Positions 1-64,000 of a stretch of 64,000 nt of DNA are shown here, piece by piece. Location of the stretch: contig NZ_BMMT01000010.1 in NCBI RefSeq assembly GCF_014646075.1, positions 62,001 to 126,000 of the forward strand, in the 5' to 3' direction. The translations under genes and the position numbers were made by a program. Within the stretch, counting starts at the first letter, position 1. Each line of letters opens with the position of its first letter. This DNA is from Saccharopolyspora thermophila. GTDB taxonomy: Bacteria; Actinomycetota; Actinomycetes; Mycobacteriales; Pseudonocardiaceae. The notes below the pieces were generated by a model. It was not told the origin of the DNA. It did not search any database and saw only the letters and a program-made list of their open reading frames with translations.

Positions 1-52
1 TGGTGTCCAGCAGGTCGGCCTCGATGTCCGAGGGCCGTCCGGTGATGGTCAT
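1..52 (-). CDS. 5' end of an unidentified gene, cut by the window edge
   Basis: Reading leftward, an ATG at 52 opens a frame (MTITGRPSDIEADLLDT) that stays open to the window edge. A GGAGAG ribosome site lies about 10 bases before the ATG. Only 17 residues are visible and I do not recognise them. The gene runs away from the window and is transcribed in the same direction as the MBL-fold gene to its right. Confidence 0.4.
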   Translation of the reverse strand, partial: MTITGRPSDIEADLLDT

Positions 53-240
53 GGCACTCACCACTCTCCTGGCCACCGGGCCACCGCTGCCGACAGGTCG
101 TGGGGCCGGTCGCGGACTGCGCCGCGCCGCCGGCTTGGCACGACGTGCTCCTCTCCGACGAGATGGACGAGTCTGTCTGTCTTTATCACGATCGAACCGC
201 ACCTGTACAGACCGGCTGCCCCGACACTCGTCCAGCGCCG

Positions 241-1056
241 TCAGGAGCGCGGTTCGTCGCGCACGTACCGCAGGTAGCGGGCCGCCGAGCGTTGCACGAT
301 GGCGTGCGCGCCGGTGGGGATCACCGCATCCCACCACGCCCCGTAGAGCGCGTCGAAGCGGAGCCCGGCCAGGATCTCGGCCGCGCGACGGACCGTGGCG
401 GGCTGCTCCGGGATCAGGTTCGGGTAGCTGTACATGAAACCGACGTGGGTGCGGTCCGGGATGACCTGCACGATGTCGCCGGTGAACAGCGAGCCGTCGC
501 CGTGGTCCCAGTGCAGCACGGTACCGCCGGCGAAGTGCACACCGAGGTTGAGCAGCGTCAGCCCGGGGGCGAGCTGCTTGCGCTCGCCCTCCCACAGCTG
601 CACAGCCGGGTCGGGCCGCCCGATCCACTGCTGGTCGGCGGCGTGCAGGTGGATCGGCACGTCGAACGCCCGGCTCCACTCCACCATCGTGGTGTAGTAG
701 TGCGGATGGCTGATCGCGATGCCGATGAGGCCGCCGAGATCCTCGATGGTGCGGATGATCTCGTCGTCCAGATAGGACAGACAGTCCCACAGCAGGTTGC
801 CCGCCTCGGTGCGCACCAGCAGAGCGCGCTGGCCGATGGCGAACCTGGGTTCGCAGCCGATGCCGAGCACGCTCGGCCCCTGCTCGCGGATCAGGGCACG
901 GCGCTCCCCGGCGCGCACCGCCACGAGATCGGTCCACTGCTGGCCGCCGGGCGGCACGTACTGCCGCTCGTCCTCGCAGATCGGGCAGTCCGGTCGCGGC
1001 CGGGCGTACTGCATCCCACAGGTGACGCAGATCGGCAGCGTCGAATCAGCTTCCAC
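241..1056 (-). CDS. Zinc-ribbon plus metallo-beta-lactamase-fold protein
   Basis: A 271-residue cytoplasmic protein. Residues 10-27 form a short zinc ribbon (C10, C13, C24, C27). The rest looks like a metallo-beta-lactamase-fold domain, with the strand and loop SHPHYY (H117, H119), a later histidine in LGVHFAGG and the LFTGD segment near residue 190. The usual HxHxDH metal motif is incomplete because Tyr-Tyr replaces the Asp-His pair, so either metal binding or hydrolysis may differ from classic members. Substrate unknown. It lies in the same direction as the small peptide gene upstream (1162-1311), 105 bases away. Confidence 0.75.
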   Translation of the reverse strand: MEADSTLPICVTCGMQYARPRPDCPICEDERQYVPPGGQQWTDLVAVRAGERRALIREQGPSVLGIGCEPRFAIGQRALLVRTEAGNLLWDCLSYLDDEIIRTIEDLGGLIGIAISHPHYYTTMVEWSRAFDVPIHLHAADQQWIGRPDPAVQLWEGERKQLAPGLTLLNLGVHFAGGTVLHWDHGDGSLFTGDIVQVIPDRTHVGFMYSYPNLIPEQPATVRRAAEILAGLRFDALYGAWWDAVIPTGAHAIVQRSAARYLRYVRDEPRS

Positions 1057-1161
1057 GGCCGGGCGATCCTCTCATTGGCGGGTGCGGGAACACGGCGACC
1101 ACGACGGTGGCCGCATCGAGCGTAACTCCGCGGTTGCGCAGCTCGTGCCGGCGAGCGGGGA

Positions 1162-1311
1162 TCACGCCCCGGCGAACGGTTCCGGTGCGGCCGGGGTGCG
1201 CAGTTCGGCGCAGCACTCGGGGTCGGCCTCCCCGGCGAGTTCCAGGGTCAGCAGGGTTTGCGCGTCGGTGTCCGTACGATCGGTCATCTCCTCAGCCATG
1301 GTCGACATCAT
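1162..1311 (-). CDS. Small acidic 49-aa protein with a Cys-Cys pair
   Basis: Too short for ordinary ORF calling, but it has a textbook ribosome site: GGAGGAG seven bases before the ATG at 1311. Two further in-frame ATGs follow (1308 and 1299). The product begins MMSTMAEEMTDRTD, is rich in Glu and Asp, and carries an adjacent Cys-Cys (ADPECCAEL) about 15 residues before an Ala/Pro-rich end. Third codon positions are GC-rich, as in real genes here. It precedes the MBL-fold gene on the same strand. I do not recognise the family. A RiPP-like precursor or a small regulatory partner are possibilities only. Confidence 0.45.
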   Translation of the reverse strand: MMSTMAEEMTDRTDTDAQTLLTLELAGEADPECCAELRTPAAPEPFAGA

Positions 1312-1516
1312 TCACCGGCTCCTCCGGCAGCGGGACGGCGGCTCCCCGGGCCGAGCGTCCGCGTTCACCCGTCCGGGGCAGCCAGGCGCTGCGCGGGGAG
1401 CCGCGAAGGCGCGGCGCCGCCAATCCGGCGGCACCGCGCCCACGACGTCGACCGAGACGGCCGGGTCGTCACCCGCAGCGCGGCGCGGAGGGACTCCGGG
1501 CATGGACAATGCGGGC

Positions 1517-1729
1517 ATGTGCCGCAGCATCAAGACGCTCCGCCCGCCCTACGCCGAGCAGGTCACCGACGGTGACATCCGCGCGGCCGCATTGCAGTAC
1601 GTCCGCAAGATCTCCGGCTTCCGCCAGCCCGCCGCGCACAACGCCGCGGCCTTCGACCGCGCCGTGGACGAGGTGGCCAGGGCCACGGCGCAGCTGCTGG
1701 CGTCGCTGGAGATCCGCGGCGGCCGGTAG
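1517..1729 (+). CDS. DUF2277 family protein
   Basis: A 70-residue protein matching the DUF2277 family from end to end: the opening MCRSIKTLRPPY, the central AALQYVRKISGF and the C-terminal AFDRAVDEVARAT. The family always starts with MCR-IKTL, so the ATG at 1517 is chosen over the in-frame ATG at 1502. The function of DUF2277 is not known. It stands alone, convergent with the catC end. Confidence 0.82.
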   Translation: MCRSIKTLRPPYAEQVTDGDIRAAALQYVRKISGFRQPAAHNAAAFDRAVDEVARATAQLLASLEIRGGR

Positions 1730-1772
1730 CCCCTCGGCTCCACCCACCGGCCGCGGACATCGCCGCCCGGCG

Positions 1773-2057
1773 CTAGGACGCGGCGATGTCGGACGGGTGC
1801 CGGGTCAGCGGCGTCACCTCGATGGTCATGTACGGAAACAGCGGGAGGTTCCACAGGATCTCGTGCAGCCGCGCGTTGTCGGCCACGTCGAAAACGCTGA
1901 GGTTCGAGTACTGCCCGACACACCGCCAGATGTGCACCCACTCCCCGGCCCGCTGCAACTCCTGCGAGTACGCCTTCTCCCGCGCGAGCGTGTCGGCGCG
2001 CACCTGCGGGTCCATGTCGGCGGGCAGGTCGACCTCCATCTTCACCGCGAACAGCAC
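1773..2057 (-). CDS. catC: Muconolactone delta-isomerase
   Basis: A 94-residue protein of the normal length for muconolactone isomerase, which moves the double bond of (+)-muconolactone to give 3-oxoadipate enol-lactone in the catechol branch of the beta-ketoadipate pathway. It shows the family start MLFAVKMEVDLP, the central GEWVHIWRCVGQY and the C-terminal LFPYMTIEVTPL. It is the last gene of the leftward LysR-catB-catA-catC operon, 37 bases after catA. Confidence 0.93.
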   Translation of the reverse strand: MLFAVKMEVDLPADMDPQVRADTLAREKAYSQELQRAGEWVHIWRCVGQYSNLSVFDVADNARLHEILWNLPLFPYMTIEVTPLTRHPSDIAAS

Positions 2058-2094
2058 GGCAGTTCCTTTCGACGACGTTGTCGCACCGGCGGGT

Positions 2095-4068
<1,974 letters not shown>

Positions 4069-4088
<20 letters not shown>

Positions 4089-4995
4089 GAACTTCCTCGT
4101 CGTCTCGGGAGATGAACACGTCGTTGGCCGCCAGCGCGGTGAGCAGGTTGCGCAGCAGCGGGGAGTCGTCGTCGGCCCGCCAGGCCAGCGCGAGCTCAAC
4201 GGTCGCGGCGTCCGGGACGGCCGCGAACACCACGCCCTCCAGCGGGATCGACTGCACCGACGCGGGGGCGAGCGCCACGCCGAGACCGGCGGCGACCAGC
4301 GCGACCTGGATGGATGCCTCGCCGATCTCGTGCGCGCACTGCGGGTAGAACCCGGCCGCCAGGCAACTGCGCACCACGGCGTCGTTGACCACCGAGCGCA
4401 GGGCGGCGGCGTACATGATGAAGCGCTCGCCGCGCAGTCGCGCCATGCTGACCTCGGGTTCGCCGGCCAGCGGGTGGTCGACGGGCAGCACCAGCACCAG
4501 CGGTTCGCGGGCGACGGTGCGGTGCACGATGCCGTCCTCGCGGGTCGGCGGGCGCAGCAGCCCGACATCGATGCTGTTCTGCAGCAGCGCCTTCTCCTGC
4601 GCGGCGGTGAGCATGTCCGAATGGATCTCCAGCTCCACCCCGGGCAGCTCGCGCTGCACGATGTGCGCGAGACGGGGCAGGTGCCGGTAGGACGCGGAGC
4701 CGGTCAGACCCAGGCGCAGCACGCCGTGGCACCCCTCGGCCACCCGCCGGACCCGACGGGCGGCGTCGTCGAGCGACTTGAGGATGCGCAGCGCGTCGTC
4801 GCGGAAGGCCGCCCCGGCGGGGGTCAGCTGGACCTGCCGGGTGGTGCGGGTGAACAGCTCCGCGCCGAGTTCGGCCTCCAGCTGCCGGATCGCCTGGGAC
4901 AGCGGGGGCTGCGCCATGTTCAGCTGCTTGGCGGCGCGGCCGAAGTGGCGGGTCTCGGCGACGGCGACGAAGTACCGCAGGTGCCTGAGTTCCAC
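4069..4995 (-). CDS. catR: LysR-type regulator of the cat/ben genes
   Basis: A 308-residue LysR-type activator. The winged HTH covers about residues 1-60 ([22 protein letters not shown]), and the effector domain follows. The N-terminus resembles the CatR/BenM/CbnR group, which responds to cis,cis-muconate or benzoate. Here the regulator is the first gene of the operon it probably controls, overlapping catB, instead of being divergent from it. It is divergent from benA across 262 bases. The name catR rests on family resemblance and position. Direct binding is inferred. Confidence 0.83.
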
Positions 4996-5132
4996 CGCGC
5001 ACCTCCTTCGACCAGCGTCAGTGGTGTGTCCTGAGTCACGGACCAGGTCCGCTGCACCCGAGCCTAGGTCGGCGATTCAGCTCCAACAAATACTCATTCC
5101 CACTCGATTGGAACTTCTCGGATATCAATGGG

Positions 5133-5155
5133 CCCCAGGTCGGGACTGGGGTTTT
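5133..5155 (+). terminator. Hairpin plus T-run in the ben leader (possible attenuator)
   Basis: CCCCAG (5133-5138), a 7-base loop, CTGGGG (5146-5151) and TTTT directly after. It has the form of an intrinsic terminator but sits about 100 bases upstream of benA, inside the LysR/benA divergent region. It could be an attenuator or end a short leader transcript. An ATAC half-site at 5090-5093 lies just upstream. Confidence 0.35.
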
Positions 5156-5257
5156 GCCCGGCGTGACGCAGGCCACCTACGTGTCAGCGTTGCCGGCACC
5201 ACGGACACCGACGTCCCCGGCGGGCACCGCCGCCCGCCGCCCGAAGCAGGAGGCCCC

Positions 5258-6604
5258 ATGTCCGAAACGCTGGACCGGCTCCGCGCGACACTCGACGACG
5301 CGCTCGTCGACAACCGTGAGCAGGGCGTGCACCGCGCCAAGCGCAGCATCTTCACCGATCCGGACCTGTTCGAACTGGAGATGAAATACCTGTTCGAGGG
5401 CAACTGGATCTACCTGGCGCACGAGAGCCAGATCCCCGAGGTGGGCGACTACTTCACCACCCACATCGGCCGCCAGCCGGTGGTGATCACCCGGGACCGG
5501 AAGGGTCAGCTGCACGCGCTGATCAACGCCTGCAGCCACCGCGGCGCGATGCTGTGCCGCCGCAAGCGCGACAACCGCACCACGCTGACCTGCCCGTTCC
5601 ACGGCTGGACGTTCAGCAACGACGGCCGGCTGCTGAAGGTCAAGGACCCGCGCGACGCCGGTTATCCTGAGCAGTTCAACACCAACGGCTCGCACGACCT
5701 GACCCGGGTGGCCCGCTTCGACAGCTACCGCGGGTTCTTGTTCGGCAGCCTCAACCCCGACGTCAAGCCGCTGACCGAGCACCTCGGCGAGGCGATCAAG
5801 ATCATCGACATGGTGGTGGACCAGTCCCCCGAGGGGCTGGAGGTGCTGCGCGGCGCGTCCACCTACGTCTACGACGGCAACTGGAAGCTGCAGGCCGAGA
5901 ACGGCGCGGACGGCTACCACGTGTCGGCCACGCACTGGAACTACGCGGCCACCACCGCGCGGCGCACCTCCGGCGAGTCCCGCAACACCACCAAGAACAT
6001 GGATGCCGGCAGCTGGTCGCGGCAGCGGGGCGGCTTCTACTCCTTCGAGCACGGGCACCTGCTGCTGTGGACCGAGTGGGCCGACCCGAGCAACCGCTCG
6101 CTGAACGAGAAACGCGACGAGCTGGTCGCGAGGTTCGGCAAGGACCGGGCGAACTGGATGATCAGCTACTCCCGCAACCTGTGCCTGTACCCGAACGTGT
6201 ACCTGATGGACCAGTTCAGCTCGCAGATCCGGCACTTCCGGCCGATCTCGGTGGACAAGACCGAGGTGACGATCTACTGCATCGCCCCCAAGGGCGAGAG
6301 CGCCGAGGCCCGCGCCAACCGGATCCGGCAGTACGAGGACTTCTTCAACGCCACCGGCATGGCCACCCCGGACGACCTGGAGGAGTTCCGGGCCTGCCAG
6401 AACACCTACCCGGCGACCGCCGCGCCGTGGAACGACCTCAGCCGAGGCGCCGCGCACCAGATCAACGGCGCCGACGAGGAGGCCAGGCGGCTGGGTATCT
6501 CGCCGATCGCCAGCGGGGTGCGCACCGAGGACGAGGGCCTGTTCACCATCCAGCACGGCTACTGGCTGGAGACCATGCGCGCCGCCGTCGAAGCCGAGTC
6601 CTAA
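5258..6604 (+). CDS. benA: Benzoate 1,2-dioxygenase, large (alpha) subunit
   Basis: A 448-residue Rieske oxygenase alpha subunit. It dihydroxylates benzoate at C1 and C2 to the non-aromatic cis-diol carboxylate. The Rieske cluster ligands are C92, H94, C112 and H115 (ACSHRG ... CPFHGW). The mononuclear iron site is around [12 protein letters not shown]. The ATG at 5258 follows an AGGAGG site. First gene of benABCD, 12 bases before benB. Anthranilate dioxygenases are close homologues, but the presence of benD favours benzoate as the substrate. Confidence 0.93.
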
Positions 6605-6616
6605 AAGGAGCCAGAG

Positions 6617-7123
6617 ATGACCGCGACGATCACAACCGTCACCCCCGAGGACGTCCGGCAGTTCCTGTACCGGGAGGCCCGCCTGCTCGATGACCGCGAG
6701 TTCGAGCAGTGGCTGGAGTGCTACCACCCGGACGTCGAGTTCTGGATGCCCGCGTGGGATGACGACGACGAGCTGACCACCGACCCGCAGACCGAGATCT
6801 CGCTGATCTACTACGCCAACCGCGGTGGCCTGGAGGACCGGGTGTTCCGCATCCGCACCGACCGGTCAGCGGCCACCAGCATCCCGGAGCCGCGCACCGG
6901 GCACAACATCACCAACGTCGAGATCACCGACCAGCGCGACGGCGTGGTGGACGTGCGGTTCAACTGGTTCACGCTCTACTACCGCTACCACAACGTCGAC
7001 ACCTACTTCGGCACGTCGTTCTACACGATCGACTTCTCCGGGGAGCGGCCGCTGATCACCCGCAAGCGCGTGGTGCTGAAGAACGACTACGTCCACCACG
7101 TCGTGGACATCTACCACGTGTGA
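6617..7123 (+). CDS. benB: Benzoate 1,2-dioxygenase, small (beta) subunit
   Basis: A 168-residue ring-hydroxylating dioxygenase beta subunit with the NTF2-like cone fold. It has the normal length and family segments such as FLYREARLLDDREFEQWLECYHPDVEFW near the start and RKRVVLKND near the end. It has a structural role in the alpha3-beta3 oxygenase. AAAGGAG precedes the ATG. It lies between benA and benC. Confidence 0.93.
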   Translation: MTATITTVTPEDVRQFLYREARLLDDREFEQWLECYHPDVEFWMPAWDDDDELTTDPQTEISLIYYANRGGLEDRVFRIRTDRSAATSIPEPRTGHNITNVEITDQRDGVVDVRFNWFTLYYRYHNVDTYFGTSFYTIDFSGERPLITRKRVVLKNDYVHHVVDIYHV

Positions 7124-7133
7124 GGGGGTGGCG

Positions 7134-8153
7134 ATGAGCTATCAAGTGGCGTTGAGCTTCGAGGACGGCGTGACCCGGTTCGTCACCTGCGGTCCGACGG
7201 AGACGGTGGCCGAGGCATCGTACCGGTCGCGGATCAACATCCCGCTGGACTGCCGGGACGGGGCGTGCGGCACCTGCAAGGCGCGGTGCGTGTCCGGGAC
7301 CTACGACGGCGGCGACTACATCGAGGACGCGCTCACCGACGAGGAGGCCGCCGCGGGCTACGCGCTGCCGTGCCAGATGGTGCCGCACAGCGACCTGGTG
7401 CTGGAGATCCCGGCCACCTCGCAGTTCGCCAAGACCGGCGCGGCCGCGCACACCGGCTCGATCAGCGAACTCCGGCGGCTGTCGGCGACCACCGTGGCGT
7501 TCTCGGTGGAGCTGGACGACCGCGACCAGCTGGCGTTCCTGCCCGGGCAGTACGTCAACGTGGCGGTGCCGGGGACGGACGCGACCCGCTCGTACTCCTT
7601 CAGCAGCGGCCCAGCGGACAAGGCCGTGTCGTTCCTGGTCCGGCTCACCGAGGGCGGCGTGATGTCGCAGTACCTGCGGGACCGGGCGGAGGTCGGCGAC
7701 CGGGTGGAGTTCACCGGGCCGCTGGGCAGCTTCTTCCTGCGCGACCTGATCCGGCCCGCGCTGCTGCTGGCCGGTGGCACCGGGCTGGCGCCGCTGTTGT
7801 CCATGCTGGAGCGCCTGACGGAGGTGGAGGTCGCCCACCCGGTGCACCTGGTGTACGGGGTCAGCACCGACGCCGACCTCGTGGAGCTGGACAGGCTGCG
7901 GGACTACGCCGAGCGGATCTCGCGGTTCACCTTCGACCACTGCGTGGCCGATCCGGCCAGCACGGCCGAGCACAAGGGCTACGTGACGAGCCTGCTCGGT
8001 CCGCAGCACCTGCATGACGGCGACGTGGACGTCTACCTGTGCGGGCCCCCTGCCATGGTCGAGGCGGTGCGCGGGCAGCTGCGCGACACGGGCGTGAACC
8101 CGGCGAACTTCTACACCGAGAAGTTCACCGTCGCCGCGGAGGCGGGGCGGTGA
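7134..8153 (+). CDS. benC: Benzoate dioxygenase reductase (2Fe-2S/FAD)
   Basis: A 339-residue one-component reductase passing electrons from NADH to BenAB. The plant-type ferredoxin domain is N-terminal, with C40, C45, C48 and a fourth Cys in ALPCQM. An FAD domain follows (RSYSFSS) and then a NAD domain (GGTGLAPLLSML, CGPPAMVEAV). The ATG at 7134 is preferred to the GTG at 7128 because the GAGGGGG site is then well spaced. The stop overlaps the benD start in GTGA. Confidence 0.92.
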   Translation: MSYQVALSFEDGVTRFVTCGPTETVAEASYRSRINIPLDCRDGACGTCKARCVSGTYDGGDYIEDALTDEEAAAGYALPCQMVPHSDLVLEIPATSQFAKTGAAAHTGSISELRRLSATTVAFSVELDDRDQLAFLPGQYVNVAVPGTDATRSYSFSSGPADKAVSFLVRLTEGGVMSQYLRDRAEVGDRVEFTGPLGSFFLRDLIRPALLLAGGTGLAPLLSMLERLTEVEVAHPVHLVYGVSTDADLVELDRLRDYAERISRFTFDHCVADPASTAEHKGYVTSLLGPQHLHDGDVDVYLCGPPAMVEAVRGQLRDTGVNPANFYTEKFTVAAEAGR

Positions 8154-8932
8154 GCGGCGGGCGCTTCGCCGGGAAGGCGGTGATCGTCACGGGTGCGGCG
8201 CAGGGCATCGGCCGGGCCGTGGCCGAGCGGCTGTTCGCGGAGTCGGGCGAAGTGGTGCTGGTGGACCGCAGCGAACTGGTGCACGAGGTCGCCGAGGGCC
8301 TGATCGCCGGCGGCCGCAAGGCGCACGCCGTGGTCGCGGACCTGGAGCGGTTCAGCGGGGCCGAGGCGGCGATGGCCGCCGCCCACGAGTTGCACGGCGG
8401 CATCGACGTGCTGGTCAACACCGTGGGCGGCACGATCTGGGCCAAGCCCTACCAGCACTACCCGCCGGAGCAGGTGGAGGCCGAGCTGCGCCGGTCACTG
8501 CTGCCGACGCTGTGGGGCTGCCGGGCGGTGCTGCCGTACCTGATCGAGCAGGGTCGAGGCACGATCGTCAACGTCTCCTCGGTGGCCACCCGCGGCATCA
8601 ACCGGGTTCCGTACTCGGCGGCCAAGGGCGGGGTGAACGCGCTGACCGCCGCGTTGGCGATGGAGACCGCGCAGCACGGCATCCGGGTGGTGGCGACCGC
8701 GCCGGGCGGGACCGAGGCGCCGCCGCGGCGCATCGCGCGCGGCCCGGCGGCCGAGACCGAGCAGGAGAAGCGGTGGTACGAGGAGGTGGTGGAGCAGACC
8801 GTCGGCTCGTCGCTGATGCGGCGCTACGGCACGCTCGCCGAGCAGGCCGCGGCCATCGCGTTCCTGGCCTCCGACGAGGCGTCCTACATCACCGGGACGG
8901 TGCTGCCGGTGGCCGGCGGTGACCTCGGATGA
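8150..8932 (+). CDS. benD: Benzoate cis-diol dehydrogenase (SDR)
   Basis: A 260-residue short-chain dehydrogenase converting the benzoate cis-diol to catechol with loss of CO2 and reduction of NAD+. It shows the nucleotide motif TGAAQGIG, the catalytic pair in YSAAKGG and the C-terminal AFLASDEASYITGTVLPVAGG. The GTG start at 8150 overlaps the benC stop, so the two are translationally coupled. Its product feeds CatA, encoded divergently. Confidence 0.9.
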   Translation: MSGGRFAGKAVIVTGAAQGIGRAVAERLFAESGEVVLVDRSELVHEVAEGLIAGGRKAHAVVADLERFSGAEAAMAAAHELHGGIDVLVNTVGGTIWAKPYQHYPPEQVEAELRRSLLPTLWGCRAVLPYLIEQGRGTIVNVSSVATRGINRVPYSAAKGGVNALTAALAMETAQHGIRVVATAPGGTEAPPRRIARGPAAETEQEKRWYEEVVEQTVGSSLMRRYGTLAEQAAAIAFLASDEASYITGTVLPVAGGDLG

Positions 8933-8960
8933 GCCGGGCGGGCGCGGCTAGATTGGGCGG

Positions 8961-11606
8961 ATGACCGGGCAGCGCGCCGAGCTGGTCGGCCGACAGCGCG
9001 AGTTGGCCGACCTGGAGCGGCTGCTGGCCTGCGCCCCCGGCGTGGTGCTGGTGACCGGACCGGCCGGGATCGGGAAGACGACCACGGTCGAGCACTTCCT
9101 GTCCCGGCGCGGGCAGCTGCGCGTGGCGCGGGCCAGCGGGCTGCCGTGGGAACGCGGCACGGCCCTGGGCGTGGTGGACCAGTTGCTGCGCGGCTCACCG
9201 CTGCCGCGGGACGTGGCGGGGCTGCTGGCCTGGTGCGCGGAAGGTCCGGGGCTCGTGGTGGTCGACGACGCGCAGTGGGCGGACCTCGAGTCGCTGCAGG
9301 CACTGGTGTCGACCCACCAGCGGCTGGTGTCGGAGCGGGTGCTGATCGTCCTGGTGGCGCGCGAGCCCGAGCTGCCAGTGTCGGTGCCGCGCAACGCCGT
9401 CGTGCGCATCGGGCCGCTGACGCCCGCTGACGTGCGCACGCTGGCGATGCTGCACGCCGGGCGGGACCTGAGCGAACCCACCGCGCACGAGCTCGCCGCG
9501 CACACCGGTGGGAATCCGCGGCACGTGCGGGATTTGCTCGACGAACTGCCCGCGCAGACCTGGCAGGAGTGGACCGCCGTGCTGCCCGCCCCGCGGGCGG
9601 TGGCCGACGAGGTGTCGCGCGCGCTGCGGTCCTGCGCCGCGACCACGCGGGCGTTCGTGGAGGCCGCCGCGGTGCTGGGGCGCACGGTGCCGGTGGCCGC
9701 GGCCGCGCGTCTGGCGGGCATCGAGGATCCCGTCACCGCGTTGCACGAGGCGTGCGAGCGCGGTCTGGTCGCCACGGTGCCGGGACGCGGGCTGTTGGTG
9801 CTGTCGTTCCCGGACCCGCTGGTGCACGCCGCGGTCTACACCGGACTGCCGCCGCTGGTGCGGCACCGGTTGCACGGCGACGCCGCAGAGTTCGCCGAGG
9901 ACGAGGCCGACCGCCTGCACCACCTCGTGGCGCGGACGCCCGCACCGGACGCCGCGTTGGCCGCCGAGCTCGACGCCTTCGCCGTCGAGCAGGCCGCGCT
10001 GGGCGCGTGGGCCGTGGCCGGGCGGGCACTCATCGACGCCAGCAGGCTCAGCCCGGACCGCGCCGACCGCGAGCGCCGGCTGGTGCGGGCGGTCGACGCC
10101 CTGGTCGGCGCGGGCGACCTGGGGCGGGCGAGCGCGTTCTCGGCGCAGATCGAGAGCCTGCCGACCAGCCCGCTGCGCGACGCGGTGCTGGCCTACCTGG
10201 CGATCCAGCGGGGCCGCCCGACCGAGGCTGAGCTGCTGCTGACCCGCGCGTGGGAGCGGTGCCGCCCGAGCGGCGAACCGGAGGTCGCGGCGCTGATCTG
10301 CCAGCGGCGGGTGCTGCACTCGCTGAGCCGCTGGCACGGCCCGGATCTGGTGGCCTGGGGCCGCCGGGCGGTGGCGCTGGCCGATCCGCAGGATCCGTCG
10401 GCGGTGGAGTCCGAGGCGATCATGGGGCTGGGTCTGGCGGCGACCGGACGGATTGAGCAGGCCCGGGAGACCTATCGGGACGTGGTCGCGCGGGTCAGCC
10501 GCGGCGCGCAGTCGCAGCGGGTGCAGATGGGCAAGGGCTGGTTGGACTTCGCGCTGGACGACCCGCAGACCGCGCGGCGGGAGCTGGAGATCGCGGTGCC
10601 CACACAGTTCCGGATGGGGTCGATCCGGATCTCGCTGTGGGCGCAGGCGTGGTTGGCGCGCACCGAGTTCGCGCTCGGCTCGTGGGACGAGGCGCTGCAG
10701 ACCGTGGTCCGGGCGGCGGTGCAGCTGGCCGAGACCGGGCTGGAACTGGTCCGGCCGCTGGTGCACTGGACGGGCGCCCAGATCAACGCGCTGCGGGGAG
10801 ATCTCGAGGCTGCGCAGGCGCATCTGCAGCAGGCGTCGGCGTCGGCGCACAGCTACGAGGTCATGCTGATCCCCGCGTGCCTGGCGCGCGCCCAGTGCGC
10901 GGAGGCGCAGTCCGACTACGAGGGTGTGCTGCGTGCCCTGGAGCCGGTGGTGCAGCTGTGGCCGCGGCAGGGCGTCGACGAACCCGGTTTCTGGCCGTGG
11001 CAGGACGTGTACGGCAACGCGCTGGTGATGACCAACCGCGTCGCCGAGGCCGACGAGTTCCTGCGCCCGCACGAGGACCTGGCCGCTGACCGCGGGCACC
11101 GCTCGACCCGGGCTCGGCTGGGTTACGTGCGGGGCCGGATCTGTGCGGCGCAGGGCGATCTCGACGCGGCCAAGGAGTCCTTCGAGGCCGCGCTCGCGCA
11201 CCTGCGGACGCTGCCGCTGCCCTACGAACGCGCCCGCGTGCACTTCGCCTACGGGCAGACGCTGCGCCGGGCCGGGAAGCGGCGGGACGCCGATGTCGTA
11301 CTGCGGCGCGCCCGCGACGGCTTCGCCGCCCTCGGCGCCACCACGTACGTCGAGCGCTGCGAACGGGAGTTGAAGGCCGGTGGGCTGCGCCCGAAGCGTT
11401 CCGCGCTGGACCTCACCGAGCTGACGCCGCAGGAGCAGGCGGTGACCAAGCTGGTGGCGGCGGGTATGACGAACAAGCAGGTCGCGGTGGAGCTGTTCAT
11501 CTCGGTGAAGACGGTGCAGTTCCACCTGACCCGCATCTACGCCAAGCTCGGCATCCGTTCCCGCAGCGAGCTGGCGGCCCGCTTCCACGCCGACCCGACT
11601 ACTTGA
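8961..11606 (+). CDS. benR: LuxR/LAL-family ATP-binding regulator, probable BenR
   Basis: An 881-residue regulator of the large ATP-binding LuxR (LAL) type. The Walker A motif GPAGIGKT is at 33-40, the Walker B LVVVDDAQWAD near 100, then a long helical TPR-like middle, and a C-terminal LuxR HTH (LTPQEQAVTKLVAAGMTNKQ, then VSIKTVQFHL-like helices and SRSELAARF). It starts 28 bases after benD. In corynebacteria and relatives, BenR is a LAL regulator in this same position, so activation of benABCD in response to benzoate is inferred. The stop codon lies inside the left arm of the next operator. Confidence 0.78.
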   Translation: MTGQRAELVGRQRELADLERLLACAPGVVLVTGPAGIGKTTTVEHFLSRRGQLRVARASGLPWERGTALGVVDQLLRGSPLPRDVAGLLAWCAEGPGLVVVDDAQWADLESLQALVSTHQRLVSERVLIVLVAREPELPVSVPRNAVVRIGPLTPADVRTLAMLHAGRDLSEPTAHELAAHTGGNPRHVRDLLDELPAQTWQEWTAVLPAPRAVADEVSRALRSCAATTRAFVEAAAVLGRTVPVAAAARLAGIEDPVTALHEACERGLVATVPGRGLLVLSFPDPLVHAAVYTGLPPLVRHRLHGDAAEFAEDEADRLHHLVARTPAPDAALAAELDAFAVEQAALGAWAVAGRALIDASRLSPDRADRERRLVRAVDALVGAGDLGRASAFSAQIESLPTSPLRDAVLAYLAIQRGRPTEAELLLTRAWERCRPSGEPEVAALICQRRVLHSLSRWHGPDLVAWGRRAVALADPQDPSAVESEAIMGLGLAATGRIEQARETYRDVVARVSRGAQSQRVQMGKGWLDFALDDPQTARRELEIAVPTQFRMGSIRISLWAQAWLARTEFALGSWDEALQTVVRAAVQLAETGLELVRPLVHWTGAQINALRGDLEAAQAHLQQASASAHSYEVMLIPACLARAQCAEAQSDYEGVLRALEPVVQLWPRQGVDEPGFWPWQDVYGNALVMTNRVAEADEFLRPHEDLAADRGHRSTRARLGYVRGRICAAQGDLDAAKESFEAALAHLRTLPLPYERARVHFAYGQTLRRAGKRRDADVVLRRARDGFAALGATTYVERCERELKAGGLRPKRSALDLTELTPQEQAVTKLVAAGMTNKQVAVELFISVKTVQFHLTRIYAKLGIRSRSELAARFHADPTT

Positions 11607-11647
11607 CATCAGTTGGCAAGTACTTGCTATCCTGTGTCAAGTAGTCG
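11596..11647 (+). promoter_or_regulatory. 52-bp symmetric operator with four CAAGTA/TACTTG half-sites
   Basis: Perfect 13-bp inverted arms, CGACTACTTGACA (11596-11608) and TGTCAAGTAGTCG (11635-11647), surround the perfect 12-bp palindrome GCAAGTACTTGC (11616-11627). All share one centre at 11621.5. This gives four half-sites of CAAGTA or TACTTG. A TTGACA at 11604 and a TATCCT at 11628 (19-base spacing) could be a promoter embedded in it. It lies 17 bases before the HTH gene, which suggests autoregulation. Confidence 0.75.
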
Positions 11648-11664
11648 ACGCGGGAGGGTGCGGC

Positions 11665-12132
11665 ATGCCGGACGAGCACGAGGAGTTGGCCGAACACCTG
11701 CGGCGACTGGTGTCGAACCGGCTGCTGGACCCGCTGACCATCCTGCTGGAATCCGAGGCGGCCACCGCGACCCTGCAGCGGCGCGTCGACCGGGCCGTCG
11801 GCGAGTGGGCAGCGCAGCTGCTCGGCCCCGACGACGAGCGCGCGGTGCATTTGTGCGCTCGCCTGCTGGCGGCGCTCTACCCCGACGACGGCCCGTTCAA
11901 CCCGCCCGAAACGTGGTGGCGGACGCCGCTGGGGCAGGTCGTCGCACGCCGCGTCGGACACCCCGGCACCGACCACGTCCCCTACGCCACCGCCGGAGCG
12001 ATGCTCGGCATTACCCGGCAGGGCGTGCATGACCTCGTCAACCGCAACAAGCTCGCGCGTCACCCGGACGGCGGGGTGACCACCGCGTCGATCCGCGCGC
12101 GCCTGGCACGAACCTCCGGAGGCTCCCGTTGA
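11665..12132 (+). CDS. Small helix-turn-helix DNA-binding protein
   Basis: A 155-residue protein. Residues 1-100 are mostly helical and not recognised. The C-terminal part (about 108-150) is a short HTH resembling excisionase/MerR-like heads: YATAGAMLGITRQGVHDLVN, then KLARHPDGGVTTASIRARL. GGGAGG precedes the ATG at 11665. The gene sits directly behind the 52-bp symmetric operator, and its stop overlaps the start of the downstream hydrolase (TTGA), so the two form one transcription and translation unit. The likely role is a repressor of its own operon. The signal sensed is unknown. Confidence 0.7.
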   Translation: MPDEHEELAEHLRRLVSNRLLDPLTILLESEAATATLQRRVDRAVGEWAAQLLGPDDERAVHLCARLLAALYPDDGPFNPPETWWRTPLGQVVARRVGHPGTDHVPYATAGAMLGITRQGVHDLVNRNKLARHPDGGVTTASIRARLARTSGGSR

Positions 12133-13049
12133 CCGATCTCTTCGTCAAATCCGCCGACGTCGAGATAGCCGTCCGCGACCACGGCGGCGACGGCCCACCC
12201 GTGCTGCTGCTGCACGGCGCGGGCGGAAACCTGCTGGCATGGGAGGGATTCGCGCCGCTGCTCACCGAGCGCCACCGCGTGCTGGCCGTCGACCTGCGCG
12301 GGCACGGGCTGTCCGGCGACGGTCCGTGGAGCTGGGCGGCGGTGCTCGACGACCTCGACGCCGTGGTCGACCAGCTCGACCTGCCCCGCCCGGCGGTGGT
12401 GGGCCACTCGCTCGGCGGCATGCTCGCCGCGATGTGGGCGGTGCGGCACCCGGACTGCCCCGCCGCGATCAGCCTCGACGGGCACCGCGCCGCGGCCACC
12501 CACCCGGACAACTACGCCGACCTGCCCCGCGACCGCGTCGAGGAGCAGTTGGCGCAGCTGCGCGAGGTCTTCGCCGTGCAGATCCCGGCCGCGGCCCAGC
12601 CGATGGACGACGACCAGGTCGCCGCCCTGCTGGAACAGCAGCGGGCCTTCGCCGCGCACCAGGGCATCGACCCGCAGCTGTGGGTCGAGTCCACCCGACG
12701 CAGCCTGATCGTCCATAACGGACAGACGTGGCGGCGGCCGGGCGCCCCGGTGCTGGAGTTCCTGCACGGCGCACCGGAGTTCGCCGACGCGCTACCGGTC
12801 TTCCGGCAGGTCCCGGGCCCGTTCCTGCTCGTCCTGGCCACCCGCCTGGCCGGTTTCCCGCCCCAGTTCGACGACCTGATGCGGGCCCTGCACGCGGGCC
12901 TGCGCCGCGACCTCGCCGACCTCACCGCCCAGCACCCGACCGCGGTGGTCCGCGAGCTCGACGCCAGCCACGGCATGGTCTTCGAAAAGCCCGCCGAGGT
13001 CGCTGCCATCGTCCTCGACTTCCTCCACCAACAACCCGCCGCTGCCTGA
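12129..13049 (+). CDS. Alpha/beta hydrolase, coupled to the HTH regulator
   Basis: A 306-residue alpha/beta hydrolase. The oxyanion segment LLLHGAGGN is near residue 30, the nucleophile elbow GHSLGG near 97, and the C-terminal catalytic His is in ELDASHGMVFEKP. The start is a TTG overlapping the upstream stop. No later start with a better ribosome site was evident. Substrate unknown. Coupling to a self-regulated HTH suggests that expression is induced by its substrate or a related compound. Confidence 0.75.
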   Translation: MTDLFVKSADVEIAVRDHGGDGPPVLLLHGAGGNLLAWEGFAPLLTERHRVLAVDLRGHGLSGDGPWSWAAVLDDLDAVVDQLDLPRPAVVGHSLGGMLAAMWAVRHPDCPAAISLDGHRAAATHPDNYADLPRDRVEEQLAQLREVFAVQIPAAAQPMDDDQVAALLEQQRAFAAHQGIDPQLWVESTRRSLIVHNGQTWRRPGAPVLEFLHGAPEFADALPVFRQVPGPFLLVLATRLAGFPPQFDDLMRALHAGLRRDLADLTAQHPTAVVRELDASHGMVFEKPAEVAAIVLDFLHQQPAAA

Positions 13050-13149
13050 CCGGTCGAGGGCGGTAGTAGCGTGGTCGACCCGGGCACTGGACCGGCGCGG
13101 TGGCGGGCCGCAGAATCGAGCGCGGCAACCGACACCGGGAGTTGATGAC

Positions 13150-13935
13150 GTGGAGACCGGCACCGCCGCGCTGAACGACATCGAGGTCCGCTACCGCGCG
13201 GCCGGGAGCGGTCCGGCCGTGGTCCTCGTGCACGGCCTCGGCCTGGATCACACGAGTTGGCGGCGCCAGCAGCGGGAACTCACCGAGTACCGCACGTTCG
13301 CCTACGACGTTCGCGGCCACGGCGCGACCACGCTGGGCCACGCCGACGGAACCCTGCGCCAGCTGCGCGACGACCTGATCGCCTTCCTCACCGAGGTTTC
13401 GGGGCCGGCGGTGTGCGTCGGCTTCTCGCTCGGCGGCACGGTCGTGCTCTCCGCCGCAGCGGCCCGCCCGGACCTGGTGACCGGTGTGGTGGCGATCGCC
13501 ACCTCGTCGGTGGTGAGCCGGGTGGCGGCCGAGTTCTTCCGCAGGCGAGCCGACCAGGCCCGCACCGGCAACCTGCGCGACGCGCTGCGCGAGGACACCG
13601 TGGCGATGGTCACCAATCCCGCCGTCGACGTGGACGCGCTGGTCGAACGACGAATCGCAGCCGTTGGCGACGGCCGCGGATTCGCCAACGCCGCAACGGC
13701 CATGGCCGGTCTCCGAGCCGACCCCCTCACCCCGGAGCTGGCCAACGTCAGGCAACCGGTGACGGTCATCGGCGCGGCCGATGATGCCCTCTGCCCCCGC
13801 AAGGCGGCGGACATCCTGCTCGAAGCCCTCCCGAACGCCGCGTACCGCGAGATCCCGGCGTGCGGCCATCTGATGAGCGCCGACAACCCGACGGCGCTCA
13901 CCGAAGAACTGCGCACCGCCCTGCACCGCAGGTGA
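13150..13935 (+). CDS. Alpha/beta hydrolase, possible 3-oxoadipate enol-lactonase
   Basis: A 261-residue alpha/beta hydrolase with LVHGLGLDHTSW, the nucleophile elbow GFSLGG, an acid in GAADDALCP and the catalytic His in PACGHLMSADNP. Length and motifs fit the 3-oxoadipate enol-lactone hydrolase group (CatD/PcaD). That is the one step after CatC missing from the cat operon, so it may complete the path to 3-oxoadipate. Many other hydrolases look alike and the gene is outside the cat operon, so this is only a suggestion. GTG start. Confidence 0.65.
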   Translation: METGTAALNDIEVRYRAAGSGPAVVLVHGLGLDHTSWRRQQRELTEYRTFAYDVRGHGATTLGHADGTLRQLRDDLIAFLTEVSGPAVCVGFSLGGTVVLSAAAARPDLVTGVVAIATSSVVSRVAAEFFRRRADQARTGNLRDALREDTVAMVTNPAVDVDALVERRIAAVGDGRGFANAATAMAGLRADPLTPELANVRQPVTVIGAADDALCPRKAADILLEALPNAAYREIPACGHLMSADNPTALTEELRTALHRR

Positions 13936-14028
13936 CCACAGTGGCCGGTTTCCCACCGCGGTCGTCGACCAGGCGCAGGGCACCTTCGCCTGCTCGGGCA
14001 CCAGGCGCCCTGCACCCGACCGGGGTTT

Positions 14029-15360
14029 TCAGAACACCAGGGCCATGAGCTGGATGGGGACCATCGCGATGACCGAGGCGCACGAGACCGTGAACGTCAC
14101 CGACTTCAGGGCGCCTCTCGTCGTCTGCGGCAGCAGCGTCTGCAGGAGCCAGAACGTGTTACTGGTGGCGTGGATGACGAACAGCGAGCCCGCACCCGCT
14201 GCCAGGGCGACGAAGATCGGGTCGATGCCCAGCGTCGGCATCACCGGGCCGAGCACCCCCGCCGCCGTGATCGACGCCAGCGTCACCGAGCCGATCGCGA
14301 TGTGCAGCACGGCCGCCACCACCCACACCAGCAGCAGCGGCACCACCGTGCTGGTGGAGAAGTAGCCCTTGAGCAGCTCGCCGAGACCGACGTCGGTGAC
14401 CGTCTGCGCCAGCGAACCGCCGACCCCGGTCAGGATCAGGATCTGCCCGCTCTCGTGGAATCCGCGTTTGAGCGCCCCGGAGATCTGCTCGACGGGCAGC
14501 GTCCAGCGCGCGATGACCAGCGCGCCGACCAGGCCGATGAGCAGGGCGATCACCGGGTCGCCGAGGAAGGCGACCACCGGCGAGGTCACGCCGAACATCT
14601 CCGCGATCGCGCCGGCGGCGATCAGCAGCAGCGCCAGCGCCAGCGGCGCGAGGGACAGGCCCAGCGGCGGCAGCGGGCGGTCGGACTCGGGCGCGGCGTC
14701 GGCGACGGGCACCTCCTCCGTCTCGTCCAGTGCCGGCTTCCAGAACCCCCGCCTGGCCAGCGCGGTGAACAGCGCCAGCGTGGTGACGATGGTGAACACG
14801 GCGGTGACGGCGCCGAACAAGAACATCCTGCCGAACGGCAGGTCCAGCACCCCGGCCAGCGCGACCGCCCCGACCCCGGGCACCACGAACACCAGGCCGA
14901 CCTCGATGCCCAGCGCCATCGCCGCGCACATCCGCGCCGCGCCGTGCGGGCCGATCTGCCGGGACAGGCGGCTGGCCAGCGGCGCGGTGATCACCAGCAG
15001 CACGTCGGCGAAGATGGACTGCAGGACGGTGCCCACAGTGGACCCGAAGGTGTAGGGCAGCGCCCGCGGCCCGAAGGTGCGCACCAGCACGTCGACGAGC
15101 TTCTCGATGGCACCGAGCGAGGCCATCAGCGAACCCAGCAGCACGCCGAAGGCGATGAGCAGGCCGACCTCGGTCATCAGGTCGCCGAAGCCGGTGGTGA
15201 TGGACCTGACGGTCCGCTCCGGGCCGAGCCCGGAGACGAGGCCCAGGTAGATCGCGCCGAGCACGAGCGCGATGGCCGGGGTGATCTTGGCTCTGAGGAT
15301 GAGCACCACGACACCGACGATGGTGATCGCGGTGTTGGCGAAGACAACGACGTCCGACAT
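14029..15360 (-). CDS. GntP-family permease (organic or sugar acid:H+ symporter)
   Basis: A 443-residue integral membrane protein with about 12 hydrophobic segments and the GntP-type halves (IAFGVLLGSLMASLGAIEKL; later SGQILILTGVGGSLAQTV and HIAIGSVTLASITAAGVLGP). Family members import gluconate, related sugar acids or small hydroxy acids with protons. It is divergent from the IclR locus, across an intergenic region holding a candidate IclR operator. The substrate cannot be read from the sequence. Confidence 0.82.
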   Translation of the reverse strand: MSDVVVFANTAITIVGVVVLILRAKITPAIALVLGAIYLGLVSGLGPERTVRSITTGFGDLMTEVGLLIAFGVLLGSLMASLGAIEKLVDVLVRTFGPRALPYTFGSTVGTVLQSIFADVLLVITAPLASRLSRQIGPHGAARMCAAMALGIEVGLVFVVPGVGAVALAGVLDLPFGRMFLFGAVTAVFTIVTTLALFTALARRGFWKPALDETEEVPVADAAPESDRPLPPLGLSLAPLALALLLIAAGAIAEMFGVTSPVVAFLGDPVIALLIGLVGALVIARWTLPVEQISGALKRGFHESGQILILTGVGGSLAQTVTDVGLGELLKGYFSTSTVVPLLLVWVVAAVLHIAIGSVTLASITAAGVLGPVMPTLGIDPIFVALAAGAGSLFVIHATSNTFWLLQTLLPQTTRGALKSVTFTVSCASVIAMVPIQLMALVF

Positions 15361-15553
15361 CTCCGGTCCGATTCGTCGGGTCGGCGGGCGCCGACACCAC
15401 TGCGGGCGAGCGGAAACGGGCCGCGGGTCGAGTTGTGCTCTGCCGCGACGGCGAAGACGGACCGGCGAATTCTACCCTGCGAAGGGTGATCGTCAAGTCT
15501 TGTTCCCGCTTGTTCACCCGGATACGTTGCTGCCCTGCCGAATACAGGCAACT

Positions 15554-15574
15554 GTTTCCCGAATAGTGGCAAAC
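15554..15574. promoter_or_regulatory. Candidate IclR-type operator
   Basis: GTTTCC (15554) and GGCAAAC (15568-15574) form an imperfect inverted repeat, GTTTCC-N8-GGCAAAC. It lies between the leftward GntP permease and the rightward relic/IclR block. IclR-family operators are often short AT-flanked palindromes of this size. Support is sequence symmetry and position only. Confidence 0.3.
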
Positions 15575-15629
15575 GCGGGACTGCGGAGACGGACGTCGCA
15601 TCGACCTGCGAGAGTGTGGAGAAGATCGG

Positions 15630-15799
15630 ATGACGCCCCACCGGGCACGGCCCCCTGGCGGGGGTGCGGGTCGTGAAGCTCGGCACCTTCATCGCCGCCG
15701 GCGACCGCGGGTCGGGTGCCGGCCGAGTTCGGTGCGGACGTCATCAGGGCGGCGCGCCCGCGCACGGGCGAGGAGCTGCGGACCAAGGGGGTGGTCTGA
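15630..15799 (+). pseudogene. Relic of a CaiB/BaiF-type CoA-transferase N-terminus
   Basis: From 15655 one frame reads LAGVRVVKLGTFIAA, the hallmark start of class III CoA-transferases. After a further frameshift it continues as PAEFGADVIRAARPRTGEEL and then stops at 15797-15799. A likely original ATG at 15630 is put out of frame by one extra C in a C-run just before LAGVRV. Only about 50 of roughly 400 residues remain, with at least two frameshifts, so it is dead. Confidence 0.7.
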
Positions 15800-15803
15800 T
15801 CTG

Positions 15804-15932
15804 GTGTGCATCACCGAGGTGTCGTTGCGCGACAGGCCGCAGATCGAGTCCGTGATGGTGCCGACCGCAAAGAAGGCGCGGTTCGCGCGGAGCGGCGCGC
15901 AGCGCGCGGTTCCAGCCGGGGTCCGGCGCTAG
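15804..15932 (+). pseudogene. Relic of an HMG-CoA lyase-family N-terminus
   Basis: The frame beginning with GTG at 15804 reads VCITEVSLRDRPQIESVMVP and then PTAKKARF and AGVRR, matching the HMGL-like family opening (ITEVSLRDGLQNE...VPT...K...AGVRRIEV). It ends at TAG 15930-15932, three bases before the IclR ATG. Only about 42 residues remain of about 300. The conserved Gly after LRD is Arg here. It directly follows the CoA-transferase relic, a pairing seen in acyl-CoA degradation operons. Confidence 0.65.
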
Positions 15933-15934
15933 CC

Positions 15935-16582
15935 ATGGCCGAGTCGTTCACCACGGGTGTCGGGGTGCTGGACCGGTCGGTGGCCATCCTGGACTGCGTG
16001 GAAAGCACGCCGATGGGCACCAGCGAGCTGGCGCGGACGTTGGGTCTTTCGGTGTCAACCACGCACCGGTTGGCCGGCGCGCTGCTCGCGCACGGCCTGC
16101 TGCGGCGCGACGCGAACGGGGCATTCCACCTGGGCCCCCGCTTCGCCACGTCGTCGCTGGCCGAGGCGGCGCGCCCGGTGCTGGAGGAGTTGTGCGCGGA
16201 ATCCGGCGAGTCGGTGCAGTTGTGGGTTCGCCGCGCCGACCACCGGTTGTGCGTGGTGAGCGTCGAATGCACGCAGGAGTTGCGGGCGAGCCAGCCGGTG
16301 GGGTGCCTGCTGCCGTTGCCGCACGGTTCGTCGGCGCAGGTGCTGCTGGGCGCGCGCAACCCGGATGGTCACGACTGGGTGGAGTCGGTGCAGGGGCGCG
16401 CACCCGGTGTCGGTTCGGTGAGCGCACCGGTGCGCCTGCACGGCGACGTCGTCGCCGCGGTGTGCCTGTCGGCGCCGATCCAGCGGCTGGAACCGAGCCC
16501 GGGAGCGCGCTTCGGCGCGCTGGTCGTCACGGCGGCGGCACGCGTCGAGTCCGCGCTGGGCTCGCGCTCGCCCGGCCGGTAG
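15935..16582 (+). CDS. IclR-family transcriptional regulator
   Basis: A 215-residue IclR-type regulator, slightly short for the family (about 250). The N-terminal winged HTH reads VLDRSVAILDCVESTPMGTS, then LARTLGLSVSTTHRLAGALL. A GAF-like effector domain follows (SGESVQLWVRRADHRLCVVSV). The ATG at 15935 is chosen because the frame upstream belongs to relic DNA. Candidate targets are the divergent GntP permease and the downstream cyclase/TPP pair, which has a 19-bp palindrome in front of it. Confidence 0.85.
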   Translation: MAESFTTGVGVLDRSVAILDCVESTPMGTSELARTLGLSVSTTHRLAGALLAHGLLRRDANGAFHLGPRFATSSLAEAARPVLEELCAESGESVQLWVRRADHRLCVVSVECTQELRASQPVGCLLPLPHGSSAQVLLGARNPDGHDWVESVQGRAPGVGSVSAPVRLHGDVVAAVCLSAPIQRLEPSPGARFGALVVTAAARVESALGSRSPGR

Positions 16583-16711
16583 CGCTGGAGTTTTCCGCTT
16601 GCGCACCACCGGGTTCGTGTCGTCTGCGGCATGAAGCCAGCCAGCCCCTGGCGTCGCACGTACCGGCCGTAGCAGGCCACGACCAACTACCTGGGCTGTA
16701 TGCCGCGGCCG

Positions 16712-16730
16712 GACCGTTGAGTCAACGGTC
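16712..16730. promoter_or_regulatory. Perfect 19-bp palindrome between iclR and the cyclase gene
   Basis: GACCGTTGAGTCAACGGTC is a perfect palindrome around one central base. It is the only such element in the 288-base gap between the IclR gene and the cyclase gene, where I see no coding sequence. It fits an operator for the upstream regulator. The symmetry is direct observation, the role is inference. Confidence 0.5.
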
Positions 16731-16870
16731 GCCACGCCGGCAGGAACCGCCTGGTCCACAGTGGCAGCTGCGGTGCGCCGAATCCGGCACGGCGGAGCCG
16801 GAAACGCACGCGGGCCCGCGGACCAGGGGTACGATCACGCAGACCACCGTCCACCACCGGGAGGCTGGAA

Positions 16871-17647
16871 GTGGCTGTGCTCCCCGAGCTCCTGCGGGCC
16901 CTGTCCACCGGGCGCGTGCGCGTCGTCGACCTCACCGCGCGCCTGACCCCGGACGTGCCCGTGCTGCGGCTGCCGGAACCGTTCGCCAACACCATCGGCT
17001 TCTCCCTGGAGGAGATCAGCCGCTTCGACGAACGCGGACCCGCCTGGTACTGGAACAACATCCACACCGGCGAGCACACCGGCACCCACTTCGACGCCCC
17101 GGTGCACTGGATCACCGGCCGCGACGGCCTCGACGTCGCCTCGGTGCCGCCCGAGCAGCTCGTCGGGCCCGCGGTGGTGCTGGACTTTTCCGCGCAGGCC
17201 GCCGAGAACCCCGACTTCCTGTTGGAGGTCGACCACGTCCGCCAGTGGGAGCGCAACCATGGGCCGCTGCCCGACGGCGGCTGGCTGCTGCTGCGCACCG
17301 GATGGGACGCCCGCAGCGGCGACGAGGAGGCGTTCCTCAACGCCGACGAGACCGGCTCGCACACCCCCGGCATCTCCCCGGAGTGCGCGCGGTGGCTGGC
17401 CGAGGAGACGCTGCTGCTGGGCATCGGGGTGGAGACGGTCGGCACCGACGCCGGCCTGGCGCCGACGTTCGAGCCCCCGTTCCCGTGCCACTCGCTGCTG
17501 CTGGGCGCCGGGAAGTACGGCCTGACCCAGTTGCAGAACCTCGCGCTGCTGCCGACCACCGGGGCGGTGCTGATCGCCGCGCCGCTGCCGATCGTCGGCG
17601 GCTCGGGCAGCCCGACCCGGGTGCTCGCCCTGGTCGAGCAGGACTGA
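16871..17647 (+). CDS. Cyclase-family (kynurenine formamidase/isatin hydrolase-like) hydrolase
   Basis: A 258-residue member of the cyclase family (PF04199 type) of Mn/Zn-dependent amide and lactone hydrolases. The metal motif HTGTHFDAPVHW is near residues 70-85, with further conserved segments GWLLLRTGWD and GIGVETVGTDAG. GTG start at 16871 after GGGAGG. Family members include kynurenine formamidase and isatin hydrolase. It lies 24 bases before a TPP-dependent enzyme, so the hydrolysed ring product may be a 2-oxo acid that the partner decarboxylates. Confidence 0.8.
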   Translation: MAVLPELLRALSTGRVRVVDLTARLTPDVPVLRLPEPFANTIGFSLEEISRFDERGPAWYWNNIHTGEHTGTHFDAPVHWITGRDGLDVASVPPEQLVGPAVVLDFSAQAAENPDFLLEVDHVRQWERNHGPLPDGGWLLLRTGWDARSGDEEAFLNADETGSHTPGISPECARWLAEETLLLGIGVETVGTDAGLAPTFEPPFPCHSLLLGAGKYGLTQLQNLALLPTTGAVLIAAPLPIVGGSGSPTRVLALVEQD

Positions 17648-17671
17648 CGACACCGAAGCGAGGAGCGCGCC

Positions 17672-19309
17672 ATGAACGTCGCCGAGGCCGTCGGCCGTAC
17701 GCTGGCCGCGCTGGGCGCCGACCACGTCTTCGGGGTGGTCGGCAGCGGCAACTTCCACGTCACCAACGCGCTGGTGGCCGCCGGAGCCCGGTTCGTGGCC
17801 GCGCGCCACGAGGGCGGGGCGGCCACGATGGCCGACGCCTATGCCCGCACCAGCGGCCGCATCGGGGTCCTGTCGGTGCACCAGGGCTGCGGGCTGACCA
17901 ACGCGCTGACCGGCATCACCGAAGCAGCCAAGAGCCGCACGCCGCTGGTCGTGCTGGCCGCGGAGACCGGGGCGACGGCGATCCGGTCGAACTTCCGCAT
18001 CGACCAGGACGCGCTGGCCCTTGCCGTCGGCGCCCGCTCGGAGCGGGTGCGCAGCGCGGCGACCGCGGTGGACGACGTGGTACGGGCGTTCCGGCTGGCC
18101 AGCGAGGACCGGCGGACCGTCGTGCTGAACCTGCCGCTGGACGTGCAGGCCGCCGAGCTGCCCGGCGGCCTGCCCGCACCGGTGCTGCCGGCGCTGCACC
18201 CGGTGGCGCCGTCGGCCGCCGGGGTGCGCGCCCTGGCCGACGAACTCCGCCGCGCCGAACGCCCGGTGTTCATCGCCGGGCGCGGTGCGCGGCACGCCGC
18301 CGCGGAGCTGCGTGAGCTGGCGGAGACCTGCGGGGCCCTGCTGGCAACCTCGGCGGTGGCGCGGGGCCTGTTCCACGATGACCCGTGGTCGCTGGACGTC
18401 TCGGGCGGTTTCGCGACACCGCTGGCCGCCGAGCTGATCTCCGGGGCGGACCTGATCGTCGGCTGGGGCGCGACGCTGAACACGTGGACCACACGGCACG
18501 GCGCGCTGGTCGGCCCCGGCTGCACCGTGGTGCAGGTGGACCTGGACAGCGACGCGATCGGCGCGCACCGCCCGGTGCACCTTGGCGTGCTCGGCGACGT
18601 GGCGCTCACCGCCGAGGCGGTGCGCGCGGAGCTCGCCGGGCAGCGCTTGTCCGGGTACCGCGATGCGTCGATCCGGGAACGCATCGCGCGCGGGGGCAGC
18701 TGGCTCCAGATCCCCTACCAGGACGAGTCCACTTCGGACACGATCGACCCGCGGACGCTGACCGCCGCGCTGGACCGGATGCTGCCGACCGAGCGCGTGG
18801 TGGCGGTGGACTCCGGGAACTTCATGGGCTACCCGAGCACGTTCCTGCGGGTGCCCGACCACCACGGCTTCTGTTTCACCCAGGCGTTCCAGTCGATCGG
18901 CCTGGGCCTGGCCACGGCCATCGGGGCGGCGCTGGCCCGCCCGGACCGGCTGCCGGTCGCCGCGCTCGGCGACGGCGGCGCGCTGATGGGTATCTCCGAG
19001 CTGGAGACCGCGGTGCGGCTGGGCCTGCCCCTGGTGATCGTGGTCTACGACGACCACGCCTACGGCGCCGAGGTGCACCACTTCGGCCCGGACGGGCACC
19101 CGCTGGGCACCGTAAGGTTCCCGGACACCGACCTGGCGGCCGCGGCGCGCGGGTTCGGCTGTACCGGCATCACGGTGCGCGGCGAGGCGGACCTGGAAGC
19201 GGTGCGGGACTGGCTGGCCGGGCCGCGCAGCGCTCCCCTGCTGATCGACGCCAAGGTGACCTCGGCGGAAGGCTCATGGTGGCTGGTGCAGGCATTCCGC
19301 GGGCACTGA
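17672..19309 (+). CDS. Acetolactate synthase-like TPP-dependent enzyme
   Basis: A 545-residue TPP enzyme of the acetolactate synthase/2-oxo acid decarboxylase superfamily with Pyr, central and PP domains. The catalytic Glu is E47 (ARHEGGAATMADAY). The TPP/Mg motif starts at GDGGALM and ends in VVYDDHAYG, where the usual second Asn is Asp. It is probably not the biosynthetic IlvB: it has no IlvN partner and is paired with the cyclase-family hydrolase. A decarboxylase acting on an aryl 2-oxo acid is a reasonable guess. It ends at a perfect hairpin shared with the convergent iron-binding lipoprotein gene. Confidence 0.8.
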   Translation: MNVAEAVGRTLAALGADHVFGVVGSGNFHVTNALVAAGARFVAARHEGGAATMADAYARTSGRIGVLSVHQGCGLTNALTGITEAAKSRTPLVVLAAETGATAIRSNFRIDQDALALAVGARSERVRSAATAVDDVVRAFRLASEDRRTVVLNLPLDVQAAELPGGLPAPVLPALHPVAPSAAGVRALADELRRAERPVFIAGRGARHAAAELRELAETCGALLATSAVARGLFHDDPWSLDVSGGFATPLAAELISGADLIVGWGATLNTWTTRHGALVGPGCTVVQVDLDSDAIGAHRPVHLGVLGDVALTAEAVRAELAGQRLSGYRDASIRERIARGGSWLQIPYQDESTSDTIDPRTLTAALDRMLPTERVVAVDSGNFMGYPSTFLRVPDHHGFCFTQAFQSIGLGLATAIGAALARPDRLPVAALGDGGALMGISELETAVRLGLPLVIVVYDDHAYGAEVHHFGPDGHPLGTVRFPDTDLAAAARGFGCTGITVRGEADLEAVRDWLAGPRSAPLLIDAKVTSAEGSWWLVQAFRGH

Positions 19310-19313
19310 CGCG

Positions 19314-19341
19314 GCGGAGCCCGGTGCGCACCGGGCTCCGC
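19314..19341. terminator. Bidirectional hairpin between convergent genes
   Basis: A perfect 28-bp palindrome (GCGGAGCCCGGTGC and its complement) fills the gap between the stops of the TPP enzyme gene (+) and the siderophore-binding lipoprotein gene (-). Confidence 0.7.
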
Positions 19342-19348
19342 GGCAGGG

Positions 19349-20350
19349 TCAGCGGGCCAGCTGGGCCTCGAGCTGGTCGGCCAGCTTGGTCATGATCCTG
19401 GCGTAGCTGGCGTAGCTCATCGGCGCGACCGCGTCCCACTCCACGAAGCGGTTCGCGGCGGCGGCCGGGTGAGCGGCGAACACCGGGTTCTGCTTCATCT
19501 GCTCGGGCCGCATCGAGGCCGGCCGGGTGTCGTACAGCAGGATGTCACCGGGGTAGGCGTTGGCGTGCTCCCACGACAGCCGCTCAAAGTAGCCGCCGCC
19601 GGCGGTGTCGGGGTTGTTCGGCGTCGTGATCGGCAGGCCCAGTTGCTTGACGTAGTAGTCGAGGTCGGGGTTGCGCTCGGGGACGACCACGAAGTACTCC
19701 TCCTTGGTGCCGCCCACGGCGAGGATGGATCTGCCCTCGGCCCGCATGCGCGCGCCGATGTCGCGCAGCCTGCGGGCGGCCGCGTCGAAGGCGTCCTTGT
19801 CTGCCTTCACCCGCGGCGAGTCGACGTCGCCGCCGAGGGCCCGGGCCAGTTCCTGGTACTTGGCGATGGCCTCCGGCAGTGAGATCCCGGACTGCTGCAC
19901 GCCGACGGTCGGCACGATCTCCCTGACCCGCCGCTCGTTCTCCTCGGTGAGGTGCCACAGGCCGGGGAACTCCGCGTACTTGCCACTGACCAGCAGGTCG
20001 GGGGCGAGCCCGGTGAGGCGCTCCAGGTTGATCTCGCCGTAGTCGAGGCCCGTGACGTCGGTCACCTGCCGCGGGTCGATGCTGCCCGCCTCCGGCTCGG
20101 TGGAGCCGTCGTCGCGCACCAGCGGGCCGAAGGTGCCGACCGGGTTGACACCGAAGTCCTTGAGCGCGGCGGCCGCCGAGACCTGCGCGACGATCCGCTC
20201 GGGGCGCTTGGGCGCGGTGACGGTGATCCCGCGGTCGTCGGTGTAGGACCAGCCGGCGCCGTTCTGCTGCTCGCCCCCGCCGGGCGCGGTGCAGGCCGTC
20301 AGCGACGCGGCGGCGAGCAGCGCAGCGGCGGCACGGATCTTGTGACGCAC
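19349..20350 (-). CDS. Iron-siderophore ABC transporter substrate-binding lipoprotein
   Basis: A 333-residue FecB/FepB-type binding protein. It has a signal peptide ending in the lipobox LTAC (lipidated C20), then the class III fold with PKRPERIVAQ and a long central helix. The GTG at 20350 is chosen because GGGGAGG lies five bases upstream and the product then begins directly with a signal peptide. The usual partner permease and ATPase genes are absent nearby. A DtxR/IdeR-like box just upstream implies repression by iron. Confidence 0.88.
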   Translation of the reverse strand: MRHKIRAAAALLAAASLTACTAPGGGEQQNGAGWSYTDDRGITVTAPKRPERIVAQVSAAAALKDFGVNPVGTFGPLVRDDGSTEPEAGSIDPRQVTDVTGLDYGEINLERLTGLAPDLLVSGKYAEFPGLWHLTEENERRVREIVPTVGVQQSGISLPEAIAKYQELARALGGDVDSPRVKADKDAFDAAARRLRDIGARMRAEGRSILAVGGTKEEYFVVVPERNPDLDYYVKQLGLPITTPNNPDTAGGGYFERLSWEHANAYPGDILLYDTRPASMRPEQMKQNPVFAAHPAAAANRFVEWDAVAPMSYASYARIMTKLADQLEAQLAR

Positions 20351-20368
20351 ACGAACCTCCCCTATGTT

Positions 20369-20387
20369 GTAAGGCAAGGCTAACCTA
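20369..20387. promoter_or_regulatory. DtxR/IdeR-type iron box
   Basis: TAAGGCAAGGCTAACCTA, read leftward as TAGGTTAGCCTTGCCTTA, matches the known actinobacterial iron box (TTAGGTTAGGCTAACCTAA) at most positions. It sits in the 59 bases between the divergent siderophore-binding lipoprotein and siderophore-interacting protein genes, so one site could repress both when iron is plentiful. Confidence 0.75.
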
Positions 20388-20409
20388 GCAGGAGGGTTCG
20401 GAGGTCTGG

Positions 20410-21345
20410 ATGCCAGCCACGCACACCACGCAGCGGGTCGCGGCGAAGCCGAACTACCAGCTGTTCCCCGTCGAGGTGCTGCGGGTGCGCCGCCTGGGCC
20501 CCAGCTTCGTGCGGATCACCTTCACCGCCGAGTGCCTGCGCGGCTTCGGCGCCGGCGGCCACGACCAACGGATCAAGGTCGTGCTGCCGTGCCCCGGCCG
20601 CACGCTCGCCGACTTCCCCACCGGCGACGACTGGTACCAGCGGTGGCTGGCCATGCCCGAGGAGATCCGCCCGCACCTGCGCACCTACACCGTGCGGGCC
20701 TTCCGGCCGCAGGCCGCCGAACTCGACGTCGACTTCGTGCTGCACGGCGGCCCCGGCGGGCACGGCGGCCCCGCCTCCAGCTGGGCGGCCGCGGCCGCGC
20801 CGGGCGACCGGGTGGGGCTGCTCGGCCCCGACCGCCCGGGCACCGGCCGCATGTGGGGGTGCGAGTGGGCTCCGCCGCCCTCGGCCGAGCGGCTCGTGCT
20901 GGCCGGGGACGAGACGGCGGTGCCCGCGGTCGCCGCGATCGTCGAGGCGCTGCCCGCCGACTCGCGCGGCATCGTCTGCCTGGAGGTCCCCGAGGAACAC
21001 GACCGGCAGGACTGGGCGGCACCGGAGGGCGTGGAGGTGCGCTGGTTCGCGCGCCACGCGGACACCCCGCACGGCGCGCTGCTGGAACAGGGCCTGGCCA
21101 CGGCGCTGGCCGAGCTGCACCAGCCCCCGTCCCGCCCCGGTTCCGCCGAACTCGACGACATCGACGTGGACAGCGGCACGCTGTGGGAGGTGCCCGAGGA
21201 CGACACCGCGTCCAGCCGTCTCTACGGGTGGCTGGCTGGCGAGGCCGGGGTCATCAAGAAGCTGCGGCAGCTGCTGGTCCGCGACTACGGCATTCCGAAG
21301 CAGTCGGTGGCGTTCATGGGTTACTGGCGGGCGGGTCGCTGCTGA
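20410..21345 (+). CDS. Siderophore-interacting FAD-binding protein
   Basis: A 311-residue siderophore-interacting protein (ViuB/SIP type) that reduces ferric siderophores in the cytoplasm to release iron. It has the N-terminal FAD barrel with HLRTYTVRAF, then the SIP NAD(P)H-binding region (ERLVLAGDETAVPAVAAIVE) and the C-terminal WLAGEAGVIKKLRQLL and YGIPKQSVAFMGYWRAG. It is divergent from the siderophore-binding lipoprotein and shares its iron box. Confidence 0.9.
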   Translation: MPATHTTQRVAAKPNYQLFPVEVLRVRRLGPSFVRITFTAECLRGFGAGGHDQRIKVVLPCPGRTLADFPTGDDWYQRWLAMPEEIRPHLRTYTVRAFRPQAAELDVDFVLHGGPGGHGGPASSWAAAAAPGDRVGLLGPDRPGTGRMWGCEWAPPPSAERLVLAGDETAVPAVAAIVEALPADSRGIVCLEVPEEHDRQDWAAPEGVEVRWFARHADTPHGALLEQGLATALAELHQPPSRPGSAELDDIDVDSGTLWEVPEDDTASSRLYGWLAGEAGVIKKLRQLLVRDYGIPKQSVAFMGYWRAGRC

Positions 21346-21428
21346 CGGCCTCCCCTGTCGGTGCGGTGGGTTACGGTCCTGCCCATCCGCCGGTGCGACC
21401 GGCCTGTCACCGCAGGAGGGGCCCGACC

Positions 21429-22406
21429 ATGTCCGCCACCGCTGTCGACGACGACTTCCCCCGGCTGGCGGACTCGTTCCGCCGCGAGCTGCTGGCGCAC
21501 TGCTACCGGATGCTCGGCTCGATGCACGACGCCGAAGACCTGGTGCAGGAGACCTACCTGCGGGCCTGGCGCGCCTACGACCGGTTCGAGGGCCGGTCGT
21601 CGCTGCGGACCTGGCTGCACAAGATCGCCACCACCGCGTGCCTGACCGCACTGGAGAACCGGCGGCGGCGCCCGCTACCAACCGGGCTGGGCGGGCCGAG
21701 CAGCGCGGTCGGCGACGATCTGGTGGAGCGGTCCGAGGTGCCGTGGCTGGAGCCGATCCCGGACACGATGATCGTCGACGACCGCGCCGATCCGGCTGCC
21801 ATCGTCGAGGCCCGCGAGACCACCCGGCTGGCGTTCGTGGCCGCGCTGCAGCACCTGCCCCCGCGGCAGCGGGCCGTGCTGATCCTCCGCGACGTGTTGA
21901 AGTGGAAAGCGGCCGAGGTCGCCGAGACGCTCGGCACCAGCACCGCCGCGGTCAACAGCGTCCTGCAGCGGGCCCGCGCGCAGCTGGCCCGCGTCTCCCC
22001 GTCCGCGGAGGACAGCTACCAGCCGCTGACCGGCGAGCAGCGCGAGCTGCTGGACCGCTACGTGGCGGCGTTCGAGGCCAAGGACATCGCGTCGATCGTG
22101 CAGTTGTTCACCGCCGAGGCGGTGTGGGAGATGCCGCCGTTCACCAACTGGGTGCGCGGTGCCGAGGAGATCGGGCGACTGGTGGACCTGCGCTGCCCGG
22201 CCGGGCCCGGCGACATGCGCCTGCTGCCCGCGCGGGCCAACGGGCAGGTCGCCTTCGGGGTCTACATGCGCGGGGCCGACGACGTGTTCCGCCCGTTCCA
22301 ACTGCAGGTGCTGGACCTAAAAGGGGCGGCGGTCGGCCACACCGTGGCGTTCTTCGACGTCAGCGCGTTCCCCTCGTTCGGGCTGCCGGAAACGTGCCCG
22401 CGGTGA
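21429..22406 (+). CDS. ECF sigma factor with SnoaL-like C-terminal domain
   Basis: A 325-residue sigma-70 ECF factor. Region 2 (HCYRMLGSMHDAEDLVQETY) covers about 25-95, region 4 (LQHLPPRQRAVLILRDVL, KAAEVAETLGTSTAAVNSVL) about 140-195, and a SnoaL/NTF2-like domain fills the rest (LDRYVAAFEAKDIASIVQLF). This is the SigG/SigJ-like architecture in which the tail replaces a separate anti-sigma factor and modulates activity. No anti-sigma gene is adjacent. ATG at 21429. Confidence 0.88.
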   Translation: MSATAVDDDFPRLADSFRRELLAHCYRMLGSMHDAEDLVQETYLRAWRAYDRFEGRSSLRTWLHKIATTACLTALENRRRRPLPTGLGGPSSAVGDDLVERSEVPWLEPIPDTMIVDDRADPAAIVEARETTRLAFVAALQHLPPRQRAVLILRDVLKWKAAEVAETLGTSTAAVNSVLQRARAQLARVSPSAEDSYQPLTGEQRELLDRYVAAFEAKDIASIVQLFTAEAVWEMPPFTNWVRGAEEIGRLVDLRCPAGPGDMRLLPARANGQVAFGVYMRGADDVFRPFQLQVLDLKGAAVGHTVAFFDVSAFPSFGLPETCPR

Positions 22407-22449
22407 GCGGTCGCGGGAACCGGCGTGCCGCGCGGGCCGTCGAAGCCGC

Positions 22450-22974
22450 GTGCACCACTACTGGAAGTCTCTGCGGTCCAACCTGATCGCCGGGCCGCTG
22501 GCAGCGGCGCTGCTGCTGACCGCCTGCGGGTCCGCCGAACCGGTCGTCCCCGTCCCACCCCCGTCCGCCTCCGCGCCCGCGCCGACGACGCCGGCACCGG
22601 AGCCCTTCGACCTGGCCGCCGCCCTGGCCCTCGTCGAACGCGAGGGCTTCACCCCCACCCCGCCGGAGGCGGAGCTGGCCGGACCGCTGCGGGCCATCCA
22701 CTCGATCTGCACCGGTACCGCCAACGGCCGCTGCCAGCAGGTGTTCTTCTTCGACGGCAACCGGCTGGCGGGCACCGTCGCCGCCGGTCTCATCGAGATC
22801 ACCGGGCAGGACGGGCAGGTGGTGCGGCTGTCGTTCCCGCGCTACCAGCCGGGCGATCCGGGCTGCTGCCCGACCGGCGCACCCGGCGTCCACGAGGTCC
22901 GGCTGGGCGCCGGCGGGATCGTCGCCACCCCGCCGATCCCGGAGGCCCCCAACGCGACCGCAGCCAGCGGCTGA
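22450..22974 (+). CDS. LppP/LprE-family lipoprotein
   Basis: A 174-residue exported lipoprotein with signal peptide and lipobox LTAC (C26), a Pro/Ala-rich linker to about residue 55, then an LppP/LprE-type domain with QQVFFFDGNRLAGT and the family signature RYQPGDPGCCPTGAP. Function unknown, surface-located. GTG start at 22450. Convergent with the following hydrolase, only five bases apart. Confidence 0.8.
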   Translation: MHHYWKSLRSNLIAGPLAAALLLTACGSAEPVVPVPPPSASAPAPTTPAPEPFDLAAALALVEREGFTPTPPEAELAGPLRAIHSICTGTANGRCQQVFFFDGNRLAGTVAAGLIEITGQDGQVVRLSFPRYQPGDPGCCPTGAPGVHEVRLGAGGIVATPPIPEAPNATAASG

Positions 22975-22979
22975 CCGCG

Positions 22980-23771
22980 CTAGCGGAGGGGGTGGTCGGC
23001 CAGGAAGCGCAGCACCACCGCCGACGCCTCCTCCCGCTGCTCCTCGAAGTACGCGTGCCGAGCACCGTCGAGGTAGTGCAGTTCGGCGTCCGGGATCTGC
23101 CCCGCCAGGATCGCGGCGTTGTCCGCCGGGCTGAACACGTCGTCGGTGCCGTGCAGCACCAGCGTCGGCGCGGTGACGCGGTCCAGCACCGCCCAGCTGT
23201 CGTGACCGTTGCTGGCGCGAAGGTGCCCGCGGCGGGCGTGCACGGGCATCGACGGATCACCGAGCGTGCCGTACGGCCCGGGGTTGGCGCGCACCCACTC
23301 CGGGCTGTACATCAGGTCGACCAGGACCTGCCGGGCGCGTTCCGGATCGGCCTGCGCGAGCGCCCGGGTGATCTCGGGGGAAGCCTGCAGCCCGTGCGCC
23401 CCGCCGACGGAGGTGCAACCGAGCACGAGCGCGCCGACGCGGTCCGGGTGGTCCACGGCCAGCCACTGCGCGACCTTGCCGCCCATCGAGGTGCCGTAGA
23501 CGTGGGCGCGGGCGATGCCCAGCTCGTCGAGGATGCTGATCACGTCCCCGGCGAAGCGGCGGACACTGTACTCGGCGTCGGCCGGCTTGTCGCTCTGGCC
23601 GGTGCCCAGGTAGTCGAGCACGATCGTCTGGTGGACGGCGGCGAAGTCGGCGTGCACCCGGTCCCACCAGTGGTGGGTGTTGGCCTGGCCGCTGAGCAGC
23701 ACCAGCGGTTCACCGGCACCCCGCACCTCGTAGTAGATCTTGGCCTGGTCGGTACAAGTCGCGAACGGCAC
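22980..23771 (-). CDS. Alpha/beta hydrolase
   Basis: A 263-residue alpha/beta hydrolase: LVLLSGQANTHHWWDRV near 25-45, nucleophile elbow YGTSMGGK near 95, acid in LHGTDDVFSP and catalytic His in LDGARHAYFEEQ. Length and motifs are typical of small esterase, enol-lactonase or C-C hydrolases. No catabolic partner adjoins it, so the substrate cannot be suggested. It is transcribed away from the tRNA-Sec/selD locus. Confidence 0.8.
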   Translation of the reverse strand: MPFATCTDQAKIYYEVRGAGEPLVLLSGQANTHHWWDRVHADFAAVHQTIVLDYLGTGQSDKPADAEYSVRRFAGDVISILDELGIARAHVYGTSMGGKVAQWLAVDHPDRVGALVLGCTSVGGAHGLQASPEITRALAQADPERARQVLVDLMYSPEWVRANPGPYGTLGDPSMPVHARRGHLRASNGHDSWAVLDRVTAPTLVLHGTDDVFSPADNAAILAGQIPDAELHYLDGARHAYFEEQREEASAVVLRFLADHPLR

Positions 23772-23875
23772 GCCGCCATCCTACGACCGCCCGCCCGGGC
23801 CGCTGCGCGGTCCACAGCGGACGGACCGGGCGCGTCAGCGGGTGCCCGGGCGGGGCCGCCACTACAGTGCGTGGT

Positions 23876-23971
23876 GGAGACGTCCGGGTGCCTGGTGGCC
23901 CCCTCGGCCTTCAAAGCCGATGGCGCCGAGAACCTCGGCGCGGCGGGTTCGATTCCCGTCCGTCTCCGCCA
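23876..23971 (+). tRNA. selC: tRNA-Sec (anticodon UCA)
   Basis: A 96-base tRNA including CCA. The acceptor stem pairs GGAGACG (23876-23882) with CGTCTCC (23961-23967), G is the discriminator base, and CCA is encoded at 23969-23971. The anticodon stem TCGGC/GCCGA encloses the loop CTTCAAA, giving anticodon TCA at 23911-23913, which reads UGA. The variable arm is very long, with an 8-bp stem GCGCCGAG/CTCGGCGC. The T arm reads GGGTTCGATTCCC. The long acceptor/T domain and variable arm are the signature of selenocysteine tRNA. It lies 24 bases before selD. Confidence 0.95.
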
Positions 23972-23995
23972 GACCCCGCACCGGGGAGGGAGGCC

Positions 23996-24997
23996 ATGAG
24001 CAGCACGATCCGCCTCACCCAGTACGCGCACGGCAGCGGGTGCGCCTGCAAGATCCCGCCCGGTGAGCTGGAGTCGGTGCTCGGCACGCTGGCCCCGGCG
24101 GTGAACCGGCCCCACGCCGAGCTGCTGGTCGGGCTCGACACCGGCGACGACGCAGCCGTGGTGCGCGTCGACGGCGGGACCGGCATCATCGGCACCACCG
24201 ACTTCTTCACTCCCGTCGTGGACGACCCCTACGACTGGGGTCGTATCGCCGCCACCAACGCGCTGTCCGATGTGTACGCGATGGGCGGCACCCCGGTCCT
24301 GGCGGTGAACCTGTTGGGGTGGCCGCGGGACGTGCTGCCGTTCGAACTGGCCGGCGAGGTGCTGCGCGGCGGGTGCGAGGCCGCCGCGGCGGCGGGCTGC
24401 CACATCGGCGGCGGGCACAGCGTCGACGACCCCGAACCCAAGTACGGCCTGGCCGTTACAGGGCTGGTGGACCCCGACCGGCTGCTGCGCAACGACACCG
24501 CGCGGCCGGGGACGCCGCTGTCGTTGACCAAGCCGTTGGGCATCGGGGTACTCAACACCCGCCACAAGAGCACCGGGGAGCGCTTCGAGCAGGCGGTGGC
24601 GGCGATGACGACGCTCAACCGCGACGCCGCGCTCGCCGCGCTGCGCGCCTGTTCCGTGTGCGCGACCGACGTCACCGGTTTCGGCCTGCTGGGACACCTG
24701 TTCAAGCTGGTCCGCGCCTCCGGGGTGGCCGCCGAGGTGGAGATCGCCGCCGTACCGTACCTGGAGGGAGCCCGAGAGGCGGTACGCGCCGGGTTCGTCA
24801 GCGGCGGCACCCGCCGCAACCTCGACTGGGTACGCCCACACCTGGACGTGGGCCCGGCGGCGGAGGAGGACCTGCTGCTACTCGCGGACGCCCAAACCTC
24901 AGGCGGACTCCTGGTCGCCGGAGAGATCCCAGGCGCGCCCGTGATCGGCCAGATCCTCCCCGCCGACCCCAGCCAAGCCCCCATCACCCTGCGCTGA
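23996..24997 (+). CDS. selD: Selenide, water dikinase (selenophosphate synthetase)
   Basis: A 333-residue AIR synthase-fold enzyme making selenophosphate from selenide and ATP, the selenium donor for Sec-tRNA and for 2-selenouridine. The Gly-rich catalytic segment HGSGCACKI contains C16 and K19, equivalent to Cys17 and Lys20 of the E. coli enzyme, so this is a Cys form, not a selenoprotein. ATP and metal motifs LLVGLDTGDDAAVV and TTDFFTPVVDDPYDWG follow. GGGAGGGAGG precedes the ATG at 23996. Directly downstream of tRNA-Sec. selA and selB are not in the window. Confidence 0.95.
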   Translation: MSSTIRLTQYAHGSGCACKIPPGELESVLGTLAPAVNRPHAELLVGLDTGDDAAVVRVDGGTGIIGTTDFFTPVVDDPYDWGRIAATNALSDVYAMGGTPVLAVNLLGWPRDVLPFELAGEVLRGGCEAAAAAGCHIGGGHSVDDPEPKYGLAVTGLVDPDRLLRNDTARPGTPLSLTKPLGIGVLNTRHKSTGERFEQAVAAMTTLNRDAALAALRACSVCATDVTGFGLLGHLFKLVRASGVAAEVEIAAVPYLEGAREAVRAGFVSGGTRRNLDWVRPHLDVGPAAEEDLLLLADAQTSGGLLVAGEIPGAPVIGQILPADPSQAPITLR

Positions 24998-25724
24998 TCC
25001 CACACACGGACGCCCCCTGGCGGTGCCCGTCCCCCCACCCCAGCCATACACCCCAATCCGGCAAACCTGGAAGATTCACCCGGGTCACGAGCCGGCAGGG
25101 TTCGCGACATCACCAAACTCAGATCGAGTCCCTGACCGGATCACGGCTCGAACAGCCGGTGACAGGCCGCCGACGACGCCGACACCCCAAGACGGGGCTG
25201 CCTCGATGAGGACCGGCTCTAGGAGCCGGTGACAGGGCTAGCGATTTGTGTGGTCGTTGACCAGCGCTCCAAAGATCGACGCGATTGCCCCTACCGGTTC
25301 TGCGGTAAGGCCCAGCGATACCTGGGCATGGGCCTCTTCATCCCGTCGACGGCCTGATGTAGCGCTTGCCTGCGCTGAACCCGCAGTCAGTGCACTCACG
25401 GGACGACGCCACACACCCAAGTTCCGGTCGTGTTCCCGCTCGGCGGGGGTGCGCCCACATCGTGGGCAGGTGCGCGGACTCGTTGACGTTGTCGGCGGTG
25501 CGCTCCTAGCGTTGATCTCATGGCGCAGCAGGTGCGGTTGGTCACCAGGGACCACGTTGACCTCCTCCGGGTCGTCGCCGCCGCCTGTCCCCGCCGCTGA
25601 TTCCTCCCCTGCCCGGACGCCGCGCCGACGGCGCCGCATCGACCGGGCAAACCCCCCTTGATTCACCACTGTGGACAGTCGTGTCCACGGTGCGTTCCCC
25701 CGCCCGCAGGAAGGAACCTGCAAG
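24998..25724. other. 727-base gap after selD: hairpins, repeats, no clear gene
   Basis: No convincing gene. AGCCGGTGACAGG occurs twice exactly 70 bases apart (25154-25166 and 25224-25236), each preceded by an inverted partner. The second forms a perfect hairpin, ACCGGCTC-TAG-GAGCCGGT (25212-25230), a plausible selD terminator. On the minus strand around 25390-25480, CPRCG in one frame and ECTDCGF about 30 codons on in another recall a broken TnpB-type zinc ribbon, but this is too weak to call. This is where selA or selB might have been expected. Confidence 0.5.
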
Positions 25725-26891
25725 ATGGCACCACGATCGAAGCTGCACCTCGCGGTGGCGCTGGACGGCGCAGGGTGGCACCCCGCAGCCTGGCGGGACC
25801 CGTTGGCTCGCCCCGGCGAGCTGTTCACCGCGGCCTACTGGGTCGACCTGGTCCAGGAGGCCGAACGCGGGCTGCTGGACTTCGTCACCTTCGAAGACTC
25901 CCTCGGCCCGCAGTCCAGCCGCCCCGACGGCCCCGACCAACGCACCGACCAGGTGCGCGGGCGTCTCGACGCGGGCGTCCTGGCCGCCCGCGTCGCTCCC
26001 CACACCGAGCGCATCGGGCTGGTGCCCACCGCCGTGGTCACCCACACCGAGCCGTTCCACATCTCCAAGGCGGTGGCCAGCCTCGACTACGTCAGCAGCG
26101 GACGCGCCGGGTGGCAGCCACAGGTGGCGTCGCGGCACGACGTCGCCGCGCACTTCGGCCGCCGCGACGTCCCGGCGGACCCGACGGAGCTGTTCGCCGA
26201 GGCCGCCGATTACGTGGAGGTCGTGCGCCGGTTGTGGGATTCCTGGGAGGACGACGCGGAAATCCGCGATGTGGCCACCGGCCGGTTCATCGACCGCGAC
26301 AAGCTGCACTACATCGACTTCACCGGGAAATGGTTCAGCGTCAAGGGACCGTCCATCACGCCGCGGCCGCCGCAGGGCCAGCCGCTGGTGGCGGCGCTGG
26401 CCACCGACGCGGTGGAGCATCGGTTCGCCGCCCGCGCCGCCGACGTCGTGTTCACCACCCCGCATGACGTGGAGCAGGCCCGCCTGATCGTCGAGCGCCT
26501 GCGCGCCGAGCAGCTCGACGCCGGGCGCGGCGAGGAGTTCCTGCACATCTTCGCCGACCTGGTGGTATTTCTGGACGACACGGCCGCAGCGGATCGCAAG
26601 GCGCGGCTGGACGAGCTTGACGGTGCCGAACACTCCAGCGACGCCCGCGTGTTCACCGGCACCCCGGCGCAGCTCGCCGACCTGCTGCTGGACTGGGCCG
26701 CGGCCGGGCTGACCGGGTTCCGGTTGCGACCGGCCGCCCTCCCGCGCGACCTGACCGCCATCACCCGCCGACTGGTGCCGGAGCTGCACCGGCGCGGCGC
26801 GCTGCGCACCGGTTACGAAGCCACCACCCTGCGGGGGCTGCTCGGCCTGCCGCGCCCCGCCAACCGCTACGCCGTCGGAGGTGTCCGGTGA
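25725..26891 (+). CDS. LLM-class flavin-dependent monooxygenase 1
   Basis: A 388-residue bacterial luciferase-like monooxygenase. It begins APRSKLHLAVALDGAGWHP and shows the barrel segments GLLDFVTFEDS, ERIGLVPTAVVTHTEPFH and SSGRAGWQP. The ATG at 25725 is chosen because a ribosome site AAGGA precedes it and homologous sequence begins there. It is the first of three LLM genes whose ends overlap by four bases, so all three are co-translated. Substrate unknown. Sulfur or nitrogen compounds such as sulfonates or aminopolycarboxylates are typical for the superfamily. Confidence 0.82.
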   Translation: MAPRSKLHLAVALDGAGWHPAAWRDPLARPGELFTAAYWVDLVQEAERGLLDFVTFEDSLGPQSSRPDGPDQRTDQVRGRLDAGVLAARVAPHTERIGLVPTAVVTHTEPFHISKAVASLDYVSSGRAGWQPQVASRHDVAAHFGRRDVPADPTELFAEAADYVEVVRRLWDSWEDDAEIRDVATGRFIDRDKLHYIDFTGKWFSVKGPSITPRPPQGQPLVAALATDAVEHRFAARAADVVFTTPHDVEQARLIVERLRAEQLDAGRGEEFLHIFADLVVFLDDTAAADRKARLDELDGAEHSSDARVFTGTPAQLADLLLDWAAAGLTGFRLRPAALPRDLTAITRRLVPELHRRGALRTGYEATTLRGLLGLPRPANRYAVGGVR

Positions 26892-28252
26892 CCAAGCAGA
26901 TCCACCTGGCCGCGCACTTCCCCGGAGTCAACAACACCACGGTGTGGAGTGATCCGCGCTCGGGCAGCCAGATCGAGTTCTCCTCGTTCGTGCACCTGGC
27001 GCGCACCGCCGAGCGCGCCAAGTTCGATTTCCTGTTCCTCGCCGAGGGTCTGCGGCTGCGCGAGCACGCCGGGAAGATCCACGACCTCGACGTGGTGGGC
27101 CGCCCGGACACCTTCACCGTGCTCGCCGCGCTGGCGGGGGTCACCGAGCACCTCGGCCTGGCGGGCACGATCAACTCGACGTTCAACGAGCCCTACGAGG
27201 TGGCCCGCCAGTTCGCCAGCCTCGACCACCTCTCCGGCGGGCGGGCCGCCTGGAACGTGGTGACCTCCTGGGACGCCTTCACCGGCGAGAACTTCCGGCG
27301 CGGCGGTTTCCTGCCGGAGGAGCAGCGCTACGAGCGGGCCGAGCAGTTCCTGCGCACCGCCTGGGAGCTGTTCGACTCCTGGCGGGGTGACGAGATCGTC
27401 GCGGACCGGGAATCGGGGGTGTTCCTGACCGACCCGCGGGCCGGGGAGTTCGCCCACCGCGACGCACACTTCGACATCGCGGGCCGGTTCACCGTGCCAC
27501 GCAGCCCGCAGGGCAGGCCGGTGATCTTCCAGGCCGGTGACTCCGACGCCGGCCGCGAGTTCGCCGCCGCAGCAGCAGACGCGATCTTCACCAGGCACGG
27601 CACCCTGCAGGCGGGCCGGGAGTTCTACGCCGACGTCAAGCGCCGCCTCGTCAGGCACGGCCGTTCCCGGGACGAGCTGCTGGTGTTCCCGGCGACCACC
27701 GTGGTGCTCGGCGACACCGACGCCGAGGCCCACGAGCGCGCCGACCACATCCGCCGCCAGCAGGTCAGCGGGCCGACCGCGATCGCGTTCCTGGAGCAGG
27801 TGTGGAACCGGGACCTGTCCGGCCACGACCCGGACGGGCCGCTGCCGGACTTCGACCCCGAGCCCGGGCCGAACACCATCACCCAGGGCCGAGCCAGCAC
27901 CCGCAGCCTGAAGGACCGGGTCGCCGTCGCGCGGCAGTGGCGCGAGCTCGCCGAGTCCCGCGGCCTCACCACCCGGGAACTGATCATGGAGGTCACCGCG
28001 CGACCGTCGTTCGTCGGCAGCCCCGCCACCGTCGCGGCGGCCATGGACGAGTTCGTGCAGGCCGACGCCAGCGACGGGTTCATCCTCGTCCCGCACCTCA
28101 CCCCCGGCGGCCTCGACGAGTTCGCCGACACCGTCGTCCCGCTGCTGCAGGAGCGCGGTGTCTACCGCACTGACTACCCCGGAACCACGTTGCGCGAGAA
28201 CCTCGGGCTGCCGCCGCTGCGCGGTGCCCGCACGACGAAGGCGGTGTCATGA
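26888..28252 (+). CDS. NtaA/DmoA-type FMN-dependent monooxygenase 2
   Basis: A 454-residue LLM monooxygenase of the NtaA/SnaA/DmoA/DszA group: [32 protein letters not shown], the family segment [13 protein letters not shown] and the C-terminal [13 protein letters not shown]. Group members oxidise substrates such as nitrilotriacetate, dimethyl sulfide or dibenzothiophene sulfone using reduced FMN from a separate reductase. No flavin reductase gene is adjacent. GTG start overlapping the previous stop (GTGA). Confidence 0.87.
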
Positions 28253-29397
28253 GCGAGCAACCCACTCCGCTGTCGGTCCTGGACCTCTCCCCCATCGTGT
28301 CCGGCGGCACCGCATCCGACGCGCTGCGCAACACAATCGACCTGGCGCAGCGCACCGAACGCCTCGGCTACCACCGTTATTGGGTGGCCGAGCACCACCT
28401 CACGCCCGGGGTGGCGTCGGCGGCCCCGGCGGTGCTGATCGCTCTGATCGCCGGGGCGACCAGCCGGATCCGTGTCGGTTCGGCCGCGGTGCTGCTCGGC
28501 CAGCACTCACCGCTGGTGGTCGCCGAGCAGTTCGGCACCATCGCGCAGCTGCATCCCGGCCGGGTGGACCTGGGGCTCGGCCGCTCCGGGCCGGACCGCA
28601 CCGGGGACCTGGTGCGCCAATACGCCGACCCGTCCGGCGGTCCGGCCCCGGCGGGCCGCGTGGTCGACGGGCTGCTGATCCCAAAACCCAGGGCCCTGGC
28701 CAGATCGGAGCGGTTCCTGTCCCGCATTCGGGAGCAGCAGCGGCTGCTGGGCAGCCCGGCTGAGGAACTGGACTACCGCGGGCAGGTGGAGCGGATCCTG
28801 CAGTACCTGGCGGGCGGGTACAAGTCCGCCGACGGCGAACCGCTGCGCGCCAACCCCGCGGAGGGCGCCGACCTGGACGTGTGGGTGCTGGGGTCCAGCG
28901 CCGGGCAGAGCGCGGCGACCGCCGGGGCGCTGGGCCTGCCGTTCGCGGCGAACTACCACGTCAGCCCGTCCACGGTGCTGGAGACCGTGGCCGCCTACCG
29001 CGGCGCGTTCACCCCCTCCGCGCGCCTGCCACGGCCGCACGTGGTGGTGTCGGCGGACGTGGTGGTAGCTGACACCGAGGAACGGGCCCGGGAACTCGCC
29101 GCGCCGTACGGGCCGTGGGTGCACAGCATCCGCAGCGGCGCGGGCGCGATTCCGTACCCCAGCCCGGCCGAGGCGGCGGAGTTCCCGTGGACCGAGCAGG
29201 CCCGCGAGCTGGTCGCCGACCGGGTCGACACGCAGTTCGTCGGCACCCCGCAGCAGGTGGCGCGAGGGTTGGCGACACTGCGCGACGTGACCGGCGCTGA
29301 CGAACTGGTGATCACCTCGGTCACCCACGACCACGCCGACCGCGTCCGGTCCTACGAACTGCTCGCCGACGCCTGGGGGCTCAAAGCCCGTCTTTGA
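28249..29397 (+). CDS. LLM-class flavin-dependent monooxygenase 3
   Basis: A 382-residue LLM protein: [34 protein letters not shown], the phosphate-binding-like [12 protein letters not shown] and [11 protein letters not shown]. This is the MsnO8-like LLM group common in actinomycetes. The ATG overlaps the preceding stop (ATGA). It is the last gene of the trio. DNA downstream switches at once to gene relics. Confidence 0.85.
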
Positions 29398-29524
29398 TCT
29401 CCCAGGCGTCTAAGCCCACCTCCGCACCATGACCACCCGCGGGTTCTCCGACGAGGCCCACCCCGTCGGGCCCCCGGCGAGGACCTCCCCGGACGAACAT
29501 GACATTCACGGGAGAAACGGGAGA

Positions 29525-29700
29525 GCCCACGTGAATTCGCTCGGGGTCAAGGGAATTGGCGAAGTGGGGACGATCGGTTCCACTCCCGCAGTGCAGAACG
29601 CGGTCGTCGCCACGCTCGCTCACCCAGGTGTGCGGCACATCGACATGCCGATGACGCCGAGTCGTGTCTGGTCGGCGATCAGGGAAGCGGGCAGGCCTCG
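29525..29700 (+). pseudogene. C-terminal relic of a molybdenum hydroxylase large subunit
   Basis: The frame reads [20 protein letters not shown], then [20 protein letters not shown] and PSRVWSAI. This is the conserved C-terminus of xanthine/aldehyde/CO dehydrogenase-type molybdopterin subunits, including the catalytic Glu of the GVGE motif. About 700 upstream residues and the small and FAD subunits are missing. The DNA after it (29710-29765) is unusually T-rich with repeated ATCTTGTTG, marking a break. Confidence 0.75.
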
Positions 29701-29847
29701 ATCCACCGATGGTCTTTTTGATGATCTTGTTGGTGGGTTTGGGAATCTTGTTGATCTTGTGGGCACACCACCGCTGACGGGGACGACAGCCCAGGTACTG
29801 ACGCACTGACGCAGGCCCGGCACTGCGAACCGCATCGCTGCCGAAGC

Positions 29848-30210
29848 TCAGGGCTTGGGAGTCAGGTCGTAGCGCACGGTCTGGGCCTGGATGAGCCCGT
29901 CGCGGATGACGAAGGTGTCGACGCCGTGCGTGGCTTTGTTCTTCGACGACGTCGCTTCCCACTCCAGGAAGACGATGTCACCGGCGAGTTCGGTAATCTT
30001 CATGTCCCACTGCGCCTGCGGCAGGTCGGTGAACAGCTAGACGAAGTTCTCGCGGGCGCCTTCCTTGCCGCGCTTCACACCGGCGGGAGTGATGATCACC
30101 GCATTGTCGGCGAAGTTCGCCACCAGCGCGTCGAGGTCCTCGGCTGCGAACGCCTTGCCGTGGTCTGCGAAAACCTCGGCGGCTGTGCGCGTGTCGTTCA
30201 TGGAGGTCAT
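29848..30210 (-). pseudogene. SnoaL/NTF2-like protein gene with an in-frame amber stop
   Basis: A 121-codon frame starting MTSMNDTRTAAEVFADHGKA and ending YDLTPKP. It is intact except for TAG at codon 58 (30037-30039), between ...KEGARENFV and LFTDLPQAQWDMK. Both halves match the SnoaL-like family in one uninterrupted frame, so the break is one nonsense change. Fold members are small isomerases, hydrolases or polyketide cyclases. It follows the quinone-reductase relic on the same strand and was probably its operon partner. Confidence 0.72.
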
Positions 30211-30237
30211 CTCTCTTCTGTTGTGGAGCAGGAGAAT

Positions 30238-30441
30238 TCACTCAGCGCGGAATGGTATCAGCACGCGTCCTCTCCCCCGGCCAACGACTCGTTCGTGGGA
30301 GTCGGCGATCTGCTCCAGGGGGAAGCGCTGGGCGACGTCGACGCGCAGGGCGCCGACGGCAGCGGCGGCGGTCAGGTCTCGGGCAGCCTGCCGCTTGGCG
30401 GTGACCGGGAAGTCGTCGATGCCGATCAGGCGCAGCGTGAG
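30238..30441 (-). pseudogene. C-terminal relic of a quinone oxidoreductase/zinc-ADH-like gene
   Basis: The frame LRLIGIDDFPVTAKRQAARD, then LTAAAAVGALRVDVAQRFPL and RGRVLIPFRAE, matches the last 65 residues of NADPH:quinone oxidoreductases. The upstream two-thirds are gone and replaced by unrelated DNA and an SDR fragment on the other strand. It ends 27 bases before the SnoaL pseudogene. Confidence 0.65.
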
Positions 30442-30684
30442 GGATGACCCGCGGGAAAATTCTGGCCTTCGGCGGACGCCGCCGTGGGCCAGGAGACCGT
30501 GATGCGGCTGTGCCGCTTGTCGATGACCAAGCCGTCGGGTAGACGTTCGCCAGGGGTGTTCTTCGGCCAGACCGCGAACGCAGGAGCCGAACGGGCGGAG
30601 TGCGCGCGGACTTCGCGTGGGTGGTCCTCGTACGGACAACCCCATCACCGAGACACGAGTCCGCCGCACAGCACGCAGCCGTCC

Positions 30685-30885
30685 CTGGACGCCGAACCCG
30701 CCTGGGCCTTCATCCTCGACCTGACCGACGAGGACCGGATCGAGCCGACTGTGGGCACCGCCGAAGCCGCGTTGAAACCGATCGAGATGCTCGTGGCCAA
30801 CGCCGGCTACGGCATCGAGGGCATCTTCGAGGAGTCCTCGATGGCCGACCTGCGCCACCAGTTCGAGATCAACGTGTTCGGTGGT
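30685..30885 (+). pseudogene. Internal fragment of a short-chain dehydrogenase
   Basis: One frame reads FILDLTDEDRIEPTVGTAEA, then PIEMLVANAGYGIEGIFEES and MADLRHQFEINVFG. This is the NAG-motif region of a classical SDR of the retinol-dehydrogenase-like type. Both the Rossmann TGxxxGIG part and the YxxxK active site are missing. The match ends abruptly at about 30882, where a leftward ATG with a GGAGGA ribosome site (30936, MRIAIMVGTRPEGIELTTT) leads into unrelated frame. I cannot identify that N-terminus. Confidence 0.6.
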
Positions 30886-30956
30886 GGTGAGTTCGATACC
30901 TTCCGGCCGCGTGCCGACCATGATCGCGATGCGCATCGCAGGTTCCTCCAGAGGGG

Positions 30957-31607
30957 TTACCAGAACAAGTGGCGCCGCTGACCAGCGCCGAACCGGTCAG
31001 CCGCGACGAACAGCCGCAGATAAAGCTGATCGAGGCCGAGGTAGTTCGGCACGAGCTCGTCGCGAGTCAGCCTGCCTTCGGCATACGACACGTTCGAATC
31101 GGTGCGAGTGGCATACCGGGCGGGGATCGTCGTGGTGGTGCCCTCGGCGAGTCGGATCGCGTCGTCGAGGTCGATACCGACGAGCCCGGTGACCTCCGCG
31201 TCGGCGAAAGGGATGTCCTCCAAGTCGCCCTGGAGGGGCAGGAGGTGCCAGTGCTGGAACTCGCGTTCGATGTAGTCGGGGGCGAGGGTGATCGCGGTCT
31301 GTCGTAGGCCGAGGGAGTGCAGCTCGGCGTAGGAGGTCTCCAGGCCGATTTCCTCGTGGACCTCGCGCACGCCGTCGGGGATCGATTCGCCGGCGTGGTA
31401 GTGGCCGCCGACGGTGATGTCGGCGTTGTCGGGCCTGTCGAAGGAGTACCGGACCGGGGCCTTCTTCTGCAGGAAGACCAGCCGGTTCCTCGGGTGGACG
31501 GCGAGCGCGGAGAACGTCCGATGCCAGGATCCTCGACGGTGGGCCTCCTTCTTGTCCTCGGTGCCGATGGGCTCGTAGCGGTCGTTGAAGATGTCGATCA
31601 GCGTCAC
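30957..31607 (-). CDS. Nudix hydrolase (isopentenyl-diphosphate isomerase-like)
   Basis: A 216-residue Nudix protein. The Nudix box is GGHYHAGESIPDGVREVHEE followed by IGL, one residue shorter between the first Glu and REx than the textbook spacing. N-terminal YEPIGTEDKKEAHRRGSWHR resembles the IDI-like and YfcD-like Nudix group. Likely acts on a nucleoside or prenyl diphosphate, exact substrate unknown. GTG start at 31607 after AAGGA. It is intact although flanked by relics. Confidence 0.82.
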   Translation of the reverse strand: MTLIDIFNDRYEPIGTEDKKEAHRRGSWHRTFSALAVHPRNRLVFLQKKAPVRYSFDRPDNADITVGGHYHAGESIPDGVREVHEEIGLETSYAELHSLGLRQTAITLAPDYIEREFQHWHLLPLQGDLEDIPFADAEVTGLVGIDLDDAIRLAEGTTTTIPARYATRTDSNVSYAEGRLTRDELVPNYLGLDQLYLRLFVAADRFGAGQRRHLFW

Positions 31608-31678
31608 GACTGTCCTTCGCGAGAAGAGGGCTCTGGGTTGAGCTGCCAGTACGTTCTCAGGGCGTCAAGCTAGTGCAG

Positions 31679-31699
31679 TGAATCATCGACAGTGATTCA
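31679..31699. promoter_or_regulatory. Inverted repeat TGAATCA-N7-TGATTCA
   Basis: Perfect 7-bp arms at 31679-31685 and 31693-31699 lie between the leftward Nudix gene and the rightward radical SAM relic. It is operator-like. No regulator is encoded next to it. Apart from this element, 31608-31850 holds nothing I can support as a gene. Confidence 0.35.
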
Positions 31700-31860
31700 A
31701 CTGCGCGACTTTGCTGACCGTCGGTCACCGATGCCTTGTTCGCGTCACCGTTCCACCGATGCGGCGAGGTCGTCCTGTCGTTGTCGCGCGGATCGCGGGA
31801 ACACTGCTAGCGTCCGGACCGGAGACCAGAAGGCATTGCCACACACTTCGAGGGAGGCGC

Positions 31861-32511
31861 ATGCAACAGAAGACTTCTCGGCGACAGCTCTGAGACGTCC
31901 CACTCGCTCTCTGTACTGGATTCGTCTCGCTGGCACATCATAGAGGACGACATGTCCGCTAGCTGGCTTCATTAATCCGAGGATTGCGACCGGCAGATCA
32001 AGGACCTCTCCCAATACGGAGGAGATCATCGCCGAAACACCAACCGGCATTTCGCGCTGACTGTGGCGACCAGCCTGGGATGCAACTTTTCGTGCCCCTA
32101 CTGCTTCGAGGAGAAGCATCCTTCAGTACTCGACGCGAGGTAGCGGCGCACGTCCTCAAGGTTCTCGACGCACAGCTTCCGCATATCGAGTCGTTCGATG
32201 TCACATGGTTCGGCGGAGAGCCTCTTGTGGGAAAGGGATCACTTCTCCAGCTTTCGGACGCCTTCATCCTCCGCTGCGATGAGGCAGAAGTGCGCTATGA
32301 CGCCAGTATCATTACCAACGGGTTTCTGCTGGATGAGGCAACTTGCCGAGAACTCGCAGCTCAGCGTGTATCCAGCGTGCAGGTCGGTATTGATGGCCCG
32401 CCGACCGTACACGACCGGATGCGGCCCCTTAACAACGGAAGGGGCAGTTTTCACACTATCCTGGCCAACCTGCACAAGGCAGTCGACTATCTCAACGTGG
32501 AGACCCCGTAG
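31861..32511 (+). pseudogene. Broken radical SAM/SPASM peptide maturase
   Basis: The N-terminal frame (base 31862) gives HFALTVATSLGCNFSCPYCF with a CxxxCxxC iron-sulfur motif (CNFSCPYC). After a frameshift near 32130 the other frame continues EVAAHVLKVLD, then FDVTWFGGEPLVGKGSLLQL (GGEP motif), DASIITNGFLLDEATCREL, VQVGIDGPPTVHDRMRPLNN and GSFHTILANL. It ends at 32511, before the SPASM cluster domain. A TAA also interrupts the N-terminal frame near 31967. Family members modify RiPP peptides. A strong GAGGGAGG site precedes the ATG at 31861, which now opens only ten codons. The GC content is below the surroundings. Confidence 0.75.
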
Positions 32512-32606
32512 TTGCCTGCTGAGCTGTGAGGAAGCCTGGCTGATGCAGCGCAGCAGTCGAGACCGGCACGATCCACTGAATCCCCGTTTCATCGGGATTC
32601 GACGAG

Positions 32607-32927
32607 TCAGGTGTCGGTGGCCTTCCAGGTGGCGAGTTCGCCGCCAGGCATGCAGACCACCTTCATTCCGCGAGGTCCGGCGACCGTCCAGGCTTCATAG
32701 GACGGGCTCGCCTGCACGTGTAGTTCGCTGCCGGTGGCAAACGTCACCGTCAGCGTGCCGTCGCTGGAGACAGCCGCGTGTTCGATGCGTTGATCCGCCA
32801 ACGCTGCCAGTTCCTGGGAGTCCGCATTGGACGGTTCTGGGGAGAAGTTCCAGGAGCCGTGCGGCGTGTGGAGGGTGTAGTCGTTCTCGATGCGCAGTTC
32901 GTACCCGCCGCTGGTCTGGAAGGACAC
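32607..32927 (-). CDS. DUF6188-like protein, start uncertain
   Basis: From GTG 32927 the frame gives 106 residues: SGGYELRIENDYTLH, DGTLTVTFATGSELHV, SYEAWTVAGPRGMKVVCMPG, GELATWK. These fit DUF6188-like small proteins. The homologous-looking frame extends upstream (GLHGQQVTTQTFDYTV) to a TAA at 32988-32990 with no ATG, GTG or TTG, so either the true start was lost or the GTG is used after truncation. Just upstream in the same frame, a short segment ends SSLNPDGSYPIPEGW, the tail of something unidentified. Function unknown. Confidence 0.5.
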   Translation of the reverse strand: MSFQTSGGYELRIENDYTLHTPHGSWNFSPEPSNADSQELAALADQRIEHAAVSSDGTLTVTFATGSELHVQASPSYEAWTVAGPRGMKVVCMPGGELATWKATDT

Positions 32928-33227
32928 GGTGTAGTCGAAGGTCTGCGTGGTGACCTGCTGGCCATGCAGCCCGAGATCCGTCGTTGGTTACCAGCCTTCC
33001 GGTATGGGGTAGGAGCCGTCGGGGTTCAAGGAAGAGAGTAACGACGCCAGGCCGGGCCCATACGTGACGCGCAGGCCCATCCGAGGCGGTCAATACGGGT
33101 TAATCCGTGGAGATCGCCACCATGGTCGGCTACCTCGCCTCACCGCTGGCCTCGGCCACAACCGGCGCGGAGTAGTCCGTGTAAACAAGCGGCGGCTTCG
33201 TCGACTCGATCCTGCCCTGACCAGGCC

Positions 33228-33267
33228 GCGGGCCGGTGGGCGAGTTCCACCTCGTCCACCGGCCCGC
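33228..33267 (-). terminator. Hairpin downstream of the oxidoreductase gene
   Basis: GCGGGCCGGTGG (33228-33239) pairs with CCACCGGCCCGC (33256-33267) around a 16-base loop. It lies 67 bases beyond the stop of the leftward oxidoreductase gene. No T-run follows. The rest of 33081-33334 shows nothing coding. Confidence 0.5.
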
Positions 33268-33334
33268 GCTGACACGACTCGTGTCCGACCGGCCTGATCA
33301 CGTGGTTCCGGTGGCAGAAACCACTTTCGGTGCC

Positions 33335-34258
33335 TCAACTCACGGAGAGCACGAGCTTGCCGCGGGTGTGCCCGCCGCGGCTCAGACGCCATGCCTCGGC
33401 TGCTTCCTCGAGCGGGAGCACCTTGTCCACGTGCACGGTCAGCTCACCGCGGTCGGCCAGGTCGGCGAGGTCGGCGAGGTCTGCCGAGTTGGGGCGGACC
33501 CACACGTAGTGGGCGCCCTTGGCCCCGGCCTCCGGGTTGGCGATGGAGGCGAGCCGTTCCGGCTTGTCGAGGACGCGCAGCGACACCTCCACCGCGTCTC
33601 CGCCGACGAAGTCCAGCGCTGCGTCGATGCCTCCGGGGGCCAGCTCGGCCACCCGGTCGGCGAGCCCGGCGCCGTAGGTCACCGGCTCCGCGCCCAGCTG
33701 CCGCACGAAGTCGTGGTTGCGCTCGCTCGCCGTGCCGATCACGCGGGCACCACGTGCCACGGCGATCTGGACGCCGAACGAGCCGACGCCACCCGCCGCG
33801 GCGTGCACCAGGACGGTGTCGCCGGAGCCGACGCCGACCCGCTTGATCGCCTGGTAGGCCGTCAGCCCGGCGAGGGGAACGCCCGCGGCCTGCTCCCAGG
33901 ACAGCGCGGCAGGCTTGCGGGCCAGCATGCGCACGTGCGCGGAGACCAGTTCGGCGTAGCCACCGAGCTGGACGGCATCCTTGCGGATGTAGCCGAACAC
34001 CTCATCGCCGGGCGCGTACTCCGTGACGTCGAAGCCCACCCGCTCGACCACCCCGGCCACGTCCCAGCCCGGGATCAGCGGAAAGTGGGTTTCCATGAAG
34101 CCGTCGAGGTTTCCCTCCCCGAGCTTCCAGTCCACCGGGTTGACACCGGCGGCCTTCACCCGGATCAGCACCTCGCCCGGCGCCACCTTCGGTTCCGGGA
34201 GGTCGGTCAGCCGGAGCGCGTCCGGCCCGCCGTACTCGTCGAGGACGATCGCCTTCAT
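33335..34258 (-). CDS. NADP-dependent zinc-ADH-like quinone oxidoreductase
   Basis: A 307-residue medium-chain oxidoreductase without the structural zinc lobe. It begins MKAIVLDEYGGPDALRLTDL, and the GroES-like half includes AAGVNPVDWKLGEG. The Rossmann motif is HAAAGGVGSFGVQIA near 150-165. The C-terminal SADLADLADLADRGELTVHV contains a three-copy LAD repeat from a 9-base tandem. Likely reduces quinones or enones with NADPH. It is an intact relative of the relic at 30238. A GlcG-like gene precedes it on the same strand. Confidence 0.85.
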   Translation of the reverse strand: MKAIVLDEYGGPDALRLTDLPEPKVAPGEVLIRVKAAGVNPVDWKLGEGNLDGFMETHFPLIPGWDVAGVVERVGFDVTEYAPGDEVFGYIRKDAVQLGGYAELVSAHVRMLARKPAALSWEQAAGVPLAGLTAYQAIKRVGVGSGDTVLVHAAAGGVGSFGVQIAVARGARVIGTASERNHDFVRQLGAEPVTYGAGLADRVAELAPGGIDAALDFVGGDAVEVSLRVLDKPERLASIANPEAGAKGAHYVWVRPNSADLADLADLADRGELTVHVDKVLPLEEAAEAWRLSRGGHTRGKLVLSVS

Positions 34259-34351
34259 CGGAGATCCTTTCTTTTTTTGCTGCCTGACAGGAGAACGGAG
34301 CGGGAGTGGCCGGTGGGTGCCGACCCACCCCAGCCCCGGGTACGAGGTCGA

Positions 34352-34768
34352 TCAGAGAGCTTGGAGGGCGGTCTGGGCGAAGGAGTGGTCCTGCTCGGGA
34401 GCGCCACCACCGATGCCGAGGGCGCCGATGAGCTGTCCGTCGCGGTGGATCGGCACACCGCCGGCGATGAACAGCAGCGGCTTGTGCAACGCGGTGGGCA
34501 GGGAGTGGAAGGGGCCCTCCGGCTTGACCAGATCGGCCAGGTCGGCCGTCGGCGCGTTCAGCTGCAGAGCGGTGTACGCCTTGGCGGTGCTGGTTTCACC
34601 GGAGATGAGCAGAGCGCGCTCATCACGGCGGAACGCCAGCAGGTGTCCGCCGGCGTCGAGGACGCTGATGCTGACCGGGACGCCCGCCTGGTCCGCAGCG
34701 CGGCGCGCGGCGAGGATGAGGGCTTCCGCGTCAGCAGCGGTCAGCGGGGCCACCGCGGTGGTATTCAT
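34352..34768 (-). CDS. GlcG/HbpS-family heme-binding-like protein
   Basis: A 138-residue GlcG/HbpS (DUF336-type) protein covering the whole domain: ADAEALILAARRAADQAGVP, SVLDAGGHLLAFRRDERALL, STAKAYTALQL, FIAGGVPIHRDGQLIGALGI, GGGAPEQDHSFAQTAL. HbpS-type members bind heme and respond to oxidative stress. Others sit in catabolic operons with unknown roles. AAGGAG precedes the ATG. Lies between the dead MFS copy and the oxidoreductase, all leftward. Confidence 0.85.
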   Translation of the reverse strand: MNTTAVAPLTAADAEALILAARRAADQAGVPVSISVLDAGGHLLAFRRDERALLISGETSTAKAYTALQLNAPTADLADLVKPEGPFHSLPTALHKPLLFIAGGVPIHRDGQLIGALGIGGGAPEQDHSFAQTALQAL

Positions 34769-34839
34769 GGGAAATCTCCTTGTACTGGAGGGGACACGTA
34801 CGGGGTTCCGGAGCGGACAGCTCCCTCGGCGGCGGGAGC

Positions 34840-35075
34840 GGCGCTGTGACGGCGTTGGGCGCGGGGTAGCCGAGGCCGGCGGCGATCATCAGGCCACCGC
34901 GTCACGTGGCCAGGGCGTTGCCCAGGTTGGAGGCGCCGATGTTGGCCGTCGAGGCCATCGGCACGCCGAGACTCGCGCCGACCTGGGGTGGCAGCCGCAT
35001 GCTCATGAATTCCGTGCTGCCGATTCCAGATGCCCTGATGGCCAGGGCCAGCAGCGCGAGCGGCATAACGAGCAT
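34840..35075 (-). pseudogene. MFS transporter with about 270 codons deleted internally
   Basis: From ATG 35075 the product reads MPLALLALAI, then GIGSTEF and LPPQVGASLGV, which is the N-terminus of the intact MFS gene at 38356 (MPLALLALAIGALGIGTTEF). It jumps straight to STANIGASNLGNALA, the penultimate part of the same protein (ASAANIGAFNLGNALAAWLG), then a TGA (34902-34904), then GLGYPAPNAV in frame (intact copy GFGYTSPNWV). Nearly all membrane segments are lost. Upstream DNA still resembles the intact copy's promoter. Confidence 0.8.
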
Positions 35076-35121
35076 CCTTGGAGCTGCAGAGCAGCACTGC
35101 GCGAGCGCCTCACGGGCGTCA

Positions 35122-35133
35122 ACAATAGTTGCA
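35122..35133 (-). promoter_or_regulatory. Operator-like TGCAACTATTGT upstream of the dead MFS copy
   Basis: Read leftward, TGCAACTATTGT-T-GACGCC matches the sequence before the intact MFS gene (TGCAACTATTGT-C-GACGCC, 38299 onward). A related TTGCAAGTAT lies just upstream on the same strand. The conserved regulatory block shows the two loci descend from one gene. Confidence 0.6.
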
Positions 35134-35254
35134 TTCGCGTGATACTTGCAAACGCGGCTATAGTGAGGTCCGCAATACTCGGCAGATGCACCACCGCAGA
35201 GCGGGCTCAACGACAGCTGAAGCCGGTGCGCACCTGCTGCCCCAGACCGCCCCG

Positions 35255-36229
35255 CTAGGACGCGTGACTACCCGTCGGCGACCGAGTATCCCGGAGGAGC
35301 TGGTCGACGCCTGCCGGGGATGCCGAGGGGACGATGTCCAGACTGGCCAGCAGGCGGGCGGTCTCGACGAAGTCGTGGACGGGTTGGGCGTCCATGTCGT
35401 TGCGCCACGCGATGGCCAGCGGGGACGGCGGCAGGTCTTCGACCGGGACGAACGACAGGCCAGGGCGTCCGTAGAACCGCTGGGTCGACGCCTGCGTGAA
35501 GGCGACACCACGGCCGGACAGGATGGCCTCGAAGCACTCGTCGACGCTGGTGACCTCGGCGCCCAGACGCACCGGGTACGGGCCGCGGCACTCCGACGCG
35601 AGCCAGAAGTCCCGCCAGTACTCGGGAGCCCGGCGGCCGACGAACGGCTCGTGCACCACGTCCTCAACGGTCAGCTTCTCGCACTCGGCGAGCGGCGACT
35701 CGCTCGACGCGACGAGCACCCGCGGCTCGACGAAGAGCGTTTCCACCGAAAGCCAGCTCTGCATGAGCACGGGTGGGCGGACGAAGGCGACGTCGACGCT
35801 GCCGTTGGCCAGCCCCACGTACGGGTCGCTGAAGTCGTGCGAGCGCATTTCGACCTGCACGTGCGGGTAACGGGTCTGGAACGCCGCGAGGATCTTCGGG
35901 GTGAGCTCGGCGGCGGCGTTGCTCTGGAAGCCGACGATCAGCGAGCCCCGGTGACCGTTGGCCGCCTCGCGGGTGGCCAACGTGAGGCGTTCGGCGCTGA
36001 CCAGCAGGCGGCGGGCCTCGGCGAGCAGCACCAGGCCGGCCGGGGTCAGCTCGACGCTGCGACTCGTGCGCTCCAACAGACGGGCGCCGAGCATGTGCTC
36101 CAACTTTCGGATCTGCACGCTCAGCGACGGCTGACTGATGTGCAGTCGTGCGGCCGCCCGCCCGAAGTGCAGCTCCTCGGCAACGGCGACAAAATAGCGT
36201 AGCACGCGTAGCTCCGGAAGTTCCGCCAC
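35255..36229 (-). CDS. LysR-type transcriptional regulator
   Basis: A LysR regulator of 324 residues from GTG 36229 (336 if the start at 36265 is used). The HTH reads [20 protein letters not shown], with SQPSLSVQIRKLEHMLGARL after it. A periplasmic-binding-like effector domain fills the rest. GTG 36229 is preferred because the family alignment starts at MAELPELRVLRYF. It is divergent from an SCP2-like gene and a hydrolase, its likely targets. Confidence 0.82.
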   Translation of the reverse strand: MAELPELRVLRYFVAVAEELHFGRAAARLHISQPSLSVQIRKLEHMLGARLLERTSRSVELTPAGLVLLAEARRLLVSAERLTLATREAANGHRGSLIVGFQSNAAAELTPKILAAFQTRYPHVQVEMRSHDFSDPYVGLANGSVDVAFVRPPVLMQSWLSVETLFVEPRVLVASSESPLAECEKLTVEDVVHEPFVGRRAPEYWRDFWLASECRGPYPVRLGAEVTSVDECFEAILSGRGVAFTQASTQRFYGRPGLSFVPVEDLPPSPLAIAWRNDMDAQPVHDFVETARLLASLDIVPSASPAGVDQLLRDTRSPTGSHAS

Positions 36230-36390
36230 GCCGGGATGATAGGTGCCGCCCGAGCAGGCGACCAATTCTTCTGGGCTATCGAACGGTGGGCAACAGGTAT
36301 TGGACTCCCAGCCACGTTGCGTAGTCGTATCAACGGTAGCCGTCGCAGTGACGACGGTCGCATCTGTTCCCGCTCAGAGAGGAGCCGACG

Positions 36391-36801
36391 ATGGCTGCGG
36401 TTACCCGCTCCCCATCGACAGCGGCGTCGTGGGCCGAGGCGTTCGCCTCCGCCAGCAACAACGACCCGGAGATCCAGGCCCACGGCAAGTACTTCACCTG
36501 CTCGTACCTGCTCGACGCCACCGAGCACCAGTTCGTGGTGAAGGTCGAGTCCGGACGCGTCGTGGACGTCGCTGTCGATCCCGGTCCGCTGGAGGTGCCG
36601 TACCAGTTCGCGATCCGTGCGGGCGTCGAGACGTGGCGTGGCTTCGGCGAGCCGGTGCCGCCGCCGATGTGCCACGGCATCTGGTCGGCGACCTTCCGGC
36701 GCGACATGAAACTGGAGGGCGATGTCCTCGTCCTCATGCAGAACCTGCGCTGCATCACCCGGCAGATCGAGCTGCTGCGCACCATCGGCTCCCCCGTCTG
36801 A
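36391..36801 (+). CDS. Small SCP2-like protein of unknown function
   Basis: A 136-residue protein after an AGAGAGGAG site. Segments FTCSYLLDATEHQFVVKVES, GVETWRGFGEPVPPPMCHGI and DVLVLMQNLRCITRQIELLR resemble the SCP2 sterol-transfer fold (a ligand-binding sandwich with a long amphipathic helix). It has no signal peptide. It is 14 bases ahead of an alpha/beta hydrolase, so it may hold or present that enzyme's hydrophobic substrate. The family assignment is tentative. Confidence 0.6.
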   Translation: MAAVTRSPSTAASWAEAFASASNNDPEIQAHGKYFTCSYLLDATEHQFVVKVESGRVVDVAVDPGPLEVPYQFAIRAGVETWRGFGEPVPPPMCHGIWSATFRRDMKLEGDVLVLMQNLRCITRQIELLRTIGSPV

Positions 36802-36815
36802 GGAAGGACATCGGC

Positions 36816-37676
36816 ATGAGCAACATTTCGCCTGTGACCGGCCACTACGTCACCATCGAGGTGGACGGCCTGAAGTACAAGGTGTTCTACCTCGAGAACG
36901 GCACCGGGCAGCCGCTGGTCTGCCAGCACACCGCGGGCTGCCACAACCACCAGTGGCGCGGCCTGCTGGAGGACGAGGAGATCACCGCCAAGTACCGCGT
37001 GATCGCCTACGACCTGCCCCGCCACGGCAAGTCCGACCCGCCGGAGAACGTCGAGTGGTGGAAGGAGGAGTACAGGCTCACCGCCGACCACTACGCCAAC
37101 TTCATCGTCGCCCTGTGCGACGCCCTCGAACTCGAGGACCCGATCTTCATGGGTTCGTCGTTCGGCGGCAACATCGCGCTGCAGCTGGCGCTGCGGCGCC
37201 CGGACCGCTTCGCCGGTGTGCTCTCGGTCGAAGGCGCCGACTACTCCCCCGGCTTCTATCTCGACTGGTGGCAGCACCCGCACGCCAACGCCGCGCAGGT
37301 CTGCGCCAGCGGCGTGTGGGACCTGATGGCACCGCAGTCACCTGAGGCCGACCGCTGGAAGACCTGGTTCTACTACTCGCAGGGATCCGAGTCGTTCAAG
37401 GGCGACCTGTACTTCTACTCGGTCGACCACGACCTGCGGGGCAAGCTCGGCGAGATCGACGGCGACCAGTGTCCTGTCGTGATGCTCACCGGTGAGTACG
37501 ACTACCTCACCACGCCCGCCGACAGCGCGCGAACGGCCGCCCAGATCAAGAACGGTACCTTCATCGAGATGCCGGAGATCGGGCACTTCCCGATGAGCGA
37601 GAACTACGAGCGGTTCCGCGGGCACCTGATCGAAGCGCTCAACATCGTGCAGGGCGCGAAGTCCACATCCGCATGA
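36816..37676 (+). CDS. Alpha/beta hydrolase
   Basis: A 286-residue alpha/beta hydrolase: LVCQHTAGCHNHQWRGLLED near 35-55, AYDLPRHGKSDPP, nucleophile elbow MGSSFGGNIAL near 112, acid in LTGEYDYLTTP and His in MPEIGHFPMSEN. GGAAGGA precedes the ATG at 36816. Co-transcribed with the SCP2-like gene and divergent from LysR. The cap region (GFYLDWWQHPHANAAQ) is aromatic-rich, suggesting a bulky substrate. Confidence 0.82.
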   Translation: MSNISPVTGHYVTIEVDGLKYKVFYLENGTGQPLVCQHTAGCHNHQWRGLLEDEEITAKYRVIAYDLPRHGKSDPPENVEWWKEEYRLTADHYANFIVALCDALELEDPIFMGSSFGGNIALQLALRRPDRFAGVLSVEGADYSPGFYLDWWQHPHANAAQVCASGVWDLMAPQSPEADRWKTWFYYSQGSESFKGDLYFYSVDHDLRGKLGEIDGDQCPVVMLTGEYDYLTTPADSARTAAQIKNGTFIEMPEIGHFPMSENYERFRGHLIEALNIVQGAKSTSA

Positions 37677-37681
37677 CACGT

Positions 37682-37717
37682 GCCGGCCGGCGGGTCCTGC
37701 CCCGCCCGCCGGCCGGC
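37682..37717. terminator. Bidirectional hairpin between hydrolase and MarR genes
   Basis: GCCGGCCGGCGGG (37682-37694) pairs perfectly with CCCGCCGGCCGGC (37705-37717) in the gap between convergent stops. Confidence 0.65.
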
Positions 37718-37723
37718 GGCACC

Positions 37724-38191
37724 TCAGCGTTGCAGCGGTGGGGCCTGCGACAGCCCGTGCAGCGCCTCGACCAGCGGCGCGAGTTCCGGAGTCCGTCCCG
37801 CGGCGGTGAGTGCCGCTTCCAACGTCGCGTCGTACGTCGGACGCGCTCGCTCCAGGAGAGCTCGGCCTGCCTCGGTGAGCTCGGTGTAGATCCCTCGCCG
37901 GTCCCCTTTGCAGAGAACACGGGTCAGCAGCTCGCGATCCTCCAGCCGGTTGACCAGTCGCGTCGTCGCACTGCCGCTGAGCGCCGTGGCACGGGCGAGC
38001 TGCTGCATGCGCATGTGCCAGCCGTCCTGGCGGCTGAGCGCGTCGAGAACCATGTACTCAACGACCGACAGGTCATGGTCGGCCTGGAGCGCCTTCTCCA
38101 GCGCGGTGTCGAGCATCCCATGCAACGCGGCGAGCGTGCGCCATCCGCGGGCGCGCACCTCGACGGCATCGTCGGTGATTCCCACGGGCAC
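37724..38191 (-). CDS. MarR-family regulator
   Basis: A 155-residue MarR protein with helix bundle and winged HTH: HDLSVVEYMVLDALSRQDGW, MQQLARATALSGSATTRLVN, RLEDRELLTRVLCKGDRRGI (wing). The start is GTG at 38191 or, with slightly better ribosome spacing, GTG at 38185. Divergent from the MFS gene across 164 bases that carry repeated GCGTGTGCAACTAT elements, so repression of itself and of the MFS operon is likely. The inducer is probably a small aromatic or oxidant. Confidence 0.87.
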   Translation of the reverse strand: MPVGITDDAVEVRARGWRTLAALHGMLDTALEKALQADHDLSVVEYMVLDALSRQDGWHMRMQQLARATALSGSATTRLVNRLEDRELLTRVLCKGDRRGIYTELTEAGRALLERARPTYDATLEAALTAAGRTPELAPLVEALHGLSQAPPLQR

Positions 38192-38243
38192 CCCCTGCCG
38201 GTTGACTTACCACGACGATACTACAAGCACGCACACATATGAG

Positions 38244-38310
38244 GCGTGTGCAACTATCCCGTACGTCACACTACGCGAAATTTGAATTAACTAGCGTGTG
38301 CAACTATTGT
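38244..38310. promoter_or_regulatory. Two GCGTGTGCAACTAT repeats, 50 bp apart (candidate MarR sites)
   Basis: The 14-base sequence occurs at 38244-38257 and 38294-38307, exactly 50 bases apart (about five helical turns) on the same strand. The second copy continues TTGTCGACGCC, a block also kept upstream of the dead MFS copy at 35122. A GCACGC/GCGTGTGC inverted pair surrounds the first copy. Confidence 0.6.
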
Positions 38311-38355
38311 CGACGCCTGTAAGACTCAGACGCAGTCAGACAGGAAGGCTCGCAC

Positions 38356-39555
38356 ATGCCCCTCGCGCTCCTGGCGCTTGCCATCGGCGCCCTCGGGATC
38401 GGCACCACCGAGTTCGTGATCATGGGCGTGCTCCCCCAGGTCGCCGGCGAGTACGGCGTCAGCATCCCCACCGCGGGGTGGCTGGTGTCCGGCTACGCAC
38501 TCGGCGTTCTCATCGGCGCCCCGATCCTCACCGTCCTGGGCACCAAGGTGTCCCGCAAGAAGATGCTGCTGTTCCTGATGGGCGTGTTCATCGCGGGCAA
38601 CGCGCTCTCCGCCGCCGCCCCCACCTTCAGCATCATGCTCATCGGGCGGATCATCACCTCGTTCGCCCACGGCGCGTTCTTCGGCATCGGCTCCGTGGTC
38701 GCCGCCAGCCTGGTCACCCCCGAGAAGAAAGCCTCGGCCATCTCGCTGATGTTCATGGGCCTGACCGTCGCCAACATCATCGGCGTCCCCGGCGGCACCT
38801 ACATCGGACAGGCCTTCGGCTGGCGGGTCACCTTCACCATCGTCGCCCTGCTCGGCGTGATCGGGTTTCTCGGTGTCGCCATGCTCGTCCCAGAGCAGGG
38901 CAGGCCCGAAGCCGCGAGGATCCGCACCGAGTTCACCGCGTTCCGCAACGTGCAGGTCTGGCTCGCGATGGCGATGACGGTCCTGGGCTACGGCGGCGTG
39001 TTCGCCGCGATCACCTACATCGCACCGATGATGACCGACGTTGCGGGCTTCCCCGAAAGCGGCGTGACCTGGCTGCTGGTGCTGTTCGGCATCGGGATGT
39101 TCCTGGGCAACCTGCTCGGCGGCAAGTACGCCGACAAGGCCCTGATGCCCATGCTGTTCACCACGCTCGCCGCCCTCGCAGCCGTCCTGCTGCTGTTCAC
39201 CGTCACCGCCCACAGCCAGGTCCTCTCCGCGATCACCCTGACCGCCATTGGCGCCCTGGGCTTCGCCACCGTGCCGCCGCTGCAGAAGTGGATCCTCGAC
39301 CAGGCATCAGCCGCCCCGACCCTGGCCTCCGCCGCCAACATCGGCGCCTTCAACCTCGGTAACGCTCTCGCCGCCTGGCTCGGCGGTGTCGTCATCGACG
39401 CCGGGTTCGGCTACACCTCGCCCAACTGGGTCGGCGCCATCCTCGCCGGCACCGCCCTGCTGCTGTCCTTCCTCGCGGCCTACCTCGACCGCCGCAGCCG
39501 GGCCACCGCCACCGGCGCCGCACCCAGGCACGCCGAGCCGGAGCCTGCCCGCTGA
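38356..39555 (+). CDS. MFS efflux transporter (AraJ/Cmx-like)
   Basis: A 399-residue, 12-segment major facilitator of the DHA1 AraJ/chloramphenicol-efflux type: MPLALLALAIGALGIGTTEF with VIMGVLPQVA after it, motif-A-like GTKVSRKKMLL, motif-C-like GLTVANIIGVPGGTYIGQ. Likely exports a drug or sugar-like compound. First gene of the rightward unit facing MarR. An internally deleted copy lies at 34840-35075. Confidence 0.88.
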   Translation: MPLALLALAIGALGIGTTEFVIMGVLPQVAGEYGVSIPTAGWLVSGYALGVLIGAPILTVLGTKVSRKKMLLFLMGVFIAGNALSAAAPTFSIMLIGRIITSFAHGAFFGIGSVVAASLVTPEKKASAISLMFMGLTVANIIGVPGGTYIGQAFGWRVTFTIVALLGVIGFLGVAMLVPEQGRPEAARIRTEFTAFRNVQVWLAMAMTVLGYGGVFAAITYIAPMMTDVAGFPESGVTWLLVLFGIGMFLGNLLGGKYADKALMPMLFTTLAALAAVLLLFTVTAHSQVLSAITLTAIGALGFATVPPLQKWILDQASAAPTLASAANIGAFNLGNALAAWLGGVVIDAGFGYTSPNWVGAILAGTALLLSFLAAYLDRRSRATATGAAPRHAEPEPAR

Positions 39556-39605
39556 GACCAGCTCCCGCTCCGGAATCCCCATCCGCAACGATCACAAGGA
39601 GAATC

Positions 39606-40424
39606 ATGGTTCCCACCATCACACTCAACAACGGCGTCACCATCCCGCAGCTCGGCTTCGGTGTCTTCCAGGTGCCGGACGCGGAGACCACCGCCGCGGT
39701 CTCGGCTGCCCTGCAGGCCGGTTACCGCTCCATCGACACCGCCGCGATCTACGGCAACGAGGCCGGAGTCGGCCGCGCCATCGCCGAGTCGGGCATCGCC
39801 CGCGACGAGCTGTTCATCACCACGAAGCTGTGGAACGAGGACCAGGGCTACGACACGACCCTCAAGGCATTCGACCGCAGCCTGGACCTGCTCGGGCTGG
39901 ACCACGTGGACATGTACCTGATCCACTGGCCCACCCCGGCGCGCGACCGGTACCTGGATACCTGGAAGGCCATCGAGCAGCTGGTGAAGGACGGGCGGGT
40001 CCGCGCCGCTGGTGTGTCGAACTTCCAGCCCGCGCACCTGCGCCGCCTGCTTGACAACAGCTCGCTCGTCCCGGTGGTCAACCAGATCGAGCTGCACCCC
40101 GGTCTACAGCAGCGTGAGCTGCGCGCCCTGCACGCCGAGCACGGAATCGCAACCGAGGCATGGAGCCCGCTGGCCCAGGGCGCGGTGCTGCGCGACCAGG
40201 CGGTGACCGAGATCGCCGAACGGCACGGCAAGTCGCCCGCCCAGGTGGTCATCCGCTGGCACCTGCAGCTGGGCAACATCGTGATCCCAAAGTCGGTCAC
40301 CCCGTCCCGCATCCGCGAGAACATCGACGTCTTCGACTTCACCCTCTCCGACGACGAGATGAACGCGATCGCCGGGCTCGACCGCGGTCTGCGCACCGGC
40401 CCCCACCCCGACACCCTCAACTGA
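39606..40424 (+). CDS. Aldo/keto reductase
   Basis: A 272-residue aldo/keto reductase of the 2,5-diketo-D-gluconate reductase group: GFGVFQVPDAETTAAVSAAL, catalytic Asp/Tyr in SIDTAAIYGNEAGVG, Lys in ITTKLWNEDQG, His in DMYLIHWPTP, and the NADPH site IPKSVTPSRIRENIDVFDF. Reduces aldehydes or ketones with NADPH. AAGGAG precedes the ATG. It is 50 bases after the MFS gene and ends at a hairpin. Confidence 0.9.
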   Translation: MVPTITLNNGVTIPQLGFGVFQVPDAETTAAVSAALQAGYRSIDTAAIYGNEAGVGRAIAESGIARDELFITTKLWNEDQGYDTTLKAFDRSLDLLGLDHVDMYLIHWPTPARDRYLDTWKAIEQLVKDGRVRAAGVSNFQPAHLRRLLDNSSLVPVVNQIELHPGLQQRELRALHAEHGIATEAWSPLAQGAVLRDQAVTEIAERHGKSPAQVVIRWHLQLGNIVIPKSVTPSRIRENIDVFDFTLSDDEMNAIAGLDRGLRTGPHPDTLN

Positions 40425-40428
40425 CCGC

Positions 40429-40466
40429 AGGTCGCACGGGTGGAGGTCGCTCGACCCGTGCGACCT
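40429..40466 (+). terminator. Hairpin after the aldo/keto reductase gene
   Basis: AGGTCGCACGGGT (40429-40441) pairs perfectly with ACCCGTGCGACCT (40454-40466). It begins four bases after the stop and may partly separate the LLM gene that follows. Confidence 0.65.
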
Positions 40467-40500
40467 CTCCTCGCCATGCCCTCGAAAGGTCGCCACCACA

Positions 40501-41526
40501 ATGCCTTTTGAACGCACCGCGCTGGACCGCCTCGTCAGCCCGACCGGTCTGCCGACGCTCGGTCTTGAGCTCCCGCTGGACAACGACTGGGGCGAGACCC
40601 GACTGCGCGCCGACCGGGCGGCCGGCCGCCCCTTCGGGGTCCCCGACCTCACCGCACACGCCCGCCTGGCCAGGCTCGCGGACGACCTCGGCTTCGCCGC
40701 CCTGTGGGTCCGAGACGTTCCGTTCTACGACCCGGTTCAGTTCGGCGACGCGGGTTCGGTCTTCGAGACCTTCACGCACCTTGGCCACCTGGCGGCGATC
40801 ACCCAACGCGCCGTGCTCGGCACCGGTGCGGTCGTGCTGCCCCTGCGCCAACCCTGGCTGGTCGCCAAGGCCGCCGCCACGGTGGACGTGTTGTCCGGAG
40901 GACGTTTCGTGCTCGGCCTGGCCAGTGGTGACCGTCCGGTCGAATATCCCTTGTTCGGCCTGGACTTCCACGCGCGCGGCGCCGCTTTCCGCGAGGGCGT
41001 GACGATCCTCCGCGCGGCCTGGGCACGGCATTCCTCAGGCGAGGGAATCGAGCTCCCCGAGCACGGGTTGACCGCCGACCGCAAGCTCGACGTGCTGCCC
41101 AAGCCGACCGGTTCGACCATTCCGATCGCCATCGCCGGTCACGCGCAGCAGTCGATGGAGTGGATCGCCGAGAACGCGGACGCCTCGCTGAACTATCCGC
41201 GCCAGCTGGACGCGCTGCGCATCAAGATCAGCGAATGGCAGCGACTCACCGCGTCGAGCCCGAAGCCGTATCTCACTCCGATGCAGCTCGATCTCGTCGC
41301 GGAACCCGACACCCCCGCCACCCCGCTCCGCCTGGGCATCCGGGCCGGCCGGCGGGCCCTCATCGAGCAGCTGCGCGCGATGGGGGAGCTCGGCGTCGCG
41401 CACGTCTCCTTCAACCTCCGCCCCGGGGATCGCCCGGTCGACGAGGTGATCCACGAACTGGCACACGAAGTGCTGCCGCACTTCCCCTCCACTCCCGAGC
41501 CGGTGCTCACCAACCGAAGCGCCTGA
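40501..41526 (+). CDS. LLM-class flavin oxidoreductase
   Basis: A 341-residue luciferase-like oxidoreductase: LARLADDLGFAALWVRDVPF, QRAVLGTGAVVLPLRQPWLV, SGGRFVLGLASGDRPVEYP and IAIAGHAQQSMEWIAENAD. The ATG at 40501 follows a short AAAGG site. It belongs to the MarR-facing set with the MFS exporter and aldo/keto reductase, suggesting detoxification of a reactive compound. Substrate unknown. Confidence 0.82.
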   Translation: MPFERTALDRLVSPTGLPTLGLELPLDNDWGETRLRADRAAGRPFGVPDLTAHARLARLADDLGFAALWVRDVPFYDPVQFGDAGSVFETFTHLGHLAAITQRAVLGTGAVVLPLRQPWLVAKAAATVDVLSGGRFVLGLASGDRPVEYPLFGLDFHARGAAFREGVTILRAAWARHSSGEGIELPEHGLTADRKLDVLPKPTGSTIPIAIAGHAQQSMEWIAENADASLNYPRQLDALRIKISEWQRLTASSPKPYLTPMQLDLVAEPDTPATPLRLGIRAGRRALIEQLRAMGELGVAHVSFNLRPGDRPVDEVIHELAHEVLPHFPSTPEPVLTNRSA

Positions 41527-41639
41527 CCCGTGGAGCGAGTCCATGTAGGACGACACTCCCGAACCTGTCAACCGACGGAAACGCGCAGACAGCGCACGAA
41601 GAAACTCTCCGTCGAATCTCGAAAAGCAAGGATCTGCAC

Positions 41640-41771
41640 ATGTCCATCAGAACCGTCCTGCCAGCCCACCCGGCCGTCGCCGCGCTCACCGAGTCCGTCC
41701 CGGCGGCCGTCTGGTCGGCTCTACGCGCCGAAGGGCTGACCGCGCCGGACGCCCCGGTTCCCCACGCCTGA
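41640..41771 (+). CDS. Small 43-aa protein of unknown function
   Basis: An ATG at 41640 preceded by AAGGA opens 43 codons: it begins MSIRTVLPAHPAVAALTESV and ends in a Pro/Ala-rich tail, DAPVPHA. It is hydrophilic, without membrane segment or Cys. It lies between the LLM and SRPBCC genes in the same direction. Its composition fits the host. No family recognised; it could also be a shortened remnant. Confidence 0.4.
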   Translation: MSIRTVLPAHPAVAALTESVPAAVWSALRAEGLTAPDAPVPHA

Positions 41772-41798
41772 TCCCTACACCTGTCGAGGAGGAAAACC

Positions 41799-42212
41799 AT
41801 GGCATCGACGACCACGTCCATCGACATCCCGGTGTCCGCAGACCGCGTCTGGCAGCTCATCGGGGGCTTCGGCTCGTTGCCCGACTGGCTGCCCTACATC
41901 CCCACCAGCGAGCTCAGCGAGGGCGGACGCGTCCGCAGCCTGACCAACGAGCAGGGCGAGGTCATCGTCGAGCGTCTCGAAGCGTTCGACAACGACGCGC
42001 GCACCTACACCTACTCCATCCTCCAGGCTCCGTTCCCTGTCACCGGCTACCGCGCCACCATCACCGTGCACGAGGTGTCGGACACGCAGAGCCGCGTGGA
42101 GTGGTCCGGCACCTTCACGCCGGTTGGAACAAGCGATGACGAGGTGATCGCCCTGTTCCACGGCATCTACACCGACGGCCTGGCCGCGCTGAAGAAGACC
42201 CTGGTCGGGTGA
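41799..42212 (+). CDS. SRPBCC-family (polyketide cyclase/START-like) protein
   Basis: A 137-residue SRPBCC protein covering the whole domain: SIDIPVSADRVWQLIGGFGS, LPDWLPYIPTSELSEGGRVR, and a C-terminal helix FHGIYTDGLAALKKTLVG. These proteins hold hydrophobic ligands and sometimes catalyse small rearrangements. GGAGG precedes the ATG. Last gene of the rightward set, ending at a strong two-way hairpin. Confidence 0.85.
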   Translation: MASTTTSIDIPVSADRVWQLIGGFGSLPDWLPYIPTSELSEGGRVRSLTNEQGEVIVERLEAFDNDARTYTYSILQAPFPVTGYRATITVHEVSDTQSRVEWSGTFTPVGTSDDEVIALFHGIYTDGLAALKKTLVG

Positions 42213-42252
42213 ACCGGGATACCGGATGCCCGGTTGCGCCACCGGGAGAACT

Positions 42253-42296
42253 CCACAGCGATGCCCACCTGCTCTGGCAGGTGGGCATCGCTGTGG
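42253..42296. terminator. Perfect 19-bp bidirectional terminator hairpin
   Basis: Arms 42253-42271 and 42278-42296 are perfect complements (CCACAGCGATGCCCACCTG and its reverse complement) with the loop CTCTGG. It separates the convergent SRPBCC gene (+) from the semialdehyde dehydrogenase gene (-). Confidence 0.85.
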
Positions 42297-42302
42297 GTGG
42301 CC

Positions 42303-43799
42303 TCAGCGGAGGACGCCATCGACACGTCGCGGGATGCCCAGCGGGTTGTCCTCGCGGAGCGCTTCGGGCAGTAGACCGTCGGGGACGTCCTGGAAGGTCA
42401 CCGGCCGCATGAAGCGCCGGATGGCCGTTGCCCCGACCGAGGTGTGCAGCGGCACCGTGGTCGACGGCCATGGGCCGCCGTGGTGCTGGGACCACGTGAC
42501 CGCGACTCCGGTCGGCCAGCCGTTGAAGATCACGCGGCCGACCTTCTTCCGCAGGGTTGCGAGCAGCTCGGCAGCTGGTGGGTCGACGGGCTCCGCGTGG
42601 AGACTGGCGGTCAGGCTGCCCGGCAGCGCGGCGAGCGCACCGGCGAGCTCCTCGGCACTGGAGTACTCGACGATCACGGTGCTCGGCCCGAAGCACTCCT
42701 CCGCGAGAAGGTCGATCCGCTCCACGAACGTCGTCGCGTCGACCGTGAACACCGCAGGGTACACCGAGTATCCGGTACCGGTCCGGGGCGCAAGCACCGT
42801 CCTGACTCCGGGGGCACTCCCCAGCGCTGTGACCCCGGCGAGATAGCCGTCGCGGATCTTGGCGTTGAGCAGGGGCGCGGGCTCGGTGTCGCCGACCGCC
42901 TCGACGACCCGGTCGGCGAAGCCCTGGCCTGCCGGGACGAACACCGCGCCGGGTTTCGTGCAGAACTGCCCCGCCCCGAGGGTGAAGGAGCCGACCAGCC
43001 CGGTGGCGATCTCACCAGCACGCCGCGACAGCGCGGCTTCGGTCACCACGACCGGGTTGATGCTGCCCAGCTCGCCGTAGAACGGAATCGGGTCCGGGCG
43101 GGAACAGGCCAGGTCGAACAACGCTCGCCCGCCGCGGGTCGAGCCGGTGAACCCGACGGCGGTGATCCTCGGGTCCGTGACCAGGAGCGTGCCCGCCTCA
43201 TGTCCGTGCACGATCTCGAGCACGCCGCTGGGCGCCCCCACCTTCTCCAGCGTGGCGGAGAGCAGCTCTGCGGTGCGCACGGAAAGGTTCGGGTGGCTCG
43301 GATGCGCCTTGACCACGACCGGGCAGCCGGCGGCCAGCGCGCTCGCGGTGTCACCCCCGGCGACGGAGAAGGCGAACGGGAAGTTGCTGGCCGCGAACAC
43401 CGCGACCGGCCCAAGCGGCACGAGCATGCGACGCAGGTCGGTGTGCGGTGGAACCGCCTGGGGATCGGCGTGGTCGATGACCGCCTCGCAGAACGCACCG
43501 TCATCGAGCACGTCAGCGAACATGTCCAGTTGCGCGGCGGAGCGGGCGATTTCACCGGTGAGACGCCTGTCCCCCAGCGCGGTCTCGGCGTCGGCGAGTT
43601 CCACGAGTGAGGTTTCATTGTCGCGCAGCGCCGTGGCCAATGCGTGTAACAGCTCGGCGCGGCGGTTGTGCGGCAGATCCGCCAGCCACTGCGCGCAGTC
43701 CTGTGCTCGGGCGATGGCCGCGGACACCTCGGTGGCGGAACTGTCCGGGACTTCGCGTCCCACGGGTTCACCGGTGCGCGGGTTGAATGCCTGGGTCAA
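42303..43799 (-). CDS. Alpha-ketoglutarate semialdehyde dehydrogenase
   Basis: A 498-residue NADP-type aldehyde dehydrogenase of the 2,5-dioxovalerate (alpha-ketoglutaric semialdehyde) group: ASNFPFAFSVAGGDTASALA, FTGSTRGGRALFDLA, general-base Glu in FYGELGSINPV and catalytic Cys in LGAGQFCTKPGAVF. It makes 2-oxoglutarate, the last step of oxidative pentose or sugar-acid pathways. The start is a TTG at 43799 after AGGAAG. It is 24 bases after the hydroxyacid dehydrogenase gene and last in the operon. Confidence 0.88.
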   Translation of the reverse strand: MTQAFNPRTGEPVGREVPDSSATEVSAAIARAQDCAQWLADLPHNRRAELLHALATALRDNETSLVELADAETALGDRRLTGEIARSAAQLDMFADVLDDGAFCEAVIDHADPQAVPPHTDLRRMLVPLGPVAVFAASNFPFAFSVAGGDTASALAAGCPVVVKAHPSHPNLSVRTAELLSATLEKVGAPSGVLEIVHGHEAGTLLVTDPRITAVGFTGSTRGGRALFDLACSRPDPIPFYGELGSINPVVVTEAALSRRAGEIATGLVGSFTLGAGQFCTKPGAVFVPAGQGFADRVVEAVGDTEPAPLLNAKIRDGYLAGVTALGSAPGVRTVLAPRTGTGYSVYPAVFTVDATTFVERIDLLAEECFGPSTVIVEYSSAEELAGALAALPGSLTASLHAEPVDPPAAELLATLRKKVGRVIFNGWPTGVAVTWSQHHGGPWPSTTVPLHTSVGATAIRRFMRPVTFQDVPDGLLPEALREDNPLGIPRRVDGVLR

Positions 43800-43823
43800 T
43801 GGCGCTTCCTGTTCTCGTGCCGT

Positions 43824-44777
43824 TCAGCTGATCGGGCAACGCAGCGGTTGTTTCGCCAGGGCTCTGGCGGCTTCCTCCGCGGCCAGGCGTTGCAGCGCCG
43901 CCAGGGAGCTTTCGGAGAAGAACGCGGTGTGCGGGGTGAGCAGCACCTGCGGCAGGGCGCGCAGCCGCGAGTCGGAGGCCAGCGGTTCGCCGTCGAAAAC
44001 GTCCAACGCCGCCGCGGACACCTGGCCCGATTCGATCGCGTTCACCAGTGCGTCGTGGTCGATGAGCCCGCCGCGCGAGGTGTTCACGACGACGGCACCG
44101 CGCCTGATCCGGCTGAAGGCACGCTCGTCGAGCAGATGCTTGGTGCCGGGGGTCAGCGGAGCGTGCAGCGAGATCGCGTGCGATTCAGCCAGCAACTCCG
44201 CCAGTCCGGTCAGCCTGACACCGTGCTCCGCCGCGAGTACGGGGGAGGCGTAGGGGTCGTGCGCGAGCACGTGGAAACCGAAGGGCCGCAGCCGTTCGCA
44301 CACCGCAAGACCGATACGGCCGAGGCCGACCAGGCCCACCGTCGTGCTGGAAAATCCCGGCAGGGAACCGAGATCGCGCGGTGCGCACCAGCCGTCTTCG
44401 CGCACGCGCCGATCGTAGGCCGTCAGCTTGCGTAACAGGGCGAGCAGGCTCGCCACGCTGTGATCGGCGACGGTGTCGGTGCCGTAGTCGGGGACGTTGG
44501 CCACCGAGATGCCCAGCTGCCGGGCCGCCACCACGTCGACGTTGTCGTACCCGATGCCGTAGCGGATCACCGTTGCCCCCGGCGCCATCGCGCGAAGCAC
44601 TCGCGCGGTGATGGGCGCGAAGTTGACGAACACGACATTGGCACCGGTCACCGCAGCCACGGTGTCCTCTTCGGACCTGCACTGCAGCTCAGCGAACTCC
44701 GCGTTGAAGCGTCGTGCGACGGCGGCTTCGTGCTCGACGCCACCGAACACGTGGTCCGTCACGACAACGCGGGTCAT
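43824..44777 (-). CDS. D-2-hydroxyacid dehydrogenase (PGDH-like)
   Basis: A 317-residue NAD-dependent D-isomer 2-hydroxyacid dehydrogenase. The NAD motif is VGLVGLGRIGLAVCERL near 150, the substrate Arg in VVNTSRGGLID, the Glu in ALDVFDGEP and the catalytic His in LLTPHTAFFSESS. It resembles C-terminal dehydrogenase-type (SerA-like without regulatory domains) enzymes acting on glycerate, erythronate or related acids. Its start overlaps the FAH-gene stop in ATGA, tying it to the sugar-acid operon. Substrate not known. Confidence 0.82.
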   Translation of the reverse strand: MTRVVVTDHVFGGVEHEAAVARRFNAEFAELQCRSEEDTVAAVTGANVVFVNFAPITARVLRAMAPGATVIRYGIGYDNVDVVAARQLGISVANVPDYGTDTVADHSVASLLALLRKLTAYDRRVREDGWCAPRDLGSLPGFSSTTVGLVGLGRIGLAVCERLRPFGFHVLAHDPYASPVLAAEHGVRLTGLAELLAESHAISLHAPLTPGTKHLLDERAFSRIRRGAVVVNTSRGGLIDHDALVNAIESGQVSAAALDVFDGEPLASDSRLRALPQVLLTPHTAFFSESSLAALQRLAAEEAARALAKQPLRCPIS

Positions 44778-45982
44778 TGCCTCACCTCCGCCGCCTCGTC
44801 AGCACCGCGTCGGCCCAGAAGCCCGCGTGCGGCGAGGTTGTCCATCAGCGCACGGATCCCGAACTCCCAGTCCGGGGCGTCCTCGGCGGAGTTGACCACG
44901 TTGATCAGCGATCCGAGTGCCGGGGACGAAATGCGCACCACGTCCCCCTGCTTGTGGGTGAATCCCTGACCGGGCTCATCCCGGTCCTCGGTCGGGGCGA
45001 ACATGGTGCCGGTGAACAGCACGAACCCGTCCGGGTACTGGTGGTGGCGGCCGTAGGCGTGGTTCACCAGGTCCAGCAGATCGCGACTGATCTCCCCGAC
45101 CGGGTTGACGCCTTCGAGGCGGTATCCGTCGGCACCGGTGATCTGCAGCGAGACCTCCAGGTTCCGTGCGTCGTCGAGGCTGAAGTCCGAGTCGAACAGG
45201 CGGAGGAACGGCCCGATCGCACAGGAGGCGTTGTTGTCCTTCGCCTCGGTCAGCAGCAGCGCACTACGCCCCTCGAAGTCGCGGAGGTTCACGTCGTTGC
45301 CGAGCGTTGCGGCCACCGGAACGCCGCGGGAGGTCACCGCGAGCACCAGCTCGGGTTCCGGATTGTTCCACGTGGATCGGGCCAGCACGCCGATCTCGGC
45401 GCCGGTGCCGACCGCGGACAGCACCGGTGCCTTGGTGAAGATCTCCGGGTCGGGCCCGATGCCGACCTCAAGATACTGCGACCAGAGTCCTTCCTGGACG
45501 AGCACCTCCTTGACCCGCTCGGCCTCGGCAGTCCCGGGCCGCACATGGGAGATCCGGCCCGTGACCAGGTCGCCGAGCTTGTTGCGGATCGCTTCTGCCC
45601 GGTGCAGGTCGCCGTCGGCACGCTCCTCGATGACGCGTTCGAGCATGCTGCGCACGAACGTGACCCCGGCTGCTTTGACCACTTGGAGGTCAACGGGAGC
45701 GAGGAAGTGGGCATTGCTGCGGTCCTGGGCGAGCGTTGCCCGCAGCAGGTCGGACAACTGCCAGACGCGCCCGCCCGGATGGGTGCGCACGATCTCCACG
45801 GCGTCAGGCCGTTCCAGCAGACCGGACACCGTCGGTTCGACGTTGGTCAGGTCGACCACCGCCTGGCCCCGCACGGCGACCACGCACGGACCTTCGCAGT
45901 CCGGGTCGAAGACACGGGCGAGCAGCGTGGCACGGCCGGCGTCCTGGGGCGGGACCAGGTCGGCATGGGCGGTGAGATTCAC
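44774..45982 (-). CDS. FAH-family protein, probable 2-keto-3-deoxy-pentonate dehydratase
   Basis: A 402-residue fumarylacetoacetate hydrolase-superfamily protein. The C-terminal fold shows AVTSRGVPVAATLGNDVNLR, DFEGRSALLLTEAKDNNASC and DGFVLFTGTMFAPTEDRD. The length and partner enzymes (semialdehyde dehydrogenase) fit XylX-type 2-keto-3-deoxy-D-xylonate or L-arabonate dehydratases of the Weimberg route. Xylonate/arabonate dehydratase and sugar dehydrogenase are not in the window. First gene of the leftward operon, divergent from the GntR/FCD gene. Confidence 0.75.
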   Translation of the reverse strand: MNLTAHADLVPPQDAGRATLLARVFDPDCEGPCVVAVRGQAVVDLTNVEPTVSGLLERPDAVEIVRTHPGGRVWQLSDLLRATLAQDRSNAHFLAPVDLQVVKAAGVTFVRSMLERVIEERADGDLHRAEAIRNKLGDLVTGRISHVRPGTAEAERVKEVLVQEGLWSQYLEVGIGPDPEIFTKAPVLSAVGTGAEIGVLARSTWNNPEPELVLAVTSRGVPVAATLGNDVNLRDFEGRSALLLTEAKDNNASCAIGPFLRLFDSDFSLDDARNLEVSLQITGADGYRLEGVNPVGEISRDLLDLVNHAYGRHHQYPDGFVLFTGTMFAPTEDRDEPGQGFTHKQGDVVRISSPALGSLINVVNSAEDAPDWEFGIRALMDNLAARGLLGRRGADEAAEVRQ

Positions 45983-46094
45983 GGGCTTGCCTTCCTATGG
46001 ATGCAGCGCTGCCACGACGGATGAGGGAGCAGCAGTTGGAGGGCACGAAGAGCGCTGCACGAACTTCAGCGAGTTACCTATCCAATGTCCTATC

Positions 46095-46247
46095 GTCATA
46101 CAAATCTACGGTCAACCTGTTGTAACCTGCGTCACATAGTGCAGCGGAGTTCTGCCCTACACCAGAGTTGTTCACCCGGCTGCACCCCAGGAGTTCACGG
46201 TCTGAACACCAGCCGTTGCGACCTGCTTGGACGTGTTTGTCATACAA
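46095..46247. promoter_or_regulatory. Two GTCATACAA sites flanking a divergent promoter region
   Basis: GTCATACAA occurs at 46095-46103 (in ATCGTCATACAAATCT) and at 46239-46247 (in TTTGTCATACAATCT). The second includes the short palindrome TTGT-CAT-ACAA typical of FCD-type GntR operators. One copy is by the FAH-operon start, the other eight bases before the GntR ATG, so the regulator probably controls both. Confidence 0.55.
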
Positions 46248-46254
46248 TCTCGCC

Positions 46255-46971
46255 ATGACCGACCGAATCGGCTCGCGCAAGCGCCTCCCGGAGGTCCTCG
46301 CGGACACCCTGCAGGAAGAAATCCTCGAGCTCACCCCGGGCGATCGGCTGCCCACCGAAGCCGAACTCGCCGAGCGGTTCGACGTGAGCCGAACCGTGGT
46401 GCGCGAGACCGCTCGACTTCTGGTCCAGCGTGGCCTGGTCACCGTCAAGCCCGGCCGTGGGATGACCGTCGCCGAGTTCGACGGTCGGCTCATCGCCGAC
46501 CAGTACGCGTTGCTGCTGCGCCTCAGCCAGGGCTCGTTCGACCAGCTCCAGGAGATCCGACTGGTGCTCGAGGTGGAGATGTCGGTGTTCGCTGCGGCAC
46601 GGCGGACCGAGCAACACCTGACTGCGATGCGCGAGGCCAACCAGCGCCTGGCAGCGGCCGTCGACGACCGCAGCGAGTTCCTCGACGCGGACCTGGCCTT
46701 TCACGAGATCATCGCCGAGGCCAGCGGCAACCCGTTCTTCTCCTTGATGATCCGCCCCATCAACGGGTTTCTGCGGGACGCCTACCGCAAGAGCCCCGGC
46801 TACTCCTTCGAAGCGTGCAACACCGTGCAGGAGCACATCGAGATCGCCGAGGCGATCAGCGCCGGGGACCCCTCGCGCGCCCGCTTCGCCACCGAGAACC
46901 ACCTGCGGCGCATCATGCGGCACAGCGACCGGCTACTCGCCGGCGACACCGGGGCCAGCCGGGCGAGCTGA
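46255..46971 (+). CDS. GntR/FCD-family regulator 1
   Basis: A 238-residue FadR-subfamily GntR regulator. The winged HTH (LTPGDRLPTEAELAERFDVS, RTVVRETARLLVQRGLVTVK) covers about 10-75 and the FCD ligand/metal domain follows (DADLAFHEIIAEASGNPFFS). ATG at 46255. A TTGTCATACAA site overlaps its promoter. The probable role is control of the divergent sugar-acid operon by a sugar-acid intermediate. About half of its residues match the neighbour at 46976. Confidence 0.87.
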   Translation: MTDRIGSRKRLPEVLADTLQEEILELTPGDRLPTEAELAERFDVSRTVVRETARLLVQRGLVTVKPGRGMTVAEFDGRLIADQYALLLRLSQGSFDQLQEIRLVLEVEMSVFAAARRTEQHLTAMREANQRLAAAVDDRSEFLDADLAFHEIIAEASGNPFFSLMIRPINGFLRDAYRKSPGYSFEACNTVQEHIEIAEAISAGDPSRARFATENHLRRIMRHSDRLLAGDTGASRAS

Positions 46972-46975
46972 GTCG

Positions 46976-47734
46976 TCAACGCGGCTTTCGCCCCGACACC
47001 AGGGCGTCCTGCTGCGACACCACCCGGTTCAGGTGCTCCCGCGCGCTGCGCCGCGCCGCGTCGGGATCACCGGCAGCGATCGCATCGAGGATCGCCCGGT
47101 GCTCGGCGAAGGTCTGCGGCAAGCTCGCCAGATAGGCGCTGGAGTCCTGGTAGGACTCACGCAGGCAGGTGTTCACGGGATCCATGAACCAGGAGAAGAA
47201 CGGGTTCCCGCTGGCACGCGTGACGATCTCGTGGAACCGCATGTCCTCCTCCAGGCACACCTGGTAATCGTCCGCGCGGGCCTGCGCGCGCTCCAGTGAC
47301 GCGCGCATGTCGGCCAGGTCCTCATCCGTGCGGCGCAATGCCGCCAGGGCGGCCACCTCGACCTCGATGATCAGCCGGGTCTCCATCAACTGCTGGAACG
47401 TCATCGCGTTCATGCCCAGCATCAACGAGTAGTGCTGGACGATCGCCGAACCGTCCGGCGCGGCGACCGTCATCCCGCGACCAGGCCGGATGTCGACCAG
47501 CCCGCGCTGTTCGAGGATGCGGCCGGCCTCCCTGATCACCGTCCGGCTCACCCCGTAGCGCTCCACGAGCTGGGATTCGGTGGGCAGCCGGTCCCCCGGA
47601 CGCAGGTCCTGCGCCAGCAGGTCCTGCTGCAGGCGCTCGGCTACCACCTCGGGCAGGCGCGGTGGCCGGTCCGGCGCCGCTGCGCGGAACTCGGTGCTCG
47701 ATCCAGCTGCGTTGGGGGGTTGCGACGAGGCCAT
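46976..47734 (-). CDS. GntR/FCD-family regulator 2
   Basis: A 252-residue paralogue of regulator 1: LRPGDRLPTESQLVERYGVS, RTVIREAGRILEQRGLVDIR, PGRGMTVAAPDGSAIVQHYS and FHEIVTRASGNPFFSWFMDP. Its stop is four bases from its neighbour's stop (convergent). It is divergent from the aldehyde dehydrogenase/xylulokinase operon across 176 bases carrying a TCATATGA palindrome (47756) and a hairpin ACAGCGGC-N6-GCCGCTGT (47769-47790). It likely controls that pentose/polyol cluster. Confidence 0.87.
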   Translation of the reverse strand: MASSQPPNAAGSSTEFRAAAPDRPPRLPEVVAERLQQDLLAQDLRPGDRLPTESQLVERYGVSRTVIREAGRILEQRGLVDIRPGRGMTVAAPDGSAIVQHYSLMLGMNAMTFQQLMETRLIIEVEVAALAALRRTDEDLADMRASLERAQARADDYQVCLEEDMRFHEIVTRASGNPFFSWFMDPVNTCLRESYQDSSAYLASLPQTFAEHRAILDAIAAGDPDAARRSAREHLNRVVSQQDALVSGRKPR

Positions 47735-47910
47735 GCGAGAACTATCGTCCGATCATCATATGAAGTCAACAGCGGCACGTAAGCCGCTGTGAGCAGGCCC
47801 GCACGGCGGGCACGCCGCGTGCTTCGCCCTGACCCCAAGCACGCCGTCCCGCCCCCATTCCACCGCGTTCAACGCCGGCTCTCGCGCCAGCACCACGAAA
47901 GCAGAACCGG

Positions 47911-49359
47911 ATGTCTCAGAATCACGTGATCACCTGCCAAAACTTCCACAGCGGAACCTGGCACGACGCCTCCGACGGCACGATCGAGCGGCGCAACCCC
48001 GCGACCACCGAGCTGGCCGCGATCGCCCCCCGCTCGTCCACGGCGGACGTCGACGCGGCGGTGGCATCGGCTGTCGCCGCCTTCCGCACCTGGCGCAGGA
48101 CCCTTCCGGTCGACCGCGCCCGGTGCCTGCACGAACTCGCCGCGGCATGTACGCCCCGCATCGACGACATGGCCGCGGCCATCACCCGCGAGCAGGGCAA
48201 ACCGCTGGAGGAGGCGCGGGGCGAGGTGCGCAAGTTCATCACCGCGCTGCACTACTACGCCGAAGAGGCGCAGCGGGTGTTCGGACGCACCATCCCCAAC
48301 GACGTCGCCGGGTTCACCAGCATCGTGGAGAAGGAACCCATCGGCCCGGTCGCCGGCATCGTGCCGTGGAACTACCCCATCGAGCTGATCGGGTGGAAGC
48401 TGGCCGGTGCGACAGCAGCCGGGTGCACCATCGTCATCAAGCCGTCCGAGTACACGCCGGGATGCGCGCAGATCCTCTCCGAGTGCATCGCCACCGTTTT
48501 CCCGGCCGGTGTGGTCAACTTCGTCTACGGTGACGGCAGCACCGGGCAGGCTCTGGTCGAGCACCCGGCGATCAGGAAGGTCGCATTCACCGGCTCCATG
48601 CGCATCGGGCAGGCGATCTTCCGCTCGGTCAACGGGATCACCGGTCTGTCGCTGGAACTGGGTGGCAGCTGCCCGATGATCGTCACCGCGCGTTCGGATA
48701 TCGCCGCGGCGGTCCAGGGCGCGACACGTCGTTCGTTCCGCAATGCCGGGCAGATCTGCATCGCGATCAATCGCATCTACGTGCAGGACTCGGTCTACGA
48801 CGAGTTCGTCGCCGGTTTGGCGAAGGCTGCCGACGCGCTCACCGTCGCCGACGGGATCGCAGTTCCCTCCGCCGACGTCGGATCGCTGACCATGGACGAG
48901 ACCTACCGTCGCACCCTCGACCACATCGCCGACGCCCGCAAGCGCGGAGCGTCCGTCGTCGCCGGCGGCGGTCCCGTCGACGAGCTCGCTCCCGGGCTGT
49001 TCCTGCGGCCGACGGTTGTCGCCGACGCGCCGGACGAGGCGCTCGTGATGCACGAGGAGACCTTCGGTCCGCTCGTCGGGGTCGCGAAGTTCACCGATCT
49101 GGACGACGCCATCGCCCGGGCCAACGCCGCACCCGGCGGGCTGGCGGCCTACGCCTACACCAACGACACCCACGAAACGTTCACGCTCGCCCGCGAACTC
49201 GACTTCGGCAACGTCGCGGTCAACAACGTCGACGCCGGAATCATCAACGCCCCCTACGGCGGCCGGCGGGAAAGCGGTTTCGGCTCCGAACACGGCCACG
49301 AAGGTCTCGAATCCTACCTGCAGCTCAAGCACATCAGGCTTCGCCACGGCGCGCAATGA
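47911..49359 (+). CDS. NAD(P)-dependent aldehyde dehydrogenase
   Basis: A 482-residue aldehyde dehydrogenase of the succinate-semialdehyde/glycolaldehyde/lactaldehyde type: VPWNYPIELIGWKLAGATAA, VAFTGSMRIGQAIF, Glu in LSLELGGSCPMIV and catalytic Cys in NAGQICIAINRIYV. First gene of a rightward cluster with xylulokinase and RpiA. Its aldehyde substrate is not clear from sequence. Confidence 0.87.
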   Translation: MSQNHVITCQNFHSGTWHDASDGTIERRNPATTELAAIAPRSSTADVDAAVASAVAAFRTWRRTLPVDRARCLHELAAACTPRIDDMAAAITREQGKPLEEARGEVRKFITALHYYAEEAQRVFGRTIPNDVAGFTSIVEKEPIGPVAGIVPWNYPIELIGWKLAGATAAGCTIVIKPSEYTPGCAQILSECIATVFPAGVVNFVYGDGSTGQALVEHPAIRKVAFTGSMRIGQAIFRSVNGITGLSLELGGSCPMIVTARSDIAAAVQGATRRSFRNAGQICIAINRIYVQDSVYDEFVAGLAKAADALTVADGIAVPSADVGSLTMDETYRRTLDHIADARKRGASVVAGGGPVDELAPGLFLRPTVVADAPDEALVMHEETFGPLVGVAKFTDLDDAIARANAAPGGLAAYAYTNDTHETFTLARELDFGNVAVNNVDAGIINAPYGGRRESGFGSEHGHEGLESYLQLKHIRLRHGAQ

Positions 49360-49380
49360 GGCGCGAAAGGACGTAGCACC

Positions 49381-50889
49381 ATGCTGATCGGCATTGACCT
49401 CGGCACCTCCACCTGCAAGGTGATCGCCGTCAACGGCTCCGGCGAGGTGATCGCCAAGCAGAGCCGCGACTACCCGATGATCAACCTCCGGCAGGGATGG
49501 GCCGAACAGGACCCGGCCGAATGGTGGCGCGCCACCGACGAGGCGATCACCGCGCTGACCGCATCGCTGCCCCAATCCGGGCGGGAGATCACCGGAATCG
49601 GCCTGTGCGGGCAGATGCACGGGCTCACCGCCCTCGACGCCGAGGGCAAACCGCTGCGGCACGCGATCCTGTGGAACGACCAGCGGGCCGCCCCGCAGTG
49701 CGACTGGATCACCGAACGGGCGGGTGGGCTCGCCGAACTCCTGCGGATGACGCGCAACCGGATGCTGCCCGGCTTCACCGGCGGGAAGATCATCTGGTTC
49801 CGGGAGAACGAGCCGGAGCTGTTCGAACGCACCGCGCGCATCCTCAACCCGAAGGACTACCTGCGGCTGCGCATGACCGGCACCTACGTCACCGACGTCT
49901 CCGACGCCTCCGGCACCGGATTGTTCGACGTGGCACACCGATGCTGGTCCGACGAACTGCTCCAGCTGCTGGACATCGACCGCGCGCTGCTGCCGGACGT
50001 CGTGGAGTCCGTCGACCAGACCGGGCAGGTCCTGCCCGAACTGGCCCGTCGCTGGAACGTCCCGGGGGGCACCCCGGTGTTCGGTGGCGGCGGGGACGCG
50101 GTCATCCAGACCACCGCGATGGGCCTGATCGACGCGGGCCCGGTCGGTTTCACCATCGGGACCGCCGGGATCGTGGCCGGTGGCGCGGCTTCCTGCCCGG
50201 ACAACCCGGGAGGTCGCGTCCAGGTGTCCTGCGGCAACGCCCCCGGCCGTTGGCACGTCATGGGCGTTTCCCTCAGCGCGGGCGGGGCCTTCCAGTGGCT
50301 GCGCGACGCGCTCGCACCCGTCACCACGACCGATCCGATCTCCTTTGACAAGCTCGTCGGCCTGGCCAAAGCCGTCGAACCCGGCTGCAACGGACTCCTG
50401 TTCCTGCCCTACCTGCTCGGCGAACGCTCGCCGCACGTCGCGCCGGAAGCAGCCGCGAGCTGGGTGGGGCTGACCCCGATGCACCACGTCGGCCACCTCG
50501 CGCGCAGCGTCATGGAGGGCGTACTGCTGAACATGCGGGAGATCCTCGAGGTGTGCCGGCAGGCCGGGTTGGACTGCGACCGCGTCGTCGCCTCCGGCGG
50601 CGCGACCACCGAATCGTTGTGGCTGCAGATGCTCGCCGACGTGCTCGGCCGGGAGACCACCACGGTGACCGGCTCCTCCGAAGGCGGCGCCTACGGTGCG
50701 GCGCTGGCCGCGGGCGTGGGCACCGGCCAGTGGCGCGACTTCGACGAAGCACTGGCCGGGGTGAGCGTGGAACGCACCTTCATCCCCCGGCAGGCGACCG
50801 CGCAGACCTACGACCGGATCTTCCGCACGCACCGCCGCCTCTACGACGAGCTCAGGCCCCTCTACAAGGAGAACACCGAGCCCCGATGA
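49381..50889 (+). CDS. xylB: Xylulokinase
   Basis: A 502-residue FGGY kinase. It begins MLIGIDLGTSTCKVIAVNGS, has the xylulokinase hallmark GIGLCGQMHGLTALD near 78, LWNDQRAAPQC, and C-terminal ATP-site segments VFGGGGDAVIQTTAMG and VASGGATTESLWLQMLADV. Phosphorylates D-xylulose, or a closely related ketose, to the 5-phosphate. Its stop overlaps the HAD gene start (ATGA). No xylose isomerase is nearby; the SDR downstream could supply the ketose from a pentitol. Confidence 0.88.
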   Translation: MLIGIDLGTSTCKVIAVNGSGEVIAKQSRDYPMINLRQGWAEQDPAEWWRATDEAITALTASLPQSGREITGIGLCGQMHGLTALDAEGKPLRHAILWNDQRAAPQCDWITERAGGLAELLRMTRNRMLPGFTGGKIIWFRENEPELFERTARILNPKDYLRLRMTGTYVTDVSDASGTGLFDVAHRCWSDELLQLLDIDRALLPDVVESVDQTGQVLPELARRWNVPGGTPVFGGGGDAVIQTTAMGLIDAGPVGFTIGTAGIVAGGAASCPDNPGGRVQVSCGNAPGRWHVMGVSLSAGGAFQWLRDALAPVTTTDPISFDKLVGLAKAVEPGCNGLLFLPYLLGERSPHVAPEAAASWVGLTPMHHVGHLARSVMEGVLLNMREILEVCRQAGLDCDRVVASGGATTESLWLQMLADVLGRETTTVTGSSEGGAYGAALAAGVGTGQWRDFDEALAGVSVERTFIPRQATAQTYDRIFRTHRRLYDELRPLYKENTEPR

Positions 50890-51548
50890 CCAACGTCCCT
50901 CCGCGCCTACGCGCCGCGGTCTTCGACCTCGACGGCACCCTCGTCGACAGCGCGCCCGACATCGCGCGCGCCCTCGGCACGGCCCTGGCCCAGCACTCGC
51001 TGGGGCCGATCCGAGCCGATCAGGTGCGCCCGATCCTCGGTGGCGGCGCACGGGCTCTGGTCGGCGAAGCCATCGCCGCCGTCGGCGGTGACAGGGCGCT
51101 GACCGACGCCGTGCTGTCCGCCTACACCACCGCCTACACCGCCGAGCCGGTCGTCGACACCACCGTCCACGCCGACGCCCGCACCGCCCTGCAGCGGCTC
51201 CGCGACAACGGCATCAGGATCGGCGTGTGCACCAACAAGCGCACCGACCTGACGCGCGAGGTGCTGGCCGGAACCGGTCTCGCCGAGCTGGTCGACGCGG
51301 TCGCCGGCATCGACTCGGTACCGGCCGGAAAGCCCGACCCGGTCCACCTGACCACCGTTCTAAACGCGCTCGGCGTGTCGGCCGCCGAAACCGTCTACGT
51401 CGGAGACGCCGAGGTGGACGCGCTCACCGCCCGGCGCGCCGGGGTGGCCTACCGCCACGTCGCGTGGGGCAACGCCGTCGACCACTGCACCGTCATCGAG
51501 CGGTTCAGCGACCTGCTAACGCTGGCCACCGAGACAACCCGCATCTGA
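50886..51548 (+). CDS. HAD-family phosphatase (phosphoglycolate phosphatase-like)
   Basis: A 220-residue HAD hydrolase with cap. Motif I is FDLDGTLVDSAPD near 13, motif II in IGVCTNKRTDL, motif III Lys in PAGKPDPVHL and motif IV in YVGDAEVDALTA. Gph-like. In this cluster it may remove phosphate from a sugar phosphate or repair a kinase side product. Overlaps the xylB stop. Confidence 0.82.
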   Translation: MTNVPPRLRAAVFDLDGTLVDSAPDIARALGTALAQHSLGPIRADQVRPILGGGARALVGEAIAAVGGDRALTDAVLSAYTTAYTAEPVVDTTVHADARTALQRLRDNGIRIGVCTNKRTDLTREVLAGTGLAELVDAVAGIDSVPAGKPDPVHLTTVLNALGVSAAETVYVGDAEVDALTARRAGVAYRHVAWGNAVDHCTVIERFSDLLTLATETTRI

Positions 51549-51574
51549 AAACCCCCGCCAGGAGAAGGAAGAGC

Positions 51575-52336
51575 ATGCAACCGCGCACTGAGCAGGACAA
51601 GGCCAAGTGGGCATCGGGCACCGCCGCGATCGAGGCATACGTCCGCGACGGCATGAAGCTCGGCCTAGGCTCAGGCACCACCTCGCACTGGTTCGTGCGA
51701 GCGCTCGGCGAGGCCGTGGCCCAGGGGCTCGACGTGGTGGGGGTACCCACCTCGACCAGCACTCGCGACCTGGCGCTGGAGGTCGGTGTCCCGCTGACCA
51801 CCCTGGCCGAGGTGGAGCGCCTCGACCTCACCATCGACGGGGCCGACGAGATCGACCACAACGGGGCCATGATCAAGGGCGGCGGCGCGTGCCTGCTGTG
51901 GGAACGCATCGTCGCCGACGCCTCGGAGCGGATGATCGCCATCGTCGACGACAGCAAGGTCGTCGACACCCTGGGCGCATTCCCGCTGCCCATCGAGGTG
52001 ATCCCGTTCTCCTGGGAATCCACCCGGCGCTCCATCGCCCGGCTGCTCGCGCACCTCGGCTACGCCGACCCGGACCTCCGGCTGCGCACCGTCGACGGGA
52101 AAGCCGTGGTCACCGACAGCGGCAACTACCTGATCGACGCCCACCTGGAGGCGATCAAGGATCCCCTCGCGCTGGACAGCCAGCTCAACTGGATTCCCGG
52201 CGTGGTGGAGAACGGCCTGTTCACCGGCATCGCCGATGAGATGGTCATCGGTTTCCCGTCGGGGGAGCACGAAATCCGCGACACCAGCTCCGCACCGTCC
52301 GCACGTCCGTCGACCACCGCCCGGGAGGGCAAATGA
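51575..52336 (+). CDS. rpiA: Ribose-5-phosphate isomerase A
   Basis: A 253-residue RpiA: KLGLGSGTTSHWFVRALGE, VPTSTSTRDLALEVGVPLTT, DLTIDGADEIDHNGAMIKGG, catalytic-region KGGGACLLWERIVA, and a C-terminal PGVVENGLFTGIADEMVIG. Interconverts ribose-5-P and ribulose-5-P, or a related 4- or 5-carbon ketose phosphate. AGGAGAAGG precedes ATG 51575. Overlaps the SDR start. As it lies in a pentose cluster, it is probably a catabolic paralogue. Confidence 0.87.
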   Translation: MQPRTEQDKAKWASGTAAIEAYVRDGMKLGLGSGTTSHWFVRALGEAVAQGLDVVGVPTSTSTRDLALEVGVPLTTLAEVERLDLTIDGADEIDHNGAMIKGGGACLLWERIVADASERMIAIVDDSKVVDTLGAFPLPIEVIPFSWESTRRSIARLLAHLGYADPDLRLRTVDGKAVVTDSGNYLIDAHLEAIKDPLALDSQLNWIPGVVENGLFTGIADEMVIGFPSGEHEIRDTSSAPSARPSTTAREGK

Positions 52337-53085
52337 CCAACCTGTTCACGCTCACCGGCAAGACCGCGATCGTCACCGGCGGCGCCCAGGGCATCGGTGA
52401 AGCCATCGTGCTCGGCCTCCGCGACGCCGACGCCCGCGTGTTCATCTGCGACGTCAACCCCGAAGTCGGCCAAGCCACCGCCGAGCGCCACGGTGTTGAG
52501 TTCGTCGCCGCAGACGTCACCGACCCCGACGCTGTCGAGGCCGCCTTCGACCACGTGGTCAGCACCGCCGGCTCGATCGACATCGCGGTCAACAACGCCG
52601 GCATCGTGCACAACCACCCCAGCGAGGACCTCAGCACCGAGGACTGGCGCCGCGTGATGTCGGTGAACCTCGACGGCGTGTTCTACTGCTGCCGCGCAGC
52701 CGGCAGGCGAATGCTCAAGCAGGGCTCCGGCAGCATCATCAACACCGGCAGCATGAGCGGCCACATCTCCAACCGCCCGCAGCCCCAGGCCGCCTACAAC
52801 GCCGCGAAGGCCGGCGTCATCCACCTCACCAAATCGCTGGCCGGCGAGTGGGCCGCCCGCGGTGTGCGAGTCAACTCCGTCTCCCCCGGTTACGTCGGCA
52901 CCGAACTGACCAAACGCGGCCTGAGCAACGAGGAATGGCGCCGCGCCTGGATTGACGGCACCCCCATGAACCGCGTCGCCGAACCCCACGAAATCGCCCC
53001 CGCCGTGGTCTTTTTGGCCTCCGACGCCAGCAGCTACTGCACCGGCACCGACCTCGTCGTCGACGGCGGCTACACCGTCTGGTGA
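52333..53085 (+). CDS. Short-chain polyol dehydrogenase
   Basis: A 250-residue classical SDR: IVTGGAQGIGEAIVLGL, VNNAGIVHNHPSEDL, Ser in NTGSMSGHISN, active-site YNAAKAGV and the C-terminal GTDLVVDGGYTVW. It resembles D-arabitol/mannitol/xylitol 2-dehydrogenase-type SDRs and would make the ketose for XylB. ATGA overlap with rpiA. Followed by a hairpin at 53150-53193. Confidence 0.83.
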   Translation: MTNLFTLTGKTAIVTGGAQGIGEAIVLGLRDADARVFICDVNPEVGQATAERHGVEFVAADVTDPDAVEAAFDHVVSTAGSIDIAVNNAGIVHNHPSEDLSTEDWRRVMSVNLDGVFYCCRAAGRRMLKQGSGSIINTGSMSGHISNRPQPQAAYNAAKAGVIHLTKSLAGEWAARGVRVNSVSPGYVGTELTKRGLSNEEWRRAWIDGTPMNRVAEPHEIAPAVVFLASDASSYCTGTDLVVDGGYTVW

Positions 53086-53149
53086 CCCGAGCGCGCTGAT
53101 CTCTTCTCCCCCGGTCACCAACCGCGTGGGTCGGCCACGCACCCAGCAC

Positions 53150-53193
53150 GGCTGGTGAGCAGAACCGGCACGCCTGAGGTCTGCTCACCAGCC
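53150..53193 (+). terminator. Hairpin after the polyol dehydrogenase gene
   Basis: GGCTGGTGAGCAG (53150-53162) pairs perfectly with CTGCTCACCAGCC (53181-53193) around an 18-base loop. It probably ends the ALDH-xylB-HAD-rpiA-SDR transcript before the MIP channel gene. Confidence 0.6.
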
Positions 53194-53266
53194 GCGCTCG
53201 TACCCGCCCGAATCCAGTGACACCGCCCCGGACACGCAAACCGGCGGAACAACTCCAGGAGACTCC

Positions 53267-54003
53267 ATGGGGAGCATCTTCTTCTCCGAATTCATGGGCA
53301 CAACGCTGCTGCTCCTGCTCGGCCTGGGCGTCGGCGCCAACGTCTCGTTGGCAGGAGCCAAAGGAAAGGGCGGCGGCTGGCTGCTCGTCAACTTCGGCTG
53401 GGGCTTGGCCGTTTTCGCCGGCGTCTACGCCGCCGCCCCACCGGAGCGCATCTGAACCCCGCAGTCACCACCGGGCTGTGGATCGCCGGTCAGGACTTCG
53501 CCCCCGGCATCCCGGCCACCCTCCCCCACTTCGCCACCTACGTCCTCGCCCAGCTGCTCGGCGCGATGTTCGGCGCCCTGCTGACCTACCTGGCGTACAA
53601 GAAGCACTTCGACACCGAACCCGACCCGGCAACCAAGCTCGGTGTTTTCGCAACAGGCCCGGCCATTCCAACCCCGGCGTGGAACACCATCACCGAAGCT
53701 CTGGCCACCTTCGTCCTGGTGTACGTGGTGCTGCTTTTCGGCAACACCCCCAGCGGCCTTGGACCGCTCGCAGTGGCCATGCTCGTTGTCGGCATCGGTG
53801 CCTCCCTGGGAGGCCCGACCGGCTACGCCATCAACCCGGCCCGCGACCTCGGCCCTCGCATCCTGCACGCACTGCTGCCCATGAAGGGCAAGGGCACCTC
53901 CAACTGGTCCTACGCCTGGATTCCGGTCGCAGGCCCACTGCTCGGTGGCGCCATCGCCGGCGCGCTGTACCACCTGACACCGCTCATCCCCACTGCGGGG
54001 TGA
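53267..54003 (+). pseudogene. MIP-family glycerol/polyol facilitator with one-base frameshift
   Basis: Frame one starts at ATG 53267 (MGSIFFSEFMGTTLLLLLGL) and reads to FAGVYAAAPPERI and a TGA. Adding one C in the CCCC run at 53436-53439 would restore AAPTGAHLNPAVTTGLWIAG, the first NPA motif. The remaining frame is open to 54003: LAQLLGAMFGALLTYLAYKK, and the second NPA motif in GYAINPARDLGPRILHAL. The total of about 245 residues and six membrane segments fits GlpF. Natural loss, programmed shift and read error cannot be told apart from one sequence. Confidence 0.85.
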
Positions 54004-54009
54004 CCGTCG

Positions 54010-54052
54010 GCGCCCGCGCCGGGTCAGCAGCGGGCTGACCCGGCGCGGGCGC
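54010..54052. terminator. Perfect 19-bp bidirectional hairpin
   Basis: Arms 54010-54028 (GCGCCCGCGCCGGGTCAGC) and 54034-54052 are exact complements around a five-base loop, between the convergent MIP gene (+) and FAD oxidoreductase gene (-). Confidence 0.8.
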
Positions 54053-54057
54053 AACCC

Positions 54058-55155
54058 TCAACGCAGCGGGTCGTACGGTGCCAGGTCGATCCCCGGGTCG
54101 ACCTGGCGGGCCAACCGCGCCGCGACCGAACCCGCGTACGGGCCCATCGTCAGACCGGACGCCCCCAGGCCGTTGACCACGACCAGCCCGGCGACCTGCG
54201 CAACCGTGCCGAGCATCGGTCGGACGTCAGGTCCCATCGGACGGAACCCGATGCGGGTCTCCACGTGCGTGGCACCGGCCAGCCCAGGAGCCACCGACAG
54301 TGCTTCGCCCAGCACCTCCGCCATCCCGCCTGCGGTCACCCGGTGGTCGAAGCCGACGCCGTCCTCGCGGGTCGCGCCCACCACGACCCGCGAGTCGTCG
54401 AAGGCCAGAAGGTAGTGCCGCGACCGCGGCAGCACGACCGGCCAGTTCGCGGTGTCGACGCCCGGCAGCCGCAGGTGCACGATCTGGCCGCGCTGCGGCG
54501 TGACCCGCACCTGGACGCCGATCGGTTCGAGCAGCTGCGGCGACCAGGCACCGGCCGCTGCGATCACGGCGTCCGCGCCGATGAACACGTCGTCGACCTG
54601 CACTCCGCGGACCGCGCTGTCAGCGACGATCGTCGCCGTGCCGTTGATGATCCGGGCGCCGTGCTGGACCGCGGCGCGTCGCATCGCGTCGCGCACCAAG
54701 CGGCCGTCCAGGCGCGCTGCTCCGGAGATGTGGATCGCCGGACCGTTGTGTTCCAGGGGCGGGAAGAGCTCGCGGGCCCGGCCAGCGCTGATCAACTCCA
54801 CCTCGCCGGCCATCGGGGACTGCGCGGCACGCGCGGCCACGCGCCGCAGCGCATCCTCGGCCTCGACGTCGGAGACCAGCCGCAGCGAGCCGACCCGCCG
54901 GTAGCCGAGCTCGGTCTCGCCATCAGCGGTCAACGCTGCCAGCAGCTCCTGGTAGTACTCCGCCCCGGCGACCGCGATCCGGTACCAGTCCGGATCGTCC
55001 ACCCGGGACGACCAGGGGCAGACGATGCCCGCACCAGCCGACGTCGCACGGCCCGGGGTCAGCGAGTCCACCAGGACCACATCCACCCGTGCCCGGGCCA
55101 ACTCGTAACTGGCTGCCGCACCGGCGATGCCGCTGCCGACGACCACCACCCGCAT
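54058..55155 (-). CDS. FAD-dependent amino-acid/amine oxidase (DAO family)
   Basis: A 365-residue DAO-type flavoprotein. The N-terminal ADP-binding motif is VVVVGSGIAGAAASYELARA, with the second FAD segment VDSLTPGRATSAGAG. C-terminal VETRIGFRPMGPDVRPMLGT and GLVVVNGLGASGLTMGPYAG are typical of D-amino-acid, glycine or sarcosine oxidases. ATG 55155 follows GGAGGAG. It is 32 bases after a POT peptide transporter gene, so it may oxidise an amino acid released from imported peptides. Confidence 0.85.
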   Translation of the reverse strand: MRVVVVGSGIAGAAASYELARARVDVVLVDSLTPGRATSAGAGIVCPWSSRVDDPDWYRIAVAGAEYYQELLAALTADGETELGYRRVGSLRLVSDVEAEDALRRVAARAAQSPMAGEVELISAGRARELFPPLEHNGPAIHISGAARLDGRLVRDAMRRAAVQHGARIINGTATIVADSAVRGVQVDDVFIGADAVIAAAGAWSPQLLEPIGVQVRVTPQRGQIVHLRLPGVDTANWPVVLPRSRHYLLAFDDSRVVVGATREDGVGFDHRVTAGGMAEVLGEALSVAPGLAGATHVETRIGFRPMGPDVRPMLGTVAQVAGLVVVNGLGASGLTMGPYAGSVAARLARQVDPGIDLAPYDPLR

Positions 55156-55187
55156 CTTGCGCTCCTCCTGGTTCGACCGACTTCTTC

Positions 55188-56666
55188 TCACCGCACACCG
55201 CCCATGCGGCGCTGCACCCATGGTGCGATCAGGTGCATGACGACTCCGGCGGCCATCACCGCCGCACCGACTCCCGCGAAATAGCCGATCTCGGTCTCGG
55301 GCCGGTAGAACTGCACCAGCTGCGCGTTGATGCCTTCCGCGGCGGCAGAGGCCAGAAACCACAGGCTCATCATCTGGGCCAGAAAGGCCCGCGGTGCGAG
55401 CTTGGTGGTGGCCGAAAGCCCCACCGGCGACAGGCACATCGACCCGCAGATCACGACGAAGTAGCTCGCGACGAGCCACCACGGGCTTGCGGGCACATCC
55501 ACGCCGTGCAGCAGACCAGGCCCAGCCAGCAACACGAACGAGGCCCCACCGAGCAGCAGTCCGGTGGCGAACTTGCGCGGCGTGGTGGGCTGCCGGTCTC
55601 CCAGCCTGGTCCACAGCCATGCGAAGGTCGGGGCCAGGATCAGCGTGGCGATCGGGTTCAACGACTGGAACCACGAGGACGGCACCGCGAACCCGAAGAT
55701 CTCCAGGTCGGTTCGCGTGTCGGCGAACTGCGCGAGCACCGAACCGGACTGCTCGTTGACCACCCAGTAGCACACCGCGCCGATGAACAGCGGGATGTAG
55801 GCGATCAACCGGGTCCGTTCGACGGCATCGGTGTGCGGGCTGCGCAGCATCGTGATCAGGTACGCCACCGGCAGCAGCACCGCGAGCACCGTCACGGTGT
55901 TGATCAGCGCCTGGACGGTCAGGGATCCGCTGACGCCGAGAGCCAGCAGCGCCACCGCCAACACCGCGAGGCCCACGCCTGCGCGCATCGCCACCTGACG
56001 CCGCTCACCGGCGTGGAGCGGATTCGTCGGCACGCTCCCGGCCTGGCCCAGTCGCGTCCGCCCCCGGGCGTAGACCACCAGCCCCGCAGCCATGCCGACG
56101 GCCGCGAGACCGAAGCCGAGGTGGTAGTCGACCTGCTGTCCGAGCGTGCCCACCAGGTACGGCGCGATGAACGCGCCCAGGTTGATGCCCATGTAGAACA
56201 GGGAGAACCCGGCGTCGCGGCGGTTGTCGGTCGGCGAGTACAACTCCCCCACCAGGCTGGACACGTTCGGCTTCAACAGCCCGGTGCCGGCCACGATCAG
56301 CAGCATCGACACCAGCAGCGCGGGCATCCCGCCGGGTAACGCCAGCGCCAGATGACCGCACATGATCATCACGCCGCCCAGCAGGACCGCACGGCGCATA
56401 CCCAGCAACCGATCGGCCGTCCAGCCGCCGAGGATGCCGGACATGAACACCAGGGCACCGTAGATCGACACCAACGCCGACGAGGTCGGCTTGTCCAGCC
56501 CAAGCCCACCATCGGAGGTCTGGTCGTACAGGTAGTACAGCAGGATCGCGGACATCCCGTAGTAGGAGAACCGCTCCCACATCTCCAGGAAGAACAACGT
56601 GGCCAGGCCGCGGGGGTGGCCGAAGAAACCTCGGTCACTCGGTGAAACCTTCGTCAGCTCGCTCAT
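55188..56666 (-). CDS. POT-family proton-coupled di/tripeptide transporter
   Basis: A 492-residue POT/PTR2 transporter with about 14 hydrophobic segments. The proton-coupling ExxER motif is at E28-R32 (FFLEMWERFSYYGMSAILLY), followed by GGWTADRLLGMRRAVLLGG and GTGLLKPNVSSLVGELY, with FYMGINLGAFIAPYLVG (PTR2 signature region). Imports short peptides with protons. First gene of a two-gene leftward unit with the FAD oxidase. Confidence 0.92.
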   Translation of the reverse strand: MSELTKVSPSDRGFFGHPRGLATLFFLEMWERFSYYGMSAILLYYLYDQTSDGGLGLDKPTSSALVSIYGALVFMSGILGGWTADRLLGMRRAVLLGGVMIMCGHLALALPGGMPALLVSMLLIVAGTGLLKPNVSSLVGELYSPTDNRRDAGFSLFYMGINLGAFIAPYLVGTLGQQVDYHLGFGLAAVGMAAGLVVYARGRTRLGQAGSVPTNPLHAGERRQVAMRAGVGLAVLAVALLALGVSGSLTVQALINTVTVLAVLLPVAYLITMLRSPHTDAVERTRLIAYIPLFIGAVCYWVVNEQSGSVLAQFADTRTDLEIFGFAVPSSWFQSLNPIATLILAPTFAWLWTRLGDRQPTTPRKFATGLLLGGASFVLLAGPGLLHGVDVPASPWWLVASYFVVICGSMCLSPVGLSATTKLAPRAFLAQMMSLWFLASAAAEGINAQLVQFYRPETEIGYFAGVGAAVMAAGVVMHLIAPWVQRRMGGVR

Positions 56667-56795
56667 GGCCGCCTTTCGGTAGATGGCCTCGAGCAGGCAG
56701 CGGAGCTCTCCACTCGACGCGGATCACGGGTTGTGGTAGTCGTTTGCACCGCAGGCTCCGCTGCCTGCTTCTCAGCGCATCGTCGAAGGTCGTGG

Positions 56796-58298
56796 TTACG
56801 GGATCGGCAGTGGGTGCGACGTCCCGACGCGCGACACTTCCGCCTCGCGGACCGTTTCCGCTGCGTCTCGCTCGAGGATGAAGCCCTTCCGGAGGTTGCT
56901 GTTCGTCACGTTGCGCACCGCGCGCACGTAGGCATCGTGGGTCGGGTACAGCGAAGCGAGCTTCTCGGCGGTGAAGGGCTGGTGCGACCCGTACAAGCGG
57001 CACAGTTCCGGCCCGGAGTTCTCACCGGTGTTGGTCGCGATCGGCGCGTCGACCTCAGCCAGCCGGATGCCGCCGAACGCGATCCCGTTCTCGTCGCGCG
57101 GGATCACCACCCCGTCCGGTGTGGGCATCGTCCGGATTCGCGGTGCGGTCGGCGGCTGCACGTCGTGGCGAACCCAGTTGACGAGGTGGTGATACCCGGC
57201 GTTGAGCACGTTCTTGGTGTCGACGTGGCTCAGCGGCGGCCGGTCGCAGGCGAACTCGAAGGGCCGCAGGCCGTCACGGGCGACGCCCTGCATGCGGTTC
57301 ATCATGAACCAGTAGTCGACGTGCGATGCACCCGCGATCTCCCACGAGCGCAGGACCCGGGAATCCGCCTGGTACGGCACGCGGTTCAGGGCGACCTCGG
57401 TCTCGGTGCTGATGCGCAGCAGCTTCGCGGGAACGTCGGTTCGGAACGGCCCACCGCTGCCCACGAAGAGCATGAAGCCGTCGTAGACCCGGGCCAGCGG
57501 CTGAATCGAGTTGTAGTACAGCGCCAGCCGCGAAGCCGACTGCGACTGCCCGACGGCCAGCACGGTGTCGGGCCGCAGTCCGCCGAGCACGGCGGGGTTG
57601 GTGCGAACAGCCTGTCCGGCCTGGGAGAAGATGTCGTAGGACAGCGAGTCGTCGGTGATCGTGCCACCAGCGGTGACGTCGAGTGTCCCGTAGCGGGTCG
57701 GACTCCAGGCGGTCAGGCCGTAGGGCTCCTGCTGCACACCGACGCGTTGCGCTGACACGCCCACGTAGGCATAACCCTCGCGGGTCAGGTAGTCGCGAGA
57801 TTCCTGCCAGTGCACGTCGAGGTTGTAGCCCGAGGTCACGTTGACCCATTCGACGATCACGACGCCGTTGAACTTCGCGGGTGTGTCCGGGCGCCGGACG
57901 ATCATCCGGGTCCTGTACGGGTGGTCGGTGGATACGGCGACGCCGTCGGCCATCGGCGGCGTGTCGTAGCGCGTCGCCTTGCCTTCGAAGAAGAACTCCT
58001 CTTCGACGTATCCGCGCCCGGACACATCGAAGCCCGGCTCCGCGGCCAGCTGCGGGTAGTTGTGCGTGAGGTCGGTGCCAGGAGGCATCGCCGCCGGTAT
58101 CGGGCCCGTGACGATCGGCGTGGCCACCGGCTTCGCCGCAACGGCCAGATCCGCGGTCTTCGGCGTCGCGTGCTCCGCGATCGGCCCGGCCGCGATCTGC
58201 GGTGGTGCGGCGGCAGACAGCACAGCGGCAGCGGTGAGGACGCCCAGCACCGCGACCGGACGCGACCTGCGTTTGGTCCTGGGAAGGAGTCTCTTCAT
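56796..58298 (-). CDS. Secreted alpha/beta-hydrolase domain protein
   Basis: A 500-residue exported protein. The signal region has a twin-rich basic start (KRLLPRTKRRSRP) and hydrophobic core VAVLGVLTAAAVLSAAA. The mature part matches the large secreted alpha/beta-hydrolase-domain family: FNGVVIVEWVNVTSGYNLDV, nucleophile region AVGQSQSASRLALYYNS and HVDYWFMMNRMQG. ATG 58298 after GGAGAA is chosen over the start at 58325. Substrate unknown, presumably an extracellular ester. Same strand as the ABC operon upstream. Confidence 0.8.
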   Translation of the reverse strand: MKRLLPRTKRRSRPVAVLGVLTAAAVLSAAAPPQIAAGPIAEHATPKTADLAVAAKPVATPIVTGPIPAAMPPGTDLTHNYPQLAAEPGFDVSGRGYVEEEFFFEGKATRYDTPPMADGVAVSTDHPYRTRMIVRRPDTPAKFNGVVIVEWVNVTSGYNLDVHWQESRDYLTREGYAYVGVSAQRVGVQQEPYGLTAWSPTRYGTLDVTAGGTITDDSLSYDIFSQAGQAVRTNPAVLGGLRPDTVLAVGQSQSASRLALYYNSIQPLARVYDGFMLFVGSGGPFRTDVPAKLLRISTETEVALNRVPYQADSRVLRSWEIAGASHVDYWFMMNRMQGVARDGLRPFEFACDRPPLSHVDTKNVLNAGYHHLVNWVRHDVQPPTAPRIRTMPTPDGVVIPRDENGIAFGGIRLAEVDAPIATNTGENSGPELCRLYGSHQPFTAEKLASLYPTHDAYVRAVRNVTNSNLRKGFILERDAAETVREAEVSRVGTSHPLPIP

Positions 58299-58414
58299 CG
58301 AGTTCTCCACGTTCTGGATTGCCAACAGACAGGTGGTGCTGTGATCTACTCTTGTGTGGACGACAACCTGCGACGCGCTCGGTCATCGCACGAGCACGAG
58401 ACTCGCCGCGGCGT

Positions 58415-59218
58415 TCACCGCTGCGCCTCAGACCCGAACAGCCGCGCCACACCCACGACGCGCTCGATGACGACGACCGCCACCGCCGCGAACAGCACCA
58501 TCAGCGTGCCGACCGCGGTCACCGTCGGGTCGTAGTTGTACTGCAGGTAGTTGAAGATGCGCACGGGCAGCGTCTGCATGTCGGTGGTGACCACGAACAA
58601 CGCGACCGTGAGGTCGTCGAAGGAGGTGATCAGCGCGAAGAACGCACCGGCGATCAGCGATCCGCGCAGCGCGGGCAGCGTGACGTGCCAGAACACCTTT
58701 GGCGGTGACGCGCCGAGTCCTGCCGCGGTGCGCTCCGTGGAGCGGTCCAGGCCGGCGAGCCCGGCGAGCACCAGTCGCACGGTGTAGGGCACGGTCAGCA
58801 TCAGGTGTGCCAGCAGCAGCGTGACCGGGCTGGCCGCCAGGCCGAGTTGCGCGAACCACTGCAGCAGCCCGATGCCGAGCACGATCGTCGGCACCGCGAA
58901 CGCGCTGGAGAACAGGTTGTCCAGCACCGACCGGCCGGGAAACGGGTAGCGGTGGATCGCCAGCCCCGCGCCCAGTCCGAGCAGTGTGGACACCGCCGCA
59001 GCGGCGGCCGCGACGCCGAGGCTCAGTGCGAACGAGCCCAGGAACTCGGGCCGGTGCAGCAGCTCGGCGTACCAGCGCAGCGTGAGGCCCTGTGGCGGGA
59101 AGGACACGTAGCTCGTGGTGGTCAACGACGATGCGATCGTCACCAGGACCGGGGCGAGCAGGAAGAGCGCGACCAGGGTCGCGAAACCGGCGCCCAGTGC
59201 GCCTACCGTCCGATTCAT
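58415..59218 (-). CDS. ABC transporter permease (PotC-like)
   Basis: A 267-residue inner-membrane permease with six hydrophobic segments and the EAA-type loop RTAAGLGASPPKVFWHVTLP. N-terminal MNRTVGALGAGFATLVALFL. Resembles PotC/YdcV permeases of spermidine/putrescine-type importers. Its ATG overlaps the partner permease stop (ATGA). Last gene of the leftward ABC operon. Confidence 0.88.
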   Translation of the reverse strand: MNRTVGALGAGFATLVALFLLAPVLVTIASSLTTTSYVSFPPQGLTLRWYAELLHRPEFLGSFALSLGVAAAAAAVSTLLGLGAGLAIHRYPFPGRSVLDNLFSSAFAVPTIVLGIGLLQWFAQLGLAASPVTLLLAHLMLTVPYTVRLVLAGLAGLDRSTERTAAGLGASPPKVFWHVTLPALRGSLIAGAFFALITSFDDLTVALFVVTTDMQTLPVRIFNYLQYNYDPTVTAVGTLMVLFAAVAVVVIERVVGVARLFGSEAQR

Positions 59219-60102
59219 GCGAACGTTCCTTTCGCACCACGCCCCCGCAGCAGCCGGGAGTAGACGGCGACCAGCAGGGTGGTCACCACGATCAGGATGA
59301 AGCCGATGGCCGCCGCGTACGACCAGTCCAAAGTGTTGGTGGCCTCGGTGTAGACGAAGTACGGCATCAGCTTGACGGTCGGGCCGCCCAGGATGGCCGG
59401 GGTGACGAAGCTGGAGACCGTCAGGCTGAACACGATCAGCGACCCGGCCAGCATGCCGGGCGCCGACAGCGGCAGCGTGATGCGCCAGAAGCAGGTCCAC
59501 GCGTTGGCACCCAGTCCCTTGGCGGCGGGCACCAGCGTGGGGTCGATACGGTCCAGGCTTCCGATCAGCGGCAGCACCATGTACGCGAACATCACGTGCA
59601 CCATGCCGATCACCACGGCGGTGTCGGTGTAGAGCAGGTTGGGCGGTGCGATGCCGAACAAGCCCAGCAGCCCGGCGACAGGGCCGTTGGGACCGAGCAC
59701 CACCAGCCAGCCGTAGGCCCGGATCACCATGCTGATCAGCAGCGGCGAGAGCAGGATCAGCGAGAGGTAGTTGCGCACCCGTGGCGATCGGCCGCGCAGG
59801 TACAGTGCGAACGGGTAGCCGAGAACCAGGCAGCCGGCGGTGGTCAGTACGCCGATCCACAGGGTGTGCCACAGTACGTCGCGGTAGAACGGATCGCCGA
59901 GAAACCGGACGTAGTTGGCCAGCGTCAAATCGCCCTGCTGGGTTCGGAAGCTGTTGAACACCAACGTGAACAGCGGCGCGACGAACAGCAAGGCGCACGC
60001 CGCGATGGCTGGCGCTGCCAGCAGCAGCCCGGTGCGCCAGCGCGGTCCGCGCTGGGCCGTCAGGATCCCCGGACCGTCAACGACGCGTGTTGCGGTTGCC
60101 AT
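59215..60102 (-). CDS. ABC transporter permease (PotB-like)
   Basis: A 295-residue permease: LLLAAPAIAACALLFVAPLF, then LGYPFALYLRGRSPRVRNYL, SMVIRAYGWLVVLGPNGP and an EAA loop PAAKGLGANAWTCFWRITLP. PotB/YdcU-like. ATG 60102 is preferred (MATATRVVDG) because GAGGTG lies close upstream. The start lies 43 bases inside the ATPase gene, indicating coupled translation. Confidence 0.88.
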   Translation of the reverse strand: MATATRVVDGPGILTAQRGPRWRTGLLLAAPAIAACALLFVAPLFTLVFNSFRTQQGDLTLANYVRFLGDPFYRDVLWHTLWIGVLTTAGCLVLGYPFALYLRGRSPRVRNYLSLILLSPLLISMVIRAYGWLVVLGPNGPVAGLLGLFGIAPPNLLYTDTAVVIGMVHVMFAYMVLPLIGSLDRIDPTLVPAAKGLGANAWTCFWRITLPLSAPGMLAGSLIVFSLTVSSFVTPAILGGPTVKLMPYFVYTEATNTLDWSYAAAIGFILIVVTTLLVAVYSRLLRGRGAKGTFA

Positions 60103-61136
60103 CTGCACCTCACCTCCTGCCCCACCTCTGGCACGGATTCCCCGAACGGCAGCAAAACCTCGATGTCGCCGGACATTGTGGACACGGTGCATCGGGCCCT
60201 GGCCCCCAGGAACCTGGTGTCGCGCACCGTGCCGGGCAGCCCGTCGCCCGAAGCCGCGATCCGGACGGCTTCCGGCCGCACGTAGATCCGGACGTCCTCG
60301 CCGGGCCGCGGCCGGGTTCCGACCGGCTCGGCAGACACGACGACGCCATCGGCGAGCCGGCAGGCCGCGCCGCTCTCAGCCGTGCCGTCCAGCACGTTGA
60401 CCTCACCGATGAACTGGGCGACGAAATCGGTTCTGGGCCGCAGGTACACCTCGCGCGGTGTGTCGATCTGGTGGATCACGCCCTGGTCCATGACCGCGAT
60501 CCGGTCGGAGACCGCCAGTGCCTCCTCCTGGTCGTGCGTGACGAGGATGGTGGTGGTGCCGATCCGGCGCTGCAGCGCAACGACCTCGTCCCGCAGCCGG
60601 ACCCGTAGCTGGGCATCCAGATTCGAGAACGGCTCGTCGAGCAGCAGCAGGTCGGGCTCCACCACCAGCGCCCGGGCCAACGCGGCCCGCTGCTGCTGTC
60701 CGCCCGAGAGCTGCCGGGGATATCGCTGCGCCATGCCGCCGAGTCCGACCATGTCCAGTGCCTCGGCGACCTTCCTGGCCCGCTCGGCGCGGGCGGTCCG
60801 GCGCATCCGCAGCCCGAAACCGACGTTGTCCGCGATCGTCATGTGCGGGAACAGCGCATAGGACTGGAAGACCATGCCCATGGATCGGCGGTGTGCCGGC
60901 GTGGTGGTCAGGTCCCGGCCGTCGACCTCGACGACCCCGGAATCCGGCAGCAGGTGCCCGGCGATGATGTTCAGCGTCGTCGTCTTGCCGCAGCCGGACG
61001 GGCCGAGCAGGGTAAGGAACTCGCCGGGCTCGGTGCTCAGCTCGATGCCGCGCACGATCTCCTTGCCGCCCAGGCTCTTCCGCAGTTCGGACAGCCGCAG
61101 CCGACCGCGGGTGGCGGATTCTGTGAGGGTCGTCAT
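60060..61136 (-). CDS. ABC transporter ATPase (PotA-like)
   Basis: A 358-residue ATPase: Walker A LLGPSGCGKTTTLNIIAG, Q-loop MVFQSYALFPHMTIADNVGF, signature RQLSGGQQQRAALARALV, Walker B DLLLLDEPFSNLDAQLR, H-loop LVTHDQEEAL, then a TOBE domain to the end. This is the PotA/CysA-type importer ATPase. The ATG overlaps the binding-protein stop (ATGA at 61133-61136). Confidence 0.92.
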   Translation of the reverse strand: MTTLTESATRGRLRLSELRKSLGGKEIVRGIELSTEPGEFLTLLGPSGCGKTTTLNIIAGHLLPDSGVVEVDGRDLTTTPAHRRSMGMVFQSYALFPHMTIADNVGFGLRMRRTARAERARKVAEALDMVGLGGMAQRYPRQLSGGQQQRAALARALVVEPDLLLLDEPFSNLDAQLRVRLRDEVVALQRRIGTTTILVTHDQEEALAVSDRIAVMDQGVIHQIDTPREVYLRPRTDFVAQFIGEVNVLDGTAESGAACRLADGVVVSAEPVGTRPRPGEDVRIYVRPEAVRIAASGDGLPGTVRDTRFLGARARCTVSTMSGDIEVLLPFGESVPEVGQEVRCRWQPQHASLTVRGS

Positions 61137-62197
61137 CGGACCTCCACCTGCTTGTTCCACTGGTCCGTCCAGGCCGACCGCTGCGCGTTGATGGCCTTCC
61201 AGTCGAGCTTGCGCAACCTGTCGATCTCGTCGGGACCGACGACCTTCCCGGACACCTCGGGATCGACGGGCACGCCCTTGACGGTCGGACCGTCGTAGGT
61301 GGCCTTGGCGATCGCGCCCTGCACCTTCCTGTCCAGCAGGTAGGCGACGAACTTCTGCGCCAGCTCGCCGTGCGGCGCCTTGTTCACCACGTTCGCCGTG
61401 GCCACCAGGGCGATCGCGCCCTCCTCCGGGTAGACGAAGCGAACCGGGAAGTTCTTCTCCGCGAGCGTGGACACCCGCGACAGGCCCCACACCGACGCCG
61501 CGGCCTGCCCCTGCAGGAAGTAGTTGGACACATCGGCGGTGGTGTCGAAGGTGACCGCGTTGTCGGCGATCTTGCGTGCGGCGGCGAACCCGGGCTGGAT
61601 GTTGTGCTCGGAACCGCCGTTGGCGATGGCCGATCCGACCAGCAGCCCGACGCCGTAGGTGTTGGTGATCGAGGGCAGCACCAGCGAACCCTTGAGCCGC
61701 GGATCGGCGAGATCCATCCACCTGGTCGGCGCCGGAATCCCGCGCTGCGCGAACCATTCCGGCTGATAGGCGATGCCGGTGGCGGTCATGCCGAACCCGA
61801 CGCCGACGTCCCCGGGCAGCCGCGCCACGTCCACCACCTGGTCGACGGGGACGACCCTGGTGTCCAGCGGGGCGAGCAGCCCGGCTTCGACGGCCTGCGC
61901 CTGCGGCCCATCGTCGAGCAGCGCGACGTCGATCTGCGGGCTCGCCTGCTGCGCCTTGAGCTTGGCAATGCTGTCCGTGGACGAACCGGGGATGTAGGTG
62001 ATCTTGCAGGAGCAGGTCTTCTCGAACTCGGGGATGACCGATTCCCGCAGGGCGGTTTCGAAGGAGCCGCCGTAGCCGGCGACGACCAGGGTTTCGGCCC
62101 CGGCGGACGGGTTCGGCGGGGCGCACCCGGTGAGGCCAAGTACGGCAGCGCCGGCGACGGCGCCGAGAGCGGTGAGCAGGGAACGGCGTGTACGCAT
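61133..62197 (-). CDS. ABC substrate-binding lipoprotein (PotD-like)
   Basis: A 354-residue extracellular binding lipoprotein with twin-arginine-like start MRTRRSLLTALGAVAG and lipobox LTGC (C25). The mature part starts ETLVVAGYGGSFETALRESV, and later DVALLDDGPQAQAVEAGLL and AYQPEWFAQRG. Belongs to the spermidine/putrescine-type binding family, which also includes opine, GABA and other amine binders. With the upstream amidohydrolase, an amino or ureido compound is plausible. Confidence 0.88.
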   Translation of the reverse strand: MRTRRSLLTALGAVAGAAVLGLTGCAPPNPSAGAETLVVAGYGGSFETALRESVIPEFEKTCSCKITYIPGSSTDSIAKLKAQQASPQIDVALLDDGPQAQAVEAGLLAPLDTRVVPVDQVVDVARLPGDVGVGFGMTATGIAYQPEWFAQRGIPAPTRWMDLADPRLKGSLVLPSITNTYGVGLLVGSAIANGGSEHNIQPGFAAARKIADNAVTFDTTADVSNYFLQGQAAASVWGLSRVSTLAEKNFPVRFVYPEEGAIALVATANVVNKAPHGELAQKFVAYLLDRKVQGAIAKATYDGPTVKGVPVDPEVSGKVVGPDEIDRLRKLDWKAINAQRSAWTDQWNKQVEVR

Positions 62198-62236
62198 GAG
62201 CGTCTCCCAACGGGCTCAGGCGAAGGGGCAACGAAC

Positions 62237-62968
62237 TCAGGAAGGCGGGCCGTTGAGCGAGGTTTCGACGTAGAAACGGGAAGAATCAGCGGGCAGAATG
62301 ACGCGGAGGAGCTCGACGACGTCGCCGTCGGCGCTCCAGGTGATCCGCAGCCAGCGGAAGACCGGCGTGCCGACGGGCAGCCCGAACAGCTCGGCGTGCT
62401 CGTCGTCCAGCGCGTACGGCTCCACATAGAGCCGACTCCGCCCCAGCGCGACCCCGCGGTTGCGAAGGTAGACGTGTGTGGTCGTGGTGATGAGCGGTTG
62501 GTCCACCAGATCGGGCGCGACGCGGAACGGCAGCACCGCCAGTTCCGCAGCCACCACCCGCGCGCCGTCCGCGCTCAGCTTGTGGCGTTCGACCTGGACG
62601 ACGGCTTCGTCGCCGGCCACGTCCGGCAACTCCAAGGCGGCCTGCCGGGCGAGCAGCACCTGGGCGCTGATCACTCGGTGATCACCGTGCATCTCAGGAC
62701 CGCTGAGCAGCAGACCGGTCGCCCGAAGCAGGTTGTGCTCCCCGGCGGTCTGCGCAACGAACGTGCCGCGCCGCCGGTACCGCACGACCATTCCGGCATC
62801 GGCCAGGTCGCGGAGTGCGCGCTGCACGGTGATCCGGGAGACGCCGTACTGCTCACTGAGCTCGGCCTCGGTGGGGATCCGGGTCCCGGGCGCCCACCGA
62901 CCATCCCGGATGCGCGCCTCCAACTCCCTGCGTATCCGCGCGTGCAGCGGGAGGTCACGTCCGCTCAT
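62237..62968 (-). CDS. GntR/HutC-family regulator
   Basis: A 243-residue HutC-type GntR regulator. The winged HTH (WAPGTRIPTEAELSEQYGVS, RITVQRALRDLADAGMVVRY) covers about 10-75, then the UbiC-like UTRA effector domain (RVVAAELAVLPFRVAPDLVD ... FGLPVGTPVFRWLRITWSAD). ATG 62968. It is 39 bases ahead of the binding-protein gene on the same strand, so it probably represses its own ABC operon and senses the imported compound. The 314 bases upstream contain only a hairpin (63090-63126). Confidence 0.87.
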   Translation of the reverse strand: MSGRDLPLHARIRRELEARIRDGRWAPGTRIPTEAELSEQYGVSRITVQRALRDLADAGMVVRYRRRGTFVAQTAGEHNLLRATGLLLSGPEMHGDHRVISAQVLLARQAALELPDVAGDEAVVQVERHKLSADGARVVAAELAVLPFRVAPDLVDQPLITTTTHVYLRNRGVALGRSRLYVEPYALDDEHAELFGLPVGTPVFRWLRITWSADGDVVELLRVILPADSSRFYVETSLNGPPS

Positions 62969-63089
62969 GACCTGGAGATCTTGGGCATGCGCACTTGATA
63001 TGTCAATAGTGCGAATGGATATGGCAATGTGCCAGCTCGACCGGCTGCTGCCCGAGAAGCTCCGCTGACAGGGTGCGCCACTCCTGGGC

Positions 63090-63126
63090 GGGCCGGGTGC
63101 GGTGCGCGTCGCACCGCACCCGGCCC
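63090..63126 (-). terminator. Strong hairpin between the amidohydrolase and gntR genes
   Basis: A 17-bp perfect stem, GGGCCGGGTGCGGTGCG (63090-63106) and its complement (63110-63126), with a three-base loop. It lies 157 bases beyond the amidohydrolase stop and upstream of the gntR start, so it probably ends the amidohydrolase transcript. Confidence 0.65.
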
Positions 63127-63282
63127 GTGCTCGTCGCTCTGGTGCGCCCTCTCGACCCGCCCACACGCGCGGTTCCCGTGGGCGTGCACGCGCGGGAGAG
63201 CTGGGGCGATGACAGCCACTCCCGGATGGCCTGGTGCGGTCCCGACACCTCTTCAGAGGCCCCTGCGGGACACGCCTGCTCC

Positions 63283-64000
63283 TCAGACGTCCTCCCTCCG
63301 GACCGGGTCGTCGGTGTCTGGATGTCCGGTCAGGTCGGCCAGGACGGCTGCGAGTGCTTCGGCGCCGGCTGCGCAGTCGGCGGGTTCGGCGCGCTCCTCC
63401 GGGGAGTGGGAGATGCCGGAGGGGTTGCGGACGAAAAGCATTGCTGTTGGCAGGAACGGCGCCAGAACGCCGGCGTCGTGGCCTGCTCCCGTCTCCAGGA
63501 TCGGGGCGTGTGGGAGGACGCGGACGAGCCGTTGCTGGAGTCCGCAGTCGAAATGTGCTGTGGGGCTGAACGATTCCTCGCGCAATGCCACGGTGCAGCC
63601 CTCCTGGGACGCTGCCTCGTGTGCGGCGTCGGTGATCCGCTGCACGACCGCGCGGGCCACCTCGTCATCGGGGTGGCGGACGTCCAGCCACACCTCCACC
63701 GCCGAGGCGATCACGTTGGTGCCGCCCGGAATCGGTGTGATCCGCCCGACCGTGGCACGCGCGGACGGTGTGGACCGTGCCGTTTCCTGGGCGGCCAGCA
63801 CGATCCGGGCCGCGACGATCATCGGGTCGCGACGGTCGGGCATCAGCGTCGTCCCGGCGTGGTTTCCTTGCCCGGCCACGGTGAGCCGCCAGCGGCCGTG
63901 GCCGATGATCGACGAGCCGATGGCCACCGGCTGGTCGAGGTGGACGAGGCCGCGGCCCTGCTCGACGTGCAGCTCGACGAACACCCCGATACGGTCGAGC
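63283..64000 (-). CDS. M20-family amidohydrolase (allantoate/N-carbamoyl-amino-acid type), 3' part
   Basis: The C-terminal 238 residues of an M20 hydantoinase/carbamoylase-family enzyme; the start lies beyond the window edge. Visible: VELHVEQGRGLVHLDQPVAI (EQG metal region), the dimerisation domain GNHAGTTLMPDRRDPMIVAA, PGGTNVIASAVEVWLDVRHP, ETGAGHDAGVLAPFLPTAML and the C-terminal metal segment NPSGISHSPEE. Members cleave allantoate, ureidopropionate or N-carbamoyl amino acids, releasing ammonia. The neighbouring importer may supply the substrate. Confidence 0.85.
   Translation of the reverse strand, partial: LDRIGVFVELHVEQGRGLVHLDQPVAIGSSIIGHGRWRLTVAGQGNHAGTTLMPDRRDPMIVAARIVLAAQETARSTPSARATVGRITPIPGGTNVIASAVEVWLDVRHPDDEVARAVVQRITDAAHEAASQEGCTVALREESFSPTAHFDCGLQQRLVRVLPHAPILETGAGHDAGVLAPFLPTAMLFVRNPSGISHSPEERAEPADCAAGAEALAAVLADLTGHPDTDDPVRREDV

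Follow-up and report, generated by a model that had tools for sequence, protein, structure and literature searches.

Transcriptional repressors of the TetR and MarR types can be autoregulated and encoded beside a detoxifying enzyme, in co-directional or divergent orientation, with the operator lying over the promoter. TetR proteins carry their helix-turn-helix (HTH) motif at the N-terminus, ahead of a ligand domain made of helices. Members of the MerR family carry an N-terminal winged HTH and use an operator located in a promoter spacer of 19–20 nt. BldC is short, has one domain, and recognizes direct repeats. Euo of Chlamydiae is an excisionase-like winged-HTH transcription factor and, according to the portion of the source considered here, acts globally on more than 100 promoters, with the consensus box TTAAAAACAAATTTT (PMC4989314). 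Repeats of the form CTTGACGC are proposed for WblI in the corresponding portion of a second source (PMC5373594). The portions of these two papers considered here contain no description of a regulator–enzyme cassette of the kind analysed below, and no paper on its 155-aa protein or on the cassette was found in the open-licence PMC literature.

The cassette lies in a 64,000-nucleotide stretch of Saccharopolyspora thermophila DNA (the window), and its features are as follows.

8961–11606, plus strand: upstream LuxR-type AAA/TPR regulator gene, called benR in the original prediction, with its stop inside the operator region
11596–11647, no strand: composite palindrome as first reported, with 21 of 26 pairs matching
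11600–11622, no strand: inverted repeat 1, TACTTGAC-N7-GGCAAGTA, matching 15 of 16 consensus positions and containing the predicted −35 element
11603–11608, plus strand: predicted −35 element TTGACA, inside the first half-site
11621–11643, no strand: inverted repeat 2, TACTTGCT-N7-GTCAAGTA, matching 14 of 16 consensus positions
11628–11633, plus strand: predicted −10 element TATCCT, after a 19-nt spacer
11652–11658, plus strand: Shine–Dalgarno-like sequence GGGAGGG
11665–12132, plus strand: regulator gene, 155 aa (AlphaFold2 mean pLDDT 94.3)
11665–11958, plus strand: N-terminal helical domain in the model, residues 1–98, a putative dimerisation or sensor part
11962–12120, plus strand: C-terminal winged HTH, residues 100–152, superposing on Xis and BldC
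12129–13049, plus strand: alpha/beta hydrolase gene, 306 aa, with the putative triad S94-D117-H281

A check of the sequence locates 13-bp arms at 11596–11608 (CGACTACTTGACA) and 11635–11647 (TGTCAAGTAGTCG) with a common centre at 11621.5, which is also the centre of an inner 12-bp palindrome at 11616–11627 (GCAAGTACTTGC), in agreement with the original prediction. The four TACTTG/CAAGTA half-sites that had been claimed are found at 11600–11605, 11617–11622, 11621–11626, and 11638–11643, and the claimed overlap of the left arm with the end of benR is explained by the stop codon of that gene at 11604–11606. The window contains 12 copies of TACTTG, compared with a mean of 3.07 in shuffled sequence. 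The description of the element as a perfectly centred 52-bp operator is correct in its shared centre and incorrect in its symmetry, which is incomplete (81% of pairs match); the conserved unit is instead a 23-bp inverted repeat, two of which, arranged in tandem with an overlap of 2 bp, produce the composite palindrome. The segment at 11596–11647 is the top-scoring 52-mer of the window for symmetry, but another at 42249 reaches 20 of 26 pairs, so that 52-bp symmetry is by itself only moderately unusual and the weight of the argument rests on comparative data. The LuxR-type gene is taken as lying outside the cassette: three loci of the same genus (L002–L004) have upstream genes other than benR, and a benR regulon is rejected because of these differing upstream genes and because the genome has no second site.

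Among relatives, the conserved unit takes the form TACTTGAC-N7-GTCAAGTA. Its consensus was taken from the upstream sequences of the window's family (Pseudonocardiaceae) and the same 68 loci were then used for scoring; part of the fit is thus built in, and the spacing and shuffle controls constitute the real test. At spacing 7, 67 of the 68 loci score at least 14/16; the off-spacings 2–6 and 8–13 yield one such case (at spacing 9), and dinucleotide shuffles yield none in 680, the best scoring 13. With a threshold of 12/16, which is reached by 0.4% of shuffled regions, an upstream site is present in 128 of 131 regulator loci of three actinobacterial families, and the palindrome thus does precede homologues of the 155-aa protein, as had been expected. 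This set consists of the 68 loci of the window's family and 63 of two other families, which, a few examples excepted, played no part in the consensus. Duplicates (L048, L063, L066, L067), a Sphingomonas locus with 33% identity (L035), partial or broken loci (L074, L075, L087, L175), weak matches (L088, L089), and partial matches in two genomes (G031, G849) were excluded from the counts, as were a Nonomuraea locus (L182) and loci on viral contigs. The three loci without an upstream site at 12/16 (L071, L157, L163) count against the regulatory switch proposed below.

The arrangement of the repeats is equally regular. Two sites with centres exactly 21 bp apart, or about two helical turns, are present in 109 of the 131 loci, including the window, where repeat 2 covers the predicted −10 element and transcription start; pairs at 38, 41, or 22 bp account for 8 loci and single sites for 11. 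In Nonomuraea gerenzanensis the tandem is a perfect 42-bp palindrome. Single-repeat loci (L073, L078, L081, L082, L084) identify one repeat as the unit and the inner CAAGTACTTG as a product of tandem packing. The inner 12-bp palindrome, which had been put forward as part of the operator, does not hold as a conserved element and is rejected as the unit, since it is absent from these loci.

A candidate promoter inside the palindrome had also been predicted, and its elements can be located in the window as listed above; a promoter scan restricted to spacers of 16–18 nt found none in this region. Across the 131 loci, TTGAC[AG] is followed 17–19 nt downstream by [TG]ANNNT in 119, a count made without a shuffle control, with spacers of 17 nt in 60 loci, 19 nt in 57, and 18 nt in 2. 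These positions place the −35 element and the spacer under repeat 1, and the −10 element and the start under repeat 2. The last half-site is GTCAAGTG in 45 of the 131 loci; its GTG is in frame with the regulator gene, and all 45 have the arrangement TANNNT-N7-GTG. A leaderless message would be expected to have a TANNNT element seven bases before its GTG, and messages of this type are predicted for these loci from the signature. The window itself has GTA at the GTG position, and its regulator gene has an ATG start with GGGAGGG upstream.

The AlphaFold2 model of the 155-aa protein consists of helices over residues 4–96 followed by a winged HTH. The compact HTH that had been predicted is therefore present, specifically as a C-terminal winged HTH at about residues 100–152. 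Its fold is of the BldC/Xis type: residues 99–152 superpose on Pukovnik Xis (4j2n; Z 8.4, rmsd 1.3, 50 aligned) and residues 102–151 on BldC (6ama; Z 7.1, rmsd 2.5, 50 aligned), with Z-scores at the edge of the tool's common-fold range and identities of 16–20%. The match is modest, and its best Z of 8.4 and best Foldseek E of 0.41, which is not significant, count against the assignment. HTH_17 is matched by 12 of 68 family members at E ≤ 0.01. When the N-terminal domain is modelled alone (pLDDT 93.8), it has no Foldseek match at E ≤ 0.001, and its best VIA-align Z is 5.0, to a receptor, which leaves novelty of the fold unproven. Over its full length, the protein also matched TniQ weakly (7u5e; Z 5.5, rmsd 5.4, 131 aligned).

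No Pfam or NCBIfam model fits the regulator family, in line with the original view that the protein could not be assigned to a described family, and a profile search of PDB sequences gave nothing convincing. The only Pfam model to which the window protein scores above the gathering cut-off is TetR_C_14 (26.1 vs 22.7 bits), which also matches 28 of the 68 family members with E ≤ 0.01. This counts against the switch proposed below, but it is read as a cross-match, covering 39 residues (85–123) and running into the winged HTH. The NCBIfam model MftR is far below its cut-off (14.1 vs 224.9). TetR or MftR membership is rejected, as the HTH is C-terminal in the model and there is no N-terminal TetR HTH.

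The TGA of the regulator gene overlaps the TTG start of the hydrolase gene (12129) by 4 nt, as the original prediction had recognized. The hydrolase has an alpha/beta hydrolase fold (Abhydrolase_1, E 6.4e-26), and a PADLOC search with it gave one weak TAP-like match. In aligned neighbouring hydrolases, S94 is conserved in 102 of 102, D117 in 102 of 102, and H281 in 101 of 102; these residues, including the assignment of the acid, probably form the catalytic triad. A hydrolase homologue adjoins the regulator gene in 102 of the 131 loci, on the same strand in 97 and divergently in 5 (L046, L049, L050, L052, L059), where two sites lie between the genes in each case. An aldo-keto reductase is the neighbour in 18 loci, all of the second family (identified by Pfam for L086). 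The remaining 11 loci have neither enzyme adjacent, which counts against the switch; their neighbours include an epimerase-like protein (L129), a PLP enzyme (L173), a second probable PLP enzyme recognized by its similar sequence (L172), and a transporter (L174), and others have no clear partner. That the operator is kept across exchanges of the partner enzyme is consistent with a regulator module that stands alone. With sites in 128 and hydrolases in 102 of the 131 loci, comparative sequence data strongly support a predicted operator serving a small HTH regulator and a hydrolase; the aldo-keto reductase in 18 loci departs from the original prediction in the identity of the enzyme.

The genome containing the window encodes a single copy of the 155-aa protein. 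Matches are found in 70 of 297 genomes of the family and 5 of 22 of the genus, so the cassette is patchy, and in 62 of 250 and 4 of 22 genomes of two further families of the same class. The cassette also occurs in a record from Nonomuraea (Streptosporangiaceae; L182), which suggests that the second family is Streptosporangiaceae. In the window's genome, TACTTG-N11-CAAGTA with at most one mismatch identifies these two sites only, compared with 17 occurrences of a reversed control pattern. The exact half-site pattern is present in 58 of the 297 family genomes, namely 46 of the 70 that encode the regulator and 12 of the 227 that lack it (Fisher p 3.7e-25, phylogeny ignored), and lies at most 300 bp upstream of the regulator gene in 41 of the 46. 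Five genomes with the pattern solely away from the regulator (G019, G055, G068, G096, G108) and the 12 regulator-free genomes count against the switch. In 3 of these 12 (G054, G100, G109) the match sits within a longer hairpin, and because the reversed control is found in many family genomes, stray matches are to be expected.

Six relatives on viral contigs (IMG/VR) have the recognition helix SKQAVAKM or SKQAAAKM in place of TRQGVHDL. Neither site nor hydrolase accompanies them, with merely 483–933 bases of downstream sequence in three (L178, L179, L180), and a phage origin is rejected on this absence in partly short sequence; PHROGs gave no match. Two of these relatives (L178 and L179) resemble each other, and the match of another (L181) is confined to residues 80–147. 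A plasmid origin is likewise rejected, the one matching record being the 11.85-Mb, chromosome-sized Nonomuraea gerenzanensis sequence with a tandem site and hydrolase.

The locus is probably an autorepressed one-component switch consisting of an operator–promoter, a small regulator gene, and a gene for a partner enzyme. A dimer of the 155-aa protein would bind each 23-bp inverted repeat via its C-terminal winged HTH, and two dimers, with centres 21 bp or about two turns apart, would lie side by side on the same helix face. The bound dimers would cover the promoter from the −35 element to the transcription start and thereby repress their own operon. Substrate sensing, as had been suggested for the protein, would reside in the N-terminal helical domain, which probably recognizes a small molecule related to the substrate of the enzyme. 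In the presence of this ligand, regulator and hydrolase would be made, and the hydrolase, via its putative triad, would remove the compound, enabling the operon to close again.

Unlikely, yet the strongest of the alternatives, is that the protein acts as a MerR-type activator, binding over an over-long 19-nt spacer and realigning the −35 and −10 elements upon ligand binding. In favour of this reading, the winged HTH is similar to domains of the MerR superfamily such as that of MtaN (Z 5.1), and 57 of the 131 promoters have the 19-nt spacer, but 60 have a 17-nt spacer, the five single-repeat loci lack a spacer-centred CAAGTACTTG, and the sites span the −35 element, the −10 element, and the start in the manner of a repressor. 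It is more improbable still that a different genomic regulator binds the palindrome and that the 155-aa protein is merely its target, as the TetR-type genes beside some loci (e.g., L008, L019, L025, L039, L163) could suggest; the site accompanies the 155-aa gene in all three families and beside neighbours of several kinds, and no other copy of the site is present in the window's genome. There is very little chance that the palindrome, which follows benR, acts as RNA by forming a terminator or a leader hairpin. Its predicted RNA fold is stable (−35.5 kcal/mol, z −4.34) and was equalled by none of 200 shuffles, yet a terminator search gave no match and the upstream genes vary among the relatives read, on which grounds the idea is rejected; moreover, the left half coincides with the −35 element in the 45 loci of the leaderless type and would hence fall outside the gene's own transcript. 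A toxin–antitoxin-like pair, in which an autoregulated DNA-binding protein neutralizes the enzyme, is equally far-fetched and is rejected: it would account for the overlap of the two genes and for a tandem operator that looks autoregulatory, but the partner is variously a hydrolase, aldo-keto reductase, epimerase-like or PLP enzyme, or transporter, regulators without either main enzyme exist, and PADLOC left the regulator unmatched.

The autorepressed switch belongs to a kind already known, that of regulator–enzyme pairs with an autoregulatory operator; its novelty lies in how the domains are arranged, in the 21-bp tandem code, in the exchange of partners, and in the predicted start codon inside the operator. 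The chances are about even that these features define a new family of one-component regulators in actinobacteria, characterized by a novel sensor domain at the N-terminus joined to a C-terminal winged HTH of the Xis/BldC type, a fixed tandem code of two 23-bp inverted repeats two turns apart, an exchanged enzyme (hydrolase, aldo-keto reductase, or others), and, in many members, a half-site that serves as a leaderless start codon. If so, the operator code of these regulators would be predictable in Pseudonocardiaceae and in a second family (probably Streptosporangiaceae): a pattern search would locate the site, the adjacent gene would encode the target enzyme, and the inducer would be expected to relate to a substrate of that enzyme. 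The pairs could become biosensors and could aid substrate discovery for anonymous hydrolases and reductases, and a half-site that doubles as the start codon would make the design unusually compact.

In outline, the cassette is like a TetR/MarR-type repressor beside its enzyme, with an operator over the promoter followed by regulator and enzyme; unlike in that type, the HTH of the regulator is C-terminal and Xis/BldC-like, and the model has no HTH at the N-terminal position typical of TetR. The MerR family has a related winged HTH, and some cassette promoters share its 19-nt spacer. However, the HTH of the 155-aa protein lies at the C-terminus with nothing after it and 17-nt spacers are equally common, so the protein is not placed in this family. 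BldC and Xis superpose on the C-terminal domain alone, to which the regulator adds an N-terminal helical domain of about 98 residues, and the regulator's site is an inverted repeat, in contrast to the direct repeats of BldC; on both counts, it falls outside the BldC family. One proposed extended Euo site contains CAAGTACTTG, a shared 10-mer that may be due to chance, and in the portion of that paper considered here Euo is assigned more than 100 promoters (PMC4989314), compared with a single pair of sites for the 155-aa regulator in its own genome.

The cassette, comprising the operator-promoter, the gene for the 155-aa regulator and its partner alpha/beta hydrolase gene, is flanked in the window by the following genes:

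6617–8153, benB and benC equivalogs (benzoate 1,2-dioxygenase), upstream of the LuxR-type regulator gene
13150–13935, a second alpha/beta hydrolase gene, after the cassette

Genes resembling the second hydrolase are also located downstream of the cassette at two regulator loci of the same genus (L003 and L004), so this gene may be part of a longer block in the genus of the window. The genes upstream of the cassette at the same-genus loci L002–L004 are other than those in the window.

Full consensus repeats located away from the regulator are present in three regulator-bearing genomes (L107 and L108, both at position 1501, and G014:C1:3849718), and are possibly extra targets or chance occurrences. 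Within the window, the runner-up among 52-bp palindromes is located at 42249–42300 (20 of 26 pairs).

Divergent relatives of the regulator are encoded on viral contigs (L176–L181) and have a changed recognition helix. The operator was looked for at these six loci and was not found, and the contig sequence examined contains no hydrolase gene at any of them (for L178–L180, this covers only 483–933 bases downstream).

The inner palindrome of the window (11617–11626) is identical to CAAGTACTTG, a 10-mer that is present in one proposed extended site of the chlamydial transcription factor Euo, an excisionase-like wHTH protein (PMC4989314); this likeness may be due to chance.
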